Part shown: positions 1 through 64,000 of the stretch, in pieces
Layout of the letters: every line of letters starts with the position of its first letter
How positions within the stretch are numbered: position 1 is the stretch's first letter
Origin: Zwartia panacis
GTDB taxonomy: Bacteria > Pseudomonadota > Gammaproteobacteria > Burkholderiales > Burkholderiaceae_B
Assembly (NCBI RefSeq): GCF_030410395.1
Contig: NZ_JAUHHF010000002.1
Location: 372,001 to 436,000 of the forward strand
DNA length: 64,000 nt
Reading direction: 5' to 3'
Notes under the pieces: generated by a model
What the model was told of the DNA's origin: nothing
The model's input: only the letters and a program-made list of their open reading frames with translations
The model's database searches: none
Made by a program: the position numbers and the translations under genes

Positions 1-257
1 TGGAAATCAGCCCCTAGTCAGAGTTTCAGTCTCACTTTGTACTTGCCAGTCGGCGGCTTCGGTCGCCAACTGGTGCCATTTGAATTGGTTCGCGTCCGAA
101 CGAGAGGCAGTTCAAATGGCTGTGCCGGATTCATCAGCACAAATCAACATGCTATCGATGTCTGGTAGTGGCTTGTGACGATGAATAACTCGGGCGAAAC
201 ATCCTCCCATGGTGGGCGGAGTCGAGCACGGGTTTTAATGTTTGGGACCCTGAACTA
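1..257. other. Structured leader upstream of the histone H1-like gene
   Basis: No coding frame is convincing here. Two hairpin-capable elements are visible. CCAGT (46-50) pairs with ACTGG (69-73), enclosing GGCG/CGCC. A perfect 10-bp inverted repeat, GCCATTTGAA (75-84) and TTCAAATGGC (111-120), encloses a second short stem GTTCG/CGAAC (88-92 and 97-101). The stretch may be the 5' untranslated leader of the downstream gene, a small RNA, or the tail of something outside the window. I could not pick a promoter with confidence. Confidence 0.4.
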
Positions 258-269
258 AGGAGTATTACC

Positions 270-608
270 ATGGCAACAGCCAAAAAAGCAGCAAAAAAGG
301 CAGTAAAAAAAGCAGCAGCTAAGAAGCCCGCAGCAGCAGCCAAGAAAGTCGCTGCTAAGAAGCCTGCAGTGAAGAAAGTTGCTGCTAAGAAGCCTGCAGC
401 AAAGAAAGTAGCAAAGAAGGCAGTCAAGAAAGTAGCGAAAAAAGCCGCGGCCAAAAAGCCAGCAGCTAAAAAAGTCGCTGCCAAAAAGCCTGCTGCTAAA
501 AAAGTAGCAAAGAAAGCAGTCAAGAAAGTTGCAGCTAAGAAGCCAGCGGCCAAAAAAGCCGCCGCTAAAAAGCCAGCAGCTACCAAAGTTGCTGCAAAAA
601 AAAAATAG
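270..608 (+). CDS. Histone H1-like nucleoid protein (BpH1 family), apparently frameshifted
   Basis: This is a 112-residue protein built almost only of Lys, Ala, Pro and Val in AAKK/KKPAAKK-type repeats. That is the hallmark of the histone H1-like DNA-binding proteins of Bordetella and relatives, which bind and compact DNA. The ATG at 270 has a good ribosome binding site (AAGGAG, 258-263). As read, the frame ends on TAG at 606-608 directly behind a run of ten A (596-605). The usual family ending, with Leu-Asn-Pro-Ala-Ala and Trp-Pro-Phe-Pro-Thr-Gly, is intact but in the -1 frame up to the TGA at 728-730. Either the ribosome or polymerase slips on the A-run, giving a 153-residue protein, or one A was lost by mutation or sequencing error. 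The reverse-strand frame over this gene is a shadow of the repeats. Confidence 0.85.
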   Translation: MATAKKAAKKAVKKAAAKKPAAAAKKVAAKKPAVKKVAAKKPAAKKVAKKAVKKVAKKAAAKKPAAKKVAAKKPAAKKVAKKAVKKVAAKKPAAKKAAAKKPAATKVAAKKK

Positions 609-730
609 TTAAAAAACCCGCCGCTAAAAAGCCGGCAGCCGCTGCCCCCTCGACAGCCGCAGCTCCAGGTGCAAAAACTGCCCTGAATCCTGCAGCGTCT
701 TGGCCCTTCCCTACGGGTGGCCGTCCCTGA
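605..730 (+). other. Out-of-frame C-terminal tail of the histone H1-like protein
   Basis: Reading -1 from the A10 run gives 41 further residues (605-727): IVKKPAAKKPAAAAPS, then a Thr/Ala/Pro linker, then ALNPAASWPFPTGGRP and a TGA stop. The ending matches the conserved C-terminus I know from Burkholderiales H1-like proteins. It has no start codon or ribosome binding site of its own, so it is either fused by slippage or dead. The zero-frame codons GCA AAA AAA AAA TAG contain an A AAA AAA slippery heptamer next to a stop. Confidence 0.75.
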
Positions 731-756
731 GCTTTTAGCTGAGGTCAGTTAGACCT

Positions 757-792
757 AGCCGCCTGGTTCGCCAGGCGGCTTTTTCGTTTTTG
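757..792 (+). terminator. Strong intrinsic terminator of the histone H1-like gene
   Basis: A perfect 10-bp stem, AGCCGCCTGG (757-766) and CCAGGCGGCT (771-780), closes a TTCG tetraloop and is followed by a T-rich tract (TTTTCGTTTTT). This is a textbook rho-independent terminator. It lies 26 bases after the -1 frame stop (728-730), not after the TAG at 606-608, which supports the longer version of the gene as the natural unit. Confidence 0.9.
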
Positions 793-872
793 AGTTGTTG
801 TTCTTTATGTCACGCGCAGATCATCGCATGAGACAATAACGCTCTCGTTTCTATATTCGGAGCAGATTTCTT

Positions 873-1445
873 ATGATTGGTGAAATACTCCGCTTCCTGC
901 TTGATGTTGGCTTTACGCTGATCGGCGCTGTGCTTTTGGCGCGCGCCTGGTTGCAAGCGGTCAAGCTCCATCCATTCAACCCGATTGCACAAGCGGTGTA
1001 TCAGGCCACGAACTGGTTAGTCACGCCACTGCGACGGATCGTACCCACAGGTGGCGGCACCGACTGGGCGAGCCTACTCGGGGCGCTTCTCGTCGCGATC
1101 CTCTATCTTGTGCTGATATGGCTTGTCTCCACCGCGAGCATGCTCCCGGTCAAACTGATACCGGGCGTGATTGGCGCGGGCCTGGCGACTGTCGGGCGCT
1201 GGGCGCTCAACCTGATCATCTGGCTCACTTTGATTCAGGCCGTCTTGTCCTGGATCAACCCGATGGCGACGATCATGCCGGTATTGCGTATTTTGACAGC
1301 GCCATTGCTGGAGCCGATCCGACGCATCATGCCTAGCTTGGGCGGACTGGATCTCTCTGCGCTTGTTTTGTTGATACTGGCCCAGATCGCCATCATGGTG
1401 TTGAACCGGATTACGTATCAACTATTTCCAGTTTTCGTACTATAA
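873..1445 (+). CDS. YggT family integral membrane protein
   Basis: A 190-residue hydrophobic protein with two tandem YGGT-type units. Each carries a membrane helix pair with the pattern P-L-x-x-I-R-R-I, seen here as TPLRRIVP near residue 51 and APLLEPIRRIMP near 145. The family is linked to membrane homeostasis and osmotic stress, but its exact role is unclear. GGAG at 860-863 lies nine bases before the ATG. It stands alone behind the histone terminator and runs convergently into the next lipoprotein gene. The stop codons are separated by 29 bp containing part of an inverted repeat CTGTCA/TGACAG (1466-1489). Confidence 0.9.
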   Translation: MIGEILRFLLDVGFTLIGAVLLARAWLQAVKLHPFNPIAQAVYQATNWLVTPLRRIVPTGGGTDWASLLGALLVAILYLVLIWLVSTASMLPVKLIPGVIGAGLATVGRWALNLIIWLTLIQAVLSWINPMATIMPVLRILTAPLLEPIRRIMPSLGGLDLSALVLLILAQIAIMVLNRITYQLFPVFVL

Positions 1446-1474
1446 ATCTGTCGCCTTCTGCAGACCTGTCAGCC

Positions 1475-1981
1475 TTAATTTTGTGACAGCGGGACCACGC
1501 GCGAGGGACCCGCACCACTGACGACTTGCACGCGCTGATTCATCATGATCGGTAGATCAGCCTCTTGGGCGATCACGCGTGTTTCACCGTTATCGAGGCG
1601 AACGGTAATCTCAAGACCGTCTTTTTTACCCATCTGGTCCTCGACAGCATTACCCGCCAAGGCACCCAGAATGGCACCGCCAATAATTGCCAGGGTGCGC
1701 CCTGTCCCGCCACCGACCGCACTGCCCGCGACACCGCCCACAGCACCACCTGCGATGGCACCGGCACCTGAAGTTTGATCACGCTCGATCGTGATGGGTC
1801 GCACGTTGATGACCGTGCCATTGCGCACGATTTGATCGCGCTGGGTCTGGTTGTAGTTATAGACGTTCGCGGAGGCAGAGGGCTTGGCGCAGCCAGAAAT
1901 CAAGACGACAGCGGAGAGACCTGCGGTGACGAGCAACATGCGCGCACCGAACATGGAACTGCGAAAAAATGTTTTTCTCAT
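1475..1981 (-). CDS. Glycine-zipper outer-membrane lipoprotein, SlyB/Pcp-like
   Basis: This 168-residue protein starts with a lipoprotein signal peptide: MRKTF, a hydrophobic stretch, then LISG-Cys31. The middle holds a Gly/Ala-rich glycine-zipper segment of the SlyB/Pcp (17 kDa antigen) family, about residues 70-110. The C-terminal part resembles the SlyB beta domain (EITVRLDNGET). It probably sits in the outer membrane and supports envelope integrity. I chose the ATG at 1981 because AGGGAG lies just upstream and the signal peptide begins there. A longer frame to 2008 would overlap the kinase gene before it. Confidence 0.85.
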   Translation of the reverse strand: MRKTFFRSSMFGARMLLVTAGLSAVVLISGCAKPSASANVYNYNQTQRDQIVRNGTVINVRPITIERDQTSGAGAIAGGAVGGVAGSAVGGGTGRTLAIIGGAILGALAGNAVEDQMGKKDGLEITVRLDNGETRVIAQEADLPIMMNQRVQVVSGAGPSRVVPLSQN

Positions 1982-2004
1982 CACGAAACTCCCTTCAAAC
2001 GCGC

Positions 2005-2946
2005 TCACGCAGGCAATTGCAAATTGAAATGCCCTTTGAGCATCGCACTGATTTCAGCGCGGGTCGGCGCATGATTTTGCGGACCACGCGAAGCGATCTT
2101 GATCGAACCCATCAAGTTGCCAAGTTTACAGGCATCCGCCCAGGTCCATCCTTGCGTTAAACCATACAACAAACCAGCGCGATGGGCATCTCCACAGCCT
2201 GTGGGGTCTACCATGCCCTGTGGTTTAACGGGATCAATGTGATGCTCTTGACCTTCGGTGTAAAGCGTCGCGCCTTCAGCGCCTCGTGTCACAACGACCG
2301 CACGCAAATTCTTGGCCAACTCGGCGATGCTTTTTCCAGTGCGCTGCTCAACCACACTGGCTTCGTAATCATTCACTGTCAATGCCTGTGCGAGGCTCAG
2401 CATTACTGTGATGTCTGCGCCATCAAACAGAGGCATCGCCTGACCCAGATCAAAAATAAAAGGCGTACCTTGGGCATGCAGCCGCTTGGCATGGGTCATC
2501 ATGCCTGCTTTTGAATCGGGCGCAACAATCGCCCAGGCGGCCTGATGACCAGACAAATCATTTTCTGAAGAACGATCCATGGCACCGGGGTGGAAGGCAG
2601 TGATTTGATTATCATCCAGGTCGGTGGTGATGAAACACTGAGCCGTCAAGGTGTCTGGCAAACTACGGATCATCTTGACCTCGATCCCGAGCTGCTTGAA
2701 GCGCTGCAAATAATCGGAGGCATCTTCGCCAACTGTTGCCACGGGAATCGGATGACCACCGAGGAGCTTGAGGTTATAGGCGATATTTCCCGCACAGCCG
2801 CCGAACTCGCGACGCATGCGAGGCACCAGGAAAGACACACTCAGCGCATGGATGCGATCGGGCAAGATGTGCTCTTTGAATTGCCCTTCAAAGACTGCGA
2901 TCGTATCGAAAGCGACGGAACCACAAATCAAAACTGACGCTGTCAT
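2005..2946 (-). CDS. PfkB-family carbohydrate/nucleoside kinase
   Basis: A 313-residue ribokinase-fold sugar or nucleoside kinase. Visible features are the N-terminal GSVAFDTI strand, the GG...NIAYNLKLLGG substrate motif near residues 49-65, and the PfkB signature with the catalytic aspartate in DPTGCGDAHRAG near residues 247-258. The usual residue pattern is DTxGAGD, so the anion-hole Ala is Cys here, as in adenosine kinase-like members. The substrate (adenosine, ribose or another sugar) cannot be told from sequence. It follows the DUF3426 gene by 10 bp in the same direction. Confidence 0.85.
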   Translation of the reverse strand: MTASVLICGSVAFDTIAVFEGQFKEHILPDRIHALSVSFLVPRMRREFGGCAGNIAYNLKLLGGHPIPVATVGEDASDYLQRFKQLGIEVKMIRSLPDTLTAQCFITTDLDDNQITAFHPGAMDRSSENDLSGHQAAWAIVAPDSKAGMMTHAKRLHAQGTPFIFDLGQAMPLFDGADITVMLSLAQALTVNDYEASVVEQRTGKSIAELAKNLRAVVVTRGAEGATLYTEGQEHHIDPVKPQGMVDPTGCGDAHRAGLLYGLTQGWTWADACKLGNLMGSIKIASRGPQNHAPTRAEISAMLKGHFNLQLPA

Positions 2947-2956
2947 GCTGAATGCC

Positions 2957-3961
2957 TCAAGGAAAAAATGGTTTAAGCGTATAGCCGTTGATCTGCAACC
3001 CAGTCACAGTCACGGGCAAAACAAGATTGACTTCCTGACTCGCAGCGAAAGGCTTGTCGACCAGTGCGGCGGGCAGGTACTCGTTCGGCCTGAGTCTCTT
3101 ACGCAAGACGACAGTGCCAGAGGCGTCCGTCAGCTCCAAAGATAAATCAGGCCAAGGTTGTGCTTGGTTAAAGCGATTGCGCAAAGAAAATCTCAAGGTC
3201 ATCTCGACTGCTTTGCCTTCTTGACTACCCCCGGATTGTCTTTCAAACGAAACCACGGAGACTGAAATACGCTCAAGATGACGGCGCAAACTGACTTCAC
3301 ACTTCAGTTTTCCACAAAGAGATTCCAGCGCAGGACGAAGAGAAGGAAAGTGTGTTGCCAGGTCGTTTCGATAAATATACGCAAGCTGCACAACGACTAA
3401 TGCGAGTGCCAGGACACTCGCGAGACTCCATAGCAACATCATGAGTCTGGGAGTGTCGACCTCATCGACCAGGAACTCAGGCTGCGTGCGTCCGACAGAA
3501 GGGCCTTCGCCCCGCAGTCGGGCCTCGCCGGCAATCATCACCGGTGAGGTTTCGGGGGCCGAACGCAATGAAAATGCAGTCGGCCCGAATGGTTCGGACA
3601 AACCGCGCGGCTCAGGTGTTTTAAGTGGCTCGGTGCGCTCGCCGCGCTCGGCACGATGCCTCAATACTGAAGGCTGTGCAGCCAGGCTCGGTGGTGTAGA
3701 GGGCGTGGAGGCAGATACGGATGTAGATGGGTATGTAGATGCGTATGTAGGAGCAGAGGTGGTGGCAGGCGCGGATGAGCTTGCAGAAACACCCATACCG
3801 GGACGTTGAGTCAGCGTCGGCAATTGGCTTTGCAAAGCCTCAAAACCATTGAATATATGCGTGCATTCGCCGCAACGCACCAGGCCATCAAGCGCTTGCA
3901 ATTGCTCAAGCTTGACAACAAAGTCACTGTGGCACTTTGGGCAGCGCGTCACAAGACTCAT
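2957..3961 (-). CDS. MJ0042-type zinc-ribbon / DUF3426 membrane protein
   Basis: A 334-residue protein in three parts. The N-terminus has a zinc ribbon with CPKC (residues 8-11) and CGEC (31-34). A long Ser/Thr/Pro-rich linker follows, about residues 50-150. A single membrane helix lies near residues 175-195, then the DUF3426 domain, which is predicted periplasmic. The function is unknown. The architecture suggests a cytoplasmic metal or nucleic-acid sensing ribbon tethered to an outer domain. In Burkholderiales this gene usually follows prmA, as here (9-bp gap), suggesting cotranscription with accBC and prmA. Confidence 0.85.
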   Translation of the reverse strand: MSLVTRCPKCHSDFVVKLEQLQALDGLVRCGECTHIFNGFEALQSQLPTLTQRPGMGVSASSSAPATTSAPTYASTYPSTSVSASTPSTPPSLAAQPSVLRHRAERGERTEPLKTPEPRGLSEPFGPTAFSLRSAPETSPVMIAGEARLRGEGPSVGRTQPEFLVDEVDTPRLMMLLWSLASVLALALVVVQLAYIYRNDLATHFPSLRPALESLCGKLKCEVSLRRHLERISVSVVSFERQSGGSQEGKAVEMTLRFSLRNRFNQAQPWPDLSLELTDASGTVVLRKRLRPNEYLPAALVDKPFAASQEVNLVLPVTVTGLQINGYTLKPFFP

Positions 3962-3970
3962 TTTGACACC

Positions 3971-4873
3971 TTAGGGCTTGCGACCCGCCAGGCACACCCA
4001 ACCATCGCGGGCCTGCCAGACAGCCATCTGCAACCAGGGCGCATAAGCCTGCGCAACCTCCAAAGCCTGCCGCTCCAGGACTCCCGATAACACCAGGTGA
4101 CCACCTGATTTCACGCGCGTTGACAGCATGGGCGCAAGGACTTTGAGCGGATTGGACAAAATGTTTGCGACAACCACATCGAATTGTCCATCTTTCAAAC
4201 CTTCGGGTAACAGGGCATCAACCTCGGTATGATTTGCCAAAGCATTCGACGCGGTCGCCGAAACTGCCTGCTCGTCGATGTCCACGCCAATCACTTTGGC
4301 GGCACCCAGCATTTTCGCGGCGATCGCCAAAATGCCGGAGCCGCAGCCATAATCAAGAACAGTTGAGCCCGCGGGTAATTCTTGGGCCAACCACTCCAGA
4401 CAAAGATGCGTGGTCGAATGACTACCGGTGCCAAAAGCAAGTCCTGGATCAAGCTGAATCGCGATTCGACCGGCGACTGGCGCAACCGGCATCTGGTCGG
4501 CATGCCAGCTCGGGACGATCAGAATGTGTTCGCCCACGGAAATCGGACCGAACTGTGACTGAGTGAGTCGAACCCAATCTGCATCCGGAACCTGTCGCAA
4601 ATGCCAGGGCAAATCTGTCTCAGTATCTAGATCTTCTCTCGCACTCGCCAGCAACTGCTCAGGATCGGTTCCGTCCGCTAAAAGCACGACTAATCGGTTG
4701 CGCGCCCATGCCTGCGTATTTGGCTCGCTGCCGGGTTCACCGAAGAGAGGCTGCTCCTCGTCGGTATCGAGGTCTGCGTCTTCGACAGACACAGACAATG
4801 CCCCCGACTCCAGCAAGCCATCGGAGAGGGGTTCTGCAAGAAACCCTGGGCACAACAAAACCAATTCACGCAT
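3971..4873 (-). CDS. prmA: Ribosomal protein L11 methyltransferase
   Basis: A 300-residue class I SAM-dependent methyltransferase that trimethylates ribosomal protein L11. The N-terminal substrate domain has the PrmA pattern of aspartates. The SAM loop is LDYGCGSGILAIAA near residues 172-185, followed by GVDIDEQAV and the catalytic-loop VVANILSNPL near 233-242. Length and motifs fit the family well. It sits 11 bp downstream of accC, a conserved arrangement in beta- and gammaproteobacteria. Confidence 0.95.
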   Translation of the reverse strand: MRELVLLCPGFLAEPLSDGLLESGALSVSVEDADLDTDEEQPLFGEPGSEPNTQAWARNRLVVLLADGTDPEQLLASAREDLDTETDLPWHLRQVPDADWVRLTQSQFGPISVGEHILIVPSWHADQMPVAPVAGRIAIQLDPGLAFGTGSHSTTHLCLEWLAQELPAGSTVLDYGCGSGILAIAAKMLGAAKVIGVDIDEQAVSATASNALANHTEVDALLPEGLKDGQFDVVVANILSNPLKVLAPMLSTRVKSGGHLVLSGVLERQALEVAQAYAPWLQMAVWQARDGWVCLAGRKP

Positions 4874-4884
4874 CGTGATTTCCG

Positions 4885-6234
4885 TTACTCGGGCTGGGAA
4901 GCGAGTTTATGCTCGAGGTAATGAATACTGGTGCCCCCCTCCACGAATTTTGCATCGGCCATCAATTCGCGGTGCAGAGGTATGTTGGTTTTAATCCCCT
5001 CGACGACCATTTCCGACAGCGCGATCGACATGCGTGCGACAGCTTGAGCGCGCGTGTCTCCATAGGTGATCACTTTGGCGATCATGGAGTCGTAGTTGGG
5101 TGGCACGAAATAACCATTGAACACATGCGAATCAATACGCACCCCTGGACCACCTGGCGTGTGCCAATTGGTGATGCGCCCGGGGCTTGGCATGAAGGTG
5201 TAGGGATCTTCAGCGTTGATTCGACACTCGACAGCATGGCCTCGGAACGTGATGTCCTTTTGCCGCAAGAGGAACTTCTCTCCAGCGGCGACGCGAATCT
5301 GCTGTTGCACCAAGTCGATACCCGTGATGAGCTCGGTCACAGGATGTTCAACCTGGATGCGGGTATTCATTTCAATAAAATAAAACTCGCCGTTTTCATA
5401 TAAAAACTCAAACGTGCCGGCGCCTCGATACTCAATCTTGCGGCAAGCCTCGGCACAACGCTCACCGATTTTTTCAATCAGTTTGCGATCGATACCGGGC
5501 GCGGGCGCCTCTTCGATGACCTTTTGGTGACGTCGTTGCATGGAGCAATCGCGCTCACCGAGCCAGACGGCATTTTTACCGCCATCGGCCAAAACCTGAA
5601 TTTCGATATGTCGCGGGTTTTCCAAGAACTTCTCGAGGTAAACCTCGGGGTTGTTGAAGGCGGCGCCCGCTTCTGACTTAGTCATCGTGACGGCATTGAG
5701 CAAGGCGGCTTCGGTGTGCACCACGCGCATGCCTCGTCCACCCCCGCCCCCTGCGGCCTTAATGATGACGGGATAACCAACTTCCCTGGCGATACGCAAA
5801 ATTTCGTTGGAATCATCCGGCAACGCGCCCGCCGAGCCAGGTACAACAGGTACGCCTGCTTCGATCATGGCTTGTTTCGCGCTGACCTTGTCTCCCATCA
5901 ACCGAATCGATTCGGGTCGGGGGCCGATGAAAACAAAACCACTCTTTTCCACACGATCCGCGAAGTCGGCGTTCTCGGACAAGAAACCATAGCCGGGATG
6001 AATCGCCTCGGCATCCGTCACTTCGGCAGCCGCGATAATCGCTGGCATATTCAAGTAACTGTCGCGCGAAGCGGGTGGACCAATACAAACAGACTCGTCA
6101 GCCAGACGCACATACTTGGCATCACGATCAGCCTCGGAGTGGACCACGACGGTTTTAATGCCCATTTCGCGGCATGCGCGTTGAATGCGCAGTGCGATTT
6201 CGCCTCGATTGGCGATCAGAATCTTTTCAAACAT
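4885..6234 (-). CDS. accC: Acetyl-CoA carboxylase, biotin carboxylase subunit
   Basis: A 449-residue biotin carboxylase that uses ATP and bicarbonate to carboxylate the biotin on AccB, the first step of fatty-acid synthesis. Visible features are the N-terminal [10 protein letters not shown], the ATP-grasp glycine loop [13 protein letters not shown] near residues 160-172, and the catalytic segment [16 protein letters not shown] near 287-302 with the active Glu and Arg. Length is as expected. The gap to accB is a single base, so the two subunits are almost certainly translationally coupled. Confidence 0.98.
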
Positions 6235-6235
6235 A

Positions 6236-6685
6236 TCAGGCGATCACAAAAAGTGGCTGGCCGTATTCGACTGGCTCACCGTTTTGAACCAAGATCTCTT
6301 TGATCACACCGGACTTGTCCGCTTCGATTTCATTCAAAAGCTTCATCGCCTCAATAATGCACAAGGGCTCGCCTTCTTTGACTGTCTGACCGACCTCGAC
6401 AAACGCGGGTGAGTTCGGATTGGGCGCGCGGTAAAAGGTTCCAACCATCGGCGCTTTGACAGTGTGGCCTACGGCGGCAGCGGGCACAACCGCTGCGGGG
6501 GCCGCGGCGGGAGCGGCTTCGGCAGCGGCAGGGGCATACTGAGGAGCCGGCGCATAGGCAACTGGCTGCACAGCCTGCGAAAACTTGACAATACGGACCT
6601 TGCCTTCGCCCTCGGTAATTTCGAGTTCGGCGATGCCGGACTCGGCGACTAAGTCAATCAAGGTTTTCAGTTTTCTCAGATCCAT
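6236..6685 (-). CDS. accB: Acetyl-CoA carboxylase, biotin carboxyl carrier protein
   Basis: A 149-residue BCCP. The N-terminal domain begins [13 protein letters not shown], followed by an Ala/Pro-rich hinge (about residues 43-72) and a biotinyl domain. The biotin-accepting lysine is K115 in EAMKLLNEI, and the protruding-thumb region [12 protein letters not shown] is present. It carries the carboxyl group from AccC to the carboxyltransferase subunits, which are not in this window. It is second in the aroQ-accB-accC-prmA order. Confidence 0.97.
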
Positions 6686-6702
6686 AGTATTTCCGTAAGG
6701 TT

Positions 6703-7146
6703 CTAGATGAGCTCGTATTGAGCGGCAAAACGAACAGCTGCCTCGTACCCTGCCGGGCCGAGACCTGCCACCACACCCACTGCCAAATCGGACAGATAGG
6801 AGTGATGACGAAATTCTTCACGTTTGTAGACGTTGGAAAGATGAACCTCTACAAATGCGATCTTGACACCGGCCAGCGCATCGCGGATCGCAACGCTCGT
6901 ATGCGTATAGGCGCCCGCATTCAAGATAATGAAGTCGGTGCCGTCGGTACGTGCCTCTTGGATGCGGTCGACAAGCGCCCCCTCATGATTGCTCTGGAAT
7001 GTGGACAAGTTGACGCCTAGTGTCTTGGCCAACGTCATCAGCCCTGCCTCGAGTTCGGGCAAAGTCGTGTGCCCGTAGAGGTGCGGCTCTCTCAACCCGA
7101 GCAAATTCAAGTTGGGGCCATTCAAAACGAGGAGGTGATGTGCCAT
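6703..7146 (-). CDS. aroQ: 3-dehydroquinate dehydratase, type II
   Basis: A 147-residue type II dehydroquinase, the third step of the shikimate pathway (3-dehydroquinate to 3-dehydroshikimate). The lid-loop motif [17 protein letters not shown] at the N-terminus carries the catalytic Arg and Tyr. [15 protein letters not shown] near residues 75-89 and the catalytic His in VEVHLSN near residue 101 are present. It heads the aroQ-accB-accC gene string. With aroE further on, two shikimate enzymes lie in this window. Confidence 0.97.
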
Positions 7147-7209
7147 GCCGTATCGCCAAAAGCAATGATCAGGTGCGCATTTTTACGCCAATTCACGCCA
7201 TTTGTCTAT

Positions 7210-7788
7210 CTACGTCTTTGATTTTGCTACTAAGCGCTCAATACGCAAACTTAAATCTTCGGGGGAGACCTGACCAAGTATTGTGTCGAAAATGCGGCCT
7301 TCTGCATCCAACAGTACGGTAAAAGGCAGCCCACCTGCGGCATTACCTAACTCCCTGACCAGGCCAATCCCGGCATGACCTGCAACATAAAGCGGATAAG
7401 AAACAGGTATTTTAGTGATGAATTGAGAGATATTAGCAGCAGTATCGATACCAATACCAACAAATTGAATATTGGGTAAAGATTTTGACAAGGCATCGAG
7501 ATGCGGCATCTCCTCGACACAGGGCGCACACCATGTTGCCCAGAAATTCGCGACGATCGGACGCCCTTTGAGCTGACGCAAGGCCACCTGCTGTCCTGCA
7601 AGGTCAGGGAAGGCGGCCTCGTAAAAGGCCTCGGGATTAGGGTCGGATTTGCGCGTGGCCGCACCAGGCAAACCCACCGCACGATTGGCGGCGGGCGCAC
7701 GCCGCGAGGTGGATTGCCAGGCCAGCCAGGCGGTTGTGCCAATGGCAAACAATCCCGCGGCTCCAAAGATGACGGTTCTTCTCTTCAT
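7210..7788 (-). CDS. TlpA-type periplasmic thioredoxin
   Basis: A 192-residue membrane-anchored disulfide oxidoreductase. MKRRT is followed by an uncleaved-looking or signal helix (residues 6-24), then a thioredoxin fold with the redox motif FWATWCAPC (Cys87 and Cys90) and a cis-Pro segment GGLPFTVLLD near residue 154. Such proteins reduce periplasmic disulfides, for example in cytochrome c maturation. I start at 7788. The open frame runs to 8025, but that part would lie over the divergent mpl start and has no signal peptide. aroQ follows 63 bp downstream. Confidence 0.88.
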   Translation of the reverse strand: MKRRTVIFGAAGLFAIGTTAWLAWQSTSRRAPAANRAVGLPGAATRKSDPNPEAFYEAAFPDLAGQQVALRQLKGRPIVANFWATWCAPCVEEMPHLDALSKSLPNIQFVGIGIDTAANISQFITKIPVSYPLYVAGHAGIGLVRELGNAAGGLPFTVLLDAEGRIFDTILGQVSPEDLSLRIERLVAKSKT

Positions 7789-7896
7789 ACGTACATCATA
7801 GCGCTCCGGTGGCCGAAACGTTGCACCTGTCACGGTCGTGCATTCGCTGCGGAACTTGTCGATTTCTGCCTCTACAATGCCGGACGGAGGTTGTTC

Positions 7897-9267
7897 ATGC
7901 ATCTGCATATATTGGGTATCTGCGGCACATTCATGGGTGGACTCGCGCTGATCGCGCGGGCCGCCGGGCACCGTGTGACCGGTTGTGACGCAGGCGTCTA
8001 CCCGCCCATGAGTACCCAGCTTCAAGAGCAGGGCATCGATCTGATCGAAGGATTTGAGCCCGACCAGCTTGCGCTGAGGCCGGATTTATTCGTGATCGGC
8101 AACGTGGTGTCGCGTGGCAACCCGCTCATGGAAGCCATTCTGGATGCGGGTCTGCCTTACACATCAGGTCCCCAGTGGCTGGGAGAGTTCGTCTTGCAAG
8201 GACAGCATGTCATGGCTGTGGCTGGTACGCACGGTAAAACCACGACGAGCTCAATGCTGGCCTGGATTTTGCAATCGGTCGGAAAAAATCCTAATTTTCT
8301 GATTGGTGGTGTTGCGCCGGGCCTGGAAGTTTCCGCGCGTTTTAATGACAAACAACATTTATTTGTCATTGAGGCAGATGAATATGACACTGCCTTTTTC
8401 GACAAACGCTCAAAATTCGTTCATTACCGTCCCCGCACGGCTATTCTGAACAATCTTGAATATGATCACGCAGATATTTTTCCCGATCTCGCCGCGATCG
8501 AAACCCAATTCCATCACCTGCTGCGCACCGTTGCGCGCAGCGGCCTGGTCATCACACCCGCCCGGGACGAAGCGCTAGCACGGGTCATCGCGCGGGGCTG
8601 CTGGGCCTCCCACAGCAATATCAACACACCTGAAGGTTGGCATACTCGCACAATCGATGCACTGTCTTTCGACGTGTGCATGGGCGAAAAAAATCTGGGA
8701 ACCATTGCCTGGACCCATACTGGCGCCCACAATCAACACAATGCGCTCGCGGCCATCGTCGCCGCCGCGCATGTCGGCGTCTCTCCCGAAACAAGTATCG
8801 CTGCGCTTTGTCGTTTCAGTGGCGTCAAAAGACGGATGGAGATCCGGGGCACCGTTCGCGGTATCACTGTCTATGATGACTTTGCGCATCATCCTACAGC
8901 GATCGCGACAACATTGGCGGGTTTACGCGCGAGTATCGGTCCTCAACGTCTCATCGCCATACTGGAGCCGCGCTCAAACACGATGAAACTCGGCACGATG
9001 GCTGCGCGTCTTCCTGCGGCACTATCCGACGCAGACCTGGTTTTTTGTTATGGACAACGCGATGGCAAGCAGGCGCTCGGCTGGGATCCCGCCGAAGTTC
9101 TGGCTTCGCTGGGTTCACGCATGCAGGCGCACCACGAAATCGACACCCTCGTCCAGGCCGTGAGTCGTTGCGCGCGACCCGGCGATCACATCGTCATCAT
9201 GAGCAATGGCGGCTTTGCCGGCGTGCATGATCGGCTTCTTGAGACGCTCGCCTCTTCGCCGGCCTGA
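7897..9267 (+). CDS. mpl: UDP-N-acetylmuramate:L-alanyl-gamma-D-glutamyl-meso-diaminopimelate ligase
   Basis: A 456-residue Mur-family ligase of peptidoglycan recycling. It joins recovered murein tripeptide to UDP-MurNAc. The N-terminal HILGICGTFMGGLA distinguishes Mpl from MurC. The ATP loop is AGTHGKTTTSSMLAW near residues 109-123, with later EADEYDTAFFD and DFAHHPTAI. The ATG at 7897 has GGAGG at 7886-7890. The open frame extends back to 7501, but those residues overlap the antisense TlpA gene and look random, so I exclude them. Confidence 0.96.
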   Translation: MHLHILGICGTFMGGLALIARAAGHRVTGCDAGVYPPMSTQLQEQGIDLIEGFEPDQLALRPDLFVIGNVVSRGNPLMEAILDAGLPYTSGPQWLGEFVLQGQHVMAVAGTHGKTTTSSMLAWILQSVGKNPNFLIGGVAPGLEVSARFNDKQHLFVIEADEYDTAFFDKRSKFVHYRPRTAILNNLEYDHADIFPDLAAIETQFHHLLRTVARSGLVITPARDEALARVIARGCWASHSNINTPEGWHTRTIDALSFDVCMGEKNLGTIAWTHTGAHNQHNALAAIVAAAHVGVSPETSIAALCRFSGVKRRMEIRGTVRGITVYDDFAHHPTAIATTLAGLRASIGPQRLIAILEPRSNTMKLGTMAARLPAALSDADLVFCYGQRDGKQALGWDPAEVLASLGSRMQAHHEIDTLVQAVSRCARPGDHIVIMSNGGFAGVHDRLLETLASSPA

Positions 9268-9303
9268 AGGGCCCTTGACTGATTCACCGGAATACCCAAA
9301 CCC

Positions 9304-11220
9304 ATGTACGTTTTATATGAAGAAGATGGCGCTTTTAAAACAGGCCACATCATGACTGAGGCCGACGCCACGCTTCAAATCGAGTCGGAGTCCGGCAAGC
9401 GAAGCAAGGTCAAGCGCGCGAACTGCATTTTCACCTTCGCGAGTCCATCGCCTGATATTTTGATTTCCCAAGCTGAGAATCTTGCCGCAGAAATCGATTT
9501 GCCTTTTTTGTGGGAATGCGCGCCCGCCGATGAGTTTGATATCGACACGATGGGGGCTGAGTACTTCGGTCATCCGCCAGACACCCTCGAAAAAACAACG
9601 CTTTTGTTCAGACTGCACAGTGCGCCGATTTATTTTCATCGGCGCGGTCGCGGCCGTTATCGTGCCGCGCCACCAGACATCCTGAGTGCGGCGCTCGCCG
9701 CACAAGAAAAGAAACAACGTGCGGCAGCGCAAACAGAAGAATGGGCGCAGGCAATCGCTGCGGGACAACTACCCGATGAGGTCGCGCAAGCCGCGATGAG
9801 CCTGGTGACCAAACCAGATAAGAATTCCCAAGCATGGAAAGCACTCGAGGCAGCCTGCGCGATGCGCCAAACAACGCCCGAGAGGCTGCTTCTGGATTCC
9901 GGTGCGTGGCCGCATGCGCTGGCGCTGCACAAAGGCCGTTTCCTGGCGACGCATTTTCCTCGCGGTACGGCCTTCGCACCCTGCGAAGTACCCGGCATCG
10001 GGCGTGAACTGCCTCTCGCAGAGGTCGATGCCTATTCTGTCGACGACATCAGTACAACAGAGATCGATGACGCACTGTCCGTCACCCGACTCCCGGATGG
10101 CAACTTGCGCGTGGGTATCCATATCGCCGCCCCCGGTCTATCAGTGACCAAAGACAGCATGCTCGACAAGCTCGCACGCGCGCGAATGTCAACTGTTTAC
10201 ATGCCCGGGGACAAGATCCCGATGCAACCCGATGAGGTGATTGCAGCATTTTCTCTGGATGAAGGACGACCTGTTCCCGCCCTTTCGCTGTATGTCGTGG
10301 CCAACCCTGAAACAGGCGAAATCCTCTCGCATGAGAGTCGGCTTGAGCGCGTGGTCGTGCGCGCCAACTTGCGCCATAACTCGCTTGACGCACTGATCAC
10401 GGAAGAGTCGCTCGCGGATTCGAGCATCGAACTGCCACACAATGACTGGATCCGGCCTCTCTGGCAACTTGCGCTCGCGCTTTGCAAGCAAAGAGAAACT
10501 GTGCGGGGTAAGCCTGAAAACAATAATCGGGTCGAATACAGCTTCTACGTCGAAGGCGACCCAGACAATCCGGATTCGACTGTCCGTATCGTGCCGCGTT
10601 TGCGCAATGCGCCCCTGGACAGACTCGTTGCCGAGTACATGATTCTGGCCAACAGTACCTGGGGTGGCTTACTCGCGACACATGGTTTGCCGGGCATTTA
10701 CCGCTCGCAGCAAACTGGACGCGTGCGCATGAGCACACACGCGCTCCCCCACGAAGCAATTGGGGTTCCGCAGTACGCCTGGTGCACTTCTCCGTTGAGA
10801 CGGTACGTCGACTTGGTCAACCAGTGGCAATTGATCGCTGCCATCGAACATGGCGTGTCCGCACCTTTGGTTGCACCTTTCAAGCCGCGCGATGCTGATT
10901 TATTCGCCATCATTGGCGGGTTTGAGTCACAATATGTCGCATGGCATGATTTCCAGAACAACATGGAACGCTTCTGGTGCATGCGCTGGCTCCAGCAGCA
11001 GCAAATCACCGAGTGCGAGGCTACTGTCCTGAAAGAAGATCTTGTGCGCCTGAGCCATGCGCCAATGATCGTGCGACTCAATGGACTCCCCTCTCTCGAC
11101 AGAGGACAGCGCATCAAGCTACAAATCAATCGCTTCGATGAGCTGGCACTCGAGATGGACTGCCAGTACCTCTCGAGTATTGAAAACGAGCAACCCGAGG
11201 ACCCTATAGAAGCAACGTGA
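9304..11220 (+). CDS. RNB-domain exoribonuclease (RNase II family)
   Basis: A 638-residue RNase II/R-family 3'-to-5' exoribonuclease. The RNB catalytic core is clear. VDDISTTEIDDAL near residues 241-253 carries the metal-binding aspartates, and CTSPLRRYVDLVNQW near residues 495-510 is the signature. The C-terminal 70 residues resemble an S1-like RNA-binding domain. It lacks the basic tail of RNase R and matches RNase II in length, though the N-terminus is unlike the E. coli enzyme. The GTG of the next gene overlaps its stop by four bases. Confidence 0.92.
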   Translation: MYVLYEEDGAFKTGHIMTEADATLQIESESGKRSKVKRANCIFTFASPSPDILISQAENLAAEIDLPFLWECAPADEFDIDTMGAEYFGHPPDTLEKTTLLFRLHSAPIYFHRRGRGRYRAAPPDILSAALAAQEKKQRAAAQTEEWAQAIAAGQLPDEVAQAAMSLVTKPDKNSQAWKALEAACAMRQTTPERLLLDSGAWPHALALHKGRFLATHFPRGTAFAPCEVPGIGRELPLAEVDAYSVDDISTTEIDDALSVTRLPDGNLRVGIHIAAPGLSVTKDSMLDKLARARMSTVYMPGDKIPMQPDEVIAAFSLDEGRPVPALSLYVVANPETGEILSHESRLERVVVRANLRHNSLDALITEESLADSSIELPHNDWIRPLWQLALALCKQRETVRGKPENNNRVEYSFYVEGDPDNPDSTVRIVPRLRNAPLDRLVAEYMILANSTWGGLLATHGLPGIYRSQQTGRVRMSTHALPHEAIGVPQYAWCTSPLRRYVDLVNQWQLIAAIEHGVSAPLVAPFKPRDADLFAIIGGFESQYVAWHDFQNNMERFWCMRWLQQQQITECEATVLKEDLVRLSHAPMIVRLNGLPSLDRGQRIKLQINRFDELALEMDCQYLSSIENEQPEDPIEAT

Positions 11221-12119
11221 ACGACACACACTCCGTCCCAGCGAAGGCGCATTCGCCAGGTATTGCAAACTGGCTAGTCGCTCAGCAGCGTTTTTTTCGC
11301 TGGGGCTTGTTGCTGTCTGTTGCCTTGCACCTGGGATTGCTTGCGTGGCATAGAGCCTCACCTCCTGTGGCTCTACCCAAACCATCTGAACTTGAAATCG
11401 TGATGGTCAATGCGGCAACTGAGAGCGAACCCAGCCAAGCGAAGCTGCTCGCCCAGAATAACGTCGACGGCGGCGGGCAAGCAGACGATGGGTATATGAC
11501 CACGCTTGTGCCCTACTCAGGTAACGCCGCTGACCCCGTCATGCTCGAAACACTGATTCAACAACGGCAACAGCTCGAAACACAGCAACAACAATTGCTG
11601 ACACAACTGATTGCGCAACAAAAAACGGCACAGGGTCGTCCCGCACGCAAACCGGCCGAATCAAGCGATTTAGCCGGCGAAGATGAAGTCGATCAAGAAA
11701 GTATTGTGTTGAATGGAAAAATTGCCGCACTGACACAAAAGATTGAGCGAGAGAATGCCAAACCCCGTCAGTACTTTGACTCGCCTTCGACACGTAAAAC
11801 AGCCTTTGCCCCTTACATCGACCAATGGCGACAACGAATCGAACAAGTCGGCACTCAACACTATCCGACAGGTGTGGGGGGAAAGTCTTATGGAAGCGTT
11901 CAAGCCACGCTCACCATACGTTCGGATGGAACGATCGCCGACATCACCATTAATCGTCCGTCCAACCAAGCCATATTGAACCAAGCAGTGAGGCGTATTG
12001 CGCAACTCTCTGCCCCTTTCGCCCCTTTCCCACCCGACATGGCCAGACAAATTGATCAGATTGTCCTCACTCGGACCTGGCATTTCGTCAATGGCGCACT
12101 GGAGACCCGATCACCATGA
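11217..12119 (+). CDS. TonB-like energy-transducer / TonB C-terminal domain protein
   Basis: A 300-residue protein with one N-terminal membrane helix (about residues 25-43), a Gln-rich helical linker (QQRQQLETQQQQLLTQ, about 113-128, plus a second coiled segment) and a C-terminal TonB-type domain. That domain shows the pattern G...Y.G.v.atltIr.DGtI.di (GKSYGSVQATLTIRSDGTIA near residue 222). No exbB or exbD lies nearby, so it may serve another envelope process rather than classical iron uptake. It starts with GTG overlapping the nuclease stop (GTGA) and ends overlapping aroE (ATGA), so it is translated in a coupled chain. Confidence 0.8.
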   Translation: MNDTHSVPAKAHSPGIANWLVAQQRFFRWGLLLSVALHLGLLAWHRASPPVALPKPSELEIVMVNAATESEPSQAKLLAQNNVDGGGQADDGYMTTLVPYSGNAADPVMLETLIQQRQQLETQQQQLLTQLIAQQKTAQGRPARKPAESSDLAGEDEVDQESIVLNGKIAALTQKIERENAKPRQYFDSPSTRKTAFAPYIDQWRQRIEQVGTQHYPTGVGGKSYGSVQATLTIRSDGTIADITINRPSNQAILNQAVRRIAQLSAPFAPFPPDMARQIDQIVLTRTWHFVNGALETRSP

Positions 12120-13015
12120 CACTGACCGTCAAAATCAGACCGACCCCCATTTCCTCTAGTCGCGCACCTGCGCGCTTTGCCGTGATCGGTAACCCGGTCA
12201 AGCACAGCCGATCCCCTTCTATTCATGAACAATTTGCGGCGCAAACACACATTTCTCTTTCATATGAGCGTCTGGAAGCGCCGCTCGATGGTTTCAAAGA
12301 AACCGTCACACAATTCTTTGCAAGTGGTGGACGAGGTTTGAATGTCACCGTGCCCTTCAAGCTGGAGGCCTGGGAACTGGCACGCGAACATCTCAGCGCG
12401 CGAGCTCGCCAAGCACAAGCGGTCAACACCCTTTGGATGCATCAGGGCGCCTTGCACGGTTGCAATACCGACGGCGTGGGCCTGGTCTCCGACCTCAAAC
12501 GCTTGGGTGTATCCGGTGAGGGTGCGAGGATCCTGATCGTTGGCGCGGGTGGCGCCGCACGTGGGGTGATGGGCCCCCTGCTTGAGACAGGGTGTCGTCA
12601 GCTCCATATTGTTAATCGCACAGCTGAACGTGCGCATCAGCTGATCGCGGAGTGGAAGGCCAGCAACTCCAGTAACACCCCGCATCAGATACTCACTTCG
12701 GGTGGTCTGAACGATGCTGCCAGCCCTGCAGGGTGGGATGTTGTCATCAACGCCACCGCAAGCAGTCTGGGCGGTCAGGCACCCGAATTACCTTCAGGCC
12801 TCTATGCACCGGGTGCCTGGGCATACGACATGATGTATGCCGCGCAGCCAACGCCCTTTATGGAACAAGCGCGGGCCGATGGCGCCGCACACACCAGCGA
12901 TGGACTCGGGATGCTGGTTGGTCAGGCCGCCGAAAGTTTTTTCCTCTGGCACGGAAAAAGACCGGATATCCTGCCCGTTCTGGCCTCTTTACGCGCGGAA
13001 CTCAATGGTTCGTAA
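12116..13015 (+). CDS. aroE: Shikimate dehydrogenase
   Basis: A 299-residue NADP-dependent dehydrogenase, 3-dehydroshikimate to shikimate. Motifs seen are GNPVKHSRSPSIH near residues 23-35, NVTVPFK with the catalytic Lys near residues 76-82, NTDGVGL, the dinucleotide loop VGAGGAARGV near 142-151, and C-terminal DGLGMLVGQAAESF. The start ATG overlaps the TonB-like stop (ATGA). Confidence 0.97.
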   Translation: MTLTVKIRPTPISSSRAPARFAVIGNPVKHSRSPSIHEQFAAQTHISLSYERLEAPLDGFKETVTQFFASGGRGLNVTVPFKLEAWELAREHLSARARQAQAVNTLWMHQGALHGCNTDGVGLVSDLKRLGVSGEGARILIVGAGGAARGVMGPLLETGCRQLHIVNRTAERAHQLIAEWKASNSSNTPHQILTSGGLNDAASPAGWDVVINATASSLGGQAPELPSGLYAPGAWAYDMMYAAQPTPFMEQARADGAAHTSDGLGMLVGQAAESFFLWHGKRPDILPVLASLRAELNGS

Positions 13016-13036
13016 TTGGGCATTACACTTGAGACT

Positions 13037-14215
13037 ATGAGAACTGCCCGACGTTACCTCGCCCGAGAGATTTACCGCTCCACTTCCGTGGTGTTGATCG
13101 CTTTGCTCGGCCTCTTTACTTTTTTCACCTTGGTCGACGAGCTTGATACGGTCGGTGACAAATTTCCGCTTGCCGCGCTGTTCTATCTGCAGGTGTTGTC
13201 GATTCCAACGCGACTCTACGATTTGCTGCCGATTGGGGTGCTAATCGGTGCAATTTTGGCGCTCTCCAGCCTTGCTCAACGTAATGAGCTTGTGATTTTG
13301 CGAGTGTCGGGGGTCAGTGGTTTTGGTCTGTTGAAGATGCTCTGGACCGTCTCCCTTCCGATCATTTTCGGCGCTCTCGTCCTCTCCGAATTTCTTACGC
13401 CCATCGCTGAAATCAAAAGCAGTGAAACGAACTTGCTGATGCGAGGAAAAGTCGAGGGCGGCCGGCTGGCCAGTGGTTACTGGTTCAAGGAACCAATCGC
13501 TCAGGGCGGCACCCGTATCATCAACGTGGGAAATCTGCTTTCCTCGGGCAACGTCGCCAACCTGCGCGTCTATGAGTATCCGGATGGCCTGACACTTTCA
13601 CTTGTCGCGCAATCCGAAGGCGGACGCTTTTCAGACGGCAAACTGGTGATGCAAAAAGTCACGGAAAATCACATTGCGCCATCGATCGAGCAAACCCTGT
13701 CAGACGCCAAGGTATCAAAAACGCCTTCTGTGACAGTCACGCATTCAGCTGAGCGCAGCTTTGATACCTCGCTGACAGCAGAGCGCCTGGTGGCCCGGAT
13801 TTTGACCCCAGAACGCATGTCCTTGCTCGCTCTGCACGACTACATTGACTACCTCAACCGAAACCAGCTGCAAGCCGATCGTCAAGTCGTCGCCATCTGG
13901 CGCAAACTTGCTTACCCGTTCACTCTTTTGGTGATGCTGACCATTGCGGCGCCGATTAGTTTTATGCAGACCAGGCGTGGGGGTGTTGGCGCCAAAGTTT
14001 TCCTCGGCATTCTCCTCGGCACTGGATTTTTTATGATTAACCAGCTGGCGCTCAACGTGAGTCTGCTCTATAACTGGTCGCCCATCGTCACTGCGCTATT
14101 ACCGAATATTGGAGCGATGATTCTCGCCTTGTCGGCGGTATTCACGATGGAAAATCGTAACGCCATCGCCAACCGCAATCGCACGCGTTCATTTTGGAAA
14201 AAATCACCCATATGA
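13037..14215 (+). CDS. lptG: LPS export ABC transporter permease LptG
   Basis: A 392-residue YjgP/YjgQ-family permease, the inner-membrane half of the LptB2FGC lipopolysaccharide extraction machine. Three N-terminal helices carry the LptG-like VDELDTVG segment and [16 protein letters not shown] coupling region. A central jellyroll-like periplasmic domain follows, then three C-terminal helices. I prefer the ATG at 13037. A TTG at 13016 would add seven residues directly after the aroE stop. Its usual partner lptF is not adjacent. The stop overlaps the apaH start (ATGA). Confidence 0.9.
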
Positions 14216-15048
14216 GTATGCCTAGCATCTGGATGATTGGTGATATTCAAGGTTGCTGCGGCTCTCTTGAGACCTTGTTGTCACAGCCTGATATTCAAGA
14301 GGACCCCGACGCACACTTCTGGTTTGCCGGCGACCTGGTAAACCGGGGCCCACAATCGCTGGCCACCCTGCGACGCATCATGTCTTTGGGCGACCGTGCG
14401 ACGGTCGTATTGGGTAATCACGATCTGCATTTATTAGCCATGGCTGCGGGTGTGCGCAAAACGGGTAAAAAAGACACCCTGGACGAAATACTCGCTGCAG
14501 ACGATGCGCAAGACATCATCGACTGGCTGCGTTTTCAACCGCTCGCTCACTACGAGTTCGGTCACTTGCTCGTGCATGCGGGCGTGCTTCCACAGTGGGA
14601 TGCCGAACAAACGATCGAGCTCGCCTGCGAAGTTGAAGATGCGCTCCAAAGTCCCGACTGGAAAAAACACCTGCAACTCATGTACGGTAATTCTCCGGAT
14701 CAATGGGATGAACGCCTGAAAGGTCCCGACCGTTTGCGGGTGATCATCAATGCCCTGACACGCGTGCGCTTTTGCGACAAACAGGGTCGCATGCTGTTGA
14801 ACGTCAAGACCGAACCTTCACCAGAGGATAAGTCACTCATTCCCTGGTTCAATCTGTCCAAACGCGCGACTCGTGATGTCACGGTGGTGTTCGGTCATTG
14901 GTCAACACTCGGACTCAAACTCGACAACGATGTGATTTGCCTGGATAGCGGTTGCCTGTGGGGCGGCCATCTCACTGCGGTGCGCCTGCAAGATCACGCC
15001 GTCGTTCAGGTGCCTTGCGCGCAGACACTGGATCCACGAGAGGACTGA
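14212..15048 (+). CDS. apaH: Symmetrical diadenosine tetraphosphatase
   Basis: A 278-residue metallophosphatase that splits Ap4A into two ADP. The signature [14 protein letters not shown] (residues 8-21), [21 protein letters not shown] and late FGHWSTLGL are all present, and the length is normal. The ATG at 14212 overlaps the lptG stop. An upstream ATG at 14194 lies inside lptG and lacks a ribosome binding site. It is the last gene of the mpl-side plus-strand chain. Confidence 0.95.
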
Positions 15049-15065
15049 GCACGGCAGGCAGGAGA

Positions 15066-15920
15066 TTAAAGCCCTACCCGCCCTTCTTTAAACCAGTTTT
15101 TCAGTAAAGCGTTGACAGGCTCAGACGCTTCGTAATTCACCCAATGCCCGACATCAGGCAGTATCACGCCCTGACGTCCGGAATGTCCCTCAATCATATG
15201 CGTCATCAGATACTCGGGGGTACATGTGATGTCATGTTCACCCCAAATGATCATGGTCTCTCCGCTGTAGTCATCCAGAGCAGGACCGAGCAACCCCCTG
15301 CCTGAAATCCCTCTGCTACGAAAGCGTGTGTGGATGCAGGAATAGGTATGAATACCCATCGCGAAAGGGTCGATCTGCTCATCGGCGTAAATCATATGCG
15401 CCCAGAGATTGAATCGCATGGCTTCGATCAGTGCTTCCTCCGTCTCGGCACGTTTCCAGTTGATGAGCTTGCCGCGCTCGCGACGTGGACCGCCATGACC
15501 ACCTGGACCCAGTAAAGCCAATCGACGCACAGGCAAACCTTTGGCGGCAACGTTGGCCGACACCAAACCGCCAAAAGAAAAACCGGCCAGGTCAAAAGAC
15601 GAACCGGTGCCGAATAATTGCGTCAGACACTCGGCCGTGACATCCACCATCGTGGGAAAATCGTCGAACCGCGGGTCGCTGGAGTCGCCATAACCCGCGA
15701 GATTCGGAATCCACAAAGAAAAATCCTTGGAAAGCGCTTCGATATTGCGTGCCCAATGGAGCCAGCTGCCATGACCGCCATGGATCAACACCAGTGGCGA
15801 ACCCGAACCGAACTGCCGCCAAACCACCTGGTGCTCGCCGACCGTGACCACGTGGCGACTGCCGCTTTTCTCGCGCTCAGCCATCCATTCCAGGGTTTGC
15901 TGATTCACGGGGCTGGACAT
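15066..15920 (-). CDS. Alpha/beta hydrolase, meta-cleavage-product hydrolase-like
   Basis: A 284-residue alpha/beta-hydrolase. The oxyanion HGGHGSWLHW lies near residues 53-62, the nucleophile elbow G-F-S-F-G-G near 115-120, a catalytic Asp near EHDITCTPE and the His in VGHWVN near 262. The best family match from memory is the MhpC/BphD group, which cleaves C-C bonds of ring-fission products, but esterase activity is equally possible. The ATG at 15920 has AGGAAA upstream and lies about 45 bases downstream of the -10 of a good promoter (15967-15994). The longer frame to 16028 would start upstream of that promoter. It is divergent from a LigJ-type hydratase. Confidence 0.85.
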   Translation of the reverse strand: MSSPVNQQTLEWMAEREKSGSRHVVTVGEHQVVWRQFGSGSPLVLIHGGHGSWLHWARNIEALSKDFSLWIPNLAGYGDSSDPRFDDFPTMVDVTAECLTQLFGTGSSFDLAGFSFGGLVSANVAAKGLPVRRLALLGPGGHGGPRRERGKLINWKRAETEEALIEAMRFNLWAHMIYADEQIDPFAMGIHTYSCIHTRFRSRGISGRGLLGPALDDYSGETMIIWGEHDITCTPEYLMTHMIEGHSGRQGVILPDVGHWVNYEASEPVNALLKNWFKEGRVGL

Positions 15921-15966
15921 AACGGGTTTCCTGTTTGATGAGAAAAAAGAATAATCAACCCGCAAG

Positions 15967-15994
15967 ATAATATCCCAAGGGACAACGCCGTCAA
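15967..15994 (-). promoter_or_regulatory. Sigma-70 promoter of the alpha/beta hydrolase gene
   Basis: On the minus strand a -35 box TTGACG (15994-15989) and a -10 box TATTAT (15972-15967) are spaced by 16 bases. The expected transcript start is near 15960, about 40 bases before the ATG at 15920. This decides the start codon of that gene. The region between the two divergent genes is 126 bp. Confidence 0.6.
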
Positions 15995-16046
15995 ACTCAG
16001 GAAAATTGTGTAAAGTGCTCATTTTCATCGTTTACAGAGCCTAAAC

Positions 16047-17081
16047 ATGATTATCGATTGCCACGGTCACTTCACCACCACACCGCCTCAGGTCGCCAAA
16101 TTCCGGGCGGAGCAGATCGCCGAGTTTCAACGCACAGGCAAGGCGCCTACTACGCCTCCACCGGCCGTCTCCGACGATGAGATCCGTCACGGCATCGACA
16201 ATAATCAGCTGCGCATCATGAAAGAGCGCGGGATTGACATGACGATTTTCTCGCCTAAAGCGGTGGCCATGGATCACCACATGGGCAATGAAGACACGAA
16301 CGTCGTCTGGGCTCGCTACAACAACGAGCTCATCAATCGCGTCTGCAAACTTTACCCGGATCACTTTATCGGCGTGTGCCAGCTGCCTCAGGCGGCAGGT
16401 GTTCAGCCCGGCAAGCGCGTCATCGAAGAACTTGAGCGTTGCGTCAAAGAGTTCGGTTTTATCGGCGCCAACCTTAATCCCGATCCGACAGGTGGGCGCT
16501 GGACCGACCCACCGCTCTGGGATAAAAAATGGTGGTACCCCCTGTACGAAAAAATGGTCGAGCTCGATGTGCCAGCGATGATCCATGTGAGTGGTTCATG
16601 CAATCCGCATTTCAACGCCGTGGCGACCCATTACATCAATGGCGACACCACAGCCTTTGTGCAGTTCATGACCTCGGATATTTTCAAAGACTTTCCAACA
16701 CTCAAATTCATCATCCCGCACGGTGGCGGCGCAGCACCCTATCACTGGGGCCGCTATCGCGGCATGGCGCTCGATATGGGTATCCCCTCGCTCGAGGAAA
16801 AAGTTCTGAACAACGTGTTTTTCGATACGTGCGTCTATCACCAACCCGGTATCGACTTGCTGCTGCGAGTCGTGCCCAATAAAAATATATTGTTTGCGTC
16901 GGAAACTGTTGGTGCAGTCCAAGGCATTGATCCGCTCACGAACTTTTATTTTGACGACACACGCCGCTACATCGAAGCCTCACCCTCGGCTGACGCATCA
17001 CAGAAAAAGAAGATCTTTGCCAACAATGCGCTCGGCGTCTATCCTCGCCTGCGCGCGCATCCACGCTGCCAGAGTTGCTAG
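16047..17081 (+). CDS. ligJ: 4-oxalomesaconate hydratase, LigJ-type amidohydrolase
   Basis: A 344-residue COG2159 amidohydrolase close to LigJ, which hydrates 4-oxalomesaconate in the protocatechuate 4,5-cleavage pathway. I recognise the order MIIDCHGHF, MTIFSPKA near residue 71, GFIGANLNPDPTGGRW near 136, the metal region MIHVSGSCN near 175, IIPHGGGAAPYHWGR near 215 and VFFDTCVYHQPGIDLL near 255. The last nine residues (RAHPRCQSC) do not match the family's usual ending, which is DAKLKARG-like, so the extreme C-terminus may have been altered by a small indel. No other lig genes are in the window. Its TAG abuts the plsC stop. Confidence 0.85.
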   Translation: MIIDCHGHFTTTPPQVAKFRAEQIAEFQRTGKAPTTPPPAVSDDEIRHGIDNNQLRIMKERGIDMTIFSPKAVAMDHHMGNEDTNVVWARYNNELINRVCKLYPDHFIGVCQLPQAAGVQPGKRVIEELERCVKEFGFIGANLNPDPTGGRWTDPPLWDKKWWYPLYEKMVELDVPAMIHVSGSCNPHFNAVATHYINGDTTAFVQFMTSDIFKDFPTLKFIIPHGGGAAPYHWGRYRGMALDMGIPSLEEKVLNNVFFDTCVYHQPGIDLLLRVVPNKNILFASETVGAVQGIDPLTNFYFDDTRRYIEASPSADASQKKKIFANNALGVYPRLRAHPRCQSC

Positions 17082-17828
17082 CTATCGCTTTTGGACGACT
17101 TGCCTAAGCATTTGATGGGCTTGTCGTCCAAGCTCGGCTCGCGTCGGGGCCGGCGTGGTTTCGGGCGTCCATACCGGCGGTAAAAACTCGACCTCGATGA
17201 GAACACCCTTGCCTCCCAATACTCTCCACAGGTTTTGCATCAGATTTTCCTCGCCCACAAAAGCGGCGAAATCACTGCGGACGCCATGATGGAAAAACAA
17301 AAGTGCGACAGGTTGAATCGGGACTCCTGCACGCCGAGCAGGTTCAAAGAGATTGGCATAAAAGGGTAACAAGTCGTAACCCTGAGAGGTTGTCCCCTCG
17401 GGAAACAACCCCACCACCTGACCTCGCTCAAATGTATCCTGCATTGCCCGACCAACTTTCTGCACAGCATGCCGCGATGCACGCTCGATAAAAATCGTGT
17501 CCGCTCCTGCGACGAGCCAACCCAGCAAGGGCCAGCGGCGGATTTCACTTTTTGCGATAAAAACTGCTGCGCGCACGTGATTGATAGCAAAAATATCCAG
17601 CCACGAGACATGATTGATGACCCAAAGAGCCGGCCCTTGAGAAATCGGCAAACCTGAATGCGAAACTTCCACGCCACAAAGCGTTAAAAGGACACCAGAC
17701 CAGCGTCTCTTGATTTCAAGCCGGGCGCGCTGACCCACGAATGGAGAGACCAGGATCAAGGTCAGTAAGCCGATCAGTACCCAGGACAATGCGAGGGTGG
17801 CTCGAAATGTAAAGCGCAAAACATTCAC
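17082..17828 (-). CDS. plsC: 1-acyl-sn-glycerol-3-phosphate acyltransferase
   Basis: A 248-residue membrane acyltransferase making phosphatidic acid. An N-terminal helix (residues 10-30) precedes the HX4D motif NHVSWLD (His73, Asp78) and the substrate motif FPEGTTSQG (residues 142-150). It starts with GTG at 17828, overlapping the PyrC-like stop by four bases (GTGA). This pyrC'-plsC arrangement is one I know from Bordetella-type genomes. Confidence 0.9.
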   Translation of the reverse strand: MNVLRFTFRATLALSWVLIGLLTLILVSPFVGQRARLEIKRRWSGVLLTLCGVEVSHSGLPISQGPALWVINHVSWLDIFAINHVRAAVFIAKSEIRRWPLLGWLVAGADTIFIERASRHAVQKVGRAMQDTFERGQVVGLFPEGTTSQGYDLLPFYANLFEPARRAGVPIQPVALLFFHHGVRSDFAAFVGEENLMQNLWRVLGGKGVLIEVEFLPPVWTPETTPAPTRAELGRQAHQMLRQVVQKR

Positions 17829-19096
17829 GTCGTTCGTTCCCAGACGATTTCACCGCGCAAGACAGTGGTTTGAACACGTCCCGGCAACTCCCTGCCTAAA
17901 AACGGCGTATGCACACTCTCGCCAACAAGCGTGTCACGCCCCACCAACCAATACGCCTCAGGATCAACAAGACATAAATCCGCCGACTCACCGACAGATA
18001 AAGAGCCAGCCTGAGCGCCCAATATCTTTGCAGGGCCACACGTGACCCGACTGAATGCATCGACCCAATCGATACGCGCCTCTTGCGCCCATTTCAGGGT
18101 CAGCGACAACAAAAGCTCCAAACCGATCGATCCAGGTACAGCCTGGGCAAACGGCAAGTCCTTGTCACGGTCACTCAACGCGATGTGGTCTGAGCACACT
18201 GCATCAATCGTGCCATCCAGCAGACCACCGCGCAACGCATCGCGATCTCGCTGACCACGCAGTGGCGGATCCAGGCGAAAATGACTGTCGTAAAAGCCGA
18301 TATCGACATCGGTCAGGTGAAGGTTGTTTGCGGCGACATCACATGTCACCGGAAGTCCTTCTTTTTTTGCGCTGCGAACGATCGCAACGGACTCTAAGCA
18401 GGACAAGCGGCAAAAATGCATGCGCACACCGGTCGCGCGCTGCAACGCGAGTAGTGTGTGTAATCCGATCGTTTCCGCCTCCGCGGGGATACCCTGCAGA
18501 CCCAAACGCGTCGCGTAAGCTCCACTCGCGATTACGCCACCTTGAGACAACCAAAAATCCTGAGGGCGAAACCACATCGCATAGTCAAAGGTTTTTGAAT
18601 ATTGCAGCGCGCGTAAAAGCACCGAGGTGTCTTGCACCGGCACAAGACCTTGAGAAAAAGCCACACACCCCGCCAGCTTGAGCGCCACCATTTCGGTGAA
18701 TGCACGGCCATTCAAACCAGAAGTCATCGCACCCAAAGGATGCAATCTGAGTCCGTGACTCTGACGCAGAAGGGATTGAACACGCGCGACCGTATCCAGT
18801 ACAGGCACGGTGTCAGGTGGAACCACCACACTGGTCACCCCACCGGCAAATGCAGCCCGTATTTCTGCTGGAATGGTCGCGTTGGTGGGCACGCTAGACG
18901 GACTCAGGCGCGCGGCAAGATCGACCAAACCGGGCAAAACAAGTTTTCCTGTCGCATCAAGCACCCGGTCTGCGACAAACCCCTGCGGTATCGTCCCGAC
19001 CGCGACCACCACACCATCCGCGATACACACCTGCGCAAGTCGGTCGATCCGGTTCACCGGATCAAGCACGCGTCCATGCTGGATCAAAAGTTTCAC
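17825..19096 (-). CDS. PyrC' - dihydroorotase-like protein without its metal site
   Basis: A 423-residue member of the type I dihydroorotase family. The active-enzyme motif is D-L-H-x-H-L-R after PGLV. Here the segment reads DLAARLS (Asp59 to Ser65), with both metal-binding His replaced by Ala61 and Arg63 and the following Arg by Ser. A late CSDHIALSD keeps one Asp-His but not the usual DHAPH. This is the known non-catalytic PyrC' type, which in Pseudomonas builds the scaffold that PyrB needs to fold and work. The GTG start at 19096 has GGAGG upstream and overlaps the pyrB-like stop (GTGA). The open frame to 19231 is inside that gene. Confidence 0.85.
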   Translation of the reverse strand: MKLLIQHGRVLDPVNRIDRLAQVCIADGVVVAVGTIPQGFVADRVLDATGKLVLPGLVDLAARLSPSSVPTNATIPAEIRAAFAGGVTSVVVPPDTVPVLDTVARVQSLLRQSHGLRLHPLGAMTSGLNGRAFTEMVALKLAGCVAFSQGLVPVQDTSVLLRALQYSKTFDYAMWFRPQDFWLSQGGVIASGAYATRLGLQGIPAEAETIGLHTLLALQRATGVRMHFCRLSCLESVAIVRSAKKEGLPVTCDVAANNLHLTDVDIGFYDSHFRLDPPLRGQRDRDALRGGLLDGTIDAVCSDHIALSDRDKDLPFAQAVPGSIGLELLLSLTLKWAQEARIDWVDAFSRVTCGPAKILGAQAGSLSVGESADLCLVDPEAYWLVGRDTLVGESVHTPFLGRELPGRVQTTVLRGEIVWERTT

Positions 19097-19884
19097 GACT
19101 TCGCCTCCGCGACGATGCTCATCGCCGCCTGCTGAACGGCAAGACGCAAAACCTCTCGGCTCTCTTGACGATGGATGACTAGACAAGCTGATTGAGCGCA
19201 AGCAAGATTGATCGCAGTCAGTCCATAACACTGCAAATACTCATTCTCGGAGGGTAGCTCAGCGCCACGCATCTCGTCTGGTTCAAACCCAAGCATGATG
19301 ATGACATCAGCTTCTCCGAGACCCTGTTTCATTTCCGTGAATGCTTGCACTCCGAGTTGCGCAAGCCCCTCGGGTAACAGCGTCAGTGGCCCCACTACGC
19401 GCACTTGCGCCGTCCCCAGAGTAGTGAGCGCATGAATGTTGGAGCGTGCGACAGGGGAGTGCAAAATATCACCCACGATCGCGACGGTCAGATTGGAAAA
19501 ATCTTTTTTAACCTGGCGGATCGTCAACATGTCCATCAACGCGTCGATGGGAGCGGCATGGCAACCATCTCTTTCGTTCATGACATGCACTCGGGGACCG
19601 ACCTGCTGCGCGACCCAGTAGGGCAGACCACTCACCGAGGATTTCACCATCAAAATATCAGCCTCACGCGCAAGGCGATGGATATCGCTTAACGGCGCAT
19701 GGTCAGTATCGAAAGTCAGTACCCTCTTGCCATGCAACGCGGAAACTTTTTCACACCCAGCATCAGCCTGGGAGAGAAACATCTCCGCCGTGTCGAGAAG
19801 TCGCGTCAACATGACACGCGACAGTCCTTCAGTCGTGATCAGATGCGTGAGCTCTCCGCGCGAGTTGAGTTGAGGATGACGCAT
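19093..19884 (-). CDS. Degenerate aspartate carbamoyltransferase-like protein (pseudo-PyrB)
   Basis: A 263-residue protein plainly homologous to PyrB (about 310-330 residues) over NPQLN-like N-terminus, DFSNLTVAIVGDILHS and IHALTTLG. All substrate sites are gone. The carbamoyl-phosphate S-T-R-T-R segment and the 80s loop are deleted between HGKRV (residue 55) and DIHRLAREAD. The usual R-H is K81-S82. HPTQ is APID (111-114). The Arg of GDILHSR is Pro144. R-L-Q is G-F-E (199-201). HPGPxNRG is deleted near residue 238. It is open throughout and coupled to PyrC', so it is probably expressed as a structural or regulatory pseudoenzyme. Decay of a dispensable gene is the alternative. True ATCase must be encoded elsewhere, if the cell makes pyrimidines. 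Confidence 0.85.
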   Translation of the reverse strand: MRHPQLNSRGELTHLITTEGLSRVMLTRLLDTAEMFLSQADAGCEKVSALHGKRVLTFDTDHAPLSDIHRLAREADILMVKSSVSGLPYWVAQQVGPRVHVMNERDGCHAAPIDALMDMLTIRQVKKDFSNLTVAIVGDILHSPVARSNIHALTTLGTAQVRVVGPLTLLPEGLAQLGVQAFTEMKQGLGEADVIIMLGFEPDEMRGAELPSENEYLQCYGLTAINLACAQSACLVIHRQESREVLRLAVQQAAMSIVAEAKS

Positions 19885-19905
19885 GTCTTGCTTGAGCTCG
19901 TGTCC

Positions 19906-19937
19906 GTTTAAGTCAGTGCATGTTTAAGTCAGCGCAT
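19906..19937. repeat. 16-bp tandem duplication between pyrB-like gene and ruvX
   Basis: GTTTAAGTCAGTGCAT (19906-19921) is followed directly by GTTTAAGTCAGCGCAT (19922-19937), 15 of 16 bases identical. The second copy holds the ruvX stop codon. The duplication fills most of the 39-bp gap where, as I recall, related genomes carry pyrR. Confidence 0.8.
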
Positions 19938-20316
19938 CAAAATATCGCTGCAAGATGATAGCTGCCGCGACGGCATCATCAGGTTCATGACCCGTTATTT
20001 TTTGGGCTTCGACGCTTGAGCCCCTTTCGTCGACCAAAACAACGGGCACCCCAAAGCGCCCCTCAAGCTGACGCGCAAAACGTCGGCAATGCTGACTGGC
20101 GTATTGTTCGCCACCATCAGTCGCGAGCGCCAGACCCACTACCAGTCTTTCCGGCTGCCAGCGCTTGAGCAAAGCTTCGATTCTGGCAAACCGTCCATCG
20201 CGCGTGGCTTCTAAAATGATTTCCAGGGGCCGCGCCTGTTTGAGCAGGGTGTTACCCATGGCGACGCCCAATTTCTTGGCGCCGTAATCAAAAGCAAGAA
20301 GGGTTTCCTCAGGCAT
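19924..20316 (-). CDS. ruvX: RuvX/YqgF Holliday junction resolvase-like nuclease
   Basis: A 130-residue RNase H-fold protein of the RuvX/YqgF family, tied to pre-16S rRNA 5'-end processing and possibly to junction resolution. The acidic residues sit in AFDYGAKKLGVA (Asp near residue 10), VDERGSS near 93-99 and the C-terminal DDAVAAAIIL. It overlaps the end of the AlgH-like gene by 8 bp, a common pairing. Confidence 0.93.
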   Translation of the reverse strand: MPEETLLAFDYGAKKLGVAMGNTLLKQARPLEIILEATRDGRFARIEALLKRWQPERLVVGLALATDGGEQYASQHCRRFARQLEGRFGVPVVLVDERGSSVEAQKITGHEPDDAVAAAIILQRYFDALT

Positions 20317-20914
20317 GCCCCGCCGCGCCGGTCAGCATGACCGGATCAATCCCGAGAAGCTTGAGTGCCGCGGGGTAACGCTCCTGAGGCGGAATGTCAA
20401 AAATGATATTTTCTTGCGCAGGAACGCTCAGCCAGGCGTTTTGAGCCAGTTCGTTTTCGAGCTGACCCGCCCCCCAGCCTGCGAAACCCAAGGTCACCAA
20501 CAAGTGTTCCGGACCGTTACCATGCGCGACAGCCTCCAGTACATCCCGGGAGGTGGTCAGTGCCATTCGACCAAGTTTGATGCTGGAACTGTAATCACCG
20601 GCCGGCGAATGCAACACGAAACCGCGATCAGTCTGAACCGGACCACCGAAAAAAACTGCGGGTTGATGAGCGGGATGCTGATCAGCGGTTTGTCCTGGGG
20701 CGATTTCGAGCTTGAGTTCAAGCTTTTCCAGCAATCCAGCCAAACTCAAGTCGGTTGGACGGTTGATCACAAGGCCTAACGCGCCCTTAGGGCTGTGTTC
20801 GCACAAGTAAATCACAGTACCCGCCAAATCACCGGTCACCATACCCGGCATCGCCATCAAAAATTGATTGGAGAGGTCTGTCACTGTCTCGGGGGTGGGC
20901 TGCGATGAATCCAT
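20309..20914 (-). CDS. YqgE/AlgH family protein (UPF0301)
   Basis: A 201-residue AlgH-family protein. Recognisable segments are FLMAMPGM near residues 18-25, GALGLVINRPTDLSL near 55-69, VFFGGPVQTDRGFVLH near 105-120 and LVTLGFAGWGAGQLENEL near 157-174. The biochemical role is not settled; in Pseudomonas it affects alginate genes. It lies between rubredoxin and ruvX on the same strand and is part of one operon with them. Confidence 0.93.
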   Translation of the reverse strand: MDSSQPTPETVTDLSNQFLMAMPGMVTGDLAGTVIYLCEHSPKGALGLVINRPTDLSLAGLLEKLELKLEIAPGQTADQHPAHQPAVFFGGPVQTDRGFVLHSPAGDYSSSIKLGRMALTTSRDVLEAVAHGNGPEHLLVTLGFAGWGAGQLENELAQNAWLSVPAQENIIFDIPPQERYPAALKLLGIDPVMLTGAAGHA

Positions 20915-20923
20915 ATGCGCAGT

Positions 20924-21088
20924 TCAGATCTCCATCAGTTCAAAGTCTTCTTTGCGGGCACCGCACTCAGGGCAGACCCAGTTAGGGGGTACGTCTTCCC
21001 AGCGCGTACCAGCGGGAATGCCCTCTTCGGGTACGCCGGTTTCTTCGTCATAAATCCAACCACAAATCAAACACATCCAAGTACGCAT
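20924..21088 (-). CDS. Rubredoxin
   Basis: A 54-residue iron protein. It begins MRTWMCLICGWIYDEETG and contains the second iron motif VCPECGARKEDFE; the ligands are Cys6, Cys9, Cys39 and Cys42. It carries single electrons in the cytoplasm. Two ATGs stand in tandem (21091 and 21088). I chose the second because the family begins MRTW, with AGAAGAGA just upstream. It ends 9 bp before the AlgH-like start. Confidence 0.95.
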   Translation of the reverse strand: MRTWMCLICGWIYDEETGVPEEGIPAGTRWEDVPPNWVCPECGARKEDFELMEI

Positions 21089-21217
21089 CATTCTCTCTTC
21101 TGGTGGAACCCGTCTGGCCTAAAGGAAAAGGACAGCTAAAACAGGTCATCTCTTACAATGGGGTCAATCTTACCGAAACCAACCCATGCGTGCCTACACA
21201 TCGCTTGTCGTTTTGAC

Positions 21218-22036
21218 ATGAATCAACAGATTTCAACACCTGTCACCCTTATTTTTGGCCCGTTTGACCCCACCGGATCAGACGGATTGCCTGCGGACGC
21301 GATTACCTGCGCGGCTTTAGGCGGTCATGCCATCTCCGCTCTGACAGCCATTACCATTCAGGACAGCGCCAAAAGCGAATCGGTTTTGCCTTGCTCGGCA
21401 GAGCAAATCGATGATCAAGCCAGATGCCTTCTTGAAGACATCCCTGTCCAGGCAATCAAAGTCGGGGCGCTTTCCTCGGTCGAATCAGTGAGCGCAGTCG
21501 CTCAAATCGCCGCCGATTACAGCCAGATCCCTCTTGTCTTGCATCTCGGCGCCCAGGAAATCGATACCGAAACCGGCGCTGAAGAGGAAGACGAGGTCGA
21601 TGATCTCGTAGGTGCCGTCATCGAATTGCTCGTTCCTCAGGCTCACATTGTCGTCATCGAAGCGCGCCGACTCACGCAATGGATCACAGAAGAGGTGATG
21701 GAAGCCTCGGGACATGCAGGCGGTGCCCAAGCGCTCCAAGCGATTGGCGCGCAATGGGTGCTGATCACGGGCGTCAAACAACGCCCCGGGCATCAAGCCA
21801 ACGTTCTGACCGGACCCGAAAGTGAAACCATTGCCTGGCCAAGCCCGTTGTCACCGGAGCGTACCCGTGACTCCGGCGGGCTGGTGGCCACCGCACTCGC
21901 CAGTTTGCTTGCGCGGGGGCTCAGTGTGCCCAAAGCCGCCGAGCAGGCCTGCGCCCACGCAAGTCAAGCCCTGTTACAGTCCTTTCAGCCAGGCATGGGT
22001 CAGATGATTGCCCGACGCATTCCGATCGCCCCTTAA
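21218..22036 (+). CDS. thiD: Divergent hydroxymethylpyrimidine kinase-like protein (ThiD family)
   Basis: A 272-residue ribokinase-fold protein next to thiE. The N-terminus GPFDPTGSDGLPADAIT fits ThiD's DPSGGAGIQAD pattern, followed by ALTAITIQDS and IKVGAL. Several core motifs differ from classical ThiD. The DPVM strand reads LHL, TPN is replaced by IEA, GGH by GVK, and the catalytic HGTGC loop by RDSGG near residue 218. From memory, Burkholderiales carry such a divergent ThiD beside rubredoxin, so this is a lineage feature and not a fresh mutation, but kinase activity should not be assumed. Start at ATG 21218; an in-frame ATG at 21158 gives an unlikely N-terminus. Confidence 0.75.
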   Translation: MNQQISTPVTLIFGPFDPTGSDGLPADAITCAALGGHAISALTAITIQDSAKSESVLPCSAEQIDDQARCLLEDIPVQAIKVGALSSVESVSAVAQIAADYSQIPLVLHLGAQEIDTETGAEEEDEVDDLVGAVIELLVPQAHIVVIEARRLTQWITEEVMEASGHAGGAQALQAIGAQWVLITGVKQRPGHQANVLTGPESETIAWPSPLSPERTRDSGGLVATALASLLARGLSVPKAAEQACAHASQALLQSFQPGMGQMIARRIPIAP

Positions 22037-22055
22037 CCCGAGACTCCAGCAGCTC

Positions 22056-22748
22056 ATGGACAACACGCTCAAATTCCCCGTCGGCCTATATGGTGTGACC
22101 CCTGACTGGGATGATGCCGCGCGACTCGAGCACGCCGTGCGCGCGGCGGCGCGAGGCGGCATGAAAGCACTGCAGCTGCGCCACAAAACTGCCGCGCCTG
22201 CGCTTCGCCGCCATCTTGCGCAAACTCTTCTGGACGTCTGCAACGAGCTTGGTATTGTTTTTTTAATCAACGATGACTGGCGTCTCGCGCTTGAAATCGG
22301 CGCGCATGGCGTGCATGTGGGACAGCACGACGATGATCCCGAGCGCGTGCGTCGCGAAATCGGATCGCAGATGTTGCTGGGCGTATCCTGTTATGCCGAT
22401 CCGCAACGCGCCCAGAAACTGCTTGCGCATCAAGTCGCCTACATTGCCTTTGGCGCCATGTATGCCTCCTCGACCAAACCGCATGCCCCGACCGCACCGC
22501 TCGAGGTACTGGGCGCCGGTCAGGCGCTTTGCCAGGCGCTTGCCGCGCCACGTCCCGCAGTAGTGGCGATCGGTGGCATCGGCGTGACGCAAGCAGCCAT
22601 ACTCGCCAAGGCGGGCGCGGACAGCATCGCCGTGGTCGGGAGTCTGTTTCTGGCACCCGACATCGAAGCCGCGGCGCGCGCGCTCTCCGCACCGTTTGCA
22701 GACGCTCCGCCTGCTCAACCCTTTTCCACACTATCCTCTCCTGTCTGA
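22056..22748 (+). CDS. thiE: Thiamine-phosphate synthase
   Basis: A 230-residue TIM-barrel enzyme joining HMP-pyrophosphate and thiazole phosphate. Visible features are KALQLRHKT near residues 36-44, [23 protein letters not shown] near 72-94, the GVSCYAD strand, [13 protein letters not shown] near 140-152 and IGGIG near 177-181. These match the family in order. The ATG at 22056 lies 19 bp after the thiD stop. A second ThiE-like domain is present in the Nudix fusion further on. Confidence 0.93.
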
Positions 22749-22762
22749 ACGGAGTATTTTTT

Positions 22763-24049
22763 ATGTCACGCAACGTAGAACTTTTCGAACGCGCCTGTCG
22801 CAGCATTCCCGGTGGCGTTAACTCTCCTGTTCGGGCCTTTCGCTCAGTCGGCGGCACGCCCCGCTTTGTCGCGCGCGCCCAAGGCCCCTACTTCTGGGAC
22901 GCCGATGACAAGCGCTATATCGACTATATCGGCTCCTGGGGTCCAGCCATCCTCGGACATGCGCATCCAGAAGTGGTCAAAGCCGTCCAGGAAGCAGCCG
23001 TGCATGGTTTGTCATACGGCGCCCCGACAGAAACGGAAATCGTCATCGCCGAAATGCTGATCGAGCGCATGCCCTCCATCGAGCAGGTTCGTTTGGTGAG
23101 CTCCGGCACCGAAGCCACCATGACAGCAATTCGTCTGGCACGAGGCGCGACGGGTCGCAACAAAATCATCAAATTTGAAGGCTGCTACCACGGCCATGCC
23201 GACAGCTTGCTGGTGAAAGCGGGCTCAGGCTTGTTAACCTTTGGCAACCCAACTTCGGCGGGCGTCCCGCCAGAATTTGTCGCGCACACCATCGTGCTCG
23301 ACTACAACGATATCGCGGGTGTCAAGGCGGCTTTTGCCCAACACGGCAAAGAAATCGCCTGTGTCATCGTCGAGCCGATTGCCGGCAACATGAACATGGT
23401 TAAACCGATTGCGGGCTTTCTTGAAACGCTGCGCAGCGAATGCACCGCGCACGGTTCATTGCTGATTTTCGATGAGGTGATGACAGGTTTTCGTGTGGGT
23501 CCTCAAGGCGTCCAAGGTCTGAGCGGAATCAAACCCGACATCACCACACTCGCCAAAGTGATCGGTGGCGGCATGCCAATCGGTGCATTTGGTGGCAGCG
23601 CCGAAGTCATGAAAAATATCGCGCCATTGGGTGGCGTTTATCAGGCAGGTACTCTCTCAGGCAACCCCGTTGCAGTCGCTGCCGGCATCACCACACTCAA
23701 ACTGTTGTCCAAACCGGGCTTTTACGAAGCACTGGACAAACAAACACGCGCACTGACCAAGGGTCTCACCGAGCGCGCGCATGCGCACGGCATCCCGTTC
23801 AGCGCGGACAGCGAGGGCGGCATGTTCGGTTTGTATTTCTCGAACAAGATCCCGACCACACTGGCCGAAGTGTCCGCCAGCAATATCGAGATGTTCAAGG
23901 TGTTTTTCCATGCGATGCTGGATGAGGGCGTGTATTTTGCGCCATCGGCTTACGAGGCGGGCTTCGTGTCTTCCACGCACGATGACAGTGTGATTGCCGC
24001 GACAGTCGCTGCAGCTGACAAAGTGTTTGCTCGACTCGCGAAAGGCTAA
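22763..24049 (+). CDS. hemL: Glutamate-1-semialdehyde 2,1-aminomutase
   Basis: A 428-residue PLP enzyme making 5-aminolevulinate in the C5 heme pathway. [13 protein letters not shown] opens the protein, [15 protein letters not shown] binds the cofactor phosphate near residues 113-127, [11 protein letters not shown] holds the PLP aspartate near 236-246, and [12 protein letters not shown] carries the Schiff-base Lys265. The ATG at 22763 has GGAG at 22751-22754. It ends the thiD-thiE-hemL run, convergent with livF. Confidence 0.97.
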
Positions 24050-24050
24050 G

Positions 24051-24071
24051 CGCTAAACGCTAAACGCTAAA
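24051..24071. repeat. Triple tandem CGCTAAA repeat
   Basis: Three exact copies of CGCTAAA run from 24051 to 24071, between the hemL stop and the livF stop. The livF TAG (minus strand, 24069-24067) falls in the third copy. No hairpin or T tract is visible, so this is a short slippage repeat and not an obvious terminator. Confidence 0.85.
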
Positions 24072-24771
24072 CGCCCAAGTATCGTGTCCACAGGCTCCGC
24101 TGCGCATCCAGCTCGGCGGAGCTTCCCTGCCACACCACTGCGCCCCGCTCCAGAATCACATGGCGATCAGCGAGCTTCATCAGACGTTCAACATATTTGT
24201 CGATCACCAGAATAGTCTGACCGCTTTCGCGCAATCGCGCGATACATTGCCATATTTCTTCGCGCACCAGAGGTGCAAGTCCCTCGGTCGCCTCATCCAG
24301 CACCAGTAACTTGGGATTGGTCACGAGCGCCCGACCAATCGCGAGCATTTGCTGCTCGCCACCCGATAACTGATTGCCCATATTGCGCGCCCGCTCGCGC
24401 AAGCGAGGAAACATCTCGAATACCCGCTCGACATCCCAAGGCGTCCTGATTTCAGGATTGCGATGGGCAGCGAACGCCGTGAGATGCTCTCTCACGGTGA
24501 GATTGGGAAAACATTGACGACCTTCGGGGACAATCGCCAAACCCAAACGTGCGATACGGTCCGAATCCCAGCCCGCAATGCTTTGCCCTTCAAAAGTCAG
24601 CGTGCCAGCCGTGAGCGGAATCTGGCCAAACAACGTTTTGATCAACGTGCTTTTGCCCATACCATTGCGCCCCAGCAGAGCGACGACTTCGCCTCGCTGA
24701 ATATCAAGCGAGACATTGAATAGCACCTGACTGAGGCCATAACCGCTCTGTAGTTGATGTGCATGCAGCAT
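24067..24771 (-). CDS. livF: Branched-chain amino-acid ABC transporter, ATPase LivF
   Basis: A 234-residue ABC ATPase. Walker A GRNGMGKST lies at residues 34-42, signature LSGGEQQMLAIGRAL near 136-150 and Walker B LLVLDEATEGL near 155-165. It lacks the extra C-terminal segment of LivG, as expected for LivF. It overlaps the livG stop by one base and is last in livKHMGF. Substrates of such systems include leucine, isoleucine and valine, but also amides, urea or aromatic acids. Confidence 0.92.
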   Translation of the reverse strand: MLHAHQLQSGYGLSQVLFNVSLDIQRGEVVALLGRNGMGKSTLIKTLFGQIPLTAGTLTFEGQSIAGWDSDRIARLGLAIVPEGRQCFPNLTVREHLTAFAAHRNPEIRTPWDVERVFEMFPRLRERARNMGNQLSGGEQQMLAIGRALVTNPKLLVLDEATEGLAPLVREEIWQCIARLRESGQTILVIDKYVERLMKLADRHVILERGAVVWQGSSAELDAQRSLWTRYLGV

Positions 24772-25538
24772 CAGGCCTGCTCCTCACCCAGATAAGCTTC
24801 TCGCACGCCGGCATGATTGCGGATTTCCTCGGGTGAACCCGTCGCAATGATGCGACCATAAACCAGGACAGAGATGCGGTCTGCCAGCCTGAACACCGCC
24901 TGCATATCATGCTCCACCAGCAACATCGTGGTGCGTCCGCGCATTGAGGCAATCAGTTCTGTCAGCTTGAGTGTCTCATCCGGACCCATTCCCGCCATGG
25001 GCTCATCGAGCAACAGCACGGAGGGTTTAGAGGCCAACGCCAGCGCAAACTCCAGCTTGCGTTGCTCGCCATGCGGCAACGTACCTGCAGTGACATGCCA
25101 GACCTCCGCGGCGATGGCACAGTCCCGCGCCAAATTCTCCGCAGCTTCGTATAAAACCCTGTCCTGCGAACGCGAACGCCAGAAGCTGAAACTACTCCCA
25201 GCGCCTGCTTGCACCGCAAGCAGCAAATTTTCAAACACACTGAATTGTTTAAAAATATTGGTGATTTGATATGAACGCGATAGCCCGGCTTTCACGCGCT
25301 GATGAAGACCCTCGCGTGTCACATCACGGCCTTCCAGCACCAGTCGGCCGCTGTCGGCCGCCACCGAACCCGAAAGCAAATGAATCAAGGTGGACTTGCC
25401 TGCACCATTCGGTCCGATCAACGCATGAATTTCACCAGGCAAGAGCCCAAGCGACACCTGATCACACGCCACCAATGCGCCATAGCGCTTGGTCAGCTGA
25501 TGCGCCTCTAAGATGGGATGACTTTGGAGAGCATTCAT
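24771..25538 (-). CDS. livG: Branched-chain amino-acid ABC transporter, ATPase LivG
   Basis: A 255-residue ABC ATPase with Walker A GPNGAGKST (residues 42-50), a LivG-type SRSYQITNIFKQFSVFENLL Q-loop region near 89-108, LPHGEQRKLEFALAL signature (degenerate LSGGQ, normal for the LivG branch) and Walker B VLLLDEPMAGM. Its ATG overlaps the livM stop (ATGA). Confidence 0.92.
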   Translation of the reverse strand: MNALQSHPILEAHQLTKRYGALVACDQVSLGLLPGEIHALIGPNGAGKSTLIHLLSGSVAADSGRLVLEGRDVTREGLHQRVKAGLSRSYQITNIFKQFSVFENLLLAVQAGAGSSFSFWRSRSQDRVLYEAAENLARDCAIAAEVWHVTAGTLPHGEQRKLEFALALASKPSVLLLDEPMAGMGPDETLKLTELIASMRGRTTMLLVEHDMQAVFRLADRISVLVYGRIIATGSPEEIRNHAGVREAYLGEEQA

Positions 25539-26476
25539 CGTGTCACGCTCTGCTTAAACATCCCAGCAAGACCGCGCGGTGCGAACAACACAATCGCAAG
25601 CAGCAAGACACCCAACGGCAAGTGCCAATAGTCTGTATATAGACGCAAAATTTCTTCGAGCCACAACATGACCGCAGCACCCACCAGACCGCCATAGCGC
25701 AAGCCAATCCCGCCAACAATCACCATGATGATCAGGTTAGCCGAGGCCGTCCAGTGCATGAGACTGGGCGAAACAAACTGATTGTGACTCGCCAGTAATC
25801 CGCCTGCCAGACCTGCCATCACACCTGCGATCACAAAGGCGAGCAGCTTGATCCGGAAGACCGGATAACCCAGCGCCTCCATGCGGGACTCGTTTTCGCG
25901 AATCCCTTGCAAAGCCTGGCCAAAACGCGCCTGAATGAGACGGTTCAACCACCAGAGACAAGCCACTACCAAAACCAGCACAACGTAATAAAAGGTTTGA
26001 TTGTCTGCCAGATTGAGACCAGGCAATACTGCGGGAGCTGTCAAATTGATGCCATCCTCACCCCCATACTGGCGCAAGGAGATAAACAAATAAAAAACCA
26101 TTTGCGCAAAGGCCAAGGTGATCATGATGAAGTACACGCCACGGGTACGCAGCGAGATCATCCCGATCACAAAAGCCAGCACACCCGCCACCACCATCGC
26201 AGCTGGCCAGGCGATTAAAGCGTGCGAGATTCCTTGCACGGAAAGGATCGCCACCACATAAGCACCCGCCCCAAAAAACGCGGCATGCCCCAATGCCACC
26301 ATTCCGCCATAACCCAAAATAAAGTTCAGGCTTGTCGCAGCCAACGCGAAAATCAACACACGACGGACAAAAGAAATATAAAAATCCAGATTGAGTGGGG
26401 GCGCCACGAGCGGAAACACGAGCAACAGCGCAAGTCCGAGTACCGATATAGTCGTCGGGTTAAAAAACTTACGCAT
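25535..26476 (-). CDS. livM: Branched-chain amino-acid ABC transporter, permease LivM
   Basis: A 313-residue inner-membrane permease with about nine hydrophobic segments. The LivM-type motifs are NFILGYGGMVALGHAAFFGAGAY near residues 53-75, and the cytoplasmic loop QALQGIRENESRMEALGYPV near 195-215, which contacts the ATPase. The ATG at 26476 follows the livH stop by two bases; a TTG six bases upstream is an alternative. Confidence 0.92.
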   Translation of the reverse strand: MRKFFNPTTISVLGLALLLVFPLVAPPLNLDFYISFVRRVLIFALAATSLNFILGYGGMVALGHAAFFGAGAYVVAILSVQGISHALIAWPAAMVVAGVLAFVIGMISLRTRGVYFIMITLAFAQMVFYLFISLRQYGGEDGINLTAPAVLPGLNLADNQTFYYVVLVLVVACLWWLNRLIQARFGQALQGIRENESRMEALGYPVFRIKLLAFVIAGVMAGLAGGLLASHNQFVSPSLMHWTASANLIIMVIVGGIGLRYGGLVGAAVMLWLEEILRLYTDYWHLPLGVLLLAIVLFAPRGLAGMFKQSVTR

Positions 26477-26478
26477 CG

Positions 26479-27399
26479 TCAACCACGCGCGGGAAAAAGA
26501 CCTGACGGCCTGAACACCAGCACCACCGCCATCAGGATATAAATAGAAAGCGCTGCCAGGGTCGGCCCGACGCTTGAAGCCACGGCCGGCGAAAAAAATA
26601 GCTTCAGTATCGAGGGTAAAAATGCTCTGCCAGCCGTATCCACGAACCCGACCAACAGTGCTCCGACAAAAGCCCCCCGCATCGAGCCGATTCCGCCGAT
26701 CACAATGCAGACCAGCACCAAAATCAGAATTTGTTCGCCCATTCCGGTCTGAATCGCCGTCACCGGTCCCAGCAAAGCCCCGGCAAGCGCCGCGAGCATC
26801 GCTCCCAGCACGAAGACACCCAGAAACAATAGAGGCACGCGCACACCCATCAGTGTGGCCATTTGTCGGTTGGAAGCGCCGGCACGCACGAGCACTCCGG
26901 CCCTTGTTCGCGTCACGAACAGATAGAGCCCCAGTGCTGCGGCCAAACCCACTGCGATGATCAACAATCGATACGCCGGATAGAGCAGATCCGGCAACAG
27001 CTGTACCGGTCCTGACAATGCGGGCGGCATGCTCATCATCATCGGAGCAGGCCCCCAGATCATCTTGACCACATCATTGGCGATCAAGATCACCGCAAAG
27101 GTTCCGAGGACCTGCGCCAGATGATCACGGATGACAAGCTTTCTGATGAGAACAAGCTCGAGCACCAGCCCAACGAAACCCGTGACAAGGGCCGCAACCA
27201 CCACAGCCGCAACGAAAGACTGCGTGGCCTGCATCGTTTGGGCCGCGACATAAGCACCCGCCATATATAACGAGCCATGCGCGACATTCAGGATATCGAG
27301 AATTCCGAATACCAGCGTCAGGCCCGCCGCGATCAAAAACAGCATCAGGCCGAACTGCAGTCCGTTGAGCAACTGCTCGGCGATCAGCGTCGAACTCAT
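26479..27399 (-). CDS. livH: Branched-chain amino-acid ABC transporter, permease LivH
   Basis: A 306-residue permease starting MSSTLIAEQLLNGLQFG, typical for LivH. GLTLVFGILDILNVAHGSLYMAG-like sequence near residues 25-45 is the family hallmark, with roughly eight further membrane helices. I reject the upstream open stretch (to 27495) because it overlaps livK. The gap to the livK stop is one base. AAGAAA inside the livK end may serve as ribosome binding site. Confidence 0.92.
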   Translation of the reverse strand: MSSTLIAEQLLNGLQFGLMLFLIAAGLTLVFGILDILNVAHGSLYMAGAYVAAQTMQATQSFVAAVVVAALVTGFVGLVLELVLIRKLVIRDHLAQVLGTFAVILIANDVVKMIWGPAPMMMSMPPALSGPVQLLPDLLYPAYRLLIIAVGLAAALGLYLFVTRTRAGVLVRAGASNRQMATLMGVRVPLLFLGVFVLGAMLAALAGALLGPVTAIQTGMGEQILILVLVCIVIGGIGSMRGAFVGALLVGFVDTAGRAFLPSILKLFFSPAVASSVGPTLAALSIYILMAVVLVFRPSGLFPARG

Positions 27400-27400
27400 T

Positions 27401-28567
27401 TTATTTCTTGCATTGACCCACGTAGACATCCTGATAGGAGTCAAAGACCTTGCCAACCAATTTGTTGGTGATCTGACCATCGGGCGCCTTTTCAATCACA
27501 CGCACGTAATAAGGCTGGATGGGAAAATTGTTGATCCCATAAGTAAAGGGGCCACGCACTGAAGAGAAGTCAGCCTTTTTAAGCGCAGCCAGAACCGCGG
27601 CGCGATCAGCCACATTGCCGTTGGTGGCCTTGACCGCCGCATCAATCGCCATGATCACGTCATAGGCTTGCGCAGCGTAAACAGATGGCGTACGGTTCTT
27701 GTATTCCTTGCGAAACGCTTCAACGAATTTCTTGTTCTGGGCATTGTCCAGATCATGTGCCCATTGAGCCGTGTTGAACATCCCAAGCATCGGATCACCC
27801 ACCGCGCGAATCACGTCTTCGTCGGCCGAAAATCCGGGGCCCACCAGCTTGATGCTCTTGTTCAAACCAGCAGAGACAAACTGCTTGATAAAGTTAATCC
27901 CCATCCCGCCTGGCAAAAAGATGTACACGGCATCCGGTTTAGCATCGCGCAGTTGTGCTAACTCGGCCGCATAATCGATCTGTCCGAGCTTGGTGTAGAC
28001 CTCTTGACCGACTGCAGCCTTGTAGCCACGCTTGAAGCCATTGAGCGCGTCCTTCCCGGCCGGATAGTCGGGCGCCATGATCACCATGTTTTTAAAACCG
28101 CGATCTGCGGCGACCTTGCCAGCCGCTTCATGAAACGCATCATTCTGGTAGGACACACCAAACCAGTAGTCATTGCATTGTGCGCCCGCAAATTGGCTGG
28201 GACCTGGATTATTGGACAGGTAAGGAATCTTGGCGGCAAAAAGCGCGGGGCCGACTGCCAAAGCTACGTTTGAACCGATCGGTCCGGTAAAGAAATCGAT
28301 CTTGTCGCGCTGAATATAGCGGTTGACCAGTTGACGAGCCTGATCAGGATTGCCGCCCATGTCTGTTTGCAAAAACTCAGCAGGTTTGCCGCCGAGCTTG
28401 CCACCGAGCTGCTTGATCGCCAGATTGAAGCCATCGCGCGCCTCCGCGCCCAATGCGGCAAATGGTCCTGACAAATCATTCGCGATACCGACTTTGATCG
28501 GTGCCTGCGCGAACGCCAAACCAGGCACGAGTGCGGCCAGGGCAAGAAGTTGCTTGATCAAACGCAT
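27401..28567 (-). CDS. livK: Branched-chain amino-acid-type ABC transporter, binding protein
   Basis: A 388-residue periplasmic binding protein of the Leu/Ile/Val family (Peripla_BP_6). The signal peptide MRLIKQLLALAALVPGLAFA ends at an AFA-Q site near residue 20. The mature part begins with APIKVGIANDLSGPFA. The final hundred residues (RGPFTYGINNFPIQPYYVR) resemble members that bind aromatic or amide substrates as well as aliphatic amino acids, so the ligand is open. ATG 28567 has AGGAG. It is the promoter-proximal gene of the operon. Confidence 0.9.
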   Translation of the reverse strand: MRLIKQLLALAALVPGLAFAQAPIKVGIANDLSGPFAALGAEARDGFNLAIKQLGGKLGGKPAEFLQTDMGGNPDQARQLVNRYIQRDKIDFFTGPIGSNVALAVGPALFAAKIPYLSNNPGPSQFAGAQCNDYWFGVSYQNDAFHEAAGKVAADRGFKNMVIMAPDYPAGKDALNGFKRGYKAAVGQEVYTKLGQIDYAAELAQLRDAKPDAVYIFLPGGMGINFIKQFVSAGLNKSIKLVGPGFSADEDVIRAVGDPMLGMFNTAQWAHDLDNAQNKKFVEAFRKEYKNRTPSVYAAQAYDVIMAIDAAVKATNGNVADRAAVLAALKKADFSSVRGPFTYGINNFPIQPYYVRVIEKAPDGQITNKLVGKVFDSYQDVYVGQCKK

Positions 28568-28746
28568 AAGAAGTCTCCTGAGCGATCTGTCGCCCCAATT
28601 AGGGCAAAAGGGTGTGCTGCTGCAGCGCAAATAGTAGCAGGTGAAGCACCGGACAAACCTCGATTCACGGGATTTCAGACAGGCTCACAGGGGTGGAAAA
28701 CAGGTGATAATGACACTTTGCTCAACTCTTCATTAGCAGATCAAAC
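28568..28746. other. Divergent intergenic region livK/argJ
   Basis: 179 bp between the livK and argJ starts. It must hold promoters for both directions. A short inverted repeat GCCC-CAATTA-GGGC (28590-28603) lies upstream of livK. I do not see a -35/-10 pair good enough to place either promoter. Confidence 0.4.
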
Positions 28747-29973
28747 ATGGCCGTTAATTTGCACATCCCGTCTGATGACGCGGTATTTCCCGTTGCCGGT
28801 GTTGAAATCGGCGTCACTGAAGCCGGTATCCGCAAGGCAAACCGCCGCGATTTGACGGTTTTTCGTCTCAGCGCAGGGTCCAATGTCGCAGGTGTGTTTA
28901 CCCGAAACCGTTTTTGCGCGGCCCCCGTATTAGTGTGTCAGGAGCACCTGGCCGCATCGGGCCCCATCCGCGCCCTGGTCATTAATACCGGCAATGCCAA
29001 CGCTGGCACAGGCGAGCCCGGCATGCAAGCCGCGCAAGAAACCTGCCGTGCGCTGGCGACCCTCATGCAGCTCGACAGCAAGCAGATTTTGCCGTTCTCC
29101 ACAGGGGTGATTCTCGAACCCCTCCCGGTCGACCGAATCAAGGCCGGCTTACCAGGCGCGCTCAAAAACCTCAGCGAAAACAACTGGGTTTCTGCCGCGC
29201 ACGGCATCATGACCACCGACACCTTGCCAAAGATTCACTCTCAGCGTATCAACCTGGGCGGGCAGACCATCACGATCACTGGCATCAGCAAGGGCGCCGG
29301 TATGATTCGTCCCAACATGGCCACAATGCTGAGCTACCTGGCAACCGATGCCGGCATCGCCCAGCCATTGCTCAACCAGCTGGCCAAAGAACTGGCGGAT
29401 GTATCGTTCAACCGTATCACCATCGACGGCGATACCTCGACCAACGACTCCTTTATTGTCATCGCGACAGGCAAAAGTGGCTTGACGATCGATAGCACCG
29501 CGCATCCTCAATACGACGCCCTCAAGGCTACACTGGCTGCGGCCGCGACCGATCTCGCCCAAAAAATCGTGCGCGACGGAGAAGGCGCAACCAAATTCAT
29601 GACGATTCAGGTCGAGGAAGCGAAAACCACAGAAGAGGCCTTGCAAGTAGCCTACGCTGTGGCCCACTCCCCCTTGGTCAAGACTGCTTTTTTTGCCAGT
29701 GATCCAAACTTGGGCCGAATTCTGGCGGCCATCGGCTATGCCGGTATCAACGACCTTGATGTGAGCGGTGTCAAGCTCTGGCTGGGCGATGTGTTGGTCG
29801 CCACGAAAGGCGGACGCAACCCGGACTACCAGGAAGCCGATGGGCAACGCGTCATGAAAGAGCCTGAAATCCTCGTGCGTATCGCCCTGGGTCGCGGCAA
29901 TGTTTCCGAAACCGTTTACACCTGCGACTTTTCGCATGAGTACGTCAGTATCAACGCAGATTACAGATCCTAA
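28747..29973 (+). CDS. argJ: Bifunctional ornithine acetyltransferase / N-acetylglutamate synthase
   Basis: A 408-residue arginine-pathway enzyme that moves acetyl from N-acetylornithine to glutamate, recycling the acetyl group. The precursor cleaves itself before the nucleophile Thr193 in [16 protein letters not shown]. The TGNANAGTG loop near residues 81-89 and [15 protein letters not shown] near 222-236 are present. The stop overlaps the next ATG (TAATG). Confidence 0.95.
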
Positions 29974-30860
29974 TGACATCTCCTACACCCACAACAGGCC
30001 AGGACATGGCCGACCTGCTTGCACGCGCTACCCGTGTGCTCACTCAACTCGAGGCCTGGTTGCCCCCCGCGCCTCCGGCGACCAACTGGGACGCGCGCGC
30101 TTATCGCTGGCGCAAACGCGGAACCTCGCACGGCTGGCTGGATGCGATTGCCAACGTTTCGCTCATCCACACCCAAGATCTGCAGCACATTGAGCGACAA
30201 ACAGAAATCATTGATCGCAACACCCGCCACTTCATCGAAGGCAAGCCCGCCAACAACGTCCTCATGACCGGGGCACGGGGCACAGGCAAGAGCTCTCTGG
30301 TCAAAGCCATGCTGGCCGCTTATGGCGACCGTGGCTTGCGACTCATCGAAGTCGACAAATCCGACCTGGGCGACCTGGCTGATATCGTCGATCTCGTCGC
30401 CAAACGCCCTGAAAAATTCATCGTTTTTTGTGACGACTTGTCTTTCGAAGAAGGCGAGTCCGGCTACAAAGCCCTTAAATCGGTGCTGGATGGTTCGGCC
30501 GCCTCCACTGGCAACAACGTTCTGATTTACGCGACCTCCAATCGTCGCCACCTCATGCCCGAGTACATGAGTGAAAACCTCCAGGCCAAGCACGGCGCGG
30601 ACGGCGAGCTCCACCCCGGCGAAACAGTGGAGGAAAAGATTTCCCTTTCCGAACGTTTCGGCTTGTGGTTGTCCTTTTACCCTTTCCGCCAGGACGACTA
30701 TCTCGATATCGTTTATCACTGGCTGCGTACGCTCGGCTGCTCAGAGACCAGTATCCTCGAGTCCCGCACTGAGGCTTTGCAGTGGGCCCTCGAACGCGGT
30801 TCACGCTCAGGTCGTGTCGCCTGGCACTTCGCCCGCGACTGGGCTGCGCGACATGCCTGA
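29973..30860 (+). CDS. DUF815 AAA+ ATPase
   Basis: A 295-residue ATP-binding protein of the DUF815 family. Walker A is GARGTGKSS (residues 100-108). The Walker B-like segment is [11 protein letters not shown] near 149-159. A sensor-type Asn/Arg region [12 protein letters not shown] follows near 190-201, with [15 protein letters not shown] near 228-242. The cellular role is unknown. Linked to argJ by a TAATG overlap and to the Nudix gene by an 8-bp overlap, an arrangement common in Burkholderiales. Confidence 0.9.
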
Positions 30861-31818
30861 CAAAATCATTGACGTCGCAGTCGGTGTTTTACTGCGACCA
30901 GATGGCACTGTGCTTTTAGGTAACCGACCAGCCGACAAACCCTGGCCTGGCTGGTGGGAACTTCCCGGCGGCAAGCTTGAGCCGGGTGAAACTGTCTTGC
31001 AGGCGCTCGCACGAGAACTCAAAGAGGAAATCGGTATCGACTTGACTCAGGCCACACCTTGGGTCACCTACGTTCACCAATACCCGACGACTACAGTTCG
31101 TCTGGCATTTTGCCGGGTGACGGGCTGGACAGGTGAGCCAACGGGCCTGGAGGGACAGTTACTTCGCTGGGTACCTATCGACTCAGCCGAGCAAGTTCCC
31201 CAGCTACTTCCCGCAACCTATCCGCCCCTGCGCTGGTTGCAACTCCCCACCGTCTATGCCATTTCGTCTGCAGGCTCCCCAGAGCAGTTCCCAGAGTTTT
31301 TAAAAAAGCTCGATCAAGGACTTCAGGCTGGAATCAGACTGTTCCAATGGCGTGAACCCGGCTGGCCCGGCGGGCCTGACAACACGGATCTTCATCAAGC
31401 CCTCAAAACGGTCATTGCGCGCTGTCATGCGGCCGGTGCTCAAGTCTTGGTCAACAGCATTCATCCCGAGGCCTGGTGGCATGAGGCTGATGGCGTGCAT
31501 TTACGCACGCATGATGCCGCCATGCTCAGCCGCAGACCAGATCTGGCCAAAGGAAAACGCGTCGGCGTGTCCACGCACACCCTTGCCGAACTTGCGCATG
31601 CCCGCGCAATTGAAGCGGATTTTGCCGTGCTTGGACCGGTCCTGCCGACTGCATCGCATCCCGGACATCCCGGTATCGGCTGGGAAGCTTTTGCTGAGCT
31701 TAATGCACAAGCTGGTCTTCCGGTCTTTGCGCTCGGTGGCCAATCCGCCGCGACGCTCGCCCAGGCTCAATCAGTTGGTGGGCACGGCTTTGCTGGGATT
31801 CGTGGTTGGATTGCCTGA
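30853..31818 (+). CDS. Nudix hydrolase fused to a ThiE/TenI-like domain
   Basis: A 321-residue two-domain protein. Residues 1-130 are a MutT-type Nudix hydrolase with the box [22 protein letters not shown] near residues 41-62, which cleans oxidised nucleotides such as 8-oxo-dGTP. Residues 150-321 resemble thiamine-phosphate synthase/Ten[28 protein letters not shown] and [19 protein letters not shown]. The ThiE half has LVNSI where the active enzyme has INDD, so it is probably not a thiamine synthase. This fusion is widespread in proteobacteria. The ATG at 30853 overlaps the DUF815 stop. The end overlaps the convergent efflux gene by 48 bp. Confidence 0.88.
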
Positions 31819-33270
31819 GTCGTCGAGACTCTTGAGATCCTCTGCCGACCAGCCACCACCCAGAGCGGCGACCAGCCTGACACTTGCGGCAAAACGATTA
31901 CCGACGAGTGTGATGTAGGTCCGCTCATTATTGAGCGCCGTTGTCTCTAAAACAGCCACGCTCAAATAGTCAATCAAACCCTGATCGTACTGATTACGCG
32001 CTAAACGCAGCGACTGCTGCGCAGACAGAACGGCCTGCTTTTGCACGACTTCCTCTTGCTCGTACACGCGCATTTGAACCATCGCGTTTTCGACCTCCTG
32101 GAGTGCGGTCAAGACGGTTTGCCGATATATCGCGGCCTGCGCGTCAAACTGCGCGCGCGCCTGATTGATCTGCGCCTGTCTGGCACCACCATCGAAGATC
32201 AACGCGGCAAGCTGTGGCCCAAGCGCCCAAATTTGCGCTGGCGCACTAAACCACTGGGTGAAGTCATTGCTCCGATAACCACCACTCGCATTGAGCGTCA
32301 GATTCGGAAACCAGGCGGCGGTCGCCACACCAATCTGCGCATTGGCAGCCGCTGTTCGACGCTCCGCCGCAGCAATATCCGGACGGCGCTCCAGCAACTC
32401 AGAGGGCAAACCCACCGGGACTGCAGGCGGCACCAACGGCACCTTTGCCGCGGCAATCGAAAATGTCGATGGTGGCCGTCCAAGCAAAACAGCGACCGCA
32501 TTCTCAAACACTGCGCGCTGTTGCTCCAGATCGATCAGTTGCGCACGGGTACTTGCCAGTTGTGTACTCGCCACAGCCACATCACCCTGGCCCGAGATTC
32601 CCGCGTTGTAGCGATTTTGAGTCAGCTTGAGTGCGCGCTCGTAAGCCTCTACCGTGGCGGACAATAAACGTCGCTGCTCATCCAACACGCGTACTTGCAG
32701 ATAAGCCAGCGTCATGGCCGTTTGAGCCGTGAGTCGCGCACCCGAAACGTCGGCGGCCAAGGCGAGTTCAGTCGCATCCGTTGATTCGATATTGCGACGA
32801 ATACTACCCCAAATGTCCAGCTGCCAAGACGCCTGGGCATTCAACCCATAACCCGTCACAGGGCCACTCGACGCACCCGAAACACTGCCGACGCTGCGCG
32901 TGGTGTTGGCGGTTGCGGAAACCGAAGGCAATAACGGCGCACGCGCGCCTTGCGTGATCGCCACAGCCTGCCTGAATCGCGCTTCCGCGAGCGCGATATT
33001 TTGGTTTGACGCGTTGAGTTCAGTGATCAATTCGCTTAGAACCGGGTCCTTGTACATGGACCACCAGGGACCTCGGGGATCGTTGGCAGCCGGACGCGCG
33101 ACCTTCCAGCCTGGCGTTTCCTTGAACTGGGACCCGACATCGATTGCCGGACGCACGTAATCAGGACCCACCATACAGCCGGTGACCACCCACGCAAGAC
33201 CTAGCGCACCCGCGAGTCGACACGACGCCTTGAAAGTAATGGCCGTTTTGTTCAACAAACTACACTTCAT
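31771..33270 (-). CDS. Outer-membrane efflux lipoprotein (NodT/OprM/OpmB family)
   Basis: A 499-residue TolC-like channel. The lipoprotein signal ends VVTGC (Cys32), followed by [10 protein letters not shown], which is typical of the NodT family. Two outer-membrane efflux repeats with long helices follow ([19 protein letters not shown] near residue 80 and [21 protein letters not shown] near 430). It completes the RND pump encoded just upstream; the ATGA overlap with mdtC shows coupling. About 16 of its last codons lie over the end of the convergent Nudix gene. Confidence 0.92.
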
Positions 33271-36200
33271 AGATGCGTCGACTCAGGGGTGGAAGAGGAG
33301 GCGGAGCGTGCCGCAAGCCACAAGCGAAAGCGATCAAGGTACAGATACACTACAGGCGTAGTGTAGAGGGTGAGCAACTGACTGACCAATAAACCCCCAA
33401 GAATCGTGATACCCAGAGGCTGGCGCATCTCCACGCCGGCACCTGTTGCAAACACGAGGGGCAGAGCCCCGAAAATCGCCGCACAGGTCGTCATCAAAAT
33501 CGGTCTGAACCGTGTCAAACACGCCTGATGGATCGCATCGCGCGGCGACACGCCCAGGCGTCGCTGGGCATCGAGGGCAAAATCAACCATCATGATGGCG
33601 TTTTTCTTGACGATCCCGATCAGTAAAAACACACCAATTAACGCAATCAGACTGAACTCTGTTTTCAACAACAACAAAGCCAGCAAAGCGCCAACCCCTG
33701 CCGAGGGCAAGGTCGACAAAATAGTCAGCGGATGAATCGTGCTTTCATACAGCATCCCTAAAACCAGATACATCGTAATGAGTGCCGCCAGAATCAGCCA
33801 GGGTTGATTCGACAGCGCACTCTGTAAAGCCGCCGCAGTGCCTTGAAAACCCGCCTGAATTCTGTCACTGGGTAAGTTGATGGCTGCGACTGCCTGTTCG
33901 ATGGCGGCATTGGCTTGACCGAGCGATACGCCAGGCGCCAAATCGAAAGAAATTGTGTCGGCTGCAAGCAACCCCTGATGGCGGACGCTCAAAGGAGCGT
34001 TGGTTGTTTCGAACTTGGCAAAAGCGGAAAGCGGCACACGTTGACCCGTTTTACTAAGCACATAAACATCGCTAAGCGACTCCATGCCCTGGGCGTGGCG
34101 AGGTGCAACACCCATGACCACGCGGTACTGGTTTCTCGCCCCGTACATGACAGAAATTTGACGCTGACTGAACGAGTTATTCAGAACCGCGGAAATACTT
34201 TCCGTGGGGACATTGAGACGCTGCGCAGCGTCCCGATCAATCACAACCGACACCTGCCTGCCCCGATCTTCGACATCCGTATCGACATCGACAAGCTCTG
34301 GCAAACTTGCGATCGCCTGCTGCACTTTAGGTAACCACTCTTTGAGATCAGACAATTCGTTCGCCATCAAGGTGTACTGATACTGCGAACTGGTCTGCCT
34401 GCCACCGATCCTGATGTCTTGCTGGGGCACTAAAAATAATCTGGCACCCGGAATGCTCGCAAGCTGGGGACGCAAACGATTGATCACCTGCCTGACTGGA
34501 ATCTTGCGCTCACTGATAGGTTTGAGCTGCACCGCGAGAAAGCTCGAGTTACTACCCCCGCGTCCGCTGGCATAAGCTGTCACCGTATTAATTGCCGGAT
34601 CTTTCATCACCACCTGGCGAAATTGATCGAGCTTGGGCTTCATCGATTCAAATGACGTCCCGTCATCGGTCGCAAAAAAACCGATCATCATGCCTGTGTC
34701 CTGCTGGGGGAAAAATCCTTTTGGTACGACACCGTATAAATAAAAATTGAAACCAACAGTGGCAACCAGCAACACCATCATGAAACGCCCATGCGCAAGC
34801 GCCCAGTTGAGCGAACGCGAATAAGCGTTCATGGTCGCGTCCATCCCTTTCACCAACACACGCTCGAGCCATCCCAAACGCGCCTCAGTTTTAGATTCGG
34901 CAGTTTCACGCTTGAGCAAACGCGCCGCCATCATGGGTGTGAGCGTCAAAGAGACCAGCATCGAAATCAAAATCGCAGCGGACAAGGTCACTGCAAACTC
35001 GCGAAACAGACGACCTGGCAACCCCCCCATCAATAGAATCGGAATAAAAACCGCGATGAGTGAAATACTCATCGAAAGAACCGTAAAACCAACCTCTCGC
35101 GTCCCGCGTAAGCTCGCCCGCTTGACTGACTCACCGCGCTCAAGGTGACGCATGATATTTTCCATCACCACAATCGCGTCATCCACCACAAAACCAGTCG
35201 CGACAATTAATGCCATCAACGACATCGTATTGAGCGAATAGCCCAGCAAATACATCACGCCAAAAGTACCAATCAAAGAAACTGGAACGGCGACAGTCGG
35301 AATCAGCGCGGCACGCCAATTACGCAAGAAAAGCAGCACCACCAGCATCACCAGCGCAATCGCAATCACGAGGGTGTGTTCGGCCTCTTTGACTGAAGCG
35401 CGAATACTGGGGGTACGATCCTGGGCAACACTTAAATTGACATCCGCGGGCAACATCGCCCTGAGAGTGGGCAGATCCGCGCGAATCTCATCGACCGTGC
35501 GAATAATGTTCGCTTTAGCCTCGCTTCTGACCAATACCAAAATCGCTTGCTGGTCGTTGAAATATCCGATGTTATTCGTGTCTTCGACAGAGTCCTCGAC
35601 CTTGGCGATATCGGACAGACGGACAGGTGCGTCGTTGCGCCACGCCACAACCAAGGGTCGGTATTGTTCAGCGTTCCAGAGCTGATCATTCGCCGTGATG
35701 AGCCAGCGGTTGACATCGTTCTCGAGCATTCCTTTCGGTTTTGTCGAGTTCGCCGAGGCAATGGCCGCCCGAACAGAATCCAGCGACACCCCATATTTCG
35801 CGAGCGCATCGGGATTGAGCTCAATCCGAACGGCCGGTAGGGAACTGCCACCAATTTGTACTTCACCAACACCCTGCACTTGAGAAAGTTTTTGCTGAAC
35901 AGTCGTTGAGGCAATGTCATAGAGTTGCCCCTGCGACAAGGTCGCGGACGTCAGGGCCAGGGTCATGATGGGTGCCGCCGATGGGTTTGCCTTGCGATAT
36001 GAAGGATTACTCGGCAAACCGCTTGGCATCATCGCTCGCGCAGCATTGATCGCGCCTTGAACGTCAGTGGCCGCGCTGTCGATATCCCTGCTCAAGTCAA
36101 ACTGTAACGTGATGCGTGTTTGTCCCGTCGTACTACGGGAGGTCATCTCTGTGACCCCGGCGATCGTCCCGAGCGAACGCTCCAAAGGAGTCGCCACCGT

Positions 36201-36383
36201 TGCAGCCATCACCTCCGGACTCGCACCCGGCATACTGGCGCGCACTGAAATGACTGGCAATTCGATTTGAGGCAATGGCGCAATCGGTAACAAACCGTGC
36301 GCCAGCCATCCCGCCAACACCACACCCAGCCAGATCAATGTCGTCGCGACGGGACGGACGATAAAGGGGCCGGAAATATTCAT
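33267..36383 (-). CDS. mdtC: RND multidrug efflux pump inner-membrane subunit, MdtC/MuxC-type
   Basis: A 1038-residue RND transporter with 12 membrane helices and two large periplasmic loops. It starts [20 protein letters not shown]. The central helix-4 stretch is [14 protein letters not shown] near residues 403-416, carrying the proton-relay aspartates; the late [16 protein letters not shown] segment is near residue 935. It is 33-35 % like its neighbour by eye only, and was not aligned. Two different RND subunits in tandem are the hallmark of MdtBC/MuxBC pumps, which form hetero-trimers and export bile salts, novobiocin and similar compounds. Confidence 0.9.
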
Positions 36384-39300
36384 GACGTCACACGCTCGTG
36401 TTCCGTTCGCTTCGGATGCGAACGCAAGCGATCAAAAAAGAGATAAATGACGGGCGTCGTGAAAAGCGTCAGCACTTGACTGACCAGCAAACCACCCACC
36501 ATCACCAAACCGAGTGGCTGGCGCAATTCTGCACCCGTACCCGTCGACAACATCAACGGTATCGCACCGAACAGGGCTGCAAGCGTCGTCATCAAGATTG
36601 GCCTGAAGCGCAACAGCGCGGCTTGCTCGATCGCCTCTCTGGGTGACAATCCGAGTTTACGCTCGGCATCCAGGGCAAAATCAATCATCATGATTGCGTT
36701 TTTCTTGACGATACCAATCAGCAGGATAATGCCGATCACACCAATCATGTCCAAATCGCGTCCCGTGAGAAGCAGTGCCAACAAAGCGCCAATCGCAGCT
36801 GACGGCAAAGTGGACAGAATCGTCACTGGATGAATAAAACTCTCGTACAAAACTCCCAGCACAATGTACATCGTGATAATGGCAGCCAGGATCAATAACA
36901 AGGTACTCGAGAGCGAAGCCTCAAAGGCGCGTGCGGCGCCTTGAAAGCGTGTCTGGATCGCTGCGGGTAATCCGATCTCTTGCGTCGCGCGCGTCACGGC
37001 ATCCACGGCACTGGATAAAGAGGTTCGTGGCGCCAAATTAAAAGAAATTGTCACAGAGGGAAACTGATCCAGACGATTGATGACCAAAGGCGTACGACCC
37101 TCGCTCACTCGGACAACCGTACTCAAAGGAATCGGTTTGCCGGTATTGCTTCGTACGTAGACAGAGTTCAATGCAGAGGGATCCCGCCGAAACTGAGCTG
37201 GCACCTCGATGACGACCCGATATTGATTGGACTGCGTGAAAATCGTCGAAATCTGGCGCTGGCCGAAAGCATCATAAAGCGCGTCATCGATCGCAGATGC
37301 AGACACCCCGAGACGTGCTGCCGCGTCACGATCGATATCGATGAACGTGTTGAGCCCATCCTCTTGCAAGTCGTCTACCACACCCGTTAATTCAGGTTGT
37401 GCTTTGAGCTGATCAACAAGTTTGGGTACCCACTGCGCCAGCAAGGCAGGGTCGGCGCTTTCCAAAGTCAGCTGATACTGCGTGCGGCTGACACGATCTT
37501 CGACAGTCAGATCCTGAACAGGCTGAAAGTAAAACTGCAATCCCGAAAAGTCGCCAAGCTCCGTTTCCAATCTTTTGATAACCTGCGTGACACCATCGCG
37601 ACGCTCATTCTGTGCACGCAGTGAAATCTGTATCCGACCCGTGTTGACGGTTTCATTGACCCCATCAATGCCGATGAATGATGCCACGCTTGCCACATTT
37701 GGATCCCGCAAAATAATGGCGACTGCCTCCTGCTGGCGGGTGGACATGGCATTAAAAGATAAGTTTTGCGGCGCCTGAGTGACCACCTGCACAAGACCTG
37801 TATCTTGCGCCGGGAAAAAGCCTTTTGGTATGACGAGATAAAGCAAAGCCGTCAGAACAAATGTTCCCAAAGCAACAAATAGAGTCAGCGTCTGGTGACG
37901 CAAAACTACATTGAGCCCTCGCTCGTACTGACGAATTAATGACTCGATCCAGGCATGCGTCTTGCGTGCCACCCAACCATACTTTTCCTCTTCACCCGCG
38001 CGCAATAGTCGTGCACACATCATGGGTGTCAGTGTGAGTGAAATAATCAGCGACAGAAAAATCGCCACAGCCAACGTAATGGCGAACTCCCTGAAGAGCC
38101 TTCCAACCACCTCCGTCATAAACAACAGCGGAATCAACACCGCGATCAACGACAATGTGAGGGATACAAGCGTAAAACCAATTTGCGAAGCACCCTTAAG
38201 TGCGGCCTGTAAAGGCTTTTCACCACGTTCGAGATAGCGCGCAATATTTTCAATCATGACGATGGCATCGTCGACCACAAACCCTGTTGCAATCGTGAGT
38301 GCCATCAGCGTGAGATTGTTGATACTAAATCCCACCAGGTACATGATCCCGAAGGTTCCGATCAAGGACAGTGGCACCACGACGCTAGGAATCAACGTAG
38401 CGGTCAACGTACGTAGAAACACAAAAGTCACCAAGACCACCAAACCAATCGCGATGAGCATTTCGACCTGTACATCTTTGACCGATGCGCGAATAGTCTG
38501 CGTACGATCAGACATCACCGTCACATCCAGATTGCCAGGCAGCGCTGCTCGCAATTGAGGCAGAATTTTTTGTATGCGATCGACGACTTCGATAACGTTT
38601 GCGCCAGGTTGACGTTGAACATTCAAGAGAATGGCGGGTTGCAGATCTGCCCATGCTGCCAGCCGCGCATCCTCGGCTTCGAGGACAACCTGAGCGATGT
38701 CGCCCAAGCGCAGAGGCGACTCATTTCGATAGGCGACGATGAGCCCGCGATAATCCGCTGGATTTCTGAGCTGATCATTCGCATCGATCGTTGTGGAACG
38801 CACCGGACCATCCAGAGTCCCTTTGGGCTGGTTGACGTTTGCAGACACGACTGCCGCGCGCAAATCAGCGAGAGTCAACCCATAAGCAGCGAGTGCCTGG
38901 GGATTCGCCTGGATTCGCATCGCAGGCCGCTGCCCGCCGGCGATCGTGACCAGGCCGACCCCTGTGACTTGCGATATTTTTTGCGCCATGCGTGTATCGA
39001 CCAGATCCCGCACTTGCGGCAACGGGACCGTGGGCGATGTGATGGCAAGCGTCATGACTGCCGCATCCGCAGGATTCACCTTGTTGTAGACAGGCGGAGC
39101 GGGTAAATCTCTTGGCAACAGGTTGCTCGCGGCGTTAATAGCCGCCTGCACTTGCTGTTCGGCGACATCCAGAGGAAGCGAGAGTGCAAATTGCAAGGTG
39201 ATGGATGAAGCACCCGTGGTACTGCTCGAAGTCATCTGGCGCAAACCTGGCATCTGACCGAACTGCCGCTCGAGCGGCGATGTCACCAGCGCGGCCATCA

Positions 39301-39472
39301 CCTCGGGGCTCGCGCCCGGGTAAAAGGTGGTCGTCTGAATAGTCGGATAGTCCACCTCTGGCAAAGATGAAACCGGCAGCCACCTATACGCGATCAAGCC
39401 ACACAACAGCAAGGCGATCATCGCGAGCGTTGTCGCGACGGGTCGCAAGATAAATGGACGCGAGATGTTCAT
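36380..39472 (-). CDS. mdtB: RND multidrug efflux pump inner-membrane subunit, MdtB/MuxB-type
   Basis: A 1030-residue RND transporter that begins [41 protein letters not shown] near residues 399-419 carries the two helix-4 aspartates, and [19 protein letters not shown] is near 930. It pairs with MdtC. Its stop overlaps the mdtC start (ATGA), and it follows mdtA by 12 bp. Confidence 0.9.
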
Positions 39473-39484
39473 CTGTTATGGAGC

Positions 39485-40711
39485 CTAGGGTCTGACTGAA
39501 CCTGGTGCACCACTGCGCGGCTGAGCTCGGACCGGCTGGGCATCCGGCCTAGGAGCCCTGCTTGGGTCGATGATGCGAACCTTTGCGCCCTCACGCAGTC
39601 GGTCGGTACCCTCCAAAACCACGCGATCCCCCTCTTTTAGACCTTCGAGTATCACGAGTGACTCTGCGGTTCGGTCACCTATTTTCACAGTTCGCACTGC
39701 CGCTGTTCCCTCCTCAGTCACGACATACACAAAAGCGCCTCGATTGCCCTGCTGAATCGCTCCGGCAGGAATGGTCAGTGCGTTCTTGATCGTGCGCACT
39801 TTCATTCGCACGTTGACGAATTGATTAGGAAACAAAGCGTCATCATCATTTTTGAATTCCGCTTTTAATTTGACCGTACCAGTCGTGATGTCGATCTGAT
39901 TATCGATCGAGATCAATGTCCCCTGGGCAAGGCGCCTGGTATCAGCCCGATCATACGCATCGACCTCCAGTTTCTGACCGGCCAACATAGGTTGGCGCAC
40001 AGCCGGCAAATCGTTTTCCGGGAGCGTAAAGACGACCGAAATTGGCTGCGTCTCGGTAATCACCACCATACCAAGTGGATCATTCGCGTTCACCAAATTA
40101 CCTGCATCCACACGTCTGAGACCCAGCTTGCCTGAAATCGGCGCGGTGATCCGCGTGTAACTCAATTGCAACCGCGCGTTATCGACCGCTGCTTGATCGC
40201 TTTTGATTTGACCTTCAAACTTTCGGACAAGCGCGGCTTGTGTATCCAGCAGCTGCGGTGCGATAGAGTCCTGTTTGCGCAAAGTCTGATAGCGCTGTAA
40301 ATCTCTCTTTGCGTTTTCGTACTGCGCCACGTTTTGTTGCTGGATACCAATCGCCTGATTGAGTGCCACTTCATAAGGACGCGGATCGATCAGTGCAAGC
40401 AATGTACCGGCCTTGACTTGCTCTCCTTCCTTGAACAAAACCTCGATCAGCTCACCCTGCACGCGACTTCTGACCGTGACAGTATTCAGGGCGGTGACAG
40501 TGCCTAGCCCGCGCAAATAAATATCGAGATCTTGCAAACGCGCGGCCTCTACTTTGACCGGCGTCCCTGAGGACGCTCCAGCCGGAGGCCCTTTAGGAGC
40601 CACCTTCTGCGTACCCGACCACCACCAGGCTGCACCACCGAGCGCCAAGGCGATCACTAGCCACGTCAAGGGCGAACGCAACGCCGTCCTTGCTTTCTTG
40701 CTCTCAGACAT
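39485..40711 (-). CDS. mdtA: RND efflux periplasmic adaptor, MdtA/MuxA-type
   Basis: A 408-residue membrane-fusion protein. An N-terminal membrane anchor (residues 14-32) is followed by a linker, a split lipoyl domain (GTVTALNTVTVRSRVQGEL near 71-89 and SYTRITAPISGKLGLRRVDAG near 190-210), a helical hairpin and beta-barrel. The tail is rich in Arg/Pro. It joins the inner pump to the outer channel. The ATG has GGAA upstream and lies 18 bp after the zapD stop, so the operon may be read from the zapD side. No regulator gene is adjacent. Confidence 0.9.
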   Translation of the reverse strand: MSESKKARTALRSPLTWLVIALALGGAAWWWSGTQKVAPKGPPAGASSGTPVKVEAARLQDLDIYLRGLGTVTALNTVTVRSRVQGELIEVLFKEGEQVKAGTLLALIDPRPYEVALNQAIGIQQQNVAQYENAKRDLQRYQTLRKQDSIAPQLLDTQAALVRKFEGQIKSDQAAVDNARLQLSYTRITAPISGKLGLRRVDAGNLVNANDPLGMVVITETQPISVVFTLPENDLPAVRQPMLAGQKLEVDAYDRADTRRLAQGTLISIDNQIDITTGTVKLKAEFKNDDDALFPNQFVNVRMKVRTIKNALTIPAGAIQQGNRGAFVYVVTEEGTAAVRTVKIGDRTAESLVILEGLKEGDRVVLEGTDRLREGAKVRIIDPSRAPRPDAQPVRAQPRSGAPGSVRP

Positions 40712-40729
40712 ATTGATTCCAACTGGCCC

Positions 40730-41482
40730 TTAAAGGGCGCAAAGGGTCATTTTGAAGGCCACATCGTGATTGACGGGCTGGGGTCGTTGCTCACCATCCT
40801 GCGAGGAATAGCGAATCCAGACCATATATTTGTTGGCACTAATTTCAGGAAAGACGTCGGCTGACTCATCGACCCAAACCCTCAATAACTGATATGTTTT
40901 GCCAGCAAGCATCTGTTGATACGCTCCCTGGGGTGCCACGGCATCCGTTGGCTGACCTGTTTCCCGCAGAAGGCGCATCACCATACTGATGCCCGCTTGC
41001 AAAGGCATCAACGAAGACATCCATCGCTGCAGATCGGCGCATCGCTGCGCTTCCGATCTGTATTGCCAGGCGTGAAAAGAAGGCATGTCCACTTGGGTAC
41101 CGCCGCCAGGTACGGCAAGCCGCCCCCTAAGACTACTGAGCCATTCATTTGCCCTGAGTTCCTGACCTGTTTTGCCCGCGGCATTCAGATTGGTGATGAC
41201 ACGCTCAATCTCAACGAGCATCGCAGCCAGGGTTTTCGGATCCACGCTGGGATGATCCCGTAACGACTGCAAAACATTACGCTGGCGCTCCAGGTCCTGG
41301 AGAACACTGCCTTTCATGTCTGTTCGTTCAGTCGCATCAAGCAAATCAAACAAGGCCGCAAGCGCGACCTGATGATGCCTGGCATCACCGGGCTTGGCAA
41401 AGAACATCATTCGATCGAGCAAGGCCTCCAGGCGCATCAGCGCACGGACTCGCTCATTAAATGGGTATTCAAAAAGAATCAC
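40730..41482 (-). CDS. zapD: Cell division protein ZapD
   Basis: A 250-residue FtsZ-associated protein (DUF1342, formerly YacF) that bundles FtsZ filaments at midcell. The family start ILFEYPFNERVRALMRLEALLDR and the WLSSLRGRLAVPGG segment near residues 113-126 are clear. The start codon is GTG at 41482. It follows coaE, an order shared with gammaproteobacteria (pilD-coaE-zapD). The small zinc protein YacG, often next, is missing. Confidence 0.93.
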   Translation of the reverse strand: MILFEYPFNERVRALMRLEALLDRMMFFAKPGDARHHQVALAALFDLLDATERTDMKGSVLQDLERQRNVLQSLRDHPSVDPKTLAAMLVEIERVITNLNAAGKTGQELRANEWLSSLRGRLAVPGGGTQVDMPSFHAWQYRSEAQRCADLQRWMSSLMPLQAGISMVMRLLRETGQPTDAVAPQGAYQQMLAGKTYQLLRVWVDESADVFPEISANKYMVWIRYSSQDGEQRPQPVNHDVAFKMTLCAL

Positions 41483-41539
41483 TGGTTCTTATCATCCAAG
41501 CTCATGGCATTTGCGCTGCGTTTAACGCTTTTTACCTAA

Positions 41540-42139
41540 CTACGCTAGGTTACACCACGCTTTATGCAAGACCAATACTTGTTTTTCAAGATCACTCAGC
41601 GAGGTATTTGCCATATTGCTAATTATATCGTCCGCGGCTGCCAGGCGCTCCCCTCGGCTGACTTGTGCAGCCATGATTCGGCGGATCGTCTCGGCCGGAA
41701 TCCCGCTTCTGGCCTGCACCCGCGCAATCTGCGTTTCCTCTTCGCAATCCACGACACACAGACGGTCGATTCGATCACGCCAGCGACCTGACTCGATCAG
41801 CAGAGGCACGACAAAAACAGCGTAAATGCCAGTAGCTTCTTGCGCCTGCCTAAGCACTTCTTGTGCAATCCGCGGATGCAGAATCCCCTCTAACTGCGCG
41901 CGACGACTGGCATCCGAAAACACCAGTTCGCGCATACGCGCCCGATCCAAAGCTCCATTCATGTCAATTAATTCAGGGCCAAACGATTCGCGTATGGCAT
42001 CGATTGCGGAGCCACCGGGTGCCGTGAGCTGATGAGCGATTAAATCCGTATCAATGACAGTCGCGCCCCAACTGGCCAGAAGGTTGGCGACATGGGTTTT
42101 GCCTGAGCCAATCCCACCGGTCAGACCAAGCTTAAACAT
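41540..42139 (-). CDS. coaE: Dephospho-CoA kinase
   Basis: A 199-residue P-loop kinase that adds the 3'-phosphate in the last step of coenzyme A synthesis. Walker A is LTGGIGSGKT (residues 6-15). DTDLIAHQLTAPGG near 32-45 and the lid region RIDRLCVVDCEEETQIARVQAR follow. The ATG at 42139 has TAGGAG seven bases upstream; the longer frame is rejected. panC, also in the CoA pathway, is encoded about 2 kb away. Confidence 0.95.
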   Translation of the reverse strand: MFKLGLTGGIGSGKTHVANLLASWGATVIDTDLIAHQLTAPGGSAIDAIRESFGPELIDMNGALDRARMRELVFSDASRRAQLEGILHPRIAQEVLRQAQEATGIYAVFVVPLLIESGRWRDRIDRLCVVDCEEETQIARVQARSGIPAETIRRIMAAQVSRGERLAAADDIISNMANTSLSDLEKQVLVLHKAWCNLA

Positions 42140-42149
42140 CCCAATTCTC

Positions 42150-42848
42150 CTAAAAAAATGACTCAGACCAGTCAAAAAACAGCATCAGGATACCCCCAAG
42201 CGCCAAACCCGGCCCAAAAGGCATGGGATTTCTCAGACGACGACCGAAAAAACGGTTTGCAATCAGGGCTACCAACAGACTGAAAGATGAGGCGATTAAC
42301 CACACGAAAGGTAGGCCAAAGCAACCTAGCCATGCCCCGATGGAAGCGGATAACTTGAAGTCACCATGCCCCATCATCTGCCTGCCCCATACTCTTGCTA
42401 TCAGGGCACATGGCAACCACAGCGCAATATAGCCCGCTGCGGCGCCCCAAACAGCCTGTTCAAGCGGTAGTTCACCCATGCCGGCCGCATTCCACAGTAG
42501 CCCGAGCCAAAGTAAAGGCAGCGTCAATATATCCGGCAATAGGCGTATTCGGGCATCAATCCGGGCAAGAAGCAACAGCACTGCGCAGTAAAAAAAGGCT
42601 GTCCAAGCCGTTACGCCTGCCCCCCACTGCATCACCACCCCGATCGCGCACAGGCACACCAACAGAACCAGTAAAGCATCCTGCCAGTGAAGCCCTCGAA
42701 TCGCCGGATCTGACCACTCGAGAGCAGGCCGCAAATGCGTATCTGCCAAAATTTGCTGAGGTATTTTCCAAGAAAGCCAAATCAGCGGGACTGCGGTCGC
42801 CAACCCCATCAAAACAGCCACAAACACCGGGAGTCCATGGTCAATCAC
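42150..42848 (-). CDS. Prepilin peptidase (PilD-like) lacking the cysteine/methylase domain
   Basis: A polytopic membrane protein of 232 residues. The peptidase half is normal: Asp98 in LLLLARIDARIRLLPDILT and Asp163 in MMGHGDFKL are the two catalytic aspartates. The N-terminal half, which in PilD carries two CxxC pairs and N-methylates prepilins, is shortened and has neither pair. Only the ghost LSWKIPQQ remains of the NVVIYRLP segment. No pilB, pilC or pilin gene is adjacent, though pilD-coaE-zapD order is kept. The start is likely GTG at 42848 (AAGGAA upstream); the ATG at 42890 is an alternative. Confidence 0.8.
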   Translation of the reverse strand: MIDHGLPVFVAVLMGLATAVPLIWLSWKIPQQILADTHLRPALEWSDPAIRGLHWQDALLVLLVCLCAIGVVMQWGAGVTAWTAFFYCAVLLLLARIDARIRLLPDILTLPLLWLGLLWNAAGMGELPLEQAVWGAAAGYIALWLPCALIARVWGRQMMGHGDFKLSASIGAWLGCFGLPFVWLIASSFSLLVALIANRFFGRRLRNPMPFGPGLALGGILMLFFDWSESFF

Positions 42849-42945
42849 TTTAATATTTCCTTTGTAAGGTGTGTGCAGCGTCCATGCCAAGTGCGTAAAA
42901 TGCGTTCATATTCAGCTCCGTCAGTCTTTAATTGGGAAAGTCATC

Positions 42946-43710
42946 ATGTCAGGTCGAACAGCAGGGCACCTCTCACTGCACGCCACTATTTGCCGTTATC
43001 TCGCGATCACCCTGCCCATCGTTCTAGCAGGCTGCGCCCAGATGCAGCAACAAATGCAACAGCCTGGCTACTACAACCCACCGCCTGCCAGCTCCACCAC
43101 TGACGCAATCGAAAATGCCGAAGGTCCATATGGCACGCAAACAATCCGTGCGCCGAGCCAGATTCAGATTGGCCTGAAAAACAGGGGCTCTGATGCCGCA
43201 CCCGTGCAGGGCTCGGCCCCGCAAATCGCGACAGGTCAGACGACTTCGACGGCTACACAGGGGGCTTCTGGTGCAGCGGGTGTGGCCACTGGATCAAGCA
43301 CGACAGCGGATACGCTTCAAGCCTCACTCTTTCCAGAGCCATTAACGTTCGCCGGTACCCTGCCTTGCTTTCATCCCGAAATGAAATGCTCGGCACAAAA
43401 AATCACCATCACGCTTGCACCCAATGGTCGTTGGCGGGCACGTGCCGCTTATCTGGAACAAGCCAGCAAGAGTGGTTCAACCCTTGCTGACCAAGGTTGC
43501 TGGCGTGTCATTCCACAAGCGGTTCCACGCATCATTTTGCTGAACCCCTCGGGTAACGTGCGTGCCGAAATGGCGCAGACCTCCGGGAACGTTTTACGTT
43601 TGATCTCGATCAATGGCGACTCAGTCAACTTGACCTACACACTGACCCGACAGCCTGACCTTGATCCAATCGACGAACTCAATAAGACACCAGCGCCCAC
43701 TTGCCCCTGA
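42946..43710 (+). CDS. NlpE-like lipoprotein
   Basis: A 254-residue lipoprotein. The signal peptide ends PIVLAGC (Cys30). A Gln/Ser/Thr/Ala-rich low-complexity spacer fills about residues 34-145. The C-terminal domain looks like NlpE, the surface/copper stress sensor upstream of Cpx in E. coli: FAGTLPCFHPEMKCSAQKITITLAPNGRW near residue 152, then GCWRVIPQ and ISINGDSVNLTYTLTR. The usual CADCxG motif is CFHPEMKC here. The match is by eye. ATG 42946 gives the cleanest signal peptide. Confidence 0.65.
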   Translation: MSGRTAGHLSLHATICRYLAITLPIVLAGCAQMQQQMQQPGYYNPPPASSTTDAIENAEGPYGTQTIRAPSQIQIGLKNRGSDAAPVQGSAPQIATGQTTSTATQGASGAAGVATGSSTTADTLQASLFPEPLTFAGTLPCFHPEMKCSAQKITITLAPNGRWRARAAYLEQASKSGSTLADQGCWRVIPQAVPRIILLNPSGNVRAEMAQTSGNVLRLISINGDSVNLTYTLTRQPDLDPIDELNKTPAPTCP

Positions 43711-43720
43711 GATCCCGAAC

Positions 43721-43951
43721 CTAAGGTTCAGGATTGGTGCAAACTTCACGCGCGAGCTGGACTGCATTGCGCACGCCCATTTTGTAAAAAATGCGTGCGC
43801 GATGCGCTTCGACGGTGCGCATCGAGATGCCCAGTTCAAGTGCTATGAATTTGTTTGATTTGCCTTCGGCGACCGGGTGGATCACGTCGCGTTCTCGGGC
43901 GGTTAGCGCTCTCCAGCCAGCGCCACGGGCGTCTTCAAAATGTTTCATCAT
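43721..43951 (-). CDS. Stand-alone LuxR/FixJ-type DNA-binding domain
   Basis: A 76-residue protein that is only the C-terminal helix-turn-helix of a FixJ/NarL-type response regulator: LTARERDVIHPVAEGKSNK, IALELGISMRTVEAHR and ARIFYKMGVRNAVQLAR. The receiver domain that would carry the phosphorylated Asp is absent, and there is no room for it before panC. It is either a true small regulator controlled by amount, or the remnant of a deleted regulator. A short palindrome lies 54-69 bases upstream of its start. Confidence 0.75.
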   Translation of the reverse strand: MMKHFEDARGAGWRALTARERDVIHPVAEGKSNKFIALELGISMRTVEAHRARIFYKMGVRNAVQLAREVCTNPEP

Positions 43952-44004
43952 GCCTCCGTATCATCACGGACTGAAGTCTGGCAGAGTGTTGGCTTGGGGG
44001 TAAG

Positions 44005-44020
44005 CTGTCAAATCTGACAG
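44005..44020. promoter_or_regulatory. Palindromic site CTGTCA-N4-TGACAG upstream of the LuxR-like gene
   Basis: CTGTCA (44005-44010) and TGACAG (44015-44020) form a perfect 6+6 inverted repeat around AATC. A further half-site TGACAG lies at about 44044. The site stands between the panC stop and the luxR-type start, where an operator for the small regulator would be expected. The size fits a dimeric HTH protein; the binder is inferred only. Confidence 0.45.
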
Positions 44021-44079
44021 GCGGAATAACCCTAGGTACGTATTGACAGATGACCGAAATTGAACTGCCGTGAGCCTGG

Positions 44080-44952
<873 letters not shown>

Positions 44953-45831
44953 TCAAACTGCCGCGCTGGTATAGGCGAGTCGCACATAGATCGGCGCATA
45001 GGGCTCCGCCTGCGTGATTTCAAGCAATGACTCTCGAGAAAGCTCAAGAAGCGCCAGAAAATGCACGACGACAACCGCTACTGCAGCGCCCTCTTGAATG
45101 CGCTCCATGAATAGCTCGCCAAATTCGATGAACCGCACATCGGACAACCGGCGCAGTATATGCGTCATATGATCGCGAACAGACAGTTGCTCGCGGGTAA
45201 TGTGATGGTGTGCATTCAGCTTCGCACGTTTGAGGATATCGATCCAGGCTTGGCGCAAATCCTCGACGCTCACATCGGGAAGGGCACGTTCGACGCGCAA
45301 GTCCGCAAAAGCCTGGGCACGCTGAAAGTCTCTCCCCAGTTGGGGCAGCGCATCCAGCCTCTGGGCTGCAAGCTTCATCTGCTCATACTCAAGCAAGCGT
45401 CTGACCAACTCGGCTCTCGGATCCTCTGGTTCTTCGCCAGAATCCGTTTTCTTGACGGGCAACAACATGCGCGCCTTAATCTCGATCAGCATCGCGGCCA
45501 TCAAGAGGTATTCAGCGGCGAGTTCAAGGTTATGCATCCGGATCTGATCGACATACGACAGATACTGCCGTGTCACCTCGGCCATCGGGATATCCAGAAC
45601 GTTGAAATTCTGTTTGCGGATCAGATAAAGCAGTAAGTCCAACGGTCCCTGAAAAGTTTCCAGGAATACTTCAAGTGCGTCGGGCGGTATGTATAAATCA
45701 TTGGGTAACGCGAACAACGGCTCTCCGTAGAGCCGAGCAAGCGCGACCGCATCGATGACATCAGGTGTGGTGTCTATCGTAGGATCGACTAACGCACTCA
45801 GACTATCGTCTGGAACTTGACTTGAAACCAT
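44953..45831 (-). CDS. scpA: Segregation and condensation protein A
   Basis: A 292-residue kleisin that binds SMC/MukB-type condensins and ScpB and helps chromosome folding and segregation. The core FQGPLDLLLYLIRKQNFNVLDIPMAEVTRQYLSY region near residues 60-95 is the ScpA signature. EYLLMAAMLIEIKARMLLP and the C-terminal winged helix (DVRFIEFGELF) are present. I start at 45831, five bases after the DUF3460 stop. The open frame to 45924 lies over that gene. Confidence 0.93.
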   Translation of the reverse strand: MVSSQVPDDSLSALVDPTIDTTPDVIDAVALARLYGEPLFALPNDLYIPPDALEVFLETFQGPLDLLLYLIRKQNFNVLDIPMAEVTRQYLSYVDQIRMHNLELAAEYLLMAAMLIEIKARMLLPVKKTDSGEEPEDPRAELVRRLLEYEQMKLAAQRLDALPQLGRDFQRAQAFADLRVERALPDVSVEDLRQAWIDILKRAKLNAHHHITREQLSVRDHMTHILRRLSDVRFIEFGELFMERIQEGAAVAVVVVHFLALLELSRESLLEITQAEPYAPIYVRLAYTSAAV

Positions 45832-45836
45832 GCGGT

Positions 45837-46025
45837 TTAGTTGTTCTGGTAAACGTAAGGATTTTGACGCACGCGCGCTTGTTTGAATCCTTCGGCAAGC
45901 TCGGAATCCTGTGGGCGATCCCATAGACGTGCGCGACCATCGCGCTGGCGTTGCTCGATATCAGGGTGCTCCGTCTTGAATTTTTGGAGGAACTGGGTGA
46001 TTTCGGAGGTGTATTGGTCGGCCAT
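45837..46025 (-). CDS. DUF3460 family small protein
   Basis: A 62-residue protein of unknown function. It is predicted helical and charged: ITQFLQKFKTEHPDIEQRQRDG and ARLWDRPQD. DUF3460 proteins are confined to betaproteobacteria and usually stand just upstream of scpA, as here. The WDRPQD and NPYVYQN ends are the conserved parts. Confidence 0.88.
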   Translation of the reverse strand: MADQYTSEITQFLQKFKTEHPDIEQRQRDGRARLWDRPQDSELAEGFKQARVRQNPYVYQNN

Positions 46026-46076
46026 AACTTGTCAACAAAAGGTTAGACTGCTCGCTAGTGTACTGTAGAGCCGCCC

Positions 46077-47486
46077 ATGTCTAGCCCCACCCTCGACCCG
46101 CCAACCCCCGCGCAACGCATCCTGCCATTTATAGTCGGCTGCGCGTTACTGATGCAGATGCTGGACTCGACCGTTGTGACGACGGCGCTCCCCGCGATGG
46201 CGCGCGATCTGGGCTCCGACCCGATCAGCATGAATATTACGATTACCTCTTATTTGATTGCGGTCGCCATGTTTGTCCCCGTCAGCGGATGGGCAGCAGA
46301 CCGCTATGGCGCACGCAAAGTATTCATTGCAGCGATTGCACTGTTCACGCTCAGTTCGCTGACTTGCGCGCTCTCAAGCTCCCTCACGCAGCTAGTAATC
46401 TCCCGGGTGGTCCAGGGACTCGGGGGGGCCATGATGGTGCCAGTCGGCCGCATCATCTTACTGAGAACAATACCTAAGCATAATTTACTAAAAGCCATGG
46501 CATTTCTCTCGATGCCCGCTTTGATCGGACCCATGGCAGGACCACCGCTTGGGGGACTACTCGTCACCTACGCCTCATGGCAATGGATTTTTCTGATCAA
46601 TATTCCTATCGGTATTCTGGGGATATGGCTCATCATGCGATACGTCCAGGCACTTCCGACGGATACTGAGTCGCCCCGCCTGGACGTCGTGGGCTTTTTA
46701 TTGAGCGCCGTGTGTATGGCAGCCTTGGTGAGTGGTTTCGAGTCGCTCGGTCATGGCGGCCCGCAGGCATGGGTGTCTGCCACCCTGATTGCGACGGGAC
46801 TGATCACAGGCTATCTATACGTGTTGCATTCCCGCCGACACCCCAACCCTATTCTAGATTTAACCCTTTTACGCACGCCCACTTTCCGGGCCGCGGTCTT
46901 GGCGGGCAATCTTTGCCGTTTCGCCGTGGGTGCGACGCCTTACCTGCTCGCACTGCTGCTGCAAATTGGCTTTGGCATGAGTGCCCTCTCAGCCGGACTC
47001 ATTACTTTTGTGGGTGCGGTCGGCTCCCTGCTGATGAAGATGGCCGCCCCCCGCATTCTGAACCGCTGGGGCTATCGGTACGTCCTGACAGTCAATGCCG
47101 TGCTCACTGGGCTGAGTCTGGCTGCCTGCGCGAGCTTTACACCTGAAATGCCCTCAGTACTCATGTTGGGCATTCTGTTGATCGGTGGATTTTTCCGCTC
47201 ATTGCAGTTCACTGCGGTCAATACCCTGGCTTATGCAGATATTTCTCACGCTGGTATGAGCCGAGCCAGCAGCTTCGCAGCGATGGCCCAGCAACTCGGT
47301 GTCAGTCTGGGTGTCGGGGTCGCCGCCGAATCACTGAGCCTGAGCATGGCCTGGCGTGGCAGCAACAATCTGATCGCAGCCGATGTCATGGTCGGTTTTA
47401 TCGTGATCGGCACACTGTGCGCGCTTGCCAGTCTGGCGTTCTGGAAACTTTCGCCTCACGCTGGCGAATCGTTACGACAACGTTAG
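46077..47486 (+). CDS. MFS multidrug transporter, DHA2 (14-helix) family
   Basis: A 469-residue drug:proton antiporter. Motifs are LDSTVVTTALPAMARDLG (motif D1, near residues 23-40), GWAADRYGARKVF (motif A, near 72-84) and RVVQGLGGAMMVPVGR (motif B, near 108-123). Motif C, GPMAGPPLGGLL near 154-165, follows the pattern of EmrB/QacA-type exporters. Helices continue to the C-terminus. The substrate is unknown. Its TAG overlaps the stop of the convergent Bug gene. Confidence 0.92.
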   Translation: MSSPTLDPPTPAQRILPFIVGCALLMQMLDSTVVTTALPAMARDLGSDPISMNITITSYLIAVAMFVPVSGWAADRYGARKVFIAAIALFTLSSLTCALSSSLTQLVISRVVQGLGGAMMVPVGRIILLRTIPKHNLLKAMAFLSMPALIGPMAGPPLGGLLVTYASWQWIFLINIPIGILGIWLIMRYVQALPTDTESPRLDVVGFLLSAVCMAALVSGFESLGHGGPQAWVSATLIATGLITGYLYVLHSRRHPNPILDLTLLRTPTFRAAVLAGNLCRFAVGATPYLLALLLQIGFGMSALSAGLITFVGAVGSLLMKMAAPRILNRWGYRYVLTVNAVLTGLSLAACASFTPEMPSVLMLGILLIGGFFRSLQFTAVNTLAYADISHAGMSRASSFAAMAQQLGVSLGVGVAAESLSLSMAWRGSNNLIAADVMVGFIVIGTLCALASLAFWKLSPHAGESLRQR

Positions 47487-48493
47487 TCGACTTTCGCCCC
47501 GGAAAGCTTGACGAGTTCCTGGTATTTTTGGCGCTCCTGCACAACCATTTCCGTAAATTGCGCAGGGGTCAGGGACGAGGCATTCGAACCCATCTGCTTG
47601 AGACGTGCCTGCACAGCAGGATCGGCAAGCGCTGCTGCATAAGCATGGTGCAGCTTGGTCACCACAGTCGCAGGCGTACCGGCAGTTGTGAATACGCCGA
47701 ACCATGTGCCGATATCAAAGGGTTTGATCCCCGCTTCCTGGACGGTTGGGACGTCAGGCAGGATATCCGACCGCTTATCCGTGGTCACAGCCAAGGCGAC
47801 AACTTTGTCGTCTTTGATTAAGCTCACCGCGGAGGCCAAGTTGTCGAACATGAAATCAGACTGACCTGATAGCAGTGCAAGCTTGGCGGGCGCGGCCCCC
47901 TGGTAAGGGATGTGGACGGCCTTCAGCTTGGTCCGCTCCGACAACAGCTCTCCTGCCAGATGGCCGGCACTACCGGAGCCGCCCGAACCATAATTCAGTT
48001 TGCCCGGATTGGCCAAGGCGTATTTCACGAGATCCTGCATCGTGCGTATACCGTGCTTGTCCGCAAACTCCTTGTTGACGATCAGTACGTTGGGCACAGA
48101 AGCCACGAGGGCCACCGGCGCAAAGTCACGCACGGCGTCGTAAGGGATTTTGCTGTAAAGCGCAGGATTGATCGCATGTGTGGCCACAGCACCCATCACG
48201 AGAGAGTAGCCATCGGGCTGGGCTTTGGCGATGAGATCCGCGCCAATATTTCCGCCCGCTCCGGGACGGTTTTCAACAATCACTGGCTGACCGAGTGCGG
48301 GCTTGACCTGCTCTGCAAGCACGCGCGCAATCGTGTCTAGCGGTCCGCCGGGGGGATATGGCACCACGAAACGGATAGGTTTAGTCGGCCAGTCGCCTGC
48401 AGTTTGTGCATGAGACGTCCAAGAAACAGTCACAGCGCTCAGACAAAGCGCGAGCAATGAAATCCTGCGAAGCTTGCTGTGTACTGTCTGCAT
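47483..48493 (-). CDS. Bug-family periplasmic binding protein (TctC-like)
   Basis: A 336-residue extracytoplasmic receptor. The signal peptide MQTVHSKLRRISLLALCLSA ends at SHA-Q. The mature start WPTKPIRFVVPYPPGGPLDT contains the Bug ligand loop, and PVIVENRPGAGGNIGAD near residues 75-91 is the second signature. Bug proteins are hugely expanded in Alcaligenaceae and bind carboxylates, amino acids or vitamins. No tctAB membrane genes are nearby. The ATG at 48493 follows the aapP stop by 11 bp; a TTG at 48508 would overlap it (TTGA). Confidence 0.9.
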   Translation of the reverse strand: MQTVHSKLRRISLLALCLSAVTVSWTSHAQTAGDWPTKPIRFVVPYPPGGPLDTIARVLAEQVKPALGQPVIVENRPGAGGNIGADLIAKAQPDGYSLVMGAVATHAINPALYSKIPYDAVRDFAPVALVASVPNVLIVNKEFADKHGIRTMQDLVKYALANPGKLNYGSGGSGSAGHLAGELLSERTKLKAVHIPYQGAAPAKLALLSGQSDFMFDNLASAVSLIKDDKVVALAVTTDKRSDILPDVPTVQEAGIKPFDIGTWFGVFTTAGTPATVVTKLHHAYAAALADPAVQARLKQMGSNASSLTPAQFTEMVVQERQKYQELVKLSGAKVD

Positions 48494-48504
48494 GATCGAA
48501 TGAC

Positions 48505-49245
48505 TCAATGAAGAATTTGACTGAGAAAGAGCTTGGTTCGTTCGTTCTGAGGATCATCAAAAAACGCATCCGGCGTATTCTGCTCGATGATCTCACCTCG
48601 ATCCATGAAAATCACGCGATCGGCGACTTTACGCGCAAAACCCATTTCGTGTGTGACACATAACATCGTCATGCCAGACTCTTCGGCGAGTCCGATCATG
48701 ACATCCAGCACCTCTTTCACCATTTCAGGATCAAGGGCAGAGGTGGGCTCATCAAACAGCATGATTTTTGGATCCATGCACAGGGAGCGCGCAATGGCCA
48801 CGCGCTGCTGCTGTCCGCCAGACAATTGGCCCGGGAACTTGAGCGCTTGCTCGCTGATACGGACACGCTCCAGGTATTTCATCGCGCGGGCCTCTGCTTC
48901 AGCCTTGGGTGTTTTAAGGACCCAGATCGGACCAATTGTGAGGTTTTCCAACACAGTCAGATGAGGAAACAAATTAAAGTGCTGAAATACCATGCCGACT
49001 TCACGGCGAATCGCTTCGACATCCCGCAAATCATTCGTGATTTCAGTACCGTCAACGATAATCTGACCTTTCTGATGCTCTTCGAGCCGGTTGATACAAC
49101 GAATCAGAGTGGACTTGCCGGAGCCGGAAGGTCCGCACACGACGATTCGCTCACCCTGAGCCACATCAAGATTGATATTGCGCAACACGTGGAATTTACC
49201 GTACCACTTGTTAACGTCTTTCATGCGAATGATGGCGTCAGCCAT
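48505..49245 (-). CDS. aapP: General L-amino acid ABC transporter, ATPase AapP
   Basis: A 246-residue polar-amino-acid ABC ATPase. Walker A is GPSGSGKST (residues 38-46). Then come [20 protein letters not shown] near 82-101, the signature [15 protein letters not shown] near 139-153 and Walker [15 protein letters not shown] near 159-172. It is the last gene of aapJQMP and powers uptake of a broad range of L-amino acids. Confidence 0.93.
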
Positions 49246-49292
49246 ACATGTTCTCCAGAGATCGGGCGCGCCCAGAGTTTGGCGCTTGGCCC

Positions 49293-50390
49293 CTAACGCT
49301 CATGTCCCGTTGACAGCCGTTTTTCAAGAGACTGGCTGTACTTGGACATCGAGTAACAAAATACGAAGTAAATCGCGGAAATAAAGATATAGACTTCGAC
49401 GCTGAAACCACGCCACGCTTGATCAGTCAGCGCGACTTTCGCCGCCTGCGTCAGATCAAAAATACCGATAATAACGACCAGCGAGGTGTCTTTAAACAAA
49501 GCGATGAACAGACCCACCAAAGGGGGGATCACTATTTTGAGGGCCTGCGGCAAGACAATCAGTCGCATCTGCTGCCAGTAACTCAGGCCTAGCGAATCCG
49601 CCCCCTCGAACTGACCTTTGGGAATGGCCTGCAATCCACCGCGAATGGTTTCAGCCATGTAGGCTGCCGCAAATAAAATGATTGCGATCTGGGCGCGCAG
49701 CAATTTGTCGATGTTCATCCCCTCAGGTAGAAACAACGGCAACATGACCGCGGACATGAACAATAAGCTGATCAGCGGCACACCGCGCACAAGCTCGATG
49801 TACACCACGCAAATCGACTTGATCGCCGGCATGTTGGATCGACGCCCGAGCGCCAACACGATACCCAATGGAAAGGCCAGCGCAATACCAAATGTCGACA
49901 AGATGAGTGTCAATGGCAAGCCGCCCCACTGACTGTTTTCAACATATGTCAGGCCGAAAACGCCTCCCCACATCAACACCGCCACCGCGGCGAGCGAAAC
50001 AGTCCATAGAGCGAGCAGCCACATGTTCCAAAGCTTTCTCCAGCCGCTCAGGATGATCGAAGCAACCAAAATGCCTGTCGCGATCAAAGGGCGCCACTGC
50101 TCGTCATAGGGGTACAAGCCAAACAAAATCAGGCGATGTTTTTCGACAATCATGGCCCAGCAAGCACCTGTCGACTTGCGGCACTCATCGGCCGTGGAGG
50201 CGGTGGCATTCGCATTGATTAAAAACCAGTCCACCATTGCAGGGACGGTTGCAAGCAATAACCACACCGAAAGAATCGTCAGCAAGCTGTTGATCGGCGA
50301 TGAAAAAAGCTGCGAACGTATCCATGCGAACACGCCAACGGCGCTTGCGGGCGCTTTCTCAGTTGAAACTGCGGTAGTTGGTGTAGTCAT
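49293..50390 (-). CDS. aapM: General L-amino acid ABC transporter, permease AapM
   Basis: A 365-residue permease of the HisMQ family with the long extra N-terminus typical of AapM. The coupling loop EAA-like motif reads [23 protein letters not shown] near residues 285-307. [24 protein letters not shown]-type sequence in the middle starts the conserved permease domain. I start at ATG 50390, directly behind the aapQ stop. The frame to 50411 lies inside aapQ. Confidence 0.92.
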
Positions 50391-50391
50391 T

Positions 50392-51582
50392 TCAACGCTC
50401 CACCAACGCAATGCGTTTGTTGTACCAGTTCATGAAAACAGAAATCGACAAGCTCACCGTCAGATAAGCCGCCATGATCATCATGATGCCCTCAATCGCC
50501 TGCCCCGTTTGGTTGAGGGTCGTATTGATCACAGAGACGATGTCCGGGTAGCCAATGGCCACCGCCAGCGAACTATTTTTAGTGATGTTCAAATACTGGC
50601 TTGTCATCGGAGGGATGATCACACGCAAGGCCTGCGGCAATACGATCAAACGCAACACTTGACCGCGCTTGAGCCCAAGGGCCTCGGCCGCCTCCCATTG
50701 ACCGCGATTGACCGACTGAATACCAGAACGCACAACCTCTGCAATAAAGGCAGCGGTGTAAATCACTAGGCCAATCAGCAGCGCGGCGAACTCGGGAGAA
50801 AGCGTCATTCCACCGGCAAAGTTAAACCCCTTGAGCTCTGGCACATCCAGCGTCATGGAAGTTCCACTGAAGAACCACATCACGACAGGTAACACCAAGA
50901 GCAACAACATTGACCATCTTCCCGTGGGGAAAATCTGACCAGTCTTTTCCTGATTTTTACGCGCCCATTTAGCCATGATGATCGAGAGAATCACGGCAAC
51001 CAGAAAACCCACCAACAACCACAGCAATCCGTCACCGTGAACAGTTGGCATCTGTACCCCGCGATTCGAGACGAACACCCCTGGCAAGGGATGCAGCGCC
51101 TGGCGGGGACCGGGTAGCGTTTCTGAAATGATGGCGTACCAGAAAAACAACTGGAGCAGCAACGGGACGTTGCGCATCACTTCAACGTAAATGCTTGAAA
51201 TCTTGCGGATCAGCCAGTTGCTCGACAGCCGGGCGATACCGATCAATGTACCGAGTAAAGTCGCGAGAACGATGCCAATCAAGGCAACCCGCAGTGTGTT
51301 GAGCAAACCGACCGTGATCGCCCGGCCGTAAGTACTCGCTGGACTATAAGCAATTGGTGTTTCGCCAATGGCGAAACCAGCTTCTTTGCTTAGAAAATCG
51401 AAACCTGTCGAGATATTGCGCGCCGACAAGTTACTCAATGTGTTGTGAACCAAAAACCAGACTGCTCCACCTACGGCGAGCAATGCAAGAATTTGATAAA
51501 TGATCGAGCGCGTGCCTGGATCATTCCAAGACAAGCGTCTTCGAGCAGGGGGTGCTAGAGGTGATTCTTTAGGCTTCGTCAT
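50392..51582 (-). CDS. aapQ: General L-amino acid ABC transporter, permease AapQ
   Basis: A 396-residue permease. The first helix is near residues 25-45. The signature YGRAITVGLLNTLRVALIGI (near 83-102) and the ATPase-contact motif [25 protein letters not shown] (near 299-323) are present, as in AapQ/YhdX. It sits behind aapJ, separated by a hairpin, and abuts aapM with one base between. Confidence 0.93.
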   Translation of the reverse strand: MTKPKESPLAPPARRRLSWNDPGTRSIIYQILALLAVGGAVWFLVHNTLSNLSARNISTGFDFLSKEAGFAIGETPIAYSPASTYGRAITVGLLNTLRVALIGIVLATLLGTLIGIARLSSNWLIRKISSIYVEVMRNVPLLLQLFFWYAIISETLPGPRQALHPLPGVFVSNRGVQMPTVHGDGLLWLLVGFLVAVILSIIMAKWARKNQEKTGQIFPTGRWSMLLLLVLPVVMWFFSGTSMTLDVPELKGFNFAGGMTLSPEFAALLIGLVIYTAAFIAEVVRSGIQSVNRGQWEAAEALGLKRGQVLRLIVLPQALRVIIPPMTSQYLNITKNSSLAVAIGYPDIVSVINTTLNQTGQAIEGIMMIMAAYLTVSLSISVFMNWYNKRIALVER

Positions 51583-51588
51583 AACTTA

Positions 51589-51611
51589 GGGCGACCGCAA
51601 CGCGGTCGCCC
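51589..51611 (-). other. Intercistronic hairpin between aapJ and aapQ
   Basis: A perfect 10-bp stem, GGGCGACCGC (51589-51598) and GCGGTCGCCC (51602-51611), with a three-base loop. It lies in the 46-bp gap after the aapJ stop (51629) and before aapQ (51582). There is no T tract, so it is unlikely to end transcription fully. Such hairpins after binding-protein genes protect the upstream mRNA from 3' exonucleases and let the binding protein be made in excess. Confidence 0.7.
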
Positions 51612-51628
51612 CTATGTATCAAGTGAGA

Positions 51629-52645
51629 TTAGCGAATGGGCCAGGCGTACATCAGGCCGCCTTTGGTCCACTGGGCATTGAGACCACGCTCAAGCTTGAG
51701 TGGAGTGTTGGGACCGATGTTGCGATCAAAGCTCTCGCCGTAGTTACCGACTTGCTTGATGATGTCGTAGGCCCACTTTTCTGACACACCCAGGTTTTTA
51801 CCCATGCCAGGTGTCACGCCCAAAATACGCTGAACGTTTGGATTCGTGCTCTTGAGCATTTCATCGACGTTCTTAGAGGTGATGCCGTACTCTTCAGCTT
51901 CAAGCATTGCGTAGAGTGCCCAACGGACAACGTTCAGCCACTGTTCGTCACCTTGACGAACCTGTGGGCCGAGTGGCTCCTTGGACAAGTTTTCAGGCAG
52001 GATGATGTTGTTGTCTGGATTTTTCAGTGTCGTACGTGACGAAGCCAGTCCCGACTTGTCAGTCGTATATGCATCGCAGCGACCGGAATCATAGGCGCGA
52101 ACAACTTCATCAACCTTTTCGATCACGACGGGCTTGAAGGTCAGATTGTTAGCGCGGAACCAGTCAGCCAGGTTGAGTTCAGTGGTTGTGCCGGGCTGAA
52201 CGCAGATCGTGGCGCCGTTCAATTCTTTGGCGCTCTTGATGTTCAAGTCCTTGCGAACCATCAAACCCTGGCTGTCGTAAAAGTTGACGCCAGCACCCAA
52301 CAAACCGAGCGAGGTATCGCGCGTCATTGTCTGGGTCGTGTTACGTGTCAGCACGTCGATTTCACCGGACTGCAATGCGGTAAAGCGTTGCTGAGCGGTC
52401 AAAGGTGTGAATTTGACTTTCGAGGCATCGCCAAACATGACGGCGGCGATGGCGCGGCACATATCGATGTCCAGACCTGACCAGACACCCTTGCTGTCAG
52501 GCGCCGAAAAACCAGCCAAACCTGTGTTCGTGCCGCACTGGACGAAGCCTTTCTTTTTGACGTTATCGAACGTTGGACCTGCCTGCGCGACGGTGTTGGC
52601 CGCGAGCATCGCTGCGCCGACTACTGCTAGTTTCAAGAATTTCAT
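51629..52645 (-). CDS. aapJ: General L-amino acid ABC transporter, binding protein AapJ
   Basis: A 338-residue periplasmic binding protein. A signal peptide (MKFLKLAVVGAAMLAANTVA, then QA-G) precedes GPTFDNVKKKGFVQCGTNTGLAGFSAPDSKG, the AapJ/YhdW opening. The SBP_bac_3 segment WSGLDIDMCRAIAAVMFG near residues 55-72 and TRNTTQTMTRDTSLGL near 102-117 follow. It recognises many L-amino acids. GGAG before the ATG and a sigma-70 promoter at 52743-52771 support this start. Confidence 0.94.
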   Translation of the reverse strand: MKFLKLAVVGAAMLAANTVAQAGPTFDNVKKKGFVQCGTNTGLAGFSAPDSKGVWSGLDIDMCRAIAAVMFGDASKVKFTPLTAQQRFTALQSGEIDVLTRNTTQTMTRDTSLGLLGAGVNFYDSQGLMVRKDLNIKSAKELNGATICVQPGTTTELNLADWFRANNLTFKPVVIEKVDEVVRAYDSGRCDAYTTDKSGLASSRTTLKNPDNNIILPENLSKEPLGPQVRQGDEQWLNVVRWALYAMLEAEEYGITSKNVDEMLKSTNPNVQRILGVTPGMGKNLGVSEKWAYDIIKQVGNYGESFDRNIGPNTPLKLERGLNAQWTKGGLMYAWPIR

Positions 52646-52742
52646 TACTCGATCTCCGAAATACTAAAGGGTACGGCAGCCATTCGGGCAAGCCGCAGGT
52701 CTAGTTGTGCAAGGCACCAATGGTAGCCTTACCCACACCCGG

Positions 52743-52771
52743 ACTGTATGGGGGAAATCCCTCGCCGTCAA
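52743..52771 (-). promoter_or_regulatory. Sigma-70 promoter of aapJQMP
   Basis: On the minus strand TTGACG (52771-52766) and TACAGT (52748-52743) are spaced by 17 bases, an ideal layout. Transcription would start near 52736 and leave a leader of about 90 bases before aapJ. Confidence 0.6.
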
Positions 52772-52812
52772 TAATTCCTCTGTCATATGCTTATTAAATT
52801 GTGAGTGAGCAG

Positions 52813-52833
52813 GGTTATTATTAGGGAATAACC
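52813..52833. promoter_or_regulatory. Inverted repeat just upstream of ftsE
   Basis: GGTTATT (52813-52819) and AATAACC (52827-52833) form a perfect 7-bp inverted repeat around ATTAGGG, 11 bases before the ftsE ATG. The surrounding DNA is AT-rich. It may act as an operator or fold in the leader; I know of no matching regulator. Confidence 0.35.
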
Positions 52834-52844
52834 TATGTGACAAC

Positions 52845-53585
52845 ATGATCGAATTCCAGCACGTATTCAAATCTTATGGCCAAGGACGCAATATCTTGGC
52901 CGATATTACTTTTCGCGTCGCCGCTGGTGAGTTTGTTTACGTGGCGGGACCTTCCGGCGCAGGCAAATCCACGCTGCTCAAACTGATTGGCGGTTTAGAA
53001 GCCCCCAGCCGCGGTTCGATTCAGGTCAATGGACAGCGGCTCGAACAGCTCTCTGCCCGCGCAAGACCTTACCTGAGACGATCGGTGGGCGTCATATTGC
53101 AAGATACGCACCTTCTTTACGACCGAAGCGCGATCGAAAATGTCCTTTTACCCCTCACCGTGACAGGCCTGCCAAATGACGTTGCCCGGGCGCGCGCCCG
53201 AGCCGCGCTCGACAAAGTCGGACTGAACAACAAAGAAAACACCCCTCCGATCGAACTGTCCGGTGGCGAGCAACAACGCCTGGCCATCGCCCGCGCCATC
53301 GTGAACCGCCCTGCCATCCTGATCGCAGACGAGCCCACCGCAAGCCTGGACAAAGACACTGCCCGACGCATCATGTCCGTATTCAAGGACTTTAATCGCG
53401 TAGGCGTCACCACACTGATCGCCTCGCATGATGACGACCTGATGGCCGAATACGCCACGCGAGCATTCAAAATCGAGCCCGGCAAGTTTGCAGACTCCGC
53501 AAACAGACGACCTGCCCATACTGAGCCGGTGCAACATGCGGAATCAGGTCATATCGAACCACACATTGGCGGAGCCTCGAGATGA
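52845..53585 (+). CDS. ftsE: Cell division ATP-binding protein FtsE
   Basis: A 246-residue ABC ATPase that with FtsX controls murein hydrolase activation at the septum. Walker A GPSGAGKST (residues 35-43), the FtsE-type VGVILQDTHLLYDRSAIENVLLPL region near 80-103, signature LSGGEQQRLAIARA near 140-153 and Walker B ILIADEPTASLD near 159-170 are present. The tail after residue 215 is an extra, poorly conserved stretch. Its stop overlaps the ftsX ATG (ATGA). Confidence 0.95.
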   Translation: MIEFQHVFKSYGQGRNILADITFRVAAGEFVYVAGPSGAGKSTLLKLIGGLEAPSRGSIQVNGQRLEQLSARARPYLRRSVGVILQDTHLLYDRSAIENVLLPLTVTGLPNDVARARARAALDKVGLNNKENTPPIELSGGEQQRLAIARAIVNRPAILIADEPTASLDKDTARRIMSVFKDFNRVGVTTLIASHDDDLMAEYATRAFKIEPGKFADSANRRPAHTEPVQHAESGHIEPHIGGASR

Positions 53586-54490
53586 AAAGTCTGCTCCGAC
53601 AACATCGCTACGCCTTAACCGTGACGGTCAGAAGGCTTCTTTCACAACCGATTTCCTCACTGACCAATCTACTGGTGATCGCTCTGGCATTGGCACTCCC
53701 TCTGCTGGGTGCCTCTTTGCTGACGTCGATTGAGCCAGTTGCCAAGCAAGTCTCGGTGACTCCCGAGCTCACTATTTTTCTCAAAACAGATGCCGCGGCC
53801 GGGACTGCCGACAAACTCGCCCGCCAGGTTCGTGAAGAATATGCAGAGCAAACCGTCAAGGTCCGCGTCATCCCCAAACAGCGGGCATTAGAAGAGCTTC
53901 GTGCGAATCCAGCATGGGAGCAGGCACTCAAAGTACTTCCGGTGAATCCGCTTCCTGACGCGATCGTCGTAGAGCTTGCCCCGGGAGATGACCTGGCCAA
54001 GCGCGCTGACCAGCTCGCCAACACATTGAGAAAATGGCCAGGCGTTGATCTGGTTCAACTCGACAGCGCCTGGGTACAACGTCTCGAAGCACTTCTTCGT
54101 TTTGGCAAGGTGGGACTCATTTTGTTGGCACTCAGCGTGATGTTAGTTGTGCTGGCAACGGTGTTTAATACTGTCCGGATGCAGGCCTTGTCCCAACGCG
54201 AAGAAATTGGAGTGGCACGGCTGGTTGGAGCAACCGAATCATTTGTCCGAAGACCATTCCTTTATCTGGGCGCACTCACCTGCAGCTTGGCTGCGCTCAT
54301 CAGCCTGGGCATCGCCCGCTTGACGCTGACACCCTTGAACGATGCGCTCGCCTCGCTCGCCCGTACCTATGACGCGGAGTTCGCTCTGAGTCTGCCATCC
54401 ACGCCTGTTCTTGTTGCCTGCGTGCTGCTTGTAGCCGCTCTGGGCGCGCTCTCGGCCAGATGGTCTGTACAACGCAACACTCGCTTTTAA
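53582..54490 (+). CDS. ftsX: Cell division protein FtsX
   Basis: A 302-residue membrane partner of FtsE with four helices: one near residues 20-45 and three in the last 130 residues. A periplasmic domain lies between (VTPELTIFLKTDAAAG through WVQRLEALLRF). This layout is typical of FtsX. VFNTVRMQALSQREEIGVARLVGATESFVRRPFL near residue 190 is the conserved cytoplasmic loop that contacts FtsE. Confidence 0.94.
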   Translation: MKSLLRQHRYALTVTVRRLLSQPISSLTNLLVIALALALPLLGASLLTSIEPVAKQVSVTPELTIFLKTDAAAGTADKLARQVREEYAEQTVKVRVIPKQRALEELRANPAWEQALKVLPVNPLPDAIVVELAPGDDLAKRADQLANTLRKWPGVDLVQLDSAWVQRLEALLRFGKVGLILLALSVMLVVLATVFNTVRMQALSQREEIGVARLVGATESFVRRPFLYLGALTCSLAALISLGIARLTLTPLNDALASLARTYDAEFALSLPSTPVLVACVLLVAALGALSARWSVQRNTRF

Positions 54491-54508
54491 CTCTTCACGG
54501 TCGGTGCG

Positions 54509-55585
54509 ATGAAACTTGCCAATAAAATAATCGCCTGGCAACGCACCCATGGCCGACACGACCTGCCTTGGCAGAACACACGAGATCCCTACCGAGTCTG
54601 GCTCTCGGAGATCATGCTGCAACAAACACAAGTCAGCGCAGTGATCGAATACTATCAGCGGTTTTTGAGTCACTTTCCCGATGTCGCCCGCCTCGCGCAA
54701 GCAACTCATGAAGCCGTCATGGCTCAGTGGGCGGGCTTGGGATACTATGCGCGCGCACGCAATTTGCACGCCTGCGCGCAGCGCATCATGACCGATTGGA
54801 ATGGGCACTTTCCTACCGATGCCGCAGGACTTGCCACTTTGCCAGGCATAGGACCTTCAACGGCGGCCGCGATCGCTGCCTTTTGCTACGGTGAACGTGC
54901 GGCGATACTGGACGGCAACGTCAAGCGTGTTTTTGCAAGATACTTTGCCGTCGAGGGTGATCCCACCCAGCGGGCCACTGAAGTACGACTTTGGCAACTT
55001 GCCCGTGATGAACTCCCCACGTCAAAAACATGCGAAAAAGATCCGGAGGCAATGGCGCGCTATACCCAGGGTCAAATGGATCTCGGCGCCACACTCTGCA
55101 CCCGCAGTCGTCCGAGATGTATTGAATGCCCGCTTTCCAAAGGATGTATGGCATTCAACACGGGTCGCACAGAAGAACTTCCGTGGCCACGTCAGCGAAA
55201 AGTTCTGCCAGAACGCTCCACTGGAATGCTAGTGGCGTTTCGGGACGACCACCTCTTGCTGGAGCAGCGACCCAATACCGGCATCTGGGGTGGCTTGTGG
55301 AGTCTGCCAGAATTCGAAGTCACCCAAACACCCACTCAAGTCTGCGAAAAATTAGGCCTCAAAGTTCGACAAATACAGACACTCGCACCCTTTCTGCATG
55401 TGTTTACACATTATCGGCTGACGATTGCCCCGCTCCTGGCTCACGTGTCGACTGACAGCATTTTGATCAACGCTCAAACAGAAGTCGATCGGTGCTGGAT
55501 TCGTTATGAAGAAATCGAAAAACTAGGCTTGCCGGCACCCGTTCGAAAACTGATTATGAGCCTTCGCACAGATCAGCTTTTGTGA
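54509..55585 (+). CDS. mutY: Adenine DNA glycosylase MutY
   Basis: A 358-residue base-excision enzyme removing A opposite 8-oxoguanine. LPWQNTRDPYRVWLSEIMLQQTQV holds the catalytic Glu near residue 37. The helix-hairpin-helix LPGIGPSTAAAIAAF (near 111-125) is followed by ILDGNVKR with the catalytic Asp near 136. The iron-sulfur cluster is CX6CX2CX5C (CTRSRPRCIECPLSKGC near 192-208). A C-terminal Nudix-like domain checks for 8-oxoG. It follows ftsX by 18 bp. Confidence 0.96.
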   Translation: MKLANKIIAWQRTHGRHDLPWQNTRDPYRVWLSEIMLQQTQVSAVIEYYQRFLSHFPDVARLAQATHEAVMAQWAGLGYYARARNLHACAQRIMTDWNGHFPTDAAGLATLPGIGPSTAAAIAAFCYGERAAILDGNVKRVFARYFAVEGDPTQRATEVRLWQLARDELPTSKTCEKDPEAMARYTQGQMDLGATLCTRSRPRCIECPLSKGCMAFNTGRTEELPWPRQRKVLPERSTGMLVAFRDDHLLLEQRPNTGIWGGLWSLPEFEVTQTPTQVCEKLGLKVRQIQTLAPFLHVFTHYRLTIAPLLAHVSTDSILINAQTEVDRCWIRYEEIEKLGLPAPVRKLIMSLRTDQLL

Positions 55586-55616
55586 AATCTCGAGTAAGTC
55601 GCGCAAATCCACAGCA

Positions 55617-56756
55617 TCAAGACTCGTTTCCAGGGATGTAGTGACTGATACTCATCAGGATCCCGCAAGCAATACCGATCGTCAGCAATGCCGTTCCACC
55701 ATAACTCAGCAGCGGCAGTGGCACCCCGACAACAGGCAAGATACCCGTTACCATGCCAATGTTGACGAACACATATACGAATAACACCATGGTCAGTGCG
55801 CCAGCCAATAATCGACTCGCGTGAGTCGGTGCGCGAATAGCGATGGCAAGACCTCTGAAGACTAACAACAAGTACAAAATCAATAGCGTGACGCCGCCAT
55901 AGAGGCCAAACTCCTCGGCGAACACCGCAAAAATAAAATCGGTTGTACGCTCCGGAATAAAGTCCAGATGCGTCTGCGTACCACTCATATATCCCTTTCC
56001 GTACACGCCCCCTGATCCTACCGCGATCGTTGACTGAATCGTATGGAAACCCTTGCCCAATGGATCATTGTTCGGATCAAGCAAGGTACACACACGATGT
56101 TTCTGATAATCGTGCAGGACGACCCAGTCAGTCCCCTCCTTGCAAAGGTCTTCCTGATAGGCAATGATGCCGCCGATACCGACGATTGCGGCAATCAAGA
56201 TTGGAATGAGCAGTTTGAAGGACAGGCCGGCGAAGTAAATCACACAGAAACCGGCTCCAAATACCAATAGTGCCGTACCCAGGTCTGGCTGTTTGACGAT
56301 CAACATAAACGGAACGACAAGCAGTGCGCCCGCAACAAAAAAATCGTAAAACTTCAACGTACTTTCACGCTTGTGAAAGTACCAAGCCAGCATTAGAGGG
56401 ACTGCGATCTTGAGCATTTCAGAGGGCTGGATCCGAATGAAACCCAGATTTAACCAACGGGTCGCACCCTTGCTCGTGGAGCCGAAAAACTCGACGCCCA
56501 ACAACAGCACCACACCCAATACATAAAAAGGGACGGCTAATTTCAAAATATAGGGAAAGGGCACCATAGCCACTACCCACATCACGCCCAAGCCGATCAA
56601 CAAGTTGCGCAAGTGATCTGCATAACGCCAGTCTGTTCCGCCCACAGCAGAGTGCATCACCAACAAGCCAGTCGCCCCCAAAAGCAACAAGACGATCATC
56701 AGGGGCCAGTCAAAAGCAGTCACACTGCGCAGAAAAATTTTGAAGAGCAGTTTCAT
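55617..56756 (-). CDS. rodA: Rod-shape glycosyltransferase RodA
   Basis: A 379-residue SEDS-family peptidoglycan polymerase with about ten helices. It works with PBP2 in cell elongation. The SEDS motifs ATRWLNLGFIRIQPSEMLKIAVPLMLA near residue 98, KQPDLGTALLVFGAGF near 159 and the final VGVPLPLLSYGGTALLTIG are all present. The ATG overlaps the mrdA stop (ATGA). Confidence 0.95.
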   Translation of the reverse strand: MKLLFKIFLRSVTAFDWPLMIVLLLLGATGLLVMHSAVGGTDWRYADHLRNLLIGLGVMWVVAMVPFPYILKLAVPFYVLGVVLLLGVEFFGSTSKGATRWLNLGFIRIQPSEMLKIAVPLMLAWYFHKRESTLKFYDFFVAGALLVVPFMLIVKQPDLGTALLVFGAGFCVIYFAGLSFKLLIPILIAAIVGIGGIIAYQEDLCKEGTDWVVLHDYQKHRVCTLLDPNNDPLGKGFHTIQSTIAVGSGGVYGKGYMSGTQTHLDFIPERTTDFIFAVFAEEFGLYGGVTLLILYLLLVFRGLAIAIRAPTHASRLLAGALTMVLFVYVFVNIGMVTGILPVVGVPLPLLSYGGTALLTIGIACGILMSISHYIPGNES

Positions 56757-58621
56757 TTCGCCGCTGCGCCTCCCTTAGGATTGCGCAGTAACCACTCATC
56801 GAAAACTTTGCGTGCAATCGGTGCGGCAACGCTGCCACCCCAGCCTGCATTTTCGACCAAGACCGCAATCGCGATCTTGGGATCCTTCACGGGCGCGAAA
56901 GCCATGAACAACGCATGATCACGCAAGCGTTCATCAATCGCATTACTTTGATACTTACCACCCTTCAAACTGTAAACTTGCGCGGTTCCTGTTTTACCAG
57001 CAGTCTGATAAGGCGCCCCCACAAAGGCTTGACGGGCGGTACCCGTAACAGTCACATCAGCCAGGGCGCGCTTGACGGCCTGAATATTTTCAGACTTGAG
57101 TGGAATGCGGTGTGAAGCCTCGGCCACGTTCAGCCGTTCCTCACCAGAGGTTGGATTTTTAATCGCACGCACCAAGTGAGGGCGCATGTATGTCCCGTCG
57201 TTCGCCAACACCGCAGTCGCCTGGGCAAGTTGCATCAAGGTGAAGGCGTTATAACCTTGTCCCACGGCCACAGAAATTGTCTCGCCTGCATACCAGCGTT
57301 GTTGCTCTCGCTTTTTATACGCGTTACGTTTCCACTCCGTCGAAGGCAGCACACCCTTTCGTTCACCCTCAATATCGATGCCAGTGATCTGGCCAAACCC
57401 AAAAGGTTTCATGAAATCATGCAGCGCATTGACACCAATTTCAGGCGCAAGCGAATAAAAATAAGTATCCGAGGAAACCACCAACGCCTGGTGCATATCA
57501 ATCGAACCAAAATATGCCGAACCCGCATTTCGGAAACGTTGCCCGCCAAACTCAAAATAGCCAGGATCATTGATCCGATCCGTGGCACGCCGTTTGTTCA
57601 GTTCAAGCGCCGCCAGCGCGACGAAAGGTTTGTATGTGGAGCCTATCGGATAGGTCCCGTAGACAGGACGGTTGATCAGCGGATGGTCAGGTGATTCGTT
57701 CAGACGACGCCAACTTTCCACATCGATCCCGTCAATAAACAAATTGGGATCGTAGGAGGGTTGTGAAACAAACGCTAAAACATCACCCGTCGCAGGCTCG
57801 ATCGCGACTAAAGCACCTCGATAATCTTTGAAGGCCTCTTCAGCGATACGCTGCAGCTCGAGGTCCAGCGACAACACGAGATTGGAACCAGGTATGGGAT
57901 CCAACTTACGCAAGCGTCGAACAGGTTTTCCGCGAGCCGTGACCTCAACTTCCTCGAATCCAGTCTTACCGTGTAAAACTGACTCATACGTTTTTTCGAT
58001 GCCTTTTTTGCCGATGATGTCCGTGCCGCGGTAGTTACCAAGTTCGCCCTGATCTTCAAGCATGGCGACATCAGACTCTGCAATCCGACCGACATACCCG
58101 ACAACATGACCTGCGACTTTACCTTGAGGATATTCACGCACCCAACGTGCGCGGAGCTCGACACCGGGAAAGCGCAGAGAATGCGCGGAAAACCAGGCGG
58201 CTTCGGTCTCGTTGAGGTTGTTGCGCAAAACGATGCTGGCATAACGCCCGGATTCATTGACTCTGCGCTTGAAACGACGTTGATCCGCGCTGCTGACATA
58301 CACAATGGGGGTCAATCGGCTCAGCATATCGTCAATATTGCCTGCGCGCCCGGGAACAACCTCGAGTGTGAAGCTTAGGTAATTACGCGCCAATACTTCA
58401 CCGTTGCGATCCACAATATCGCCACGGCGAGGTGGAATCGGCAACACGGCGATACGATTGTTTTCTGCGCGAGCAGCCAGGCTTTCATGCCGCTCCACTT
58501 GCAACACCCAGAAACGCCAGCCCAGCAAACCGAAGCACGCAATTGCAAAAACGCCCGCAACGATCGCGCGCAACATGAAGCGTCGCTTTTGATGCTGGTC
58601 TGTTTGCTTGAAATCAAACAT
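56753..58621 (-). CDS. mrdA: Penicillin-binding protein 2 (elongation transpeptidase)
   Basis: A 622-residue class B PBP. A single N-terminal helix (residues 17-38) anchors it. The dimerisation domain begins RRGDIVDRNGEVLARN. The transpeptidase serine is Ser328 in GSTYKPF, followed by SSDTYFY and KTGTAQ near residue 550, the three standard motifs. It crosslinks the new wall made by RodA. mreD precedes it by 12 bp. Confidence 0.96.
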   Translation of the reverse strand: MFDFKQTDQHQKRRFMLRAIVAGVFAIACFGLLGWRFWVLQVERHESLAARAENNRIAVLPIPPRRGDIVDRNGEVLARNYLSFTLEVVPGRAGNIDDMLSRLTPIVYVSSADQRRFKRRVNESGRYASIVLRNNLNETEAAWFSAHSLRFPGVELRARWVREYPQGKVAGHVVGYVGRIAESDVAMLEDQGELGNYRGTDIIGKKGIEKTYESVLHGKTGFEEVEVTARGKPVRRLRKLDPIPGSNLVLSLDLELQRIAEEAFKDYRGALVAIEPATGDVLAFVSQPSYDPNLFIDGIDVESWRRLNESPDHPLINRPVYGTYPIGSTYKPFVALAALELNKRRATDRINDPGYFEFGGQRFRNAGSAYFGSIDMHQALVVSSDTYFYSLAPEIGVNALHDFMKPFGFGQITGIDIEGERKGVLPSTEWKRNAYKKREQQRWYAGETISVAVGQGYNAFTLMQLAQATAVLANDGTYMRPHLVRAIKNPTSGEERLNVAEASHRIPLKSENIQAVKRALADVTVTGTARQAFVGAPYQTAGKTGTAQVYSLKGGKYQSNAIDERLRDHALFMAFAPVKDPKIAIAVLVENAGWGGSVAAPIARKVFDEWLLRNPKGGAAAK

Positions 58622-58633
58622 GTTCAGTCGGAC

Positions 58634-59158
58634 TCAAGCTGAACCGCCTTCGGCATCATCCAGACGATGCTGAGGCAGAAGGAGCAACCAACTTACCAAT
58701 GGCCAGAGCGCCGCCGTCAAAAGCGCACTCAATAGCCAGGACCAACCTGGCCATGCACTGACCAAAAAAGCACCAATCAACACCATGACCAGTTTTGCGC
58801 CAACAAAAACCGGTAACAAGTGGATGCCCTGCTGAACCAGATTGAAGCGCAAGACGCGACGCTGCATGGCCTGTGCACCATAAACCGTCAAGGTGAACAT
58901 GAGTGCTTGCAAACCGAGCGGCCCGACATCATGAACATCGAGCGTCAGACCGAAAAAGAACGCGACCACCATCCCCACGTGGCGGGAATCCCGGAGTGAC
59001 CAGAATGTAATCACTAGCAGCAACAAATCCGGTGCCGCATGCCAGACTCTCCAGGGCAACAGGGAAAGCACCCACACCAGAAGCATCGTCGCCCAAACAT
59101 AGCCAGCACCCATCGTGGCCTCGACGGACTCGGGGCCGACGGCGTGAGCCATTGGCAT
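58634..59158 (-). CDS. mreD: Rod-shape-determining protein MreD
   Basis: A 174-residue small membrane protein with about five helices: WATMLLVWVLSLLPW and PDLLLLVITFWSLRDSRHVGMVVAFFFGLTLDVHDVG, the last typical of MreD's GLLxD motif. It is part of the elongasome. I start at ATG 59158, ten bases after the mreC stop. A TTG at 59197 inside mreC would add 13 residues. Confidence 0.88.
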   Translation of the reverse strand: MPMAHAVGPESVEATMGAGYVWATMLLVWVLSLLPWRVWHAAPDLLLLVITFWSLRDSRHVGMVVAFFFGLTLDVHDVGPLGLQALMFTLTVYGAQAMQRRVLRFNLVQQGIHLLPVFVGAKLVMVLIGAFLVSAWPGWSWLLSALLTAALWPLVSWLLLLPQHRLDDAEGGSA

Positions 59159-59168
59159 GGGTGGTTTT

Positions 59169-60086
59169 TTACTTGGTCTTGTCTGTCGCACCTGCAAGCT
59201 CCGTCGATGATGTGGCAGCCGCTGTAGGCAAAGACGTCAAGCCATCGCCAACCGGTACTTGTAAGACCAGGAAATGCCGATAACGTTCCGGATGAGAAGC
59301 AGGTTTTGCCTCTGCGCGCGCAAAACCCGAGGCGGGGTTACGTTCGACATGGTCAATCTGGCCGACTGCGAGCCCTGCAGGAAACACACCGCCGACTCCG
59401 CTCGTCACCAGTTGATCCCCTTCGCGTATGTCTGCGTCAGAGGAAAAGTAGCGAACCTCCACCTTGCCGGGTGAGCTCGAGCCAAAAGCAATCAGCCTCA
59501 GACCGTTACGTAACACTTGCACTGGGATGGAAACAATCTCGTCTGTCAGCATCGCCGCCTCAGAGGTCATCGGCGTCACACGCGTGATCTGCCCGACGAC
59601 TCCGCTTTCGTCGATGACCGGCATGCCCTGAGCGATACCGGCTCGGCTTCCTTTGTTGAAAACAATCCGTCTGGTAAAGGCATTGACAGGCTCGTACAGA
59701 ACCTCAACGACCACGGTGGGTCGGTCGACTGCCGTTTCAAGCACCCCCAATAATCGGCGGAGCTGGGTATTTTCAGCGGAGAGCAGTGCAGCGTTTGCGG
59801 ATACCTGAGCCAGTGCGATCCTCTGGCGCTGAAGAGCTTCGTTTTCGGACTTAATCAGTGCTGCGGCGTTGATCCACTCGTTGAACATCGTCAACATGTC
59901 ACGGGGAAACAAAACCGCACGCTGAAAAGGATAAAGCGTTGTCGCGATTGCCTGGCGGACAGGATTTGTTTTGCTCCATGTCGCATCCGTGAAAAGCAGG
60001 ACAATAGAGAACAAAACCAAAAAGGTCAGGATGACTTCGGCGGCAGGGCCGCGCCGAAAAAGACGAAGGGTGACGTGTCGTTGCAT
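59169..60086 (-). CDS. mreC: Rod-shape-determining protein MreC
   Basis: A 305-residue bitopic protein. One helix (residues 15-34) is followed by a coiled coil (INAAALIKSENEALQRQRIALAQ region, about 71-105) and the beta-barrel periplasmic domain with KGSRAGIAQGMPVID and VVGQITRVTPMTSEAMLLTD-type motifs. It links MreB to PBP2/RodA. mreB precedes it by 46 bp. Confidence 0.94.
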   Translation of the reverse strand: MQRHVTLRLFRRGPAAEVILTFLVLFSIVLLFTDATWSKTNPVRQAIATTLYPFQRAVLFPRDMLTMFNEWINAAALIKSENEALQRQRIALAQVSANAALLSAENTQLRRLLGVLETAVDRPTVVVEVLYEPVNAFTRRIVFNKGSRAGIAQGMPVIDESGVVGQITRVTPMTSEAAMLTDEIVSIPVQVLRNGLRLIAFGSSSPGKVEVRYFSSDADIREGDQLVTSGVGGVFPAGLAVGQIDHVERNPASGFARAEAKPASHPERYRHFLVLQVPVGDGLTSLPTAAATSSTELAGATDKTK

Positions 60087-60132
60087 CTGAGCTCAGTACC
60101 AAGCCACCCGAACCTCAAAAAGGCCAGGCGGA

Positions 60133-61325
<1,193 letters not shown>

Positions 61326-61634
61326 ATGGCTCTCACAGACCAAGAAGTTGCCCGAATTGCACGCCTGGCAAGGCTCCATCTGACCCCGGAACAGCAGGAT
61401 CAGGCTCAGACTGACCTCAATAAAATCCTTGGCATCATCGAAACGCTCCAGTCCGTCGACACCACTGGTATAGAGCCTTTGGCACACCCCCTGGCCTCTG
61501 TGACCGATATCCATCTTCGCCTGCGGGAGGACGTTGTCACAGAAGTCTCGTCGACCGAAAGGCGCGAGGCACTGATGGCAAACGCCCCCGGCGCCTCCAA
61601 AGGCTTGTTCCTGGTTCCAAAGGTCATTGAATAA
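61326..61634 (+). CDS. gatC: Asp/Glu-tRNA amidotransferase subunit C
   Basis: A 102-residue helical linker that stabilises GatA and GatB in the transamidation of Glu-tRNAGln or Asp-tRNAAsn. The family pattern [19 protein letters not shown] and the loop [13 protein letters not shown] near residues 43-55 are clear, with the C-terminal [16 protein letters not shown]. Confidence 0.95.
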
Positions 61635-61635
61635 G

Positions 61636-63168
61636 ATGTCTAACGCACTTAAGCTCCACCCCACCATCACATCCCTGAGTCAAGCACTGGCCAAGCGAGA
61701 GCTCAGTGCGACCGAACTTGCCCAGGATTGCCTAAGACAAATTGAGGCAAAAGCGGAGCTGAACGCATTTGTCCATGTTGACGCGGACTTGACGCTGGCG
61801 CAAGCCCGCGAGGCGGATGCGATGCTGGCAGCAGGTCGCGGCAACATTCTGACTGGACTTCCTATCGCACACAAGGATGTCTTTGTGACGCAGGGCTGGC
61901 GCAGCACTGCTGGCAGTAACATGCTCAAGCATTACACCAGCCCGTTTGACGCAACCGTCGTCCATCAGCTTCGCGCCGCGGGTTGCGTCACCCTTGGCAA
62001 ACTCAACTGCGACGAGTTCGCGATGGGTTCGGGAAATAAACATTCGGCCTTTGGACCCACGCACAACCCTTGGGACACGACCGCGGTTCCGGGCGGCTCT
62101 TCAGGTGCGTCGGCAGCCGCCGTGGCAGCCAAGCTTGTCATCGCGGCAACTGGCACTGATACAGGCGGCTCTGTCCGGCAGCCTGCCGCCTTGTGCGGAG
62201 TGAGCGGCATCAAACCCACGTATGGCGCAGTATCGCGCTATGGAATGATCGCCTACGGCTCCAGTCTCGATCAAGCGGGACCGATCGCCGCAAGCGCCCT
62301 GGACCTCGTGGATTTGCTCGATGTCATGAGCGGCTTCGACAATAAAGACTCCACCAGTGCGGAACATTGCAAAGGCGTCCCCAACGCACCTGGGCGCATT
62401 CGTGCCGAATTCAACAGCGCCACCGCGAACTTCAGCAGCGATATTGCTCAGCCTCTAAAGGGCTTGCGCATCGGCGTACCCAAAGAATTTTTTGGTGAGG
62501 GACTTTCCAGCGACGTCGCCCTTGCGATCGAAGCCGCCTTGAAGCAATTCGAAAAGCTTGGCGCGCAACGTGTGGATATTTCTTTGCCGCGAACCAACTT
62601 GTCCATCCCGGCTTACTACGTCATTGCGCCGGCCGAAGCATCGAGCAACCTGTCCCGCTACGATGGCGTACGCTACGGGCACCGCAGCGACTCCTATTCG
62701 GATCTGGCCGACATGACCGCACGCTCACGCGCCGAGGGATTCGGTGCGGAGGTCAAACGTCGCATCCTGATCGGGACGTATGTTCTCTCGCATGGTTACT
62801 ACGACGCGTATTACCTGCAAGCCCAGCGTTTACGCCGCATGATCGTCGATGATTTTCAAGCAGCACTCACCCAGCACTGCGATGTCATCATGGGACCTGT
62901 GACACCAACTGTCGCACAACCCATCCATCAAAATCAAAACGATCCAACCGCAGACTGGCTTGCTGACATTTACACGCTTGGACTTAATCTGGCGGGCTTG
63001 CCCGGCATGTCCGTCCCTTGCGGTTTTGGTAAAGGTGCCTCTGGCAAACCATTACCCATCGGGTTACAGATCATCGGCAACTATTTTGAAGAAGGGCGAC
63101 TGCTCGCGGTTGCCCACCAATATCAGCAAGTCACGGACTGGCATCAACGCGTTGCGGGGCAAGCATAA
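61636..63168 (+). CDS. gatA: Asp/Glu-tRNA amidotransferase subunit A
   Basis: A 510-residue amidase that frees ammonia from glutamine for the tRNA-bound acid. The Ser-cisSer-Lys triad lies in [10 protein letters not shown] (Lys near 79), [14 protein letters not shown] (near 155) and [16 protein letters not shown] (near 175, with the nucleophile Ser). The ATG at 61636 follows the gatC stop by one base; the TTG at 61627 lies inside gatC. The stop overlaps the gatB ATG (TAATG). Confidence 0.96.
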
Positions 63169-64000
63169 TGGCATGGGAAATCGTGATCGGACTGGAAACA
63201 CACACCCAGCTCTCGACTCAAACCAAAATCTTTTCTGGCAGCTCCACGCGCTATGGCGCTCTGCCCAACACGCAAGCCAACGAAGTGGACTTGGCACTCC
63301 CCGGCTCACTTCCCGTGATGAACAAAGCCGCCGTGGATCGCGCCATCCGCTTCGGTCTGGCGGTGGGTGCCACCATCGCTCCACGGTCGATCTTCGCCCG
63401 CAAAAATTACTTTTATCCTGATTCACCCAAAAACTATCAAATCAGTCAATTTGAAATCCCGGTTGTTCAAGGCGGATCAATCAGTTTTTTCATCGGTGAC
63501 CAAGAGAAAACAGTCAATCTGACTCGCGCGCATCTCGAAGAAGACGCTGGCAAATCCATGCACGACGACTTTGTCGGTCCGCATGGTGAGGCCTCCTCCG
63601 GGATCGATCTCAACCGCGCGGGCACTCCCCTTCTGGAAATTGTCTCCGAACCTGAAATGCGATCGGCCGCCGAAGCAGTTGCCTACGCAAAAGCGCTTCA
63701 CAGCCTCGTCATGTGGCTTGGCATTTGCGATGGCAACATGCAAGAAGGTTCATTCCGGGTCGACGCAAACGTTTCCGTTCGTCCTGTCGGACAAAAAGAA
63801 TTCGGCACCCGTTGCGAAATCAAAAACGTCAACTCCTTCAGGTTTCTCGAGCGGGCGATTCAATACGAAGTCAGACGTCAGATCGAATTGATCGAAGACG
63901 GTGGCCGCGTGGTTCAGGAAACTCGCCTATACGATTCCGAACGCGATGAAACACGCAGCATGCGCAGCAAAGAAGACGCGCACGACTACCGTTACTTTCC
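63168..64000 (+). CDS. gatB: Asp/Glu-tRNA amidotransferase subunit B (partial, runs off the window)
   Basis: The first 277 residues of the kinase subunit that activates the tRNA-bound Glu or Asp with [57 protein letters not shown] and [16 protein letters not shown] follow the family order. The reading frame is intact up to the window edge at DYRYF. Confidence 0.97.

Follow-up and report, generated by a model that had tools for sequence, protein, structure and literature searches.

Why would a bacterium keep the reading frame of an aspartate carbamoyltransferase (ATCase) gene open once the catalytic site of its product has gone? The question is raised by a degenerate pyrB gene, pyrB*, in a 64,000-nucleotide stretch of the Zwartia panacis genome (the window). 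A first-pass annotation of the window proposed that the protein has lost every substrate contact, that its scaffold is spared, and that it has been retained in a structural or regulatory role. On the minus strand the gene order is yqgE-ruvX-pyrB*-pyrC'-plsC (Table 1). The names yqgE and plsC are presumptive, and PyrB sites are numbered as in E. coli.

Table 1. Features of the pyrB* locus in the window.
Feature	Position	Strand	Basis
plsC-type acyltransferase (context, control gene)	17082..17828	-	Pfam Acyltransferase 90.6 bits
pyrC' (pseudo-dihydroorotase, 423 aa)	17825..19096	-	NCBIfam PRK07627 568.9 bits, cut-off 442
pyrB* (apparently catalytically dead aspartate carbamoyltransferase chain, 263 aa)	19093..19884	-	ATG start, open frame
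gap of 39 bp at the place of pyrR in canonical relatives	19885..19923		PyrR match counts in genus
ruvX (context, control gene)	19924..20316	-	family match
yqgE (context, control gene)	20309..20914	-	ORF; same order in relatives

The catalytic sites were read from an alignment to 18 canonical PyrB proteins, each of which carries 23/23 catalytic-site residues. A single one of the 23 is left in the window PyrB*, a histidine aligned with the HPGP loop; 50% of the non-catalytic positions of the reference from genome G023 are retained. The open frame and the scaffold words TVAIVGDILHS and IHALTTLG are all present, as first described. PyrB* falls below the cut-offs of NCBIfam PRK00856 (143 bits, cut-off 263), TIGR00670 (83 bits, cut-off 236.95) and both Pfam OTCace_N and OTCace, while a canonical PyrB from the window's genus scores 405.7 bits. 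The predicted structure of PyrB* is that of a transcarbamylase, with the ATCase fold.

Two aspects of the locus were missed by the first-pass annotation: the co-retained, likewise dead partner PyrC', and the loss of pyrR. Firstly, the GTG start of pyrC' overlaps the TGA stop of pyrB* (GTGA), giving the window an overlapping gene pair of class-A2 type (pyrB plus a pseudo-dihydroorotase). When PyrC' is aligned with the Aquifex dihydroorotase (3d6n_A), the metal-site H61-V-H63 reads A-A-R and H232 reads R, with the Asp of the DH motif retained (ligand numbers from passages of PMC3880350); PyrC' is thus a dihydroorotase-like chain without metal ligands. That the pair is kept because PyrC' supplies dihydroorotase activity is unlikely, given a PyrC above the TIGR00856 cut-off in 12/12 genomes tested. 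Secondly, in canonical relatives ruvX and pyrB are separated by pyrR. With a PyrR query that scores 224.9 bits against model NF003545 (cut-off 140), matches were obtained in 26/26 canonical and 0/6 degenerate genomes of the window's genus.

With a single exception, PyrB and PyrC' are present or absent together in the family. When matches were accepted at E < 1e-30 (PyrB) and E < 1e-70 (PyrC'), both proteins were detected in 149 of the 268 family genomes, PyrB only in one (G207, 65% complete), PyrC' only in none, and neither in 118; PyrC' is present in 149/150 PyrB-bearing genomes. PyrB matches weaker than 1e-30 were counted as other carbamoyltransferases, and 12 genomes with PyrC' matches of 1e-30 to 1e-46 (G071 included) were, as a matter of judgement, excluded as other amidohydrolases. 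Within Achromobacter the pair occurs in 41/43 genomes, the exceptions being G071, where the pyrB* start lies at a contig end, and G087, which is 78% complete.

The first-pass annotation had recommended searching the genome for a second, intact pyrB, and a second ATCase was found. The window genome (G000) encodes two further carbamoyltransferases: one of ornithine type, and a 420-aa ATCase of the PRK11891 type (ATC2; 738.4 bits, cut-off 560). In this genome, where its motifs were read, ATC2 shows STRTR, SMAKGE, RH, HPSQ, RIQKER (RxQ present) and HPLP; the ATC2 of a near relative, Zwartia vadi (G012), is 97% identical. Retention of PyrB* for want of another ATCase is rejected by the presence of ATC2, which is plausibly the gene that took over catalysis from PyrB. 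The first ~76 residues of ATC2 (L002:1261-1490, outside the window) are weakly HTH_3-like (E 0.015 alone, 15.8 bits, cut-off 23); with a DNA-binding-like N-terminus, ATC2 might regulate transcription.

In the window's genus, ATC2 and degenerate PyrB go together: ATC2 occurs in 6/32 genomes; those six have a dead PyrB, and the remaining 26 a canonical one. Across the family, ATC2 is over cut-off in 172/268 genomes, 60 with the PyrB/PyrC' pair and 112 without (about 111, once G071, whose pyrB* start is cut by a contig end rather than lost, is set aside). In these roughly 111 genomes, which have the long ATCase and no PyrB, it is probably the long ATCase that serves biosynthesis. The 60 comprise 55 with a dead PyrB in an open frame, four with an intact PyrB (G142, G245, G249 and G250) and one, G141, in which the gene is broken. 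A further 90 PyrB-bearing genomes lack an ATC2 over cut-off; one of them is degenerate (G093, 57% complete), and the other 89 were taken as canonical on residues inspected in a subset. Among the genomes with an inspected degenerate PyrB, G093 alone falls outside the ATC2 carriers. An ATC2-negative genome, G106, has its best PyrB match (G106:C1:1069494-1070075) over profile positions 1-186, in a 232-aa frame; the gene may be disrupted, or the assembly faulty.

Three of the intact-PyrB genomes with ATC2 (G142, G249 and G250) have less than 50 bp between their ruvX and pyrB matches. They suggest an order of events in which ATC2 was there first, pyrR went next, then the catalytic residues and, in many lineages, both genes. 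At the G142 locus (L172) pyrB is intact and pyrC' is shortened by an internal TGA, perhaps an early step of decay. In G249 and G250 (L176 and L177) the intact pyrB is not followed by pyrC'; the contig has its PyrC' match at a distance of roughly 10 kb.

The degenerate PyrB is not peculiar to the window. Its carriers include the window's clade with Zwartia vadi, Jezberella, Achromobacter (genus g4), and genera g35 and g63. Catalytic-site residues were tabulated for 56 degenerate proteins: 41 from Achromobacter, six from the window's genus, and nine from g35 and g63. Each has 1 to 9 of the 23 residues left. H134, Q137, R229 and K84 are each found in 0/56, as are an intact STRTR and an intact HPGPMNRG (HPGPxNRG), although in two of the 56 (G069 and G079), which begin at contig ends, STRTR and the 80s loop are not visible. 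Partly retained are R105 (51 copies), H106 (49), R167 (25), Q231 (8, the window PyrB* not among them), S80 (3) and T136 (2). By comparison, 26 of the 27 canonical loci from the window's genus and G122 have 23/23 residues, and one has 22/23 (a 65% complete genome).

Since R105, H106 and R167 survive in many copies, the loss of contacts is not total everywhere. The Arg after GDILHS (R167) has gone from the window protein, as first described, but the original claim that all contacts are lost does not extend to the other copies. The sparing of the scaffold likewise needs qualifying: the scaffold words stand in the window, but Achromobacter PyrB* has lost 79 of 197 canonical-invariant positions in >90% of genomes and kept 76 in >=90%. 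The surviving R105 and H106, together with an H134 to D change fixed in 41/41 Achromobacter, could be taken to mean that PyrB* has become a transcarbamylase for another substrate. However, none of the 56 proteins shows an intact carbamoyl-phosphate motif, the 80s-loop Lys or HPGPxNRG, and the known transcarbamylases depend on a motif of STRTR type. We regard a change of substrate as extremely improbable.

The frame is open in 56 of the 57 degenerate loci inspected. The exception, G141, was left out of the residue table: at its locus (L231) the pyrB* match is split over two frames and pyrC' contains a single internal stop, making it the sole clearly broken pair among the 57. Assembly error is an unlikely cause of the degenerate state, which recurs in 56 loci. 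Two loci have other irregularities. In Jezberella montanilacus (G014; L034:3805-5681) much of the C-terminal part of PyrB* is absent, and PyrC' is cut down to 327 aa from about 430, both frames being open. At the G071 locus (L232) the pyrB* start reaches the contig end and the last ~35 codons are unlike those of relatives, which may reflect a frameshift or an assembly fault. A motif scan of named species genomes returned 44 stretches, of which 13, with no PyrB-like match, were dropped as chance. The other 31 lie inside PyrB*: 26 in Achromobacter (among them A. xylosoxidans, insolitus, ruhlandii and denitrificans), one each in Zwartia vadi and Jezberella montanilacus, and three in Burkholderiaceae MAGs. 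The scan pattern misses the copy in the window, and none of its matches is recognisable as a copy from g35 or g63. Our searches of open-access papers brought up none whose listing describes a lineage of catalytically dead PyrB.

The conversion has occurred more than once. In a species tree of 35 taxa, built from ruvX, yqgE and plsC and covering 19 of the 56 degenerate genomes, the window's clade nests within canonical genomes with support of 99-100, apart from Achromobacter. The degenerate g35 genomes have the intact G142 as their sister (support 100); G271/G272 and G014 are placed elsewhere with weak support (52 and 58). There have been at least two conversions, and perhaps four or five; the count would be smaller if G142 had acquired its intact pyrB by transfer.

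Selection on the pair was measured with a codon model (GY94, F3x4, own code). For five degenerate genomes of the window's clade, omega is 0.173 for pyrB*, 0.137 for pyrC', 0.100 for plsC, 0.036 for ruvX, 0.041 for yqgE and 0.020 for ATC2. The pyrB* data reject omega = 1 (2dlnL 301), and for this gene IQ-TREE returns 0.174. Because synonymous sites in this clade are saturated, the more closely related Achromobacter set was used. Across 38 Achromobacter, omega is 0.152 for pyrB*, 0.096 for pyrC', 0.047 for plsC, 0.032 for ruvX and 0.027 for yqgE; among 10 close ones (median nucleotide identity 0.81), pyrB* has an omega of 0.144 (2dlnL versus 1 of 595). In a 17-species subtree that covers about 18 neutral changes per codon, about 39 nonsense changes are expected in pyrB* under neutrality and none is present. 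The comparison of dN/dS across relatives that the first-pass annotation had called for thus gives 0.14-0.17, far under 1. Plain decay, which it proposed to recognise by stop codons in sister strains, is seen in one relative, G141, against an open dead frame in 56 loci. An ordinary pseudogene is rejected by these omega values (0.144-0.173) and by the open frames. PyrB* is almost certainly both catalytically dead and under selection, as judged from its residues and codons.

Constraint is unevenly spread. Regional omega in the 17 species is 0.072 over residues 1-35, 0.28 over 36-54 plus 73-79, 0.108 over 55-72, 0.33 over 80-98, 0.109 over 99-180, 0.090 over 181-227, 0.167 over 228-242, 0.107 over 243-268, 0.151 over 269-300 and 0.455 over 301-317. 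Segments that once formed the carbamoyl-phosphate and HPGP loops are under constraint in their altered form too, so that constraint reaches beyond an untouched scaffold. Such values bear on the idea that only translation is at stake: on this view a stop or frameshift in pyrB would reduce the output of the coupled pyrC' and plsC, while the protein sequence itself stands idle. The 4-base overlap between pyrB* stop and pyrC' start, found in 46/50 degenerate loci counted, fits such coupling, which nevertheless predicts an omega near 1 rather than the values observed (down to 0.072 at the N-terminus) and sits badly with the disappearance of both genes from many relatives. As the sole cause, coupling is refuted by omega unless an RNA-level constraint accounts for the amino-acid conservation, and we hold it to be very unlikely.

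PyrB* and PyrC' also change in step. Their relative rates along 73 branches of the 38 Achromobacter correlate with r 0.74 (p 8e-14), against 0.05-0.40 for the nine other gene pairs; r is 0.86 on terminal branches, 0.54 on internal branches and 0.62 without the five longest. Adding seven g35 genomes gives 0.67, with 0.05-0.38 for other pairs. The adjacent pyrC' and plsC correlate at 0.28 (0.38 with g35), and PyrB* or PyrC' with the control genes at 0.24-0.40. Covariation between neighbouring genes can arise without contact between their products. On these rates and the shared occurrence of the genes, PyrB* likely still forms a complex with PyrC', and by analogy the pair would probably be a hetero-oligomer resembling the Aquifex and Pseudomonas dodecamers.

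Were each chain harmful when misfolded alone, a useless pair would be purged of single lesions until both genes were deleted together. This slow decay is the strongest null alternative because about 111 ATC2 genomes lack both genes. PyrB and PyrC' are indeed absent together, the P. aeruginosa chains are unstable alone (according to passages of PMC7053772), G141 is decaying, and both genes evolve fast. Set against it is the length of the retention—the pair persists in 41/43 Achromobacter, and the 17-species subtree spans its ~18 neutral changes per codon—and we consider this explanation unlikely. Slightly more credible, though still doubtful, is that PyrC' bears the selected function and PyrB* is merely its chaperone or stabiliser. 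PyrC' is the better conserved of the two in Achromobacter (112/161 canonical-invariant positions kept versus 76/197, in addition to its lower omega), yet it has no metal ligands, has itself lost canonical-invariant residues in Achromobacter (for example of the LREP segment), and in G014, G145, G271 and G272 matches well over its C-terminal part only.

The reading that we favour, with moderate confidence, is that PyrB*-PyrC' is a retained pseudoenzyme pair with a non-catalytic role: for a dead chain that repeatedly stays under constraint alongside an equally dead partner, the best explanation is a function of the pair that needs no catalysis. In this scenario, PyrB* would derive from the catalytic chain of an ATCase of class A2, in which, as in Pseudomonas, PyrB is live and PyrC' dead. 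The presence of the ~420-aa ATC2 would have freed PyrB from catalysis; pyrR and the carbamoyl-phosphate and aspartate sites would then have been lost, and PyrB* retained through a catalysis-free job of the pair. That job, which the complex may have done already when PyrB was an enzyme, might be to scaffold or regulate other proteins, most likely the enzymes of pyrimidine metabolism, for example as a docking site for carbamoyl-phosphate synthetase or for the active dihydroorotase. We put forward a scaffold or regulator in pyrimidine metabolism only tentatively. The structural or regulatory role first proposed for PyrB* is to this extent supported, in that retention by selection is demonstrated, the role itself being an inference.

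Several observations pull the other way. PyrB* and PyrC' evolve faster than their neighbours (Achromobacter omega 0.152 and 0.096 versus 0.027-0.047), both genes are broken in G141, and both proteins are shortened in G014. The loop regions 55-72 (0.108) and 269-300 (0.151) are constrained, so constraint does not simply pass over the old active site. Finally, with about 111 of 172 ATC2 genomes lacking the pair, its role is dispensable in those lineages.

The locus resembles known systems in part. The class-A2 ATCase of Pseudomonas, as covered in passages of PMC7053772, has the same gene pair with a dead PyrC', and canonical members of the window's genus match it in their intact PyrB active sites; the window differs in that its PyrB is dead too and ATCase can be supplied by another gene. 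In P. aeruginosa, the ATCase chain without the pseudo-dihydroorotase is inactive and monomeric (same source, in part). The Aquifex aeolicus ATC-DHO dodecamer (3d6n, 4bjh) has both activities, according to a portion of PMC4581275, whereas both window chains are without catalytic residues. A long ATCase (~430 aa, HPLP motif; PRK11891) is recorded for Burkholderia in the same paper; ATC2 is alike in its score and its STRTR, RxQ and HPLP motifs, and PyrB* is not that gene. YgeW-type carbamoyltransferases, also treated there, share with PyrB* a transcarbamylase fold and the want of a known role (function unknown), but their structures show use of carbamoyl phosphate, for which PyrB* has no site.

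In class-A2 ATCases the ATCase chain is live and the dihydroorotase dead; the two chains described here are both dead, yet selection still maintains the pair. Its deletion should therefore leave pyrimidine synthesis intact, so that a non-catalytic role can be tested directly. The family data also bear on a question left open in PMC4581275, namely whether one of the two Burkholderia ATCases has a catabolic role. For Achromobacter, the label pyrB on such genes would mislead metabolic models. More speculatively, PyrB-PyrC' might possess an ancestral second function independent of ATCase activity; a double-pseudoenzyme complex would then have arisen repeatedly, and the hidden role could be general to class-A ATCases, those of Pseudomonas included.
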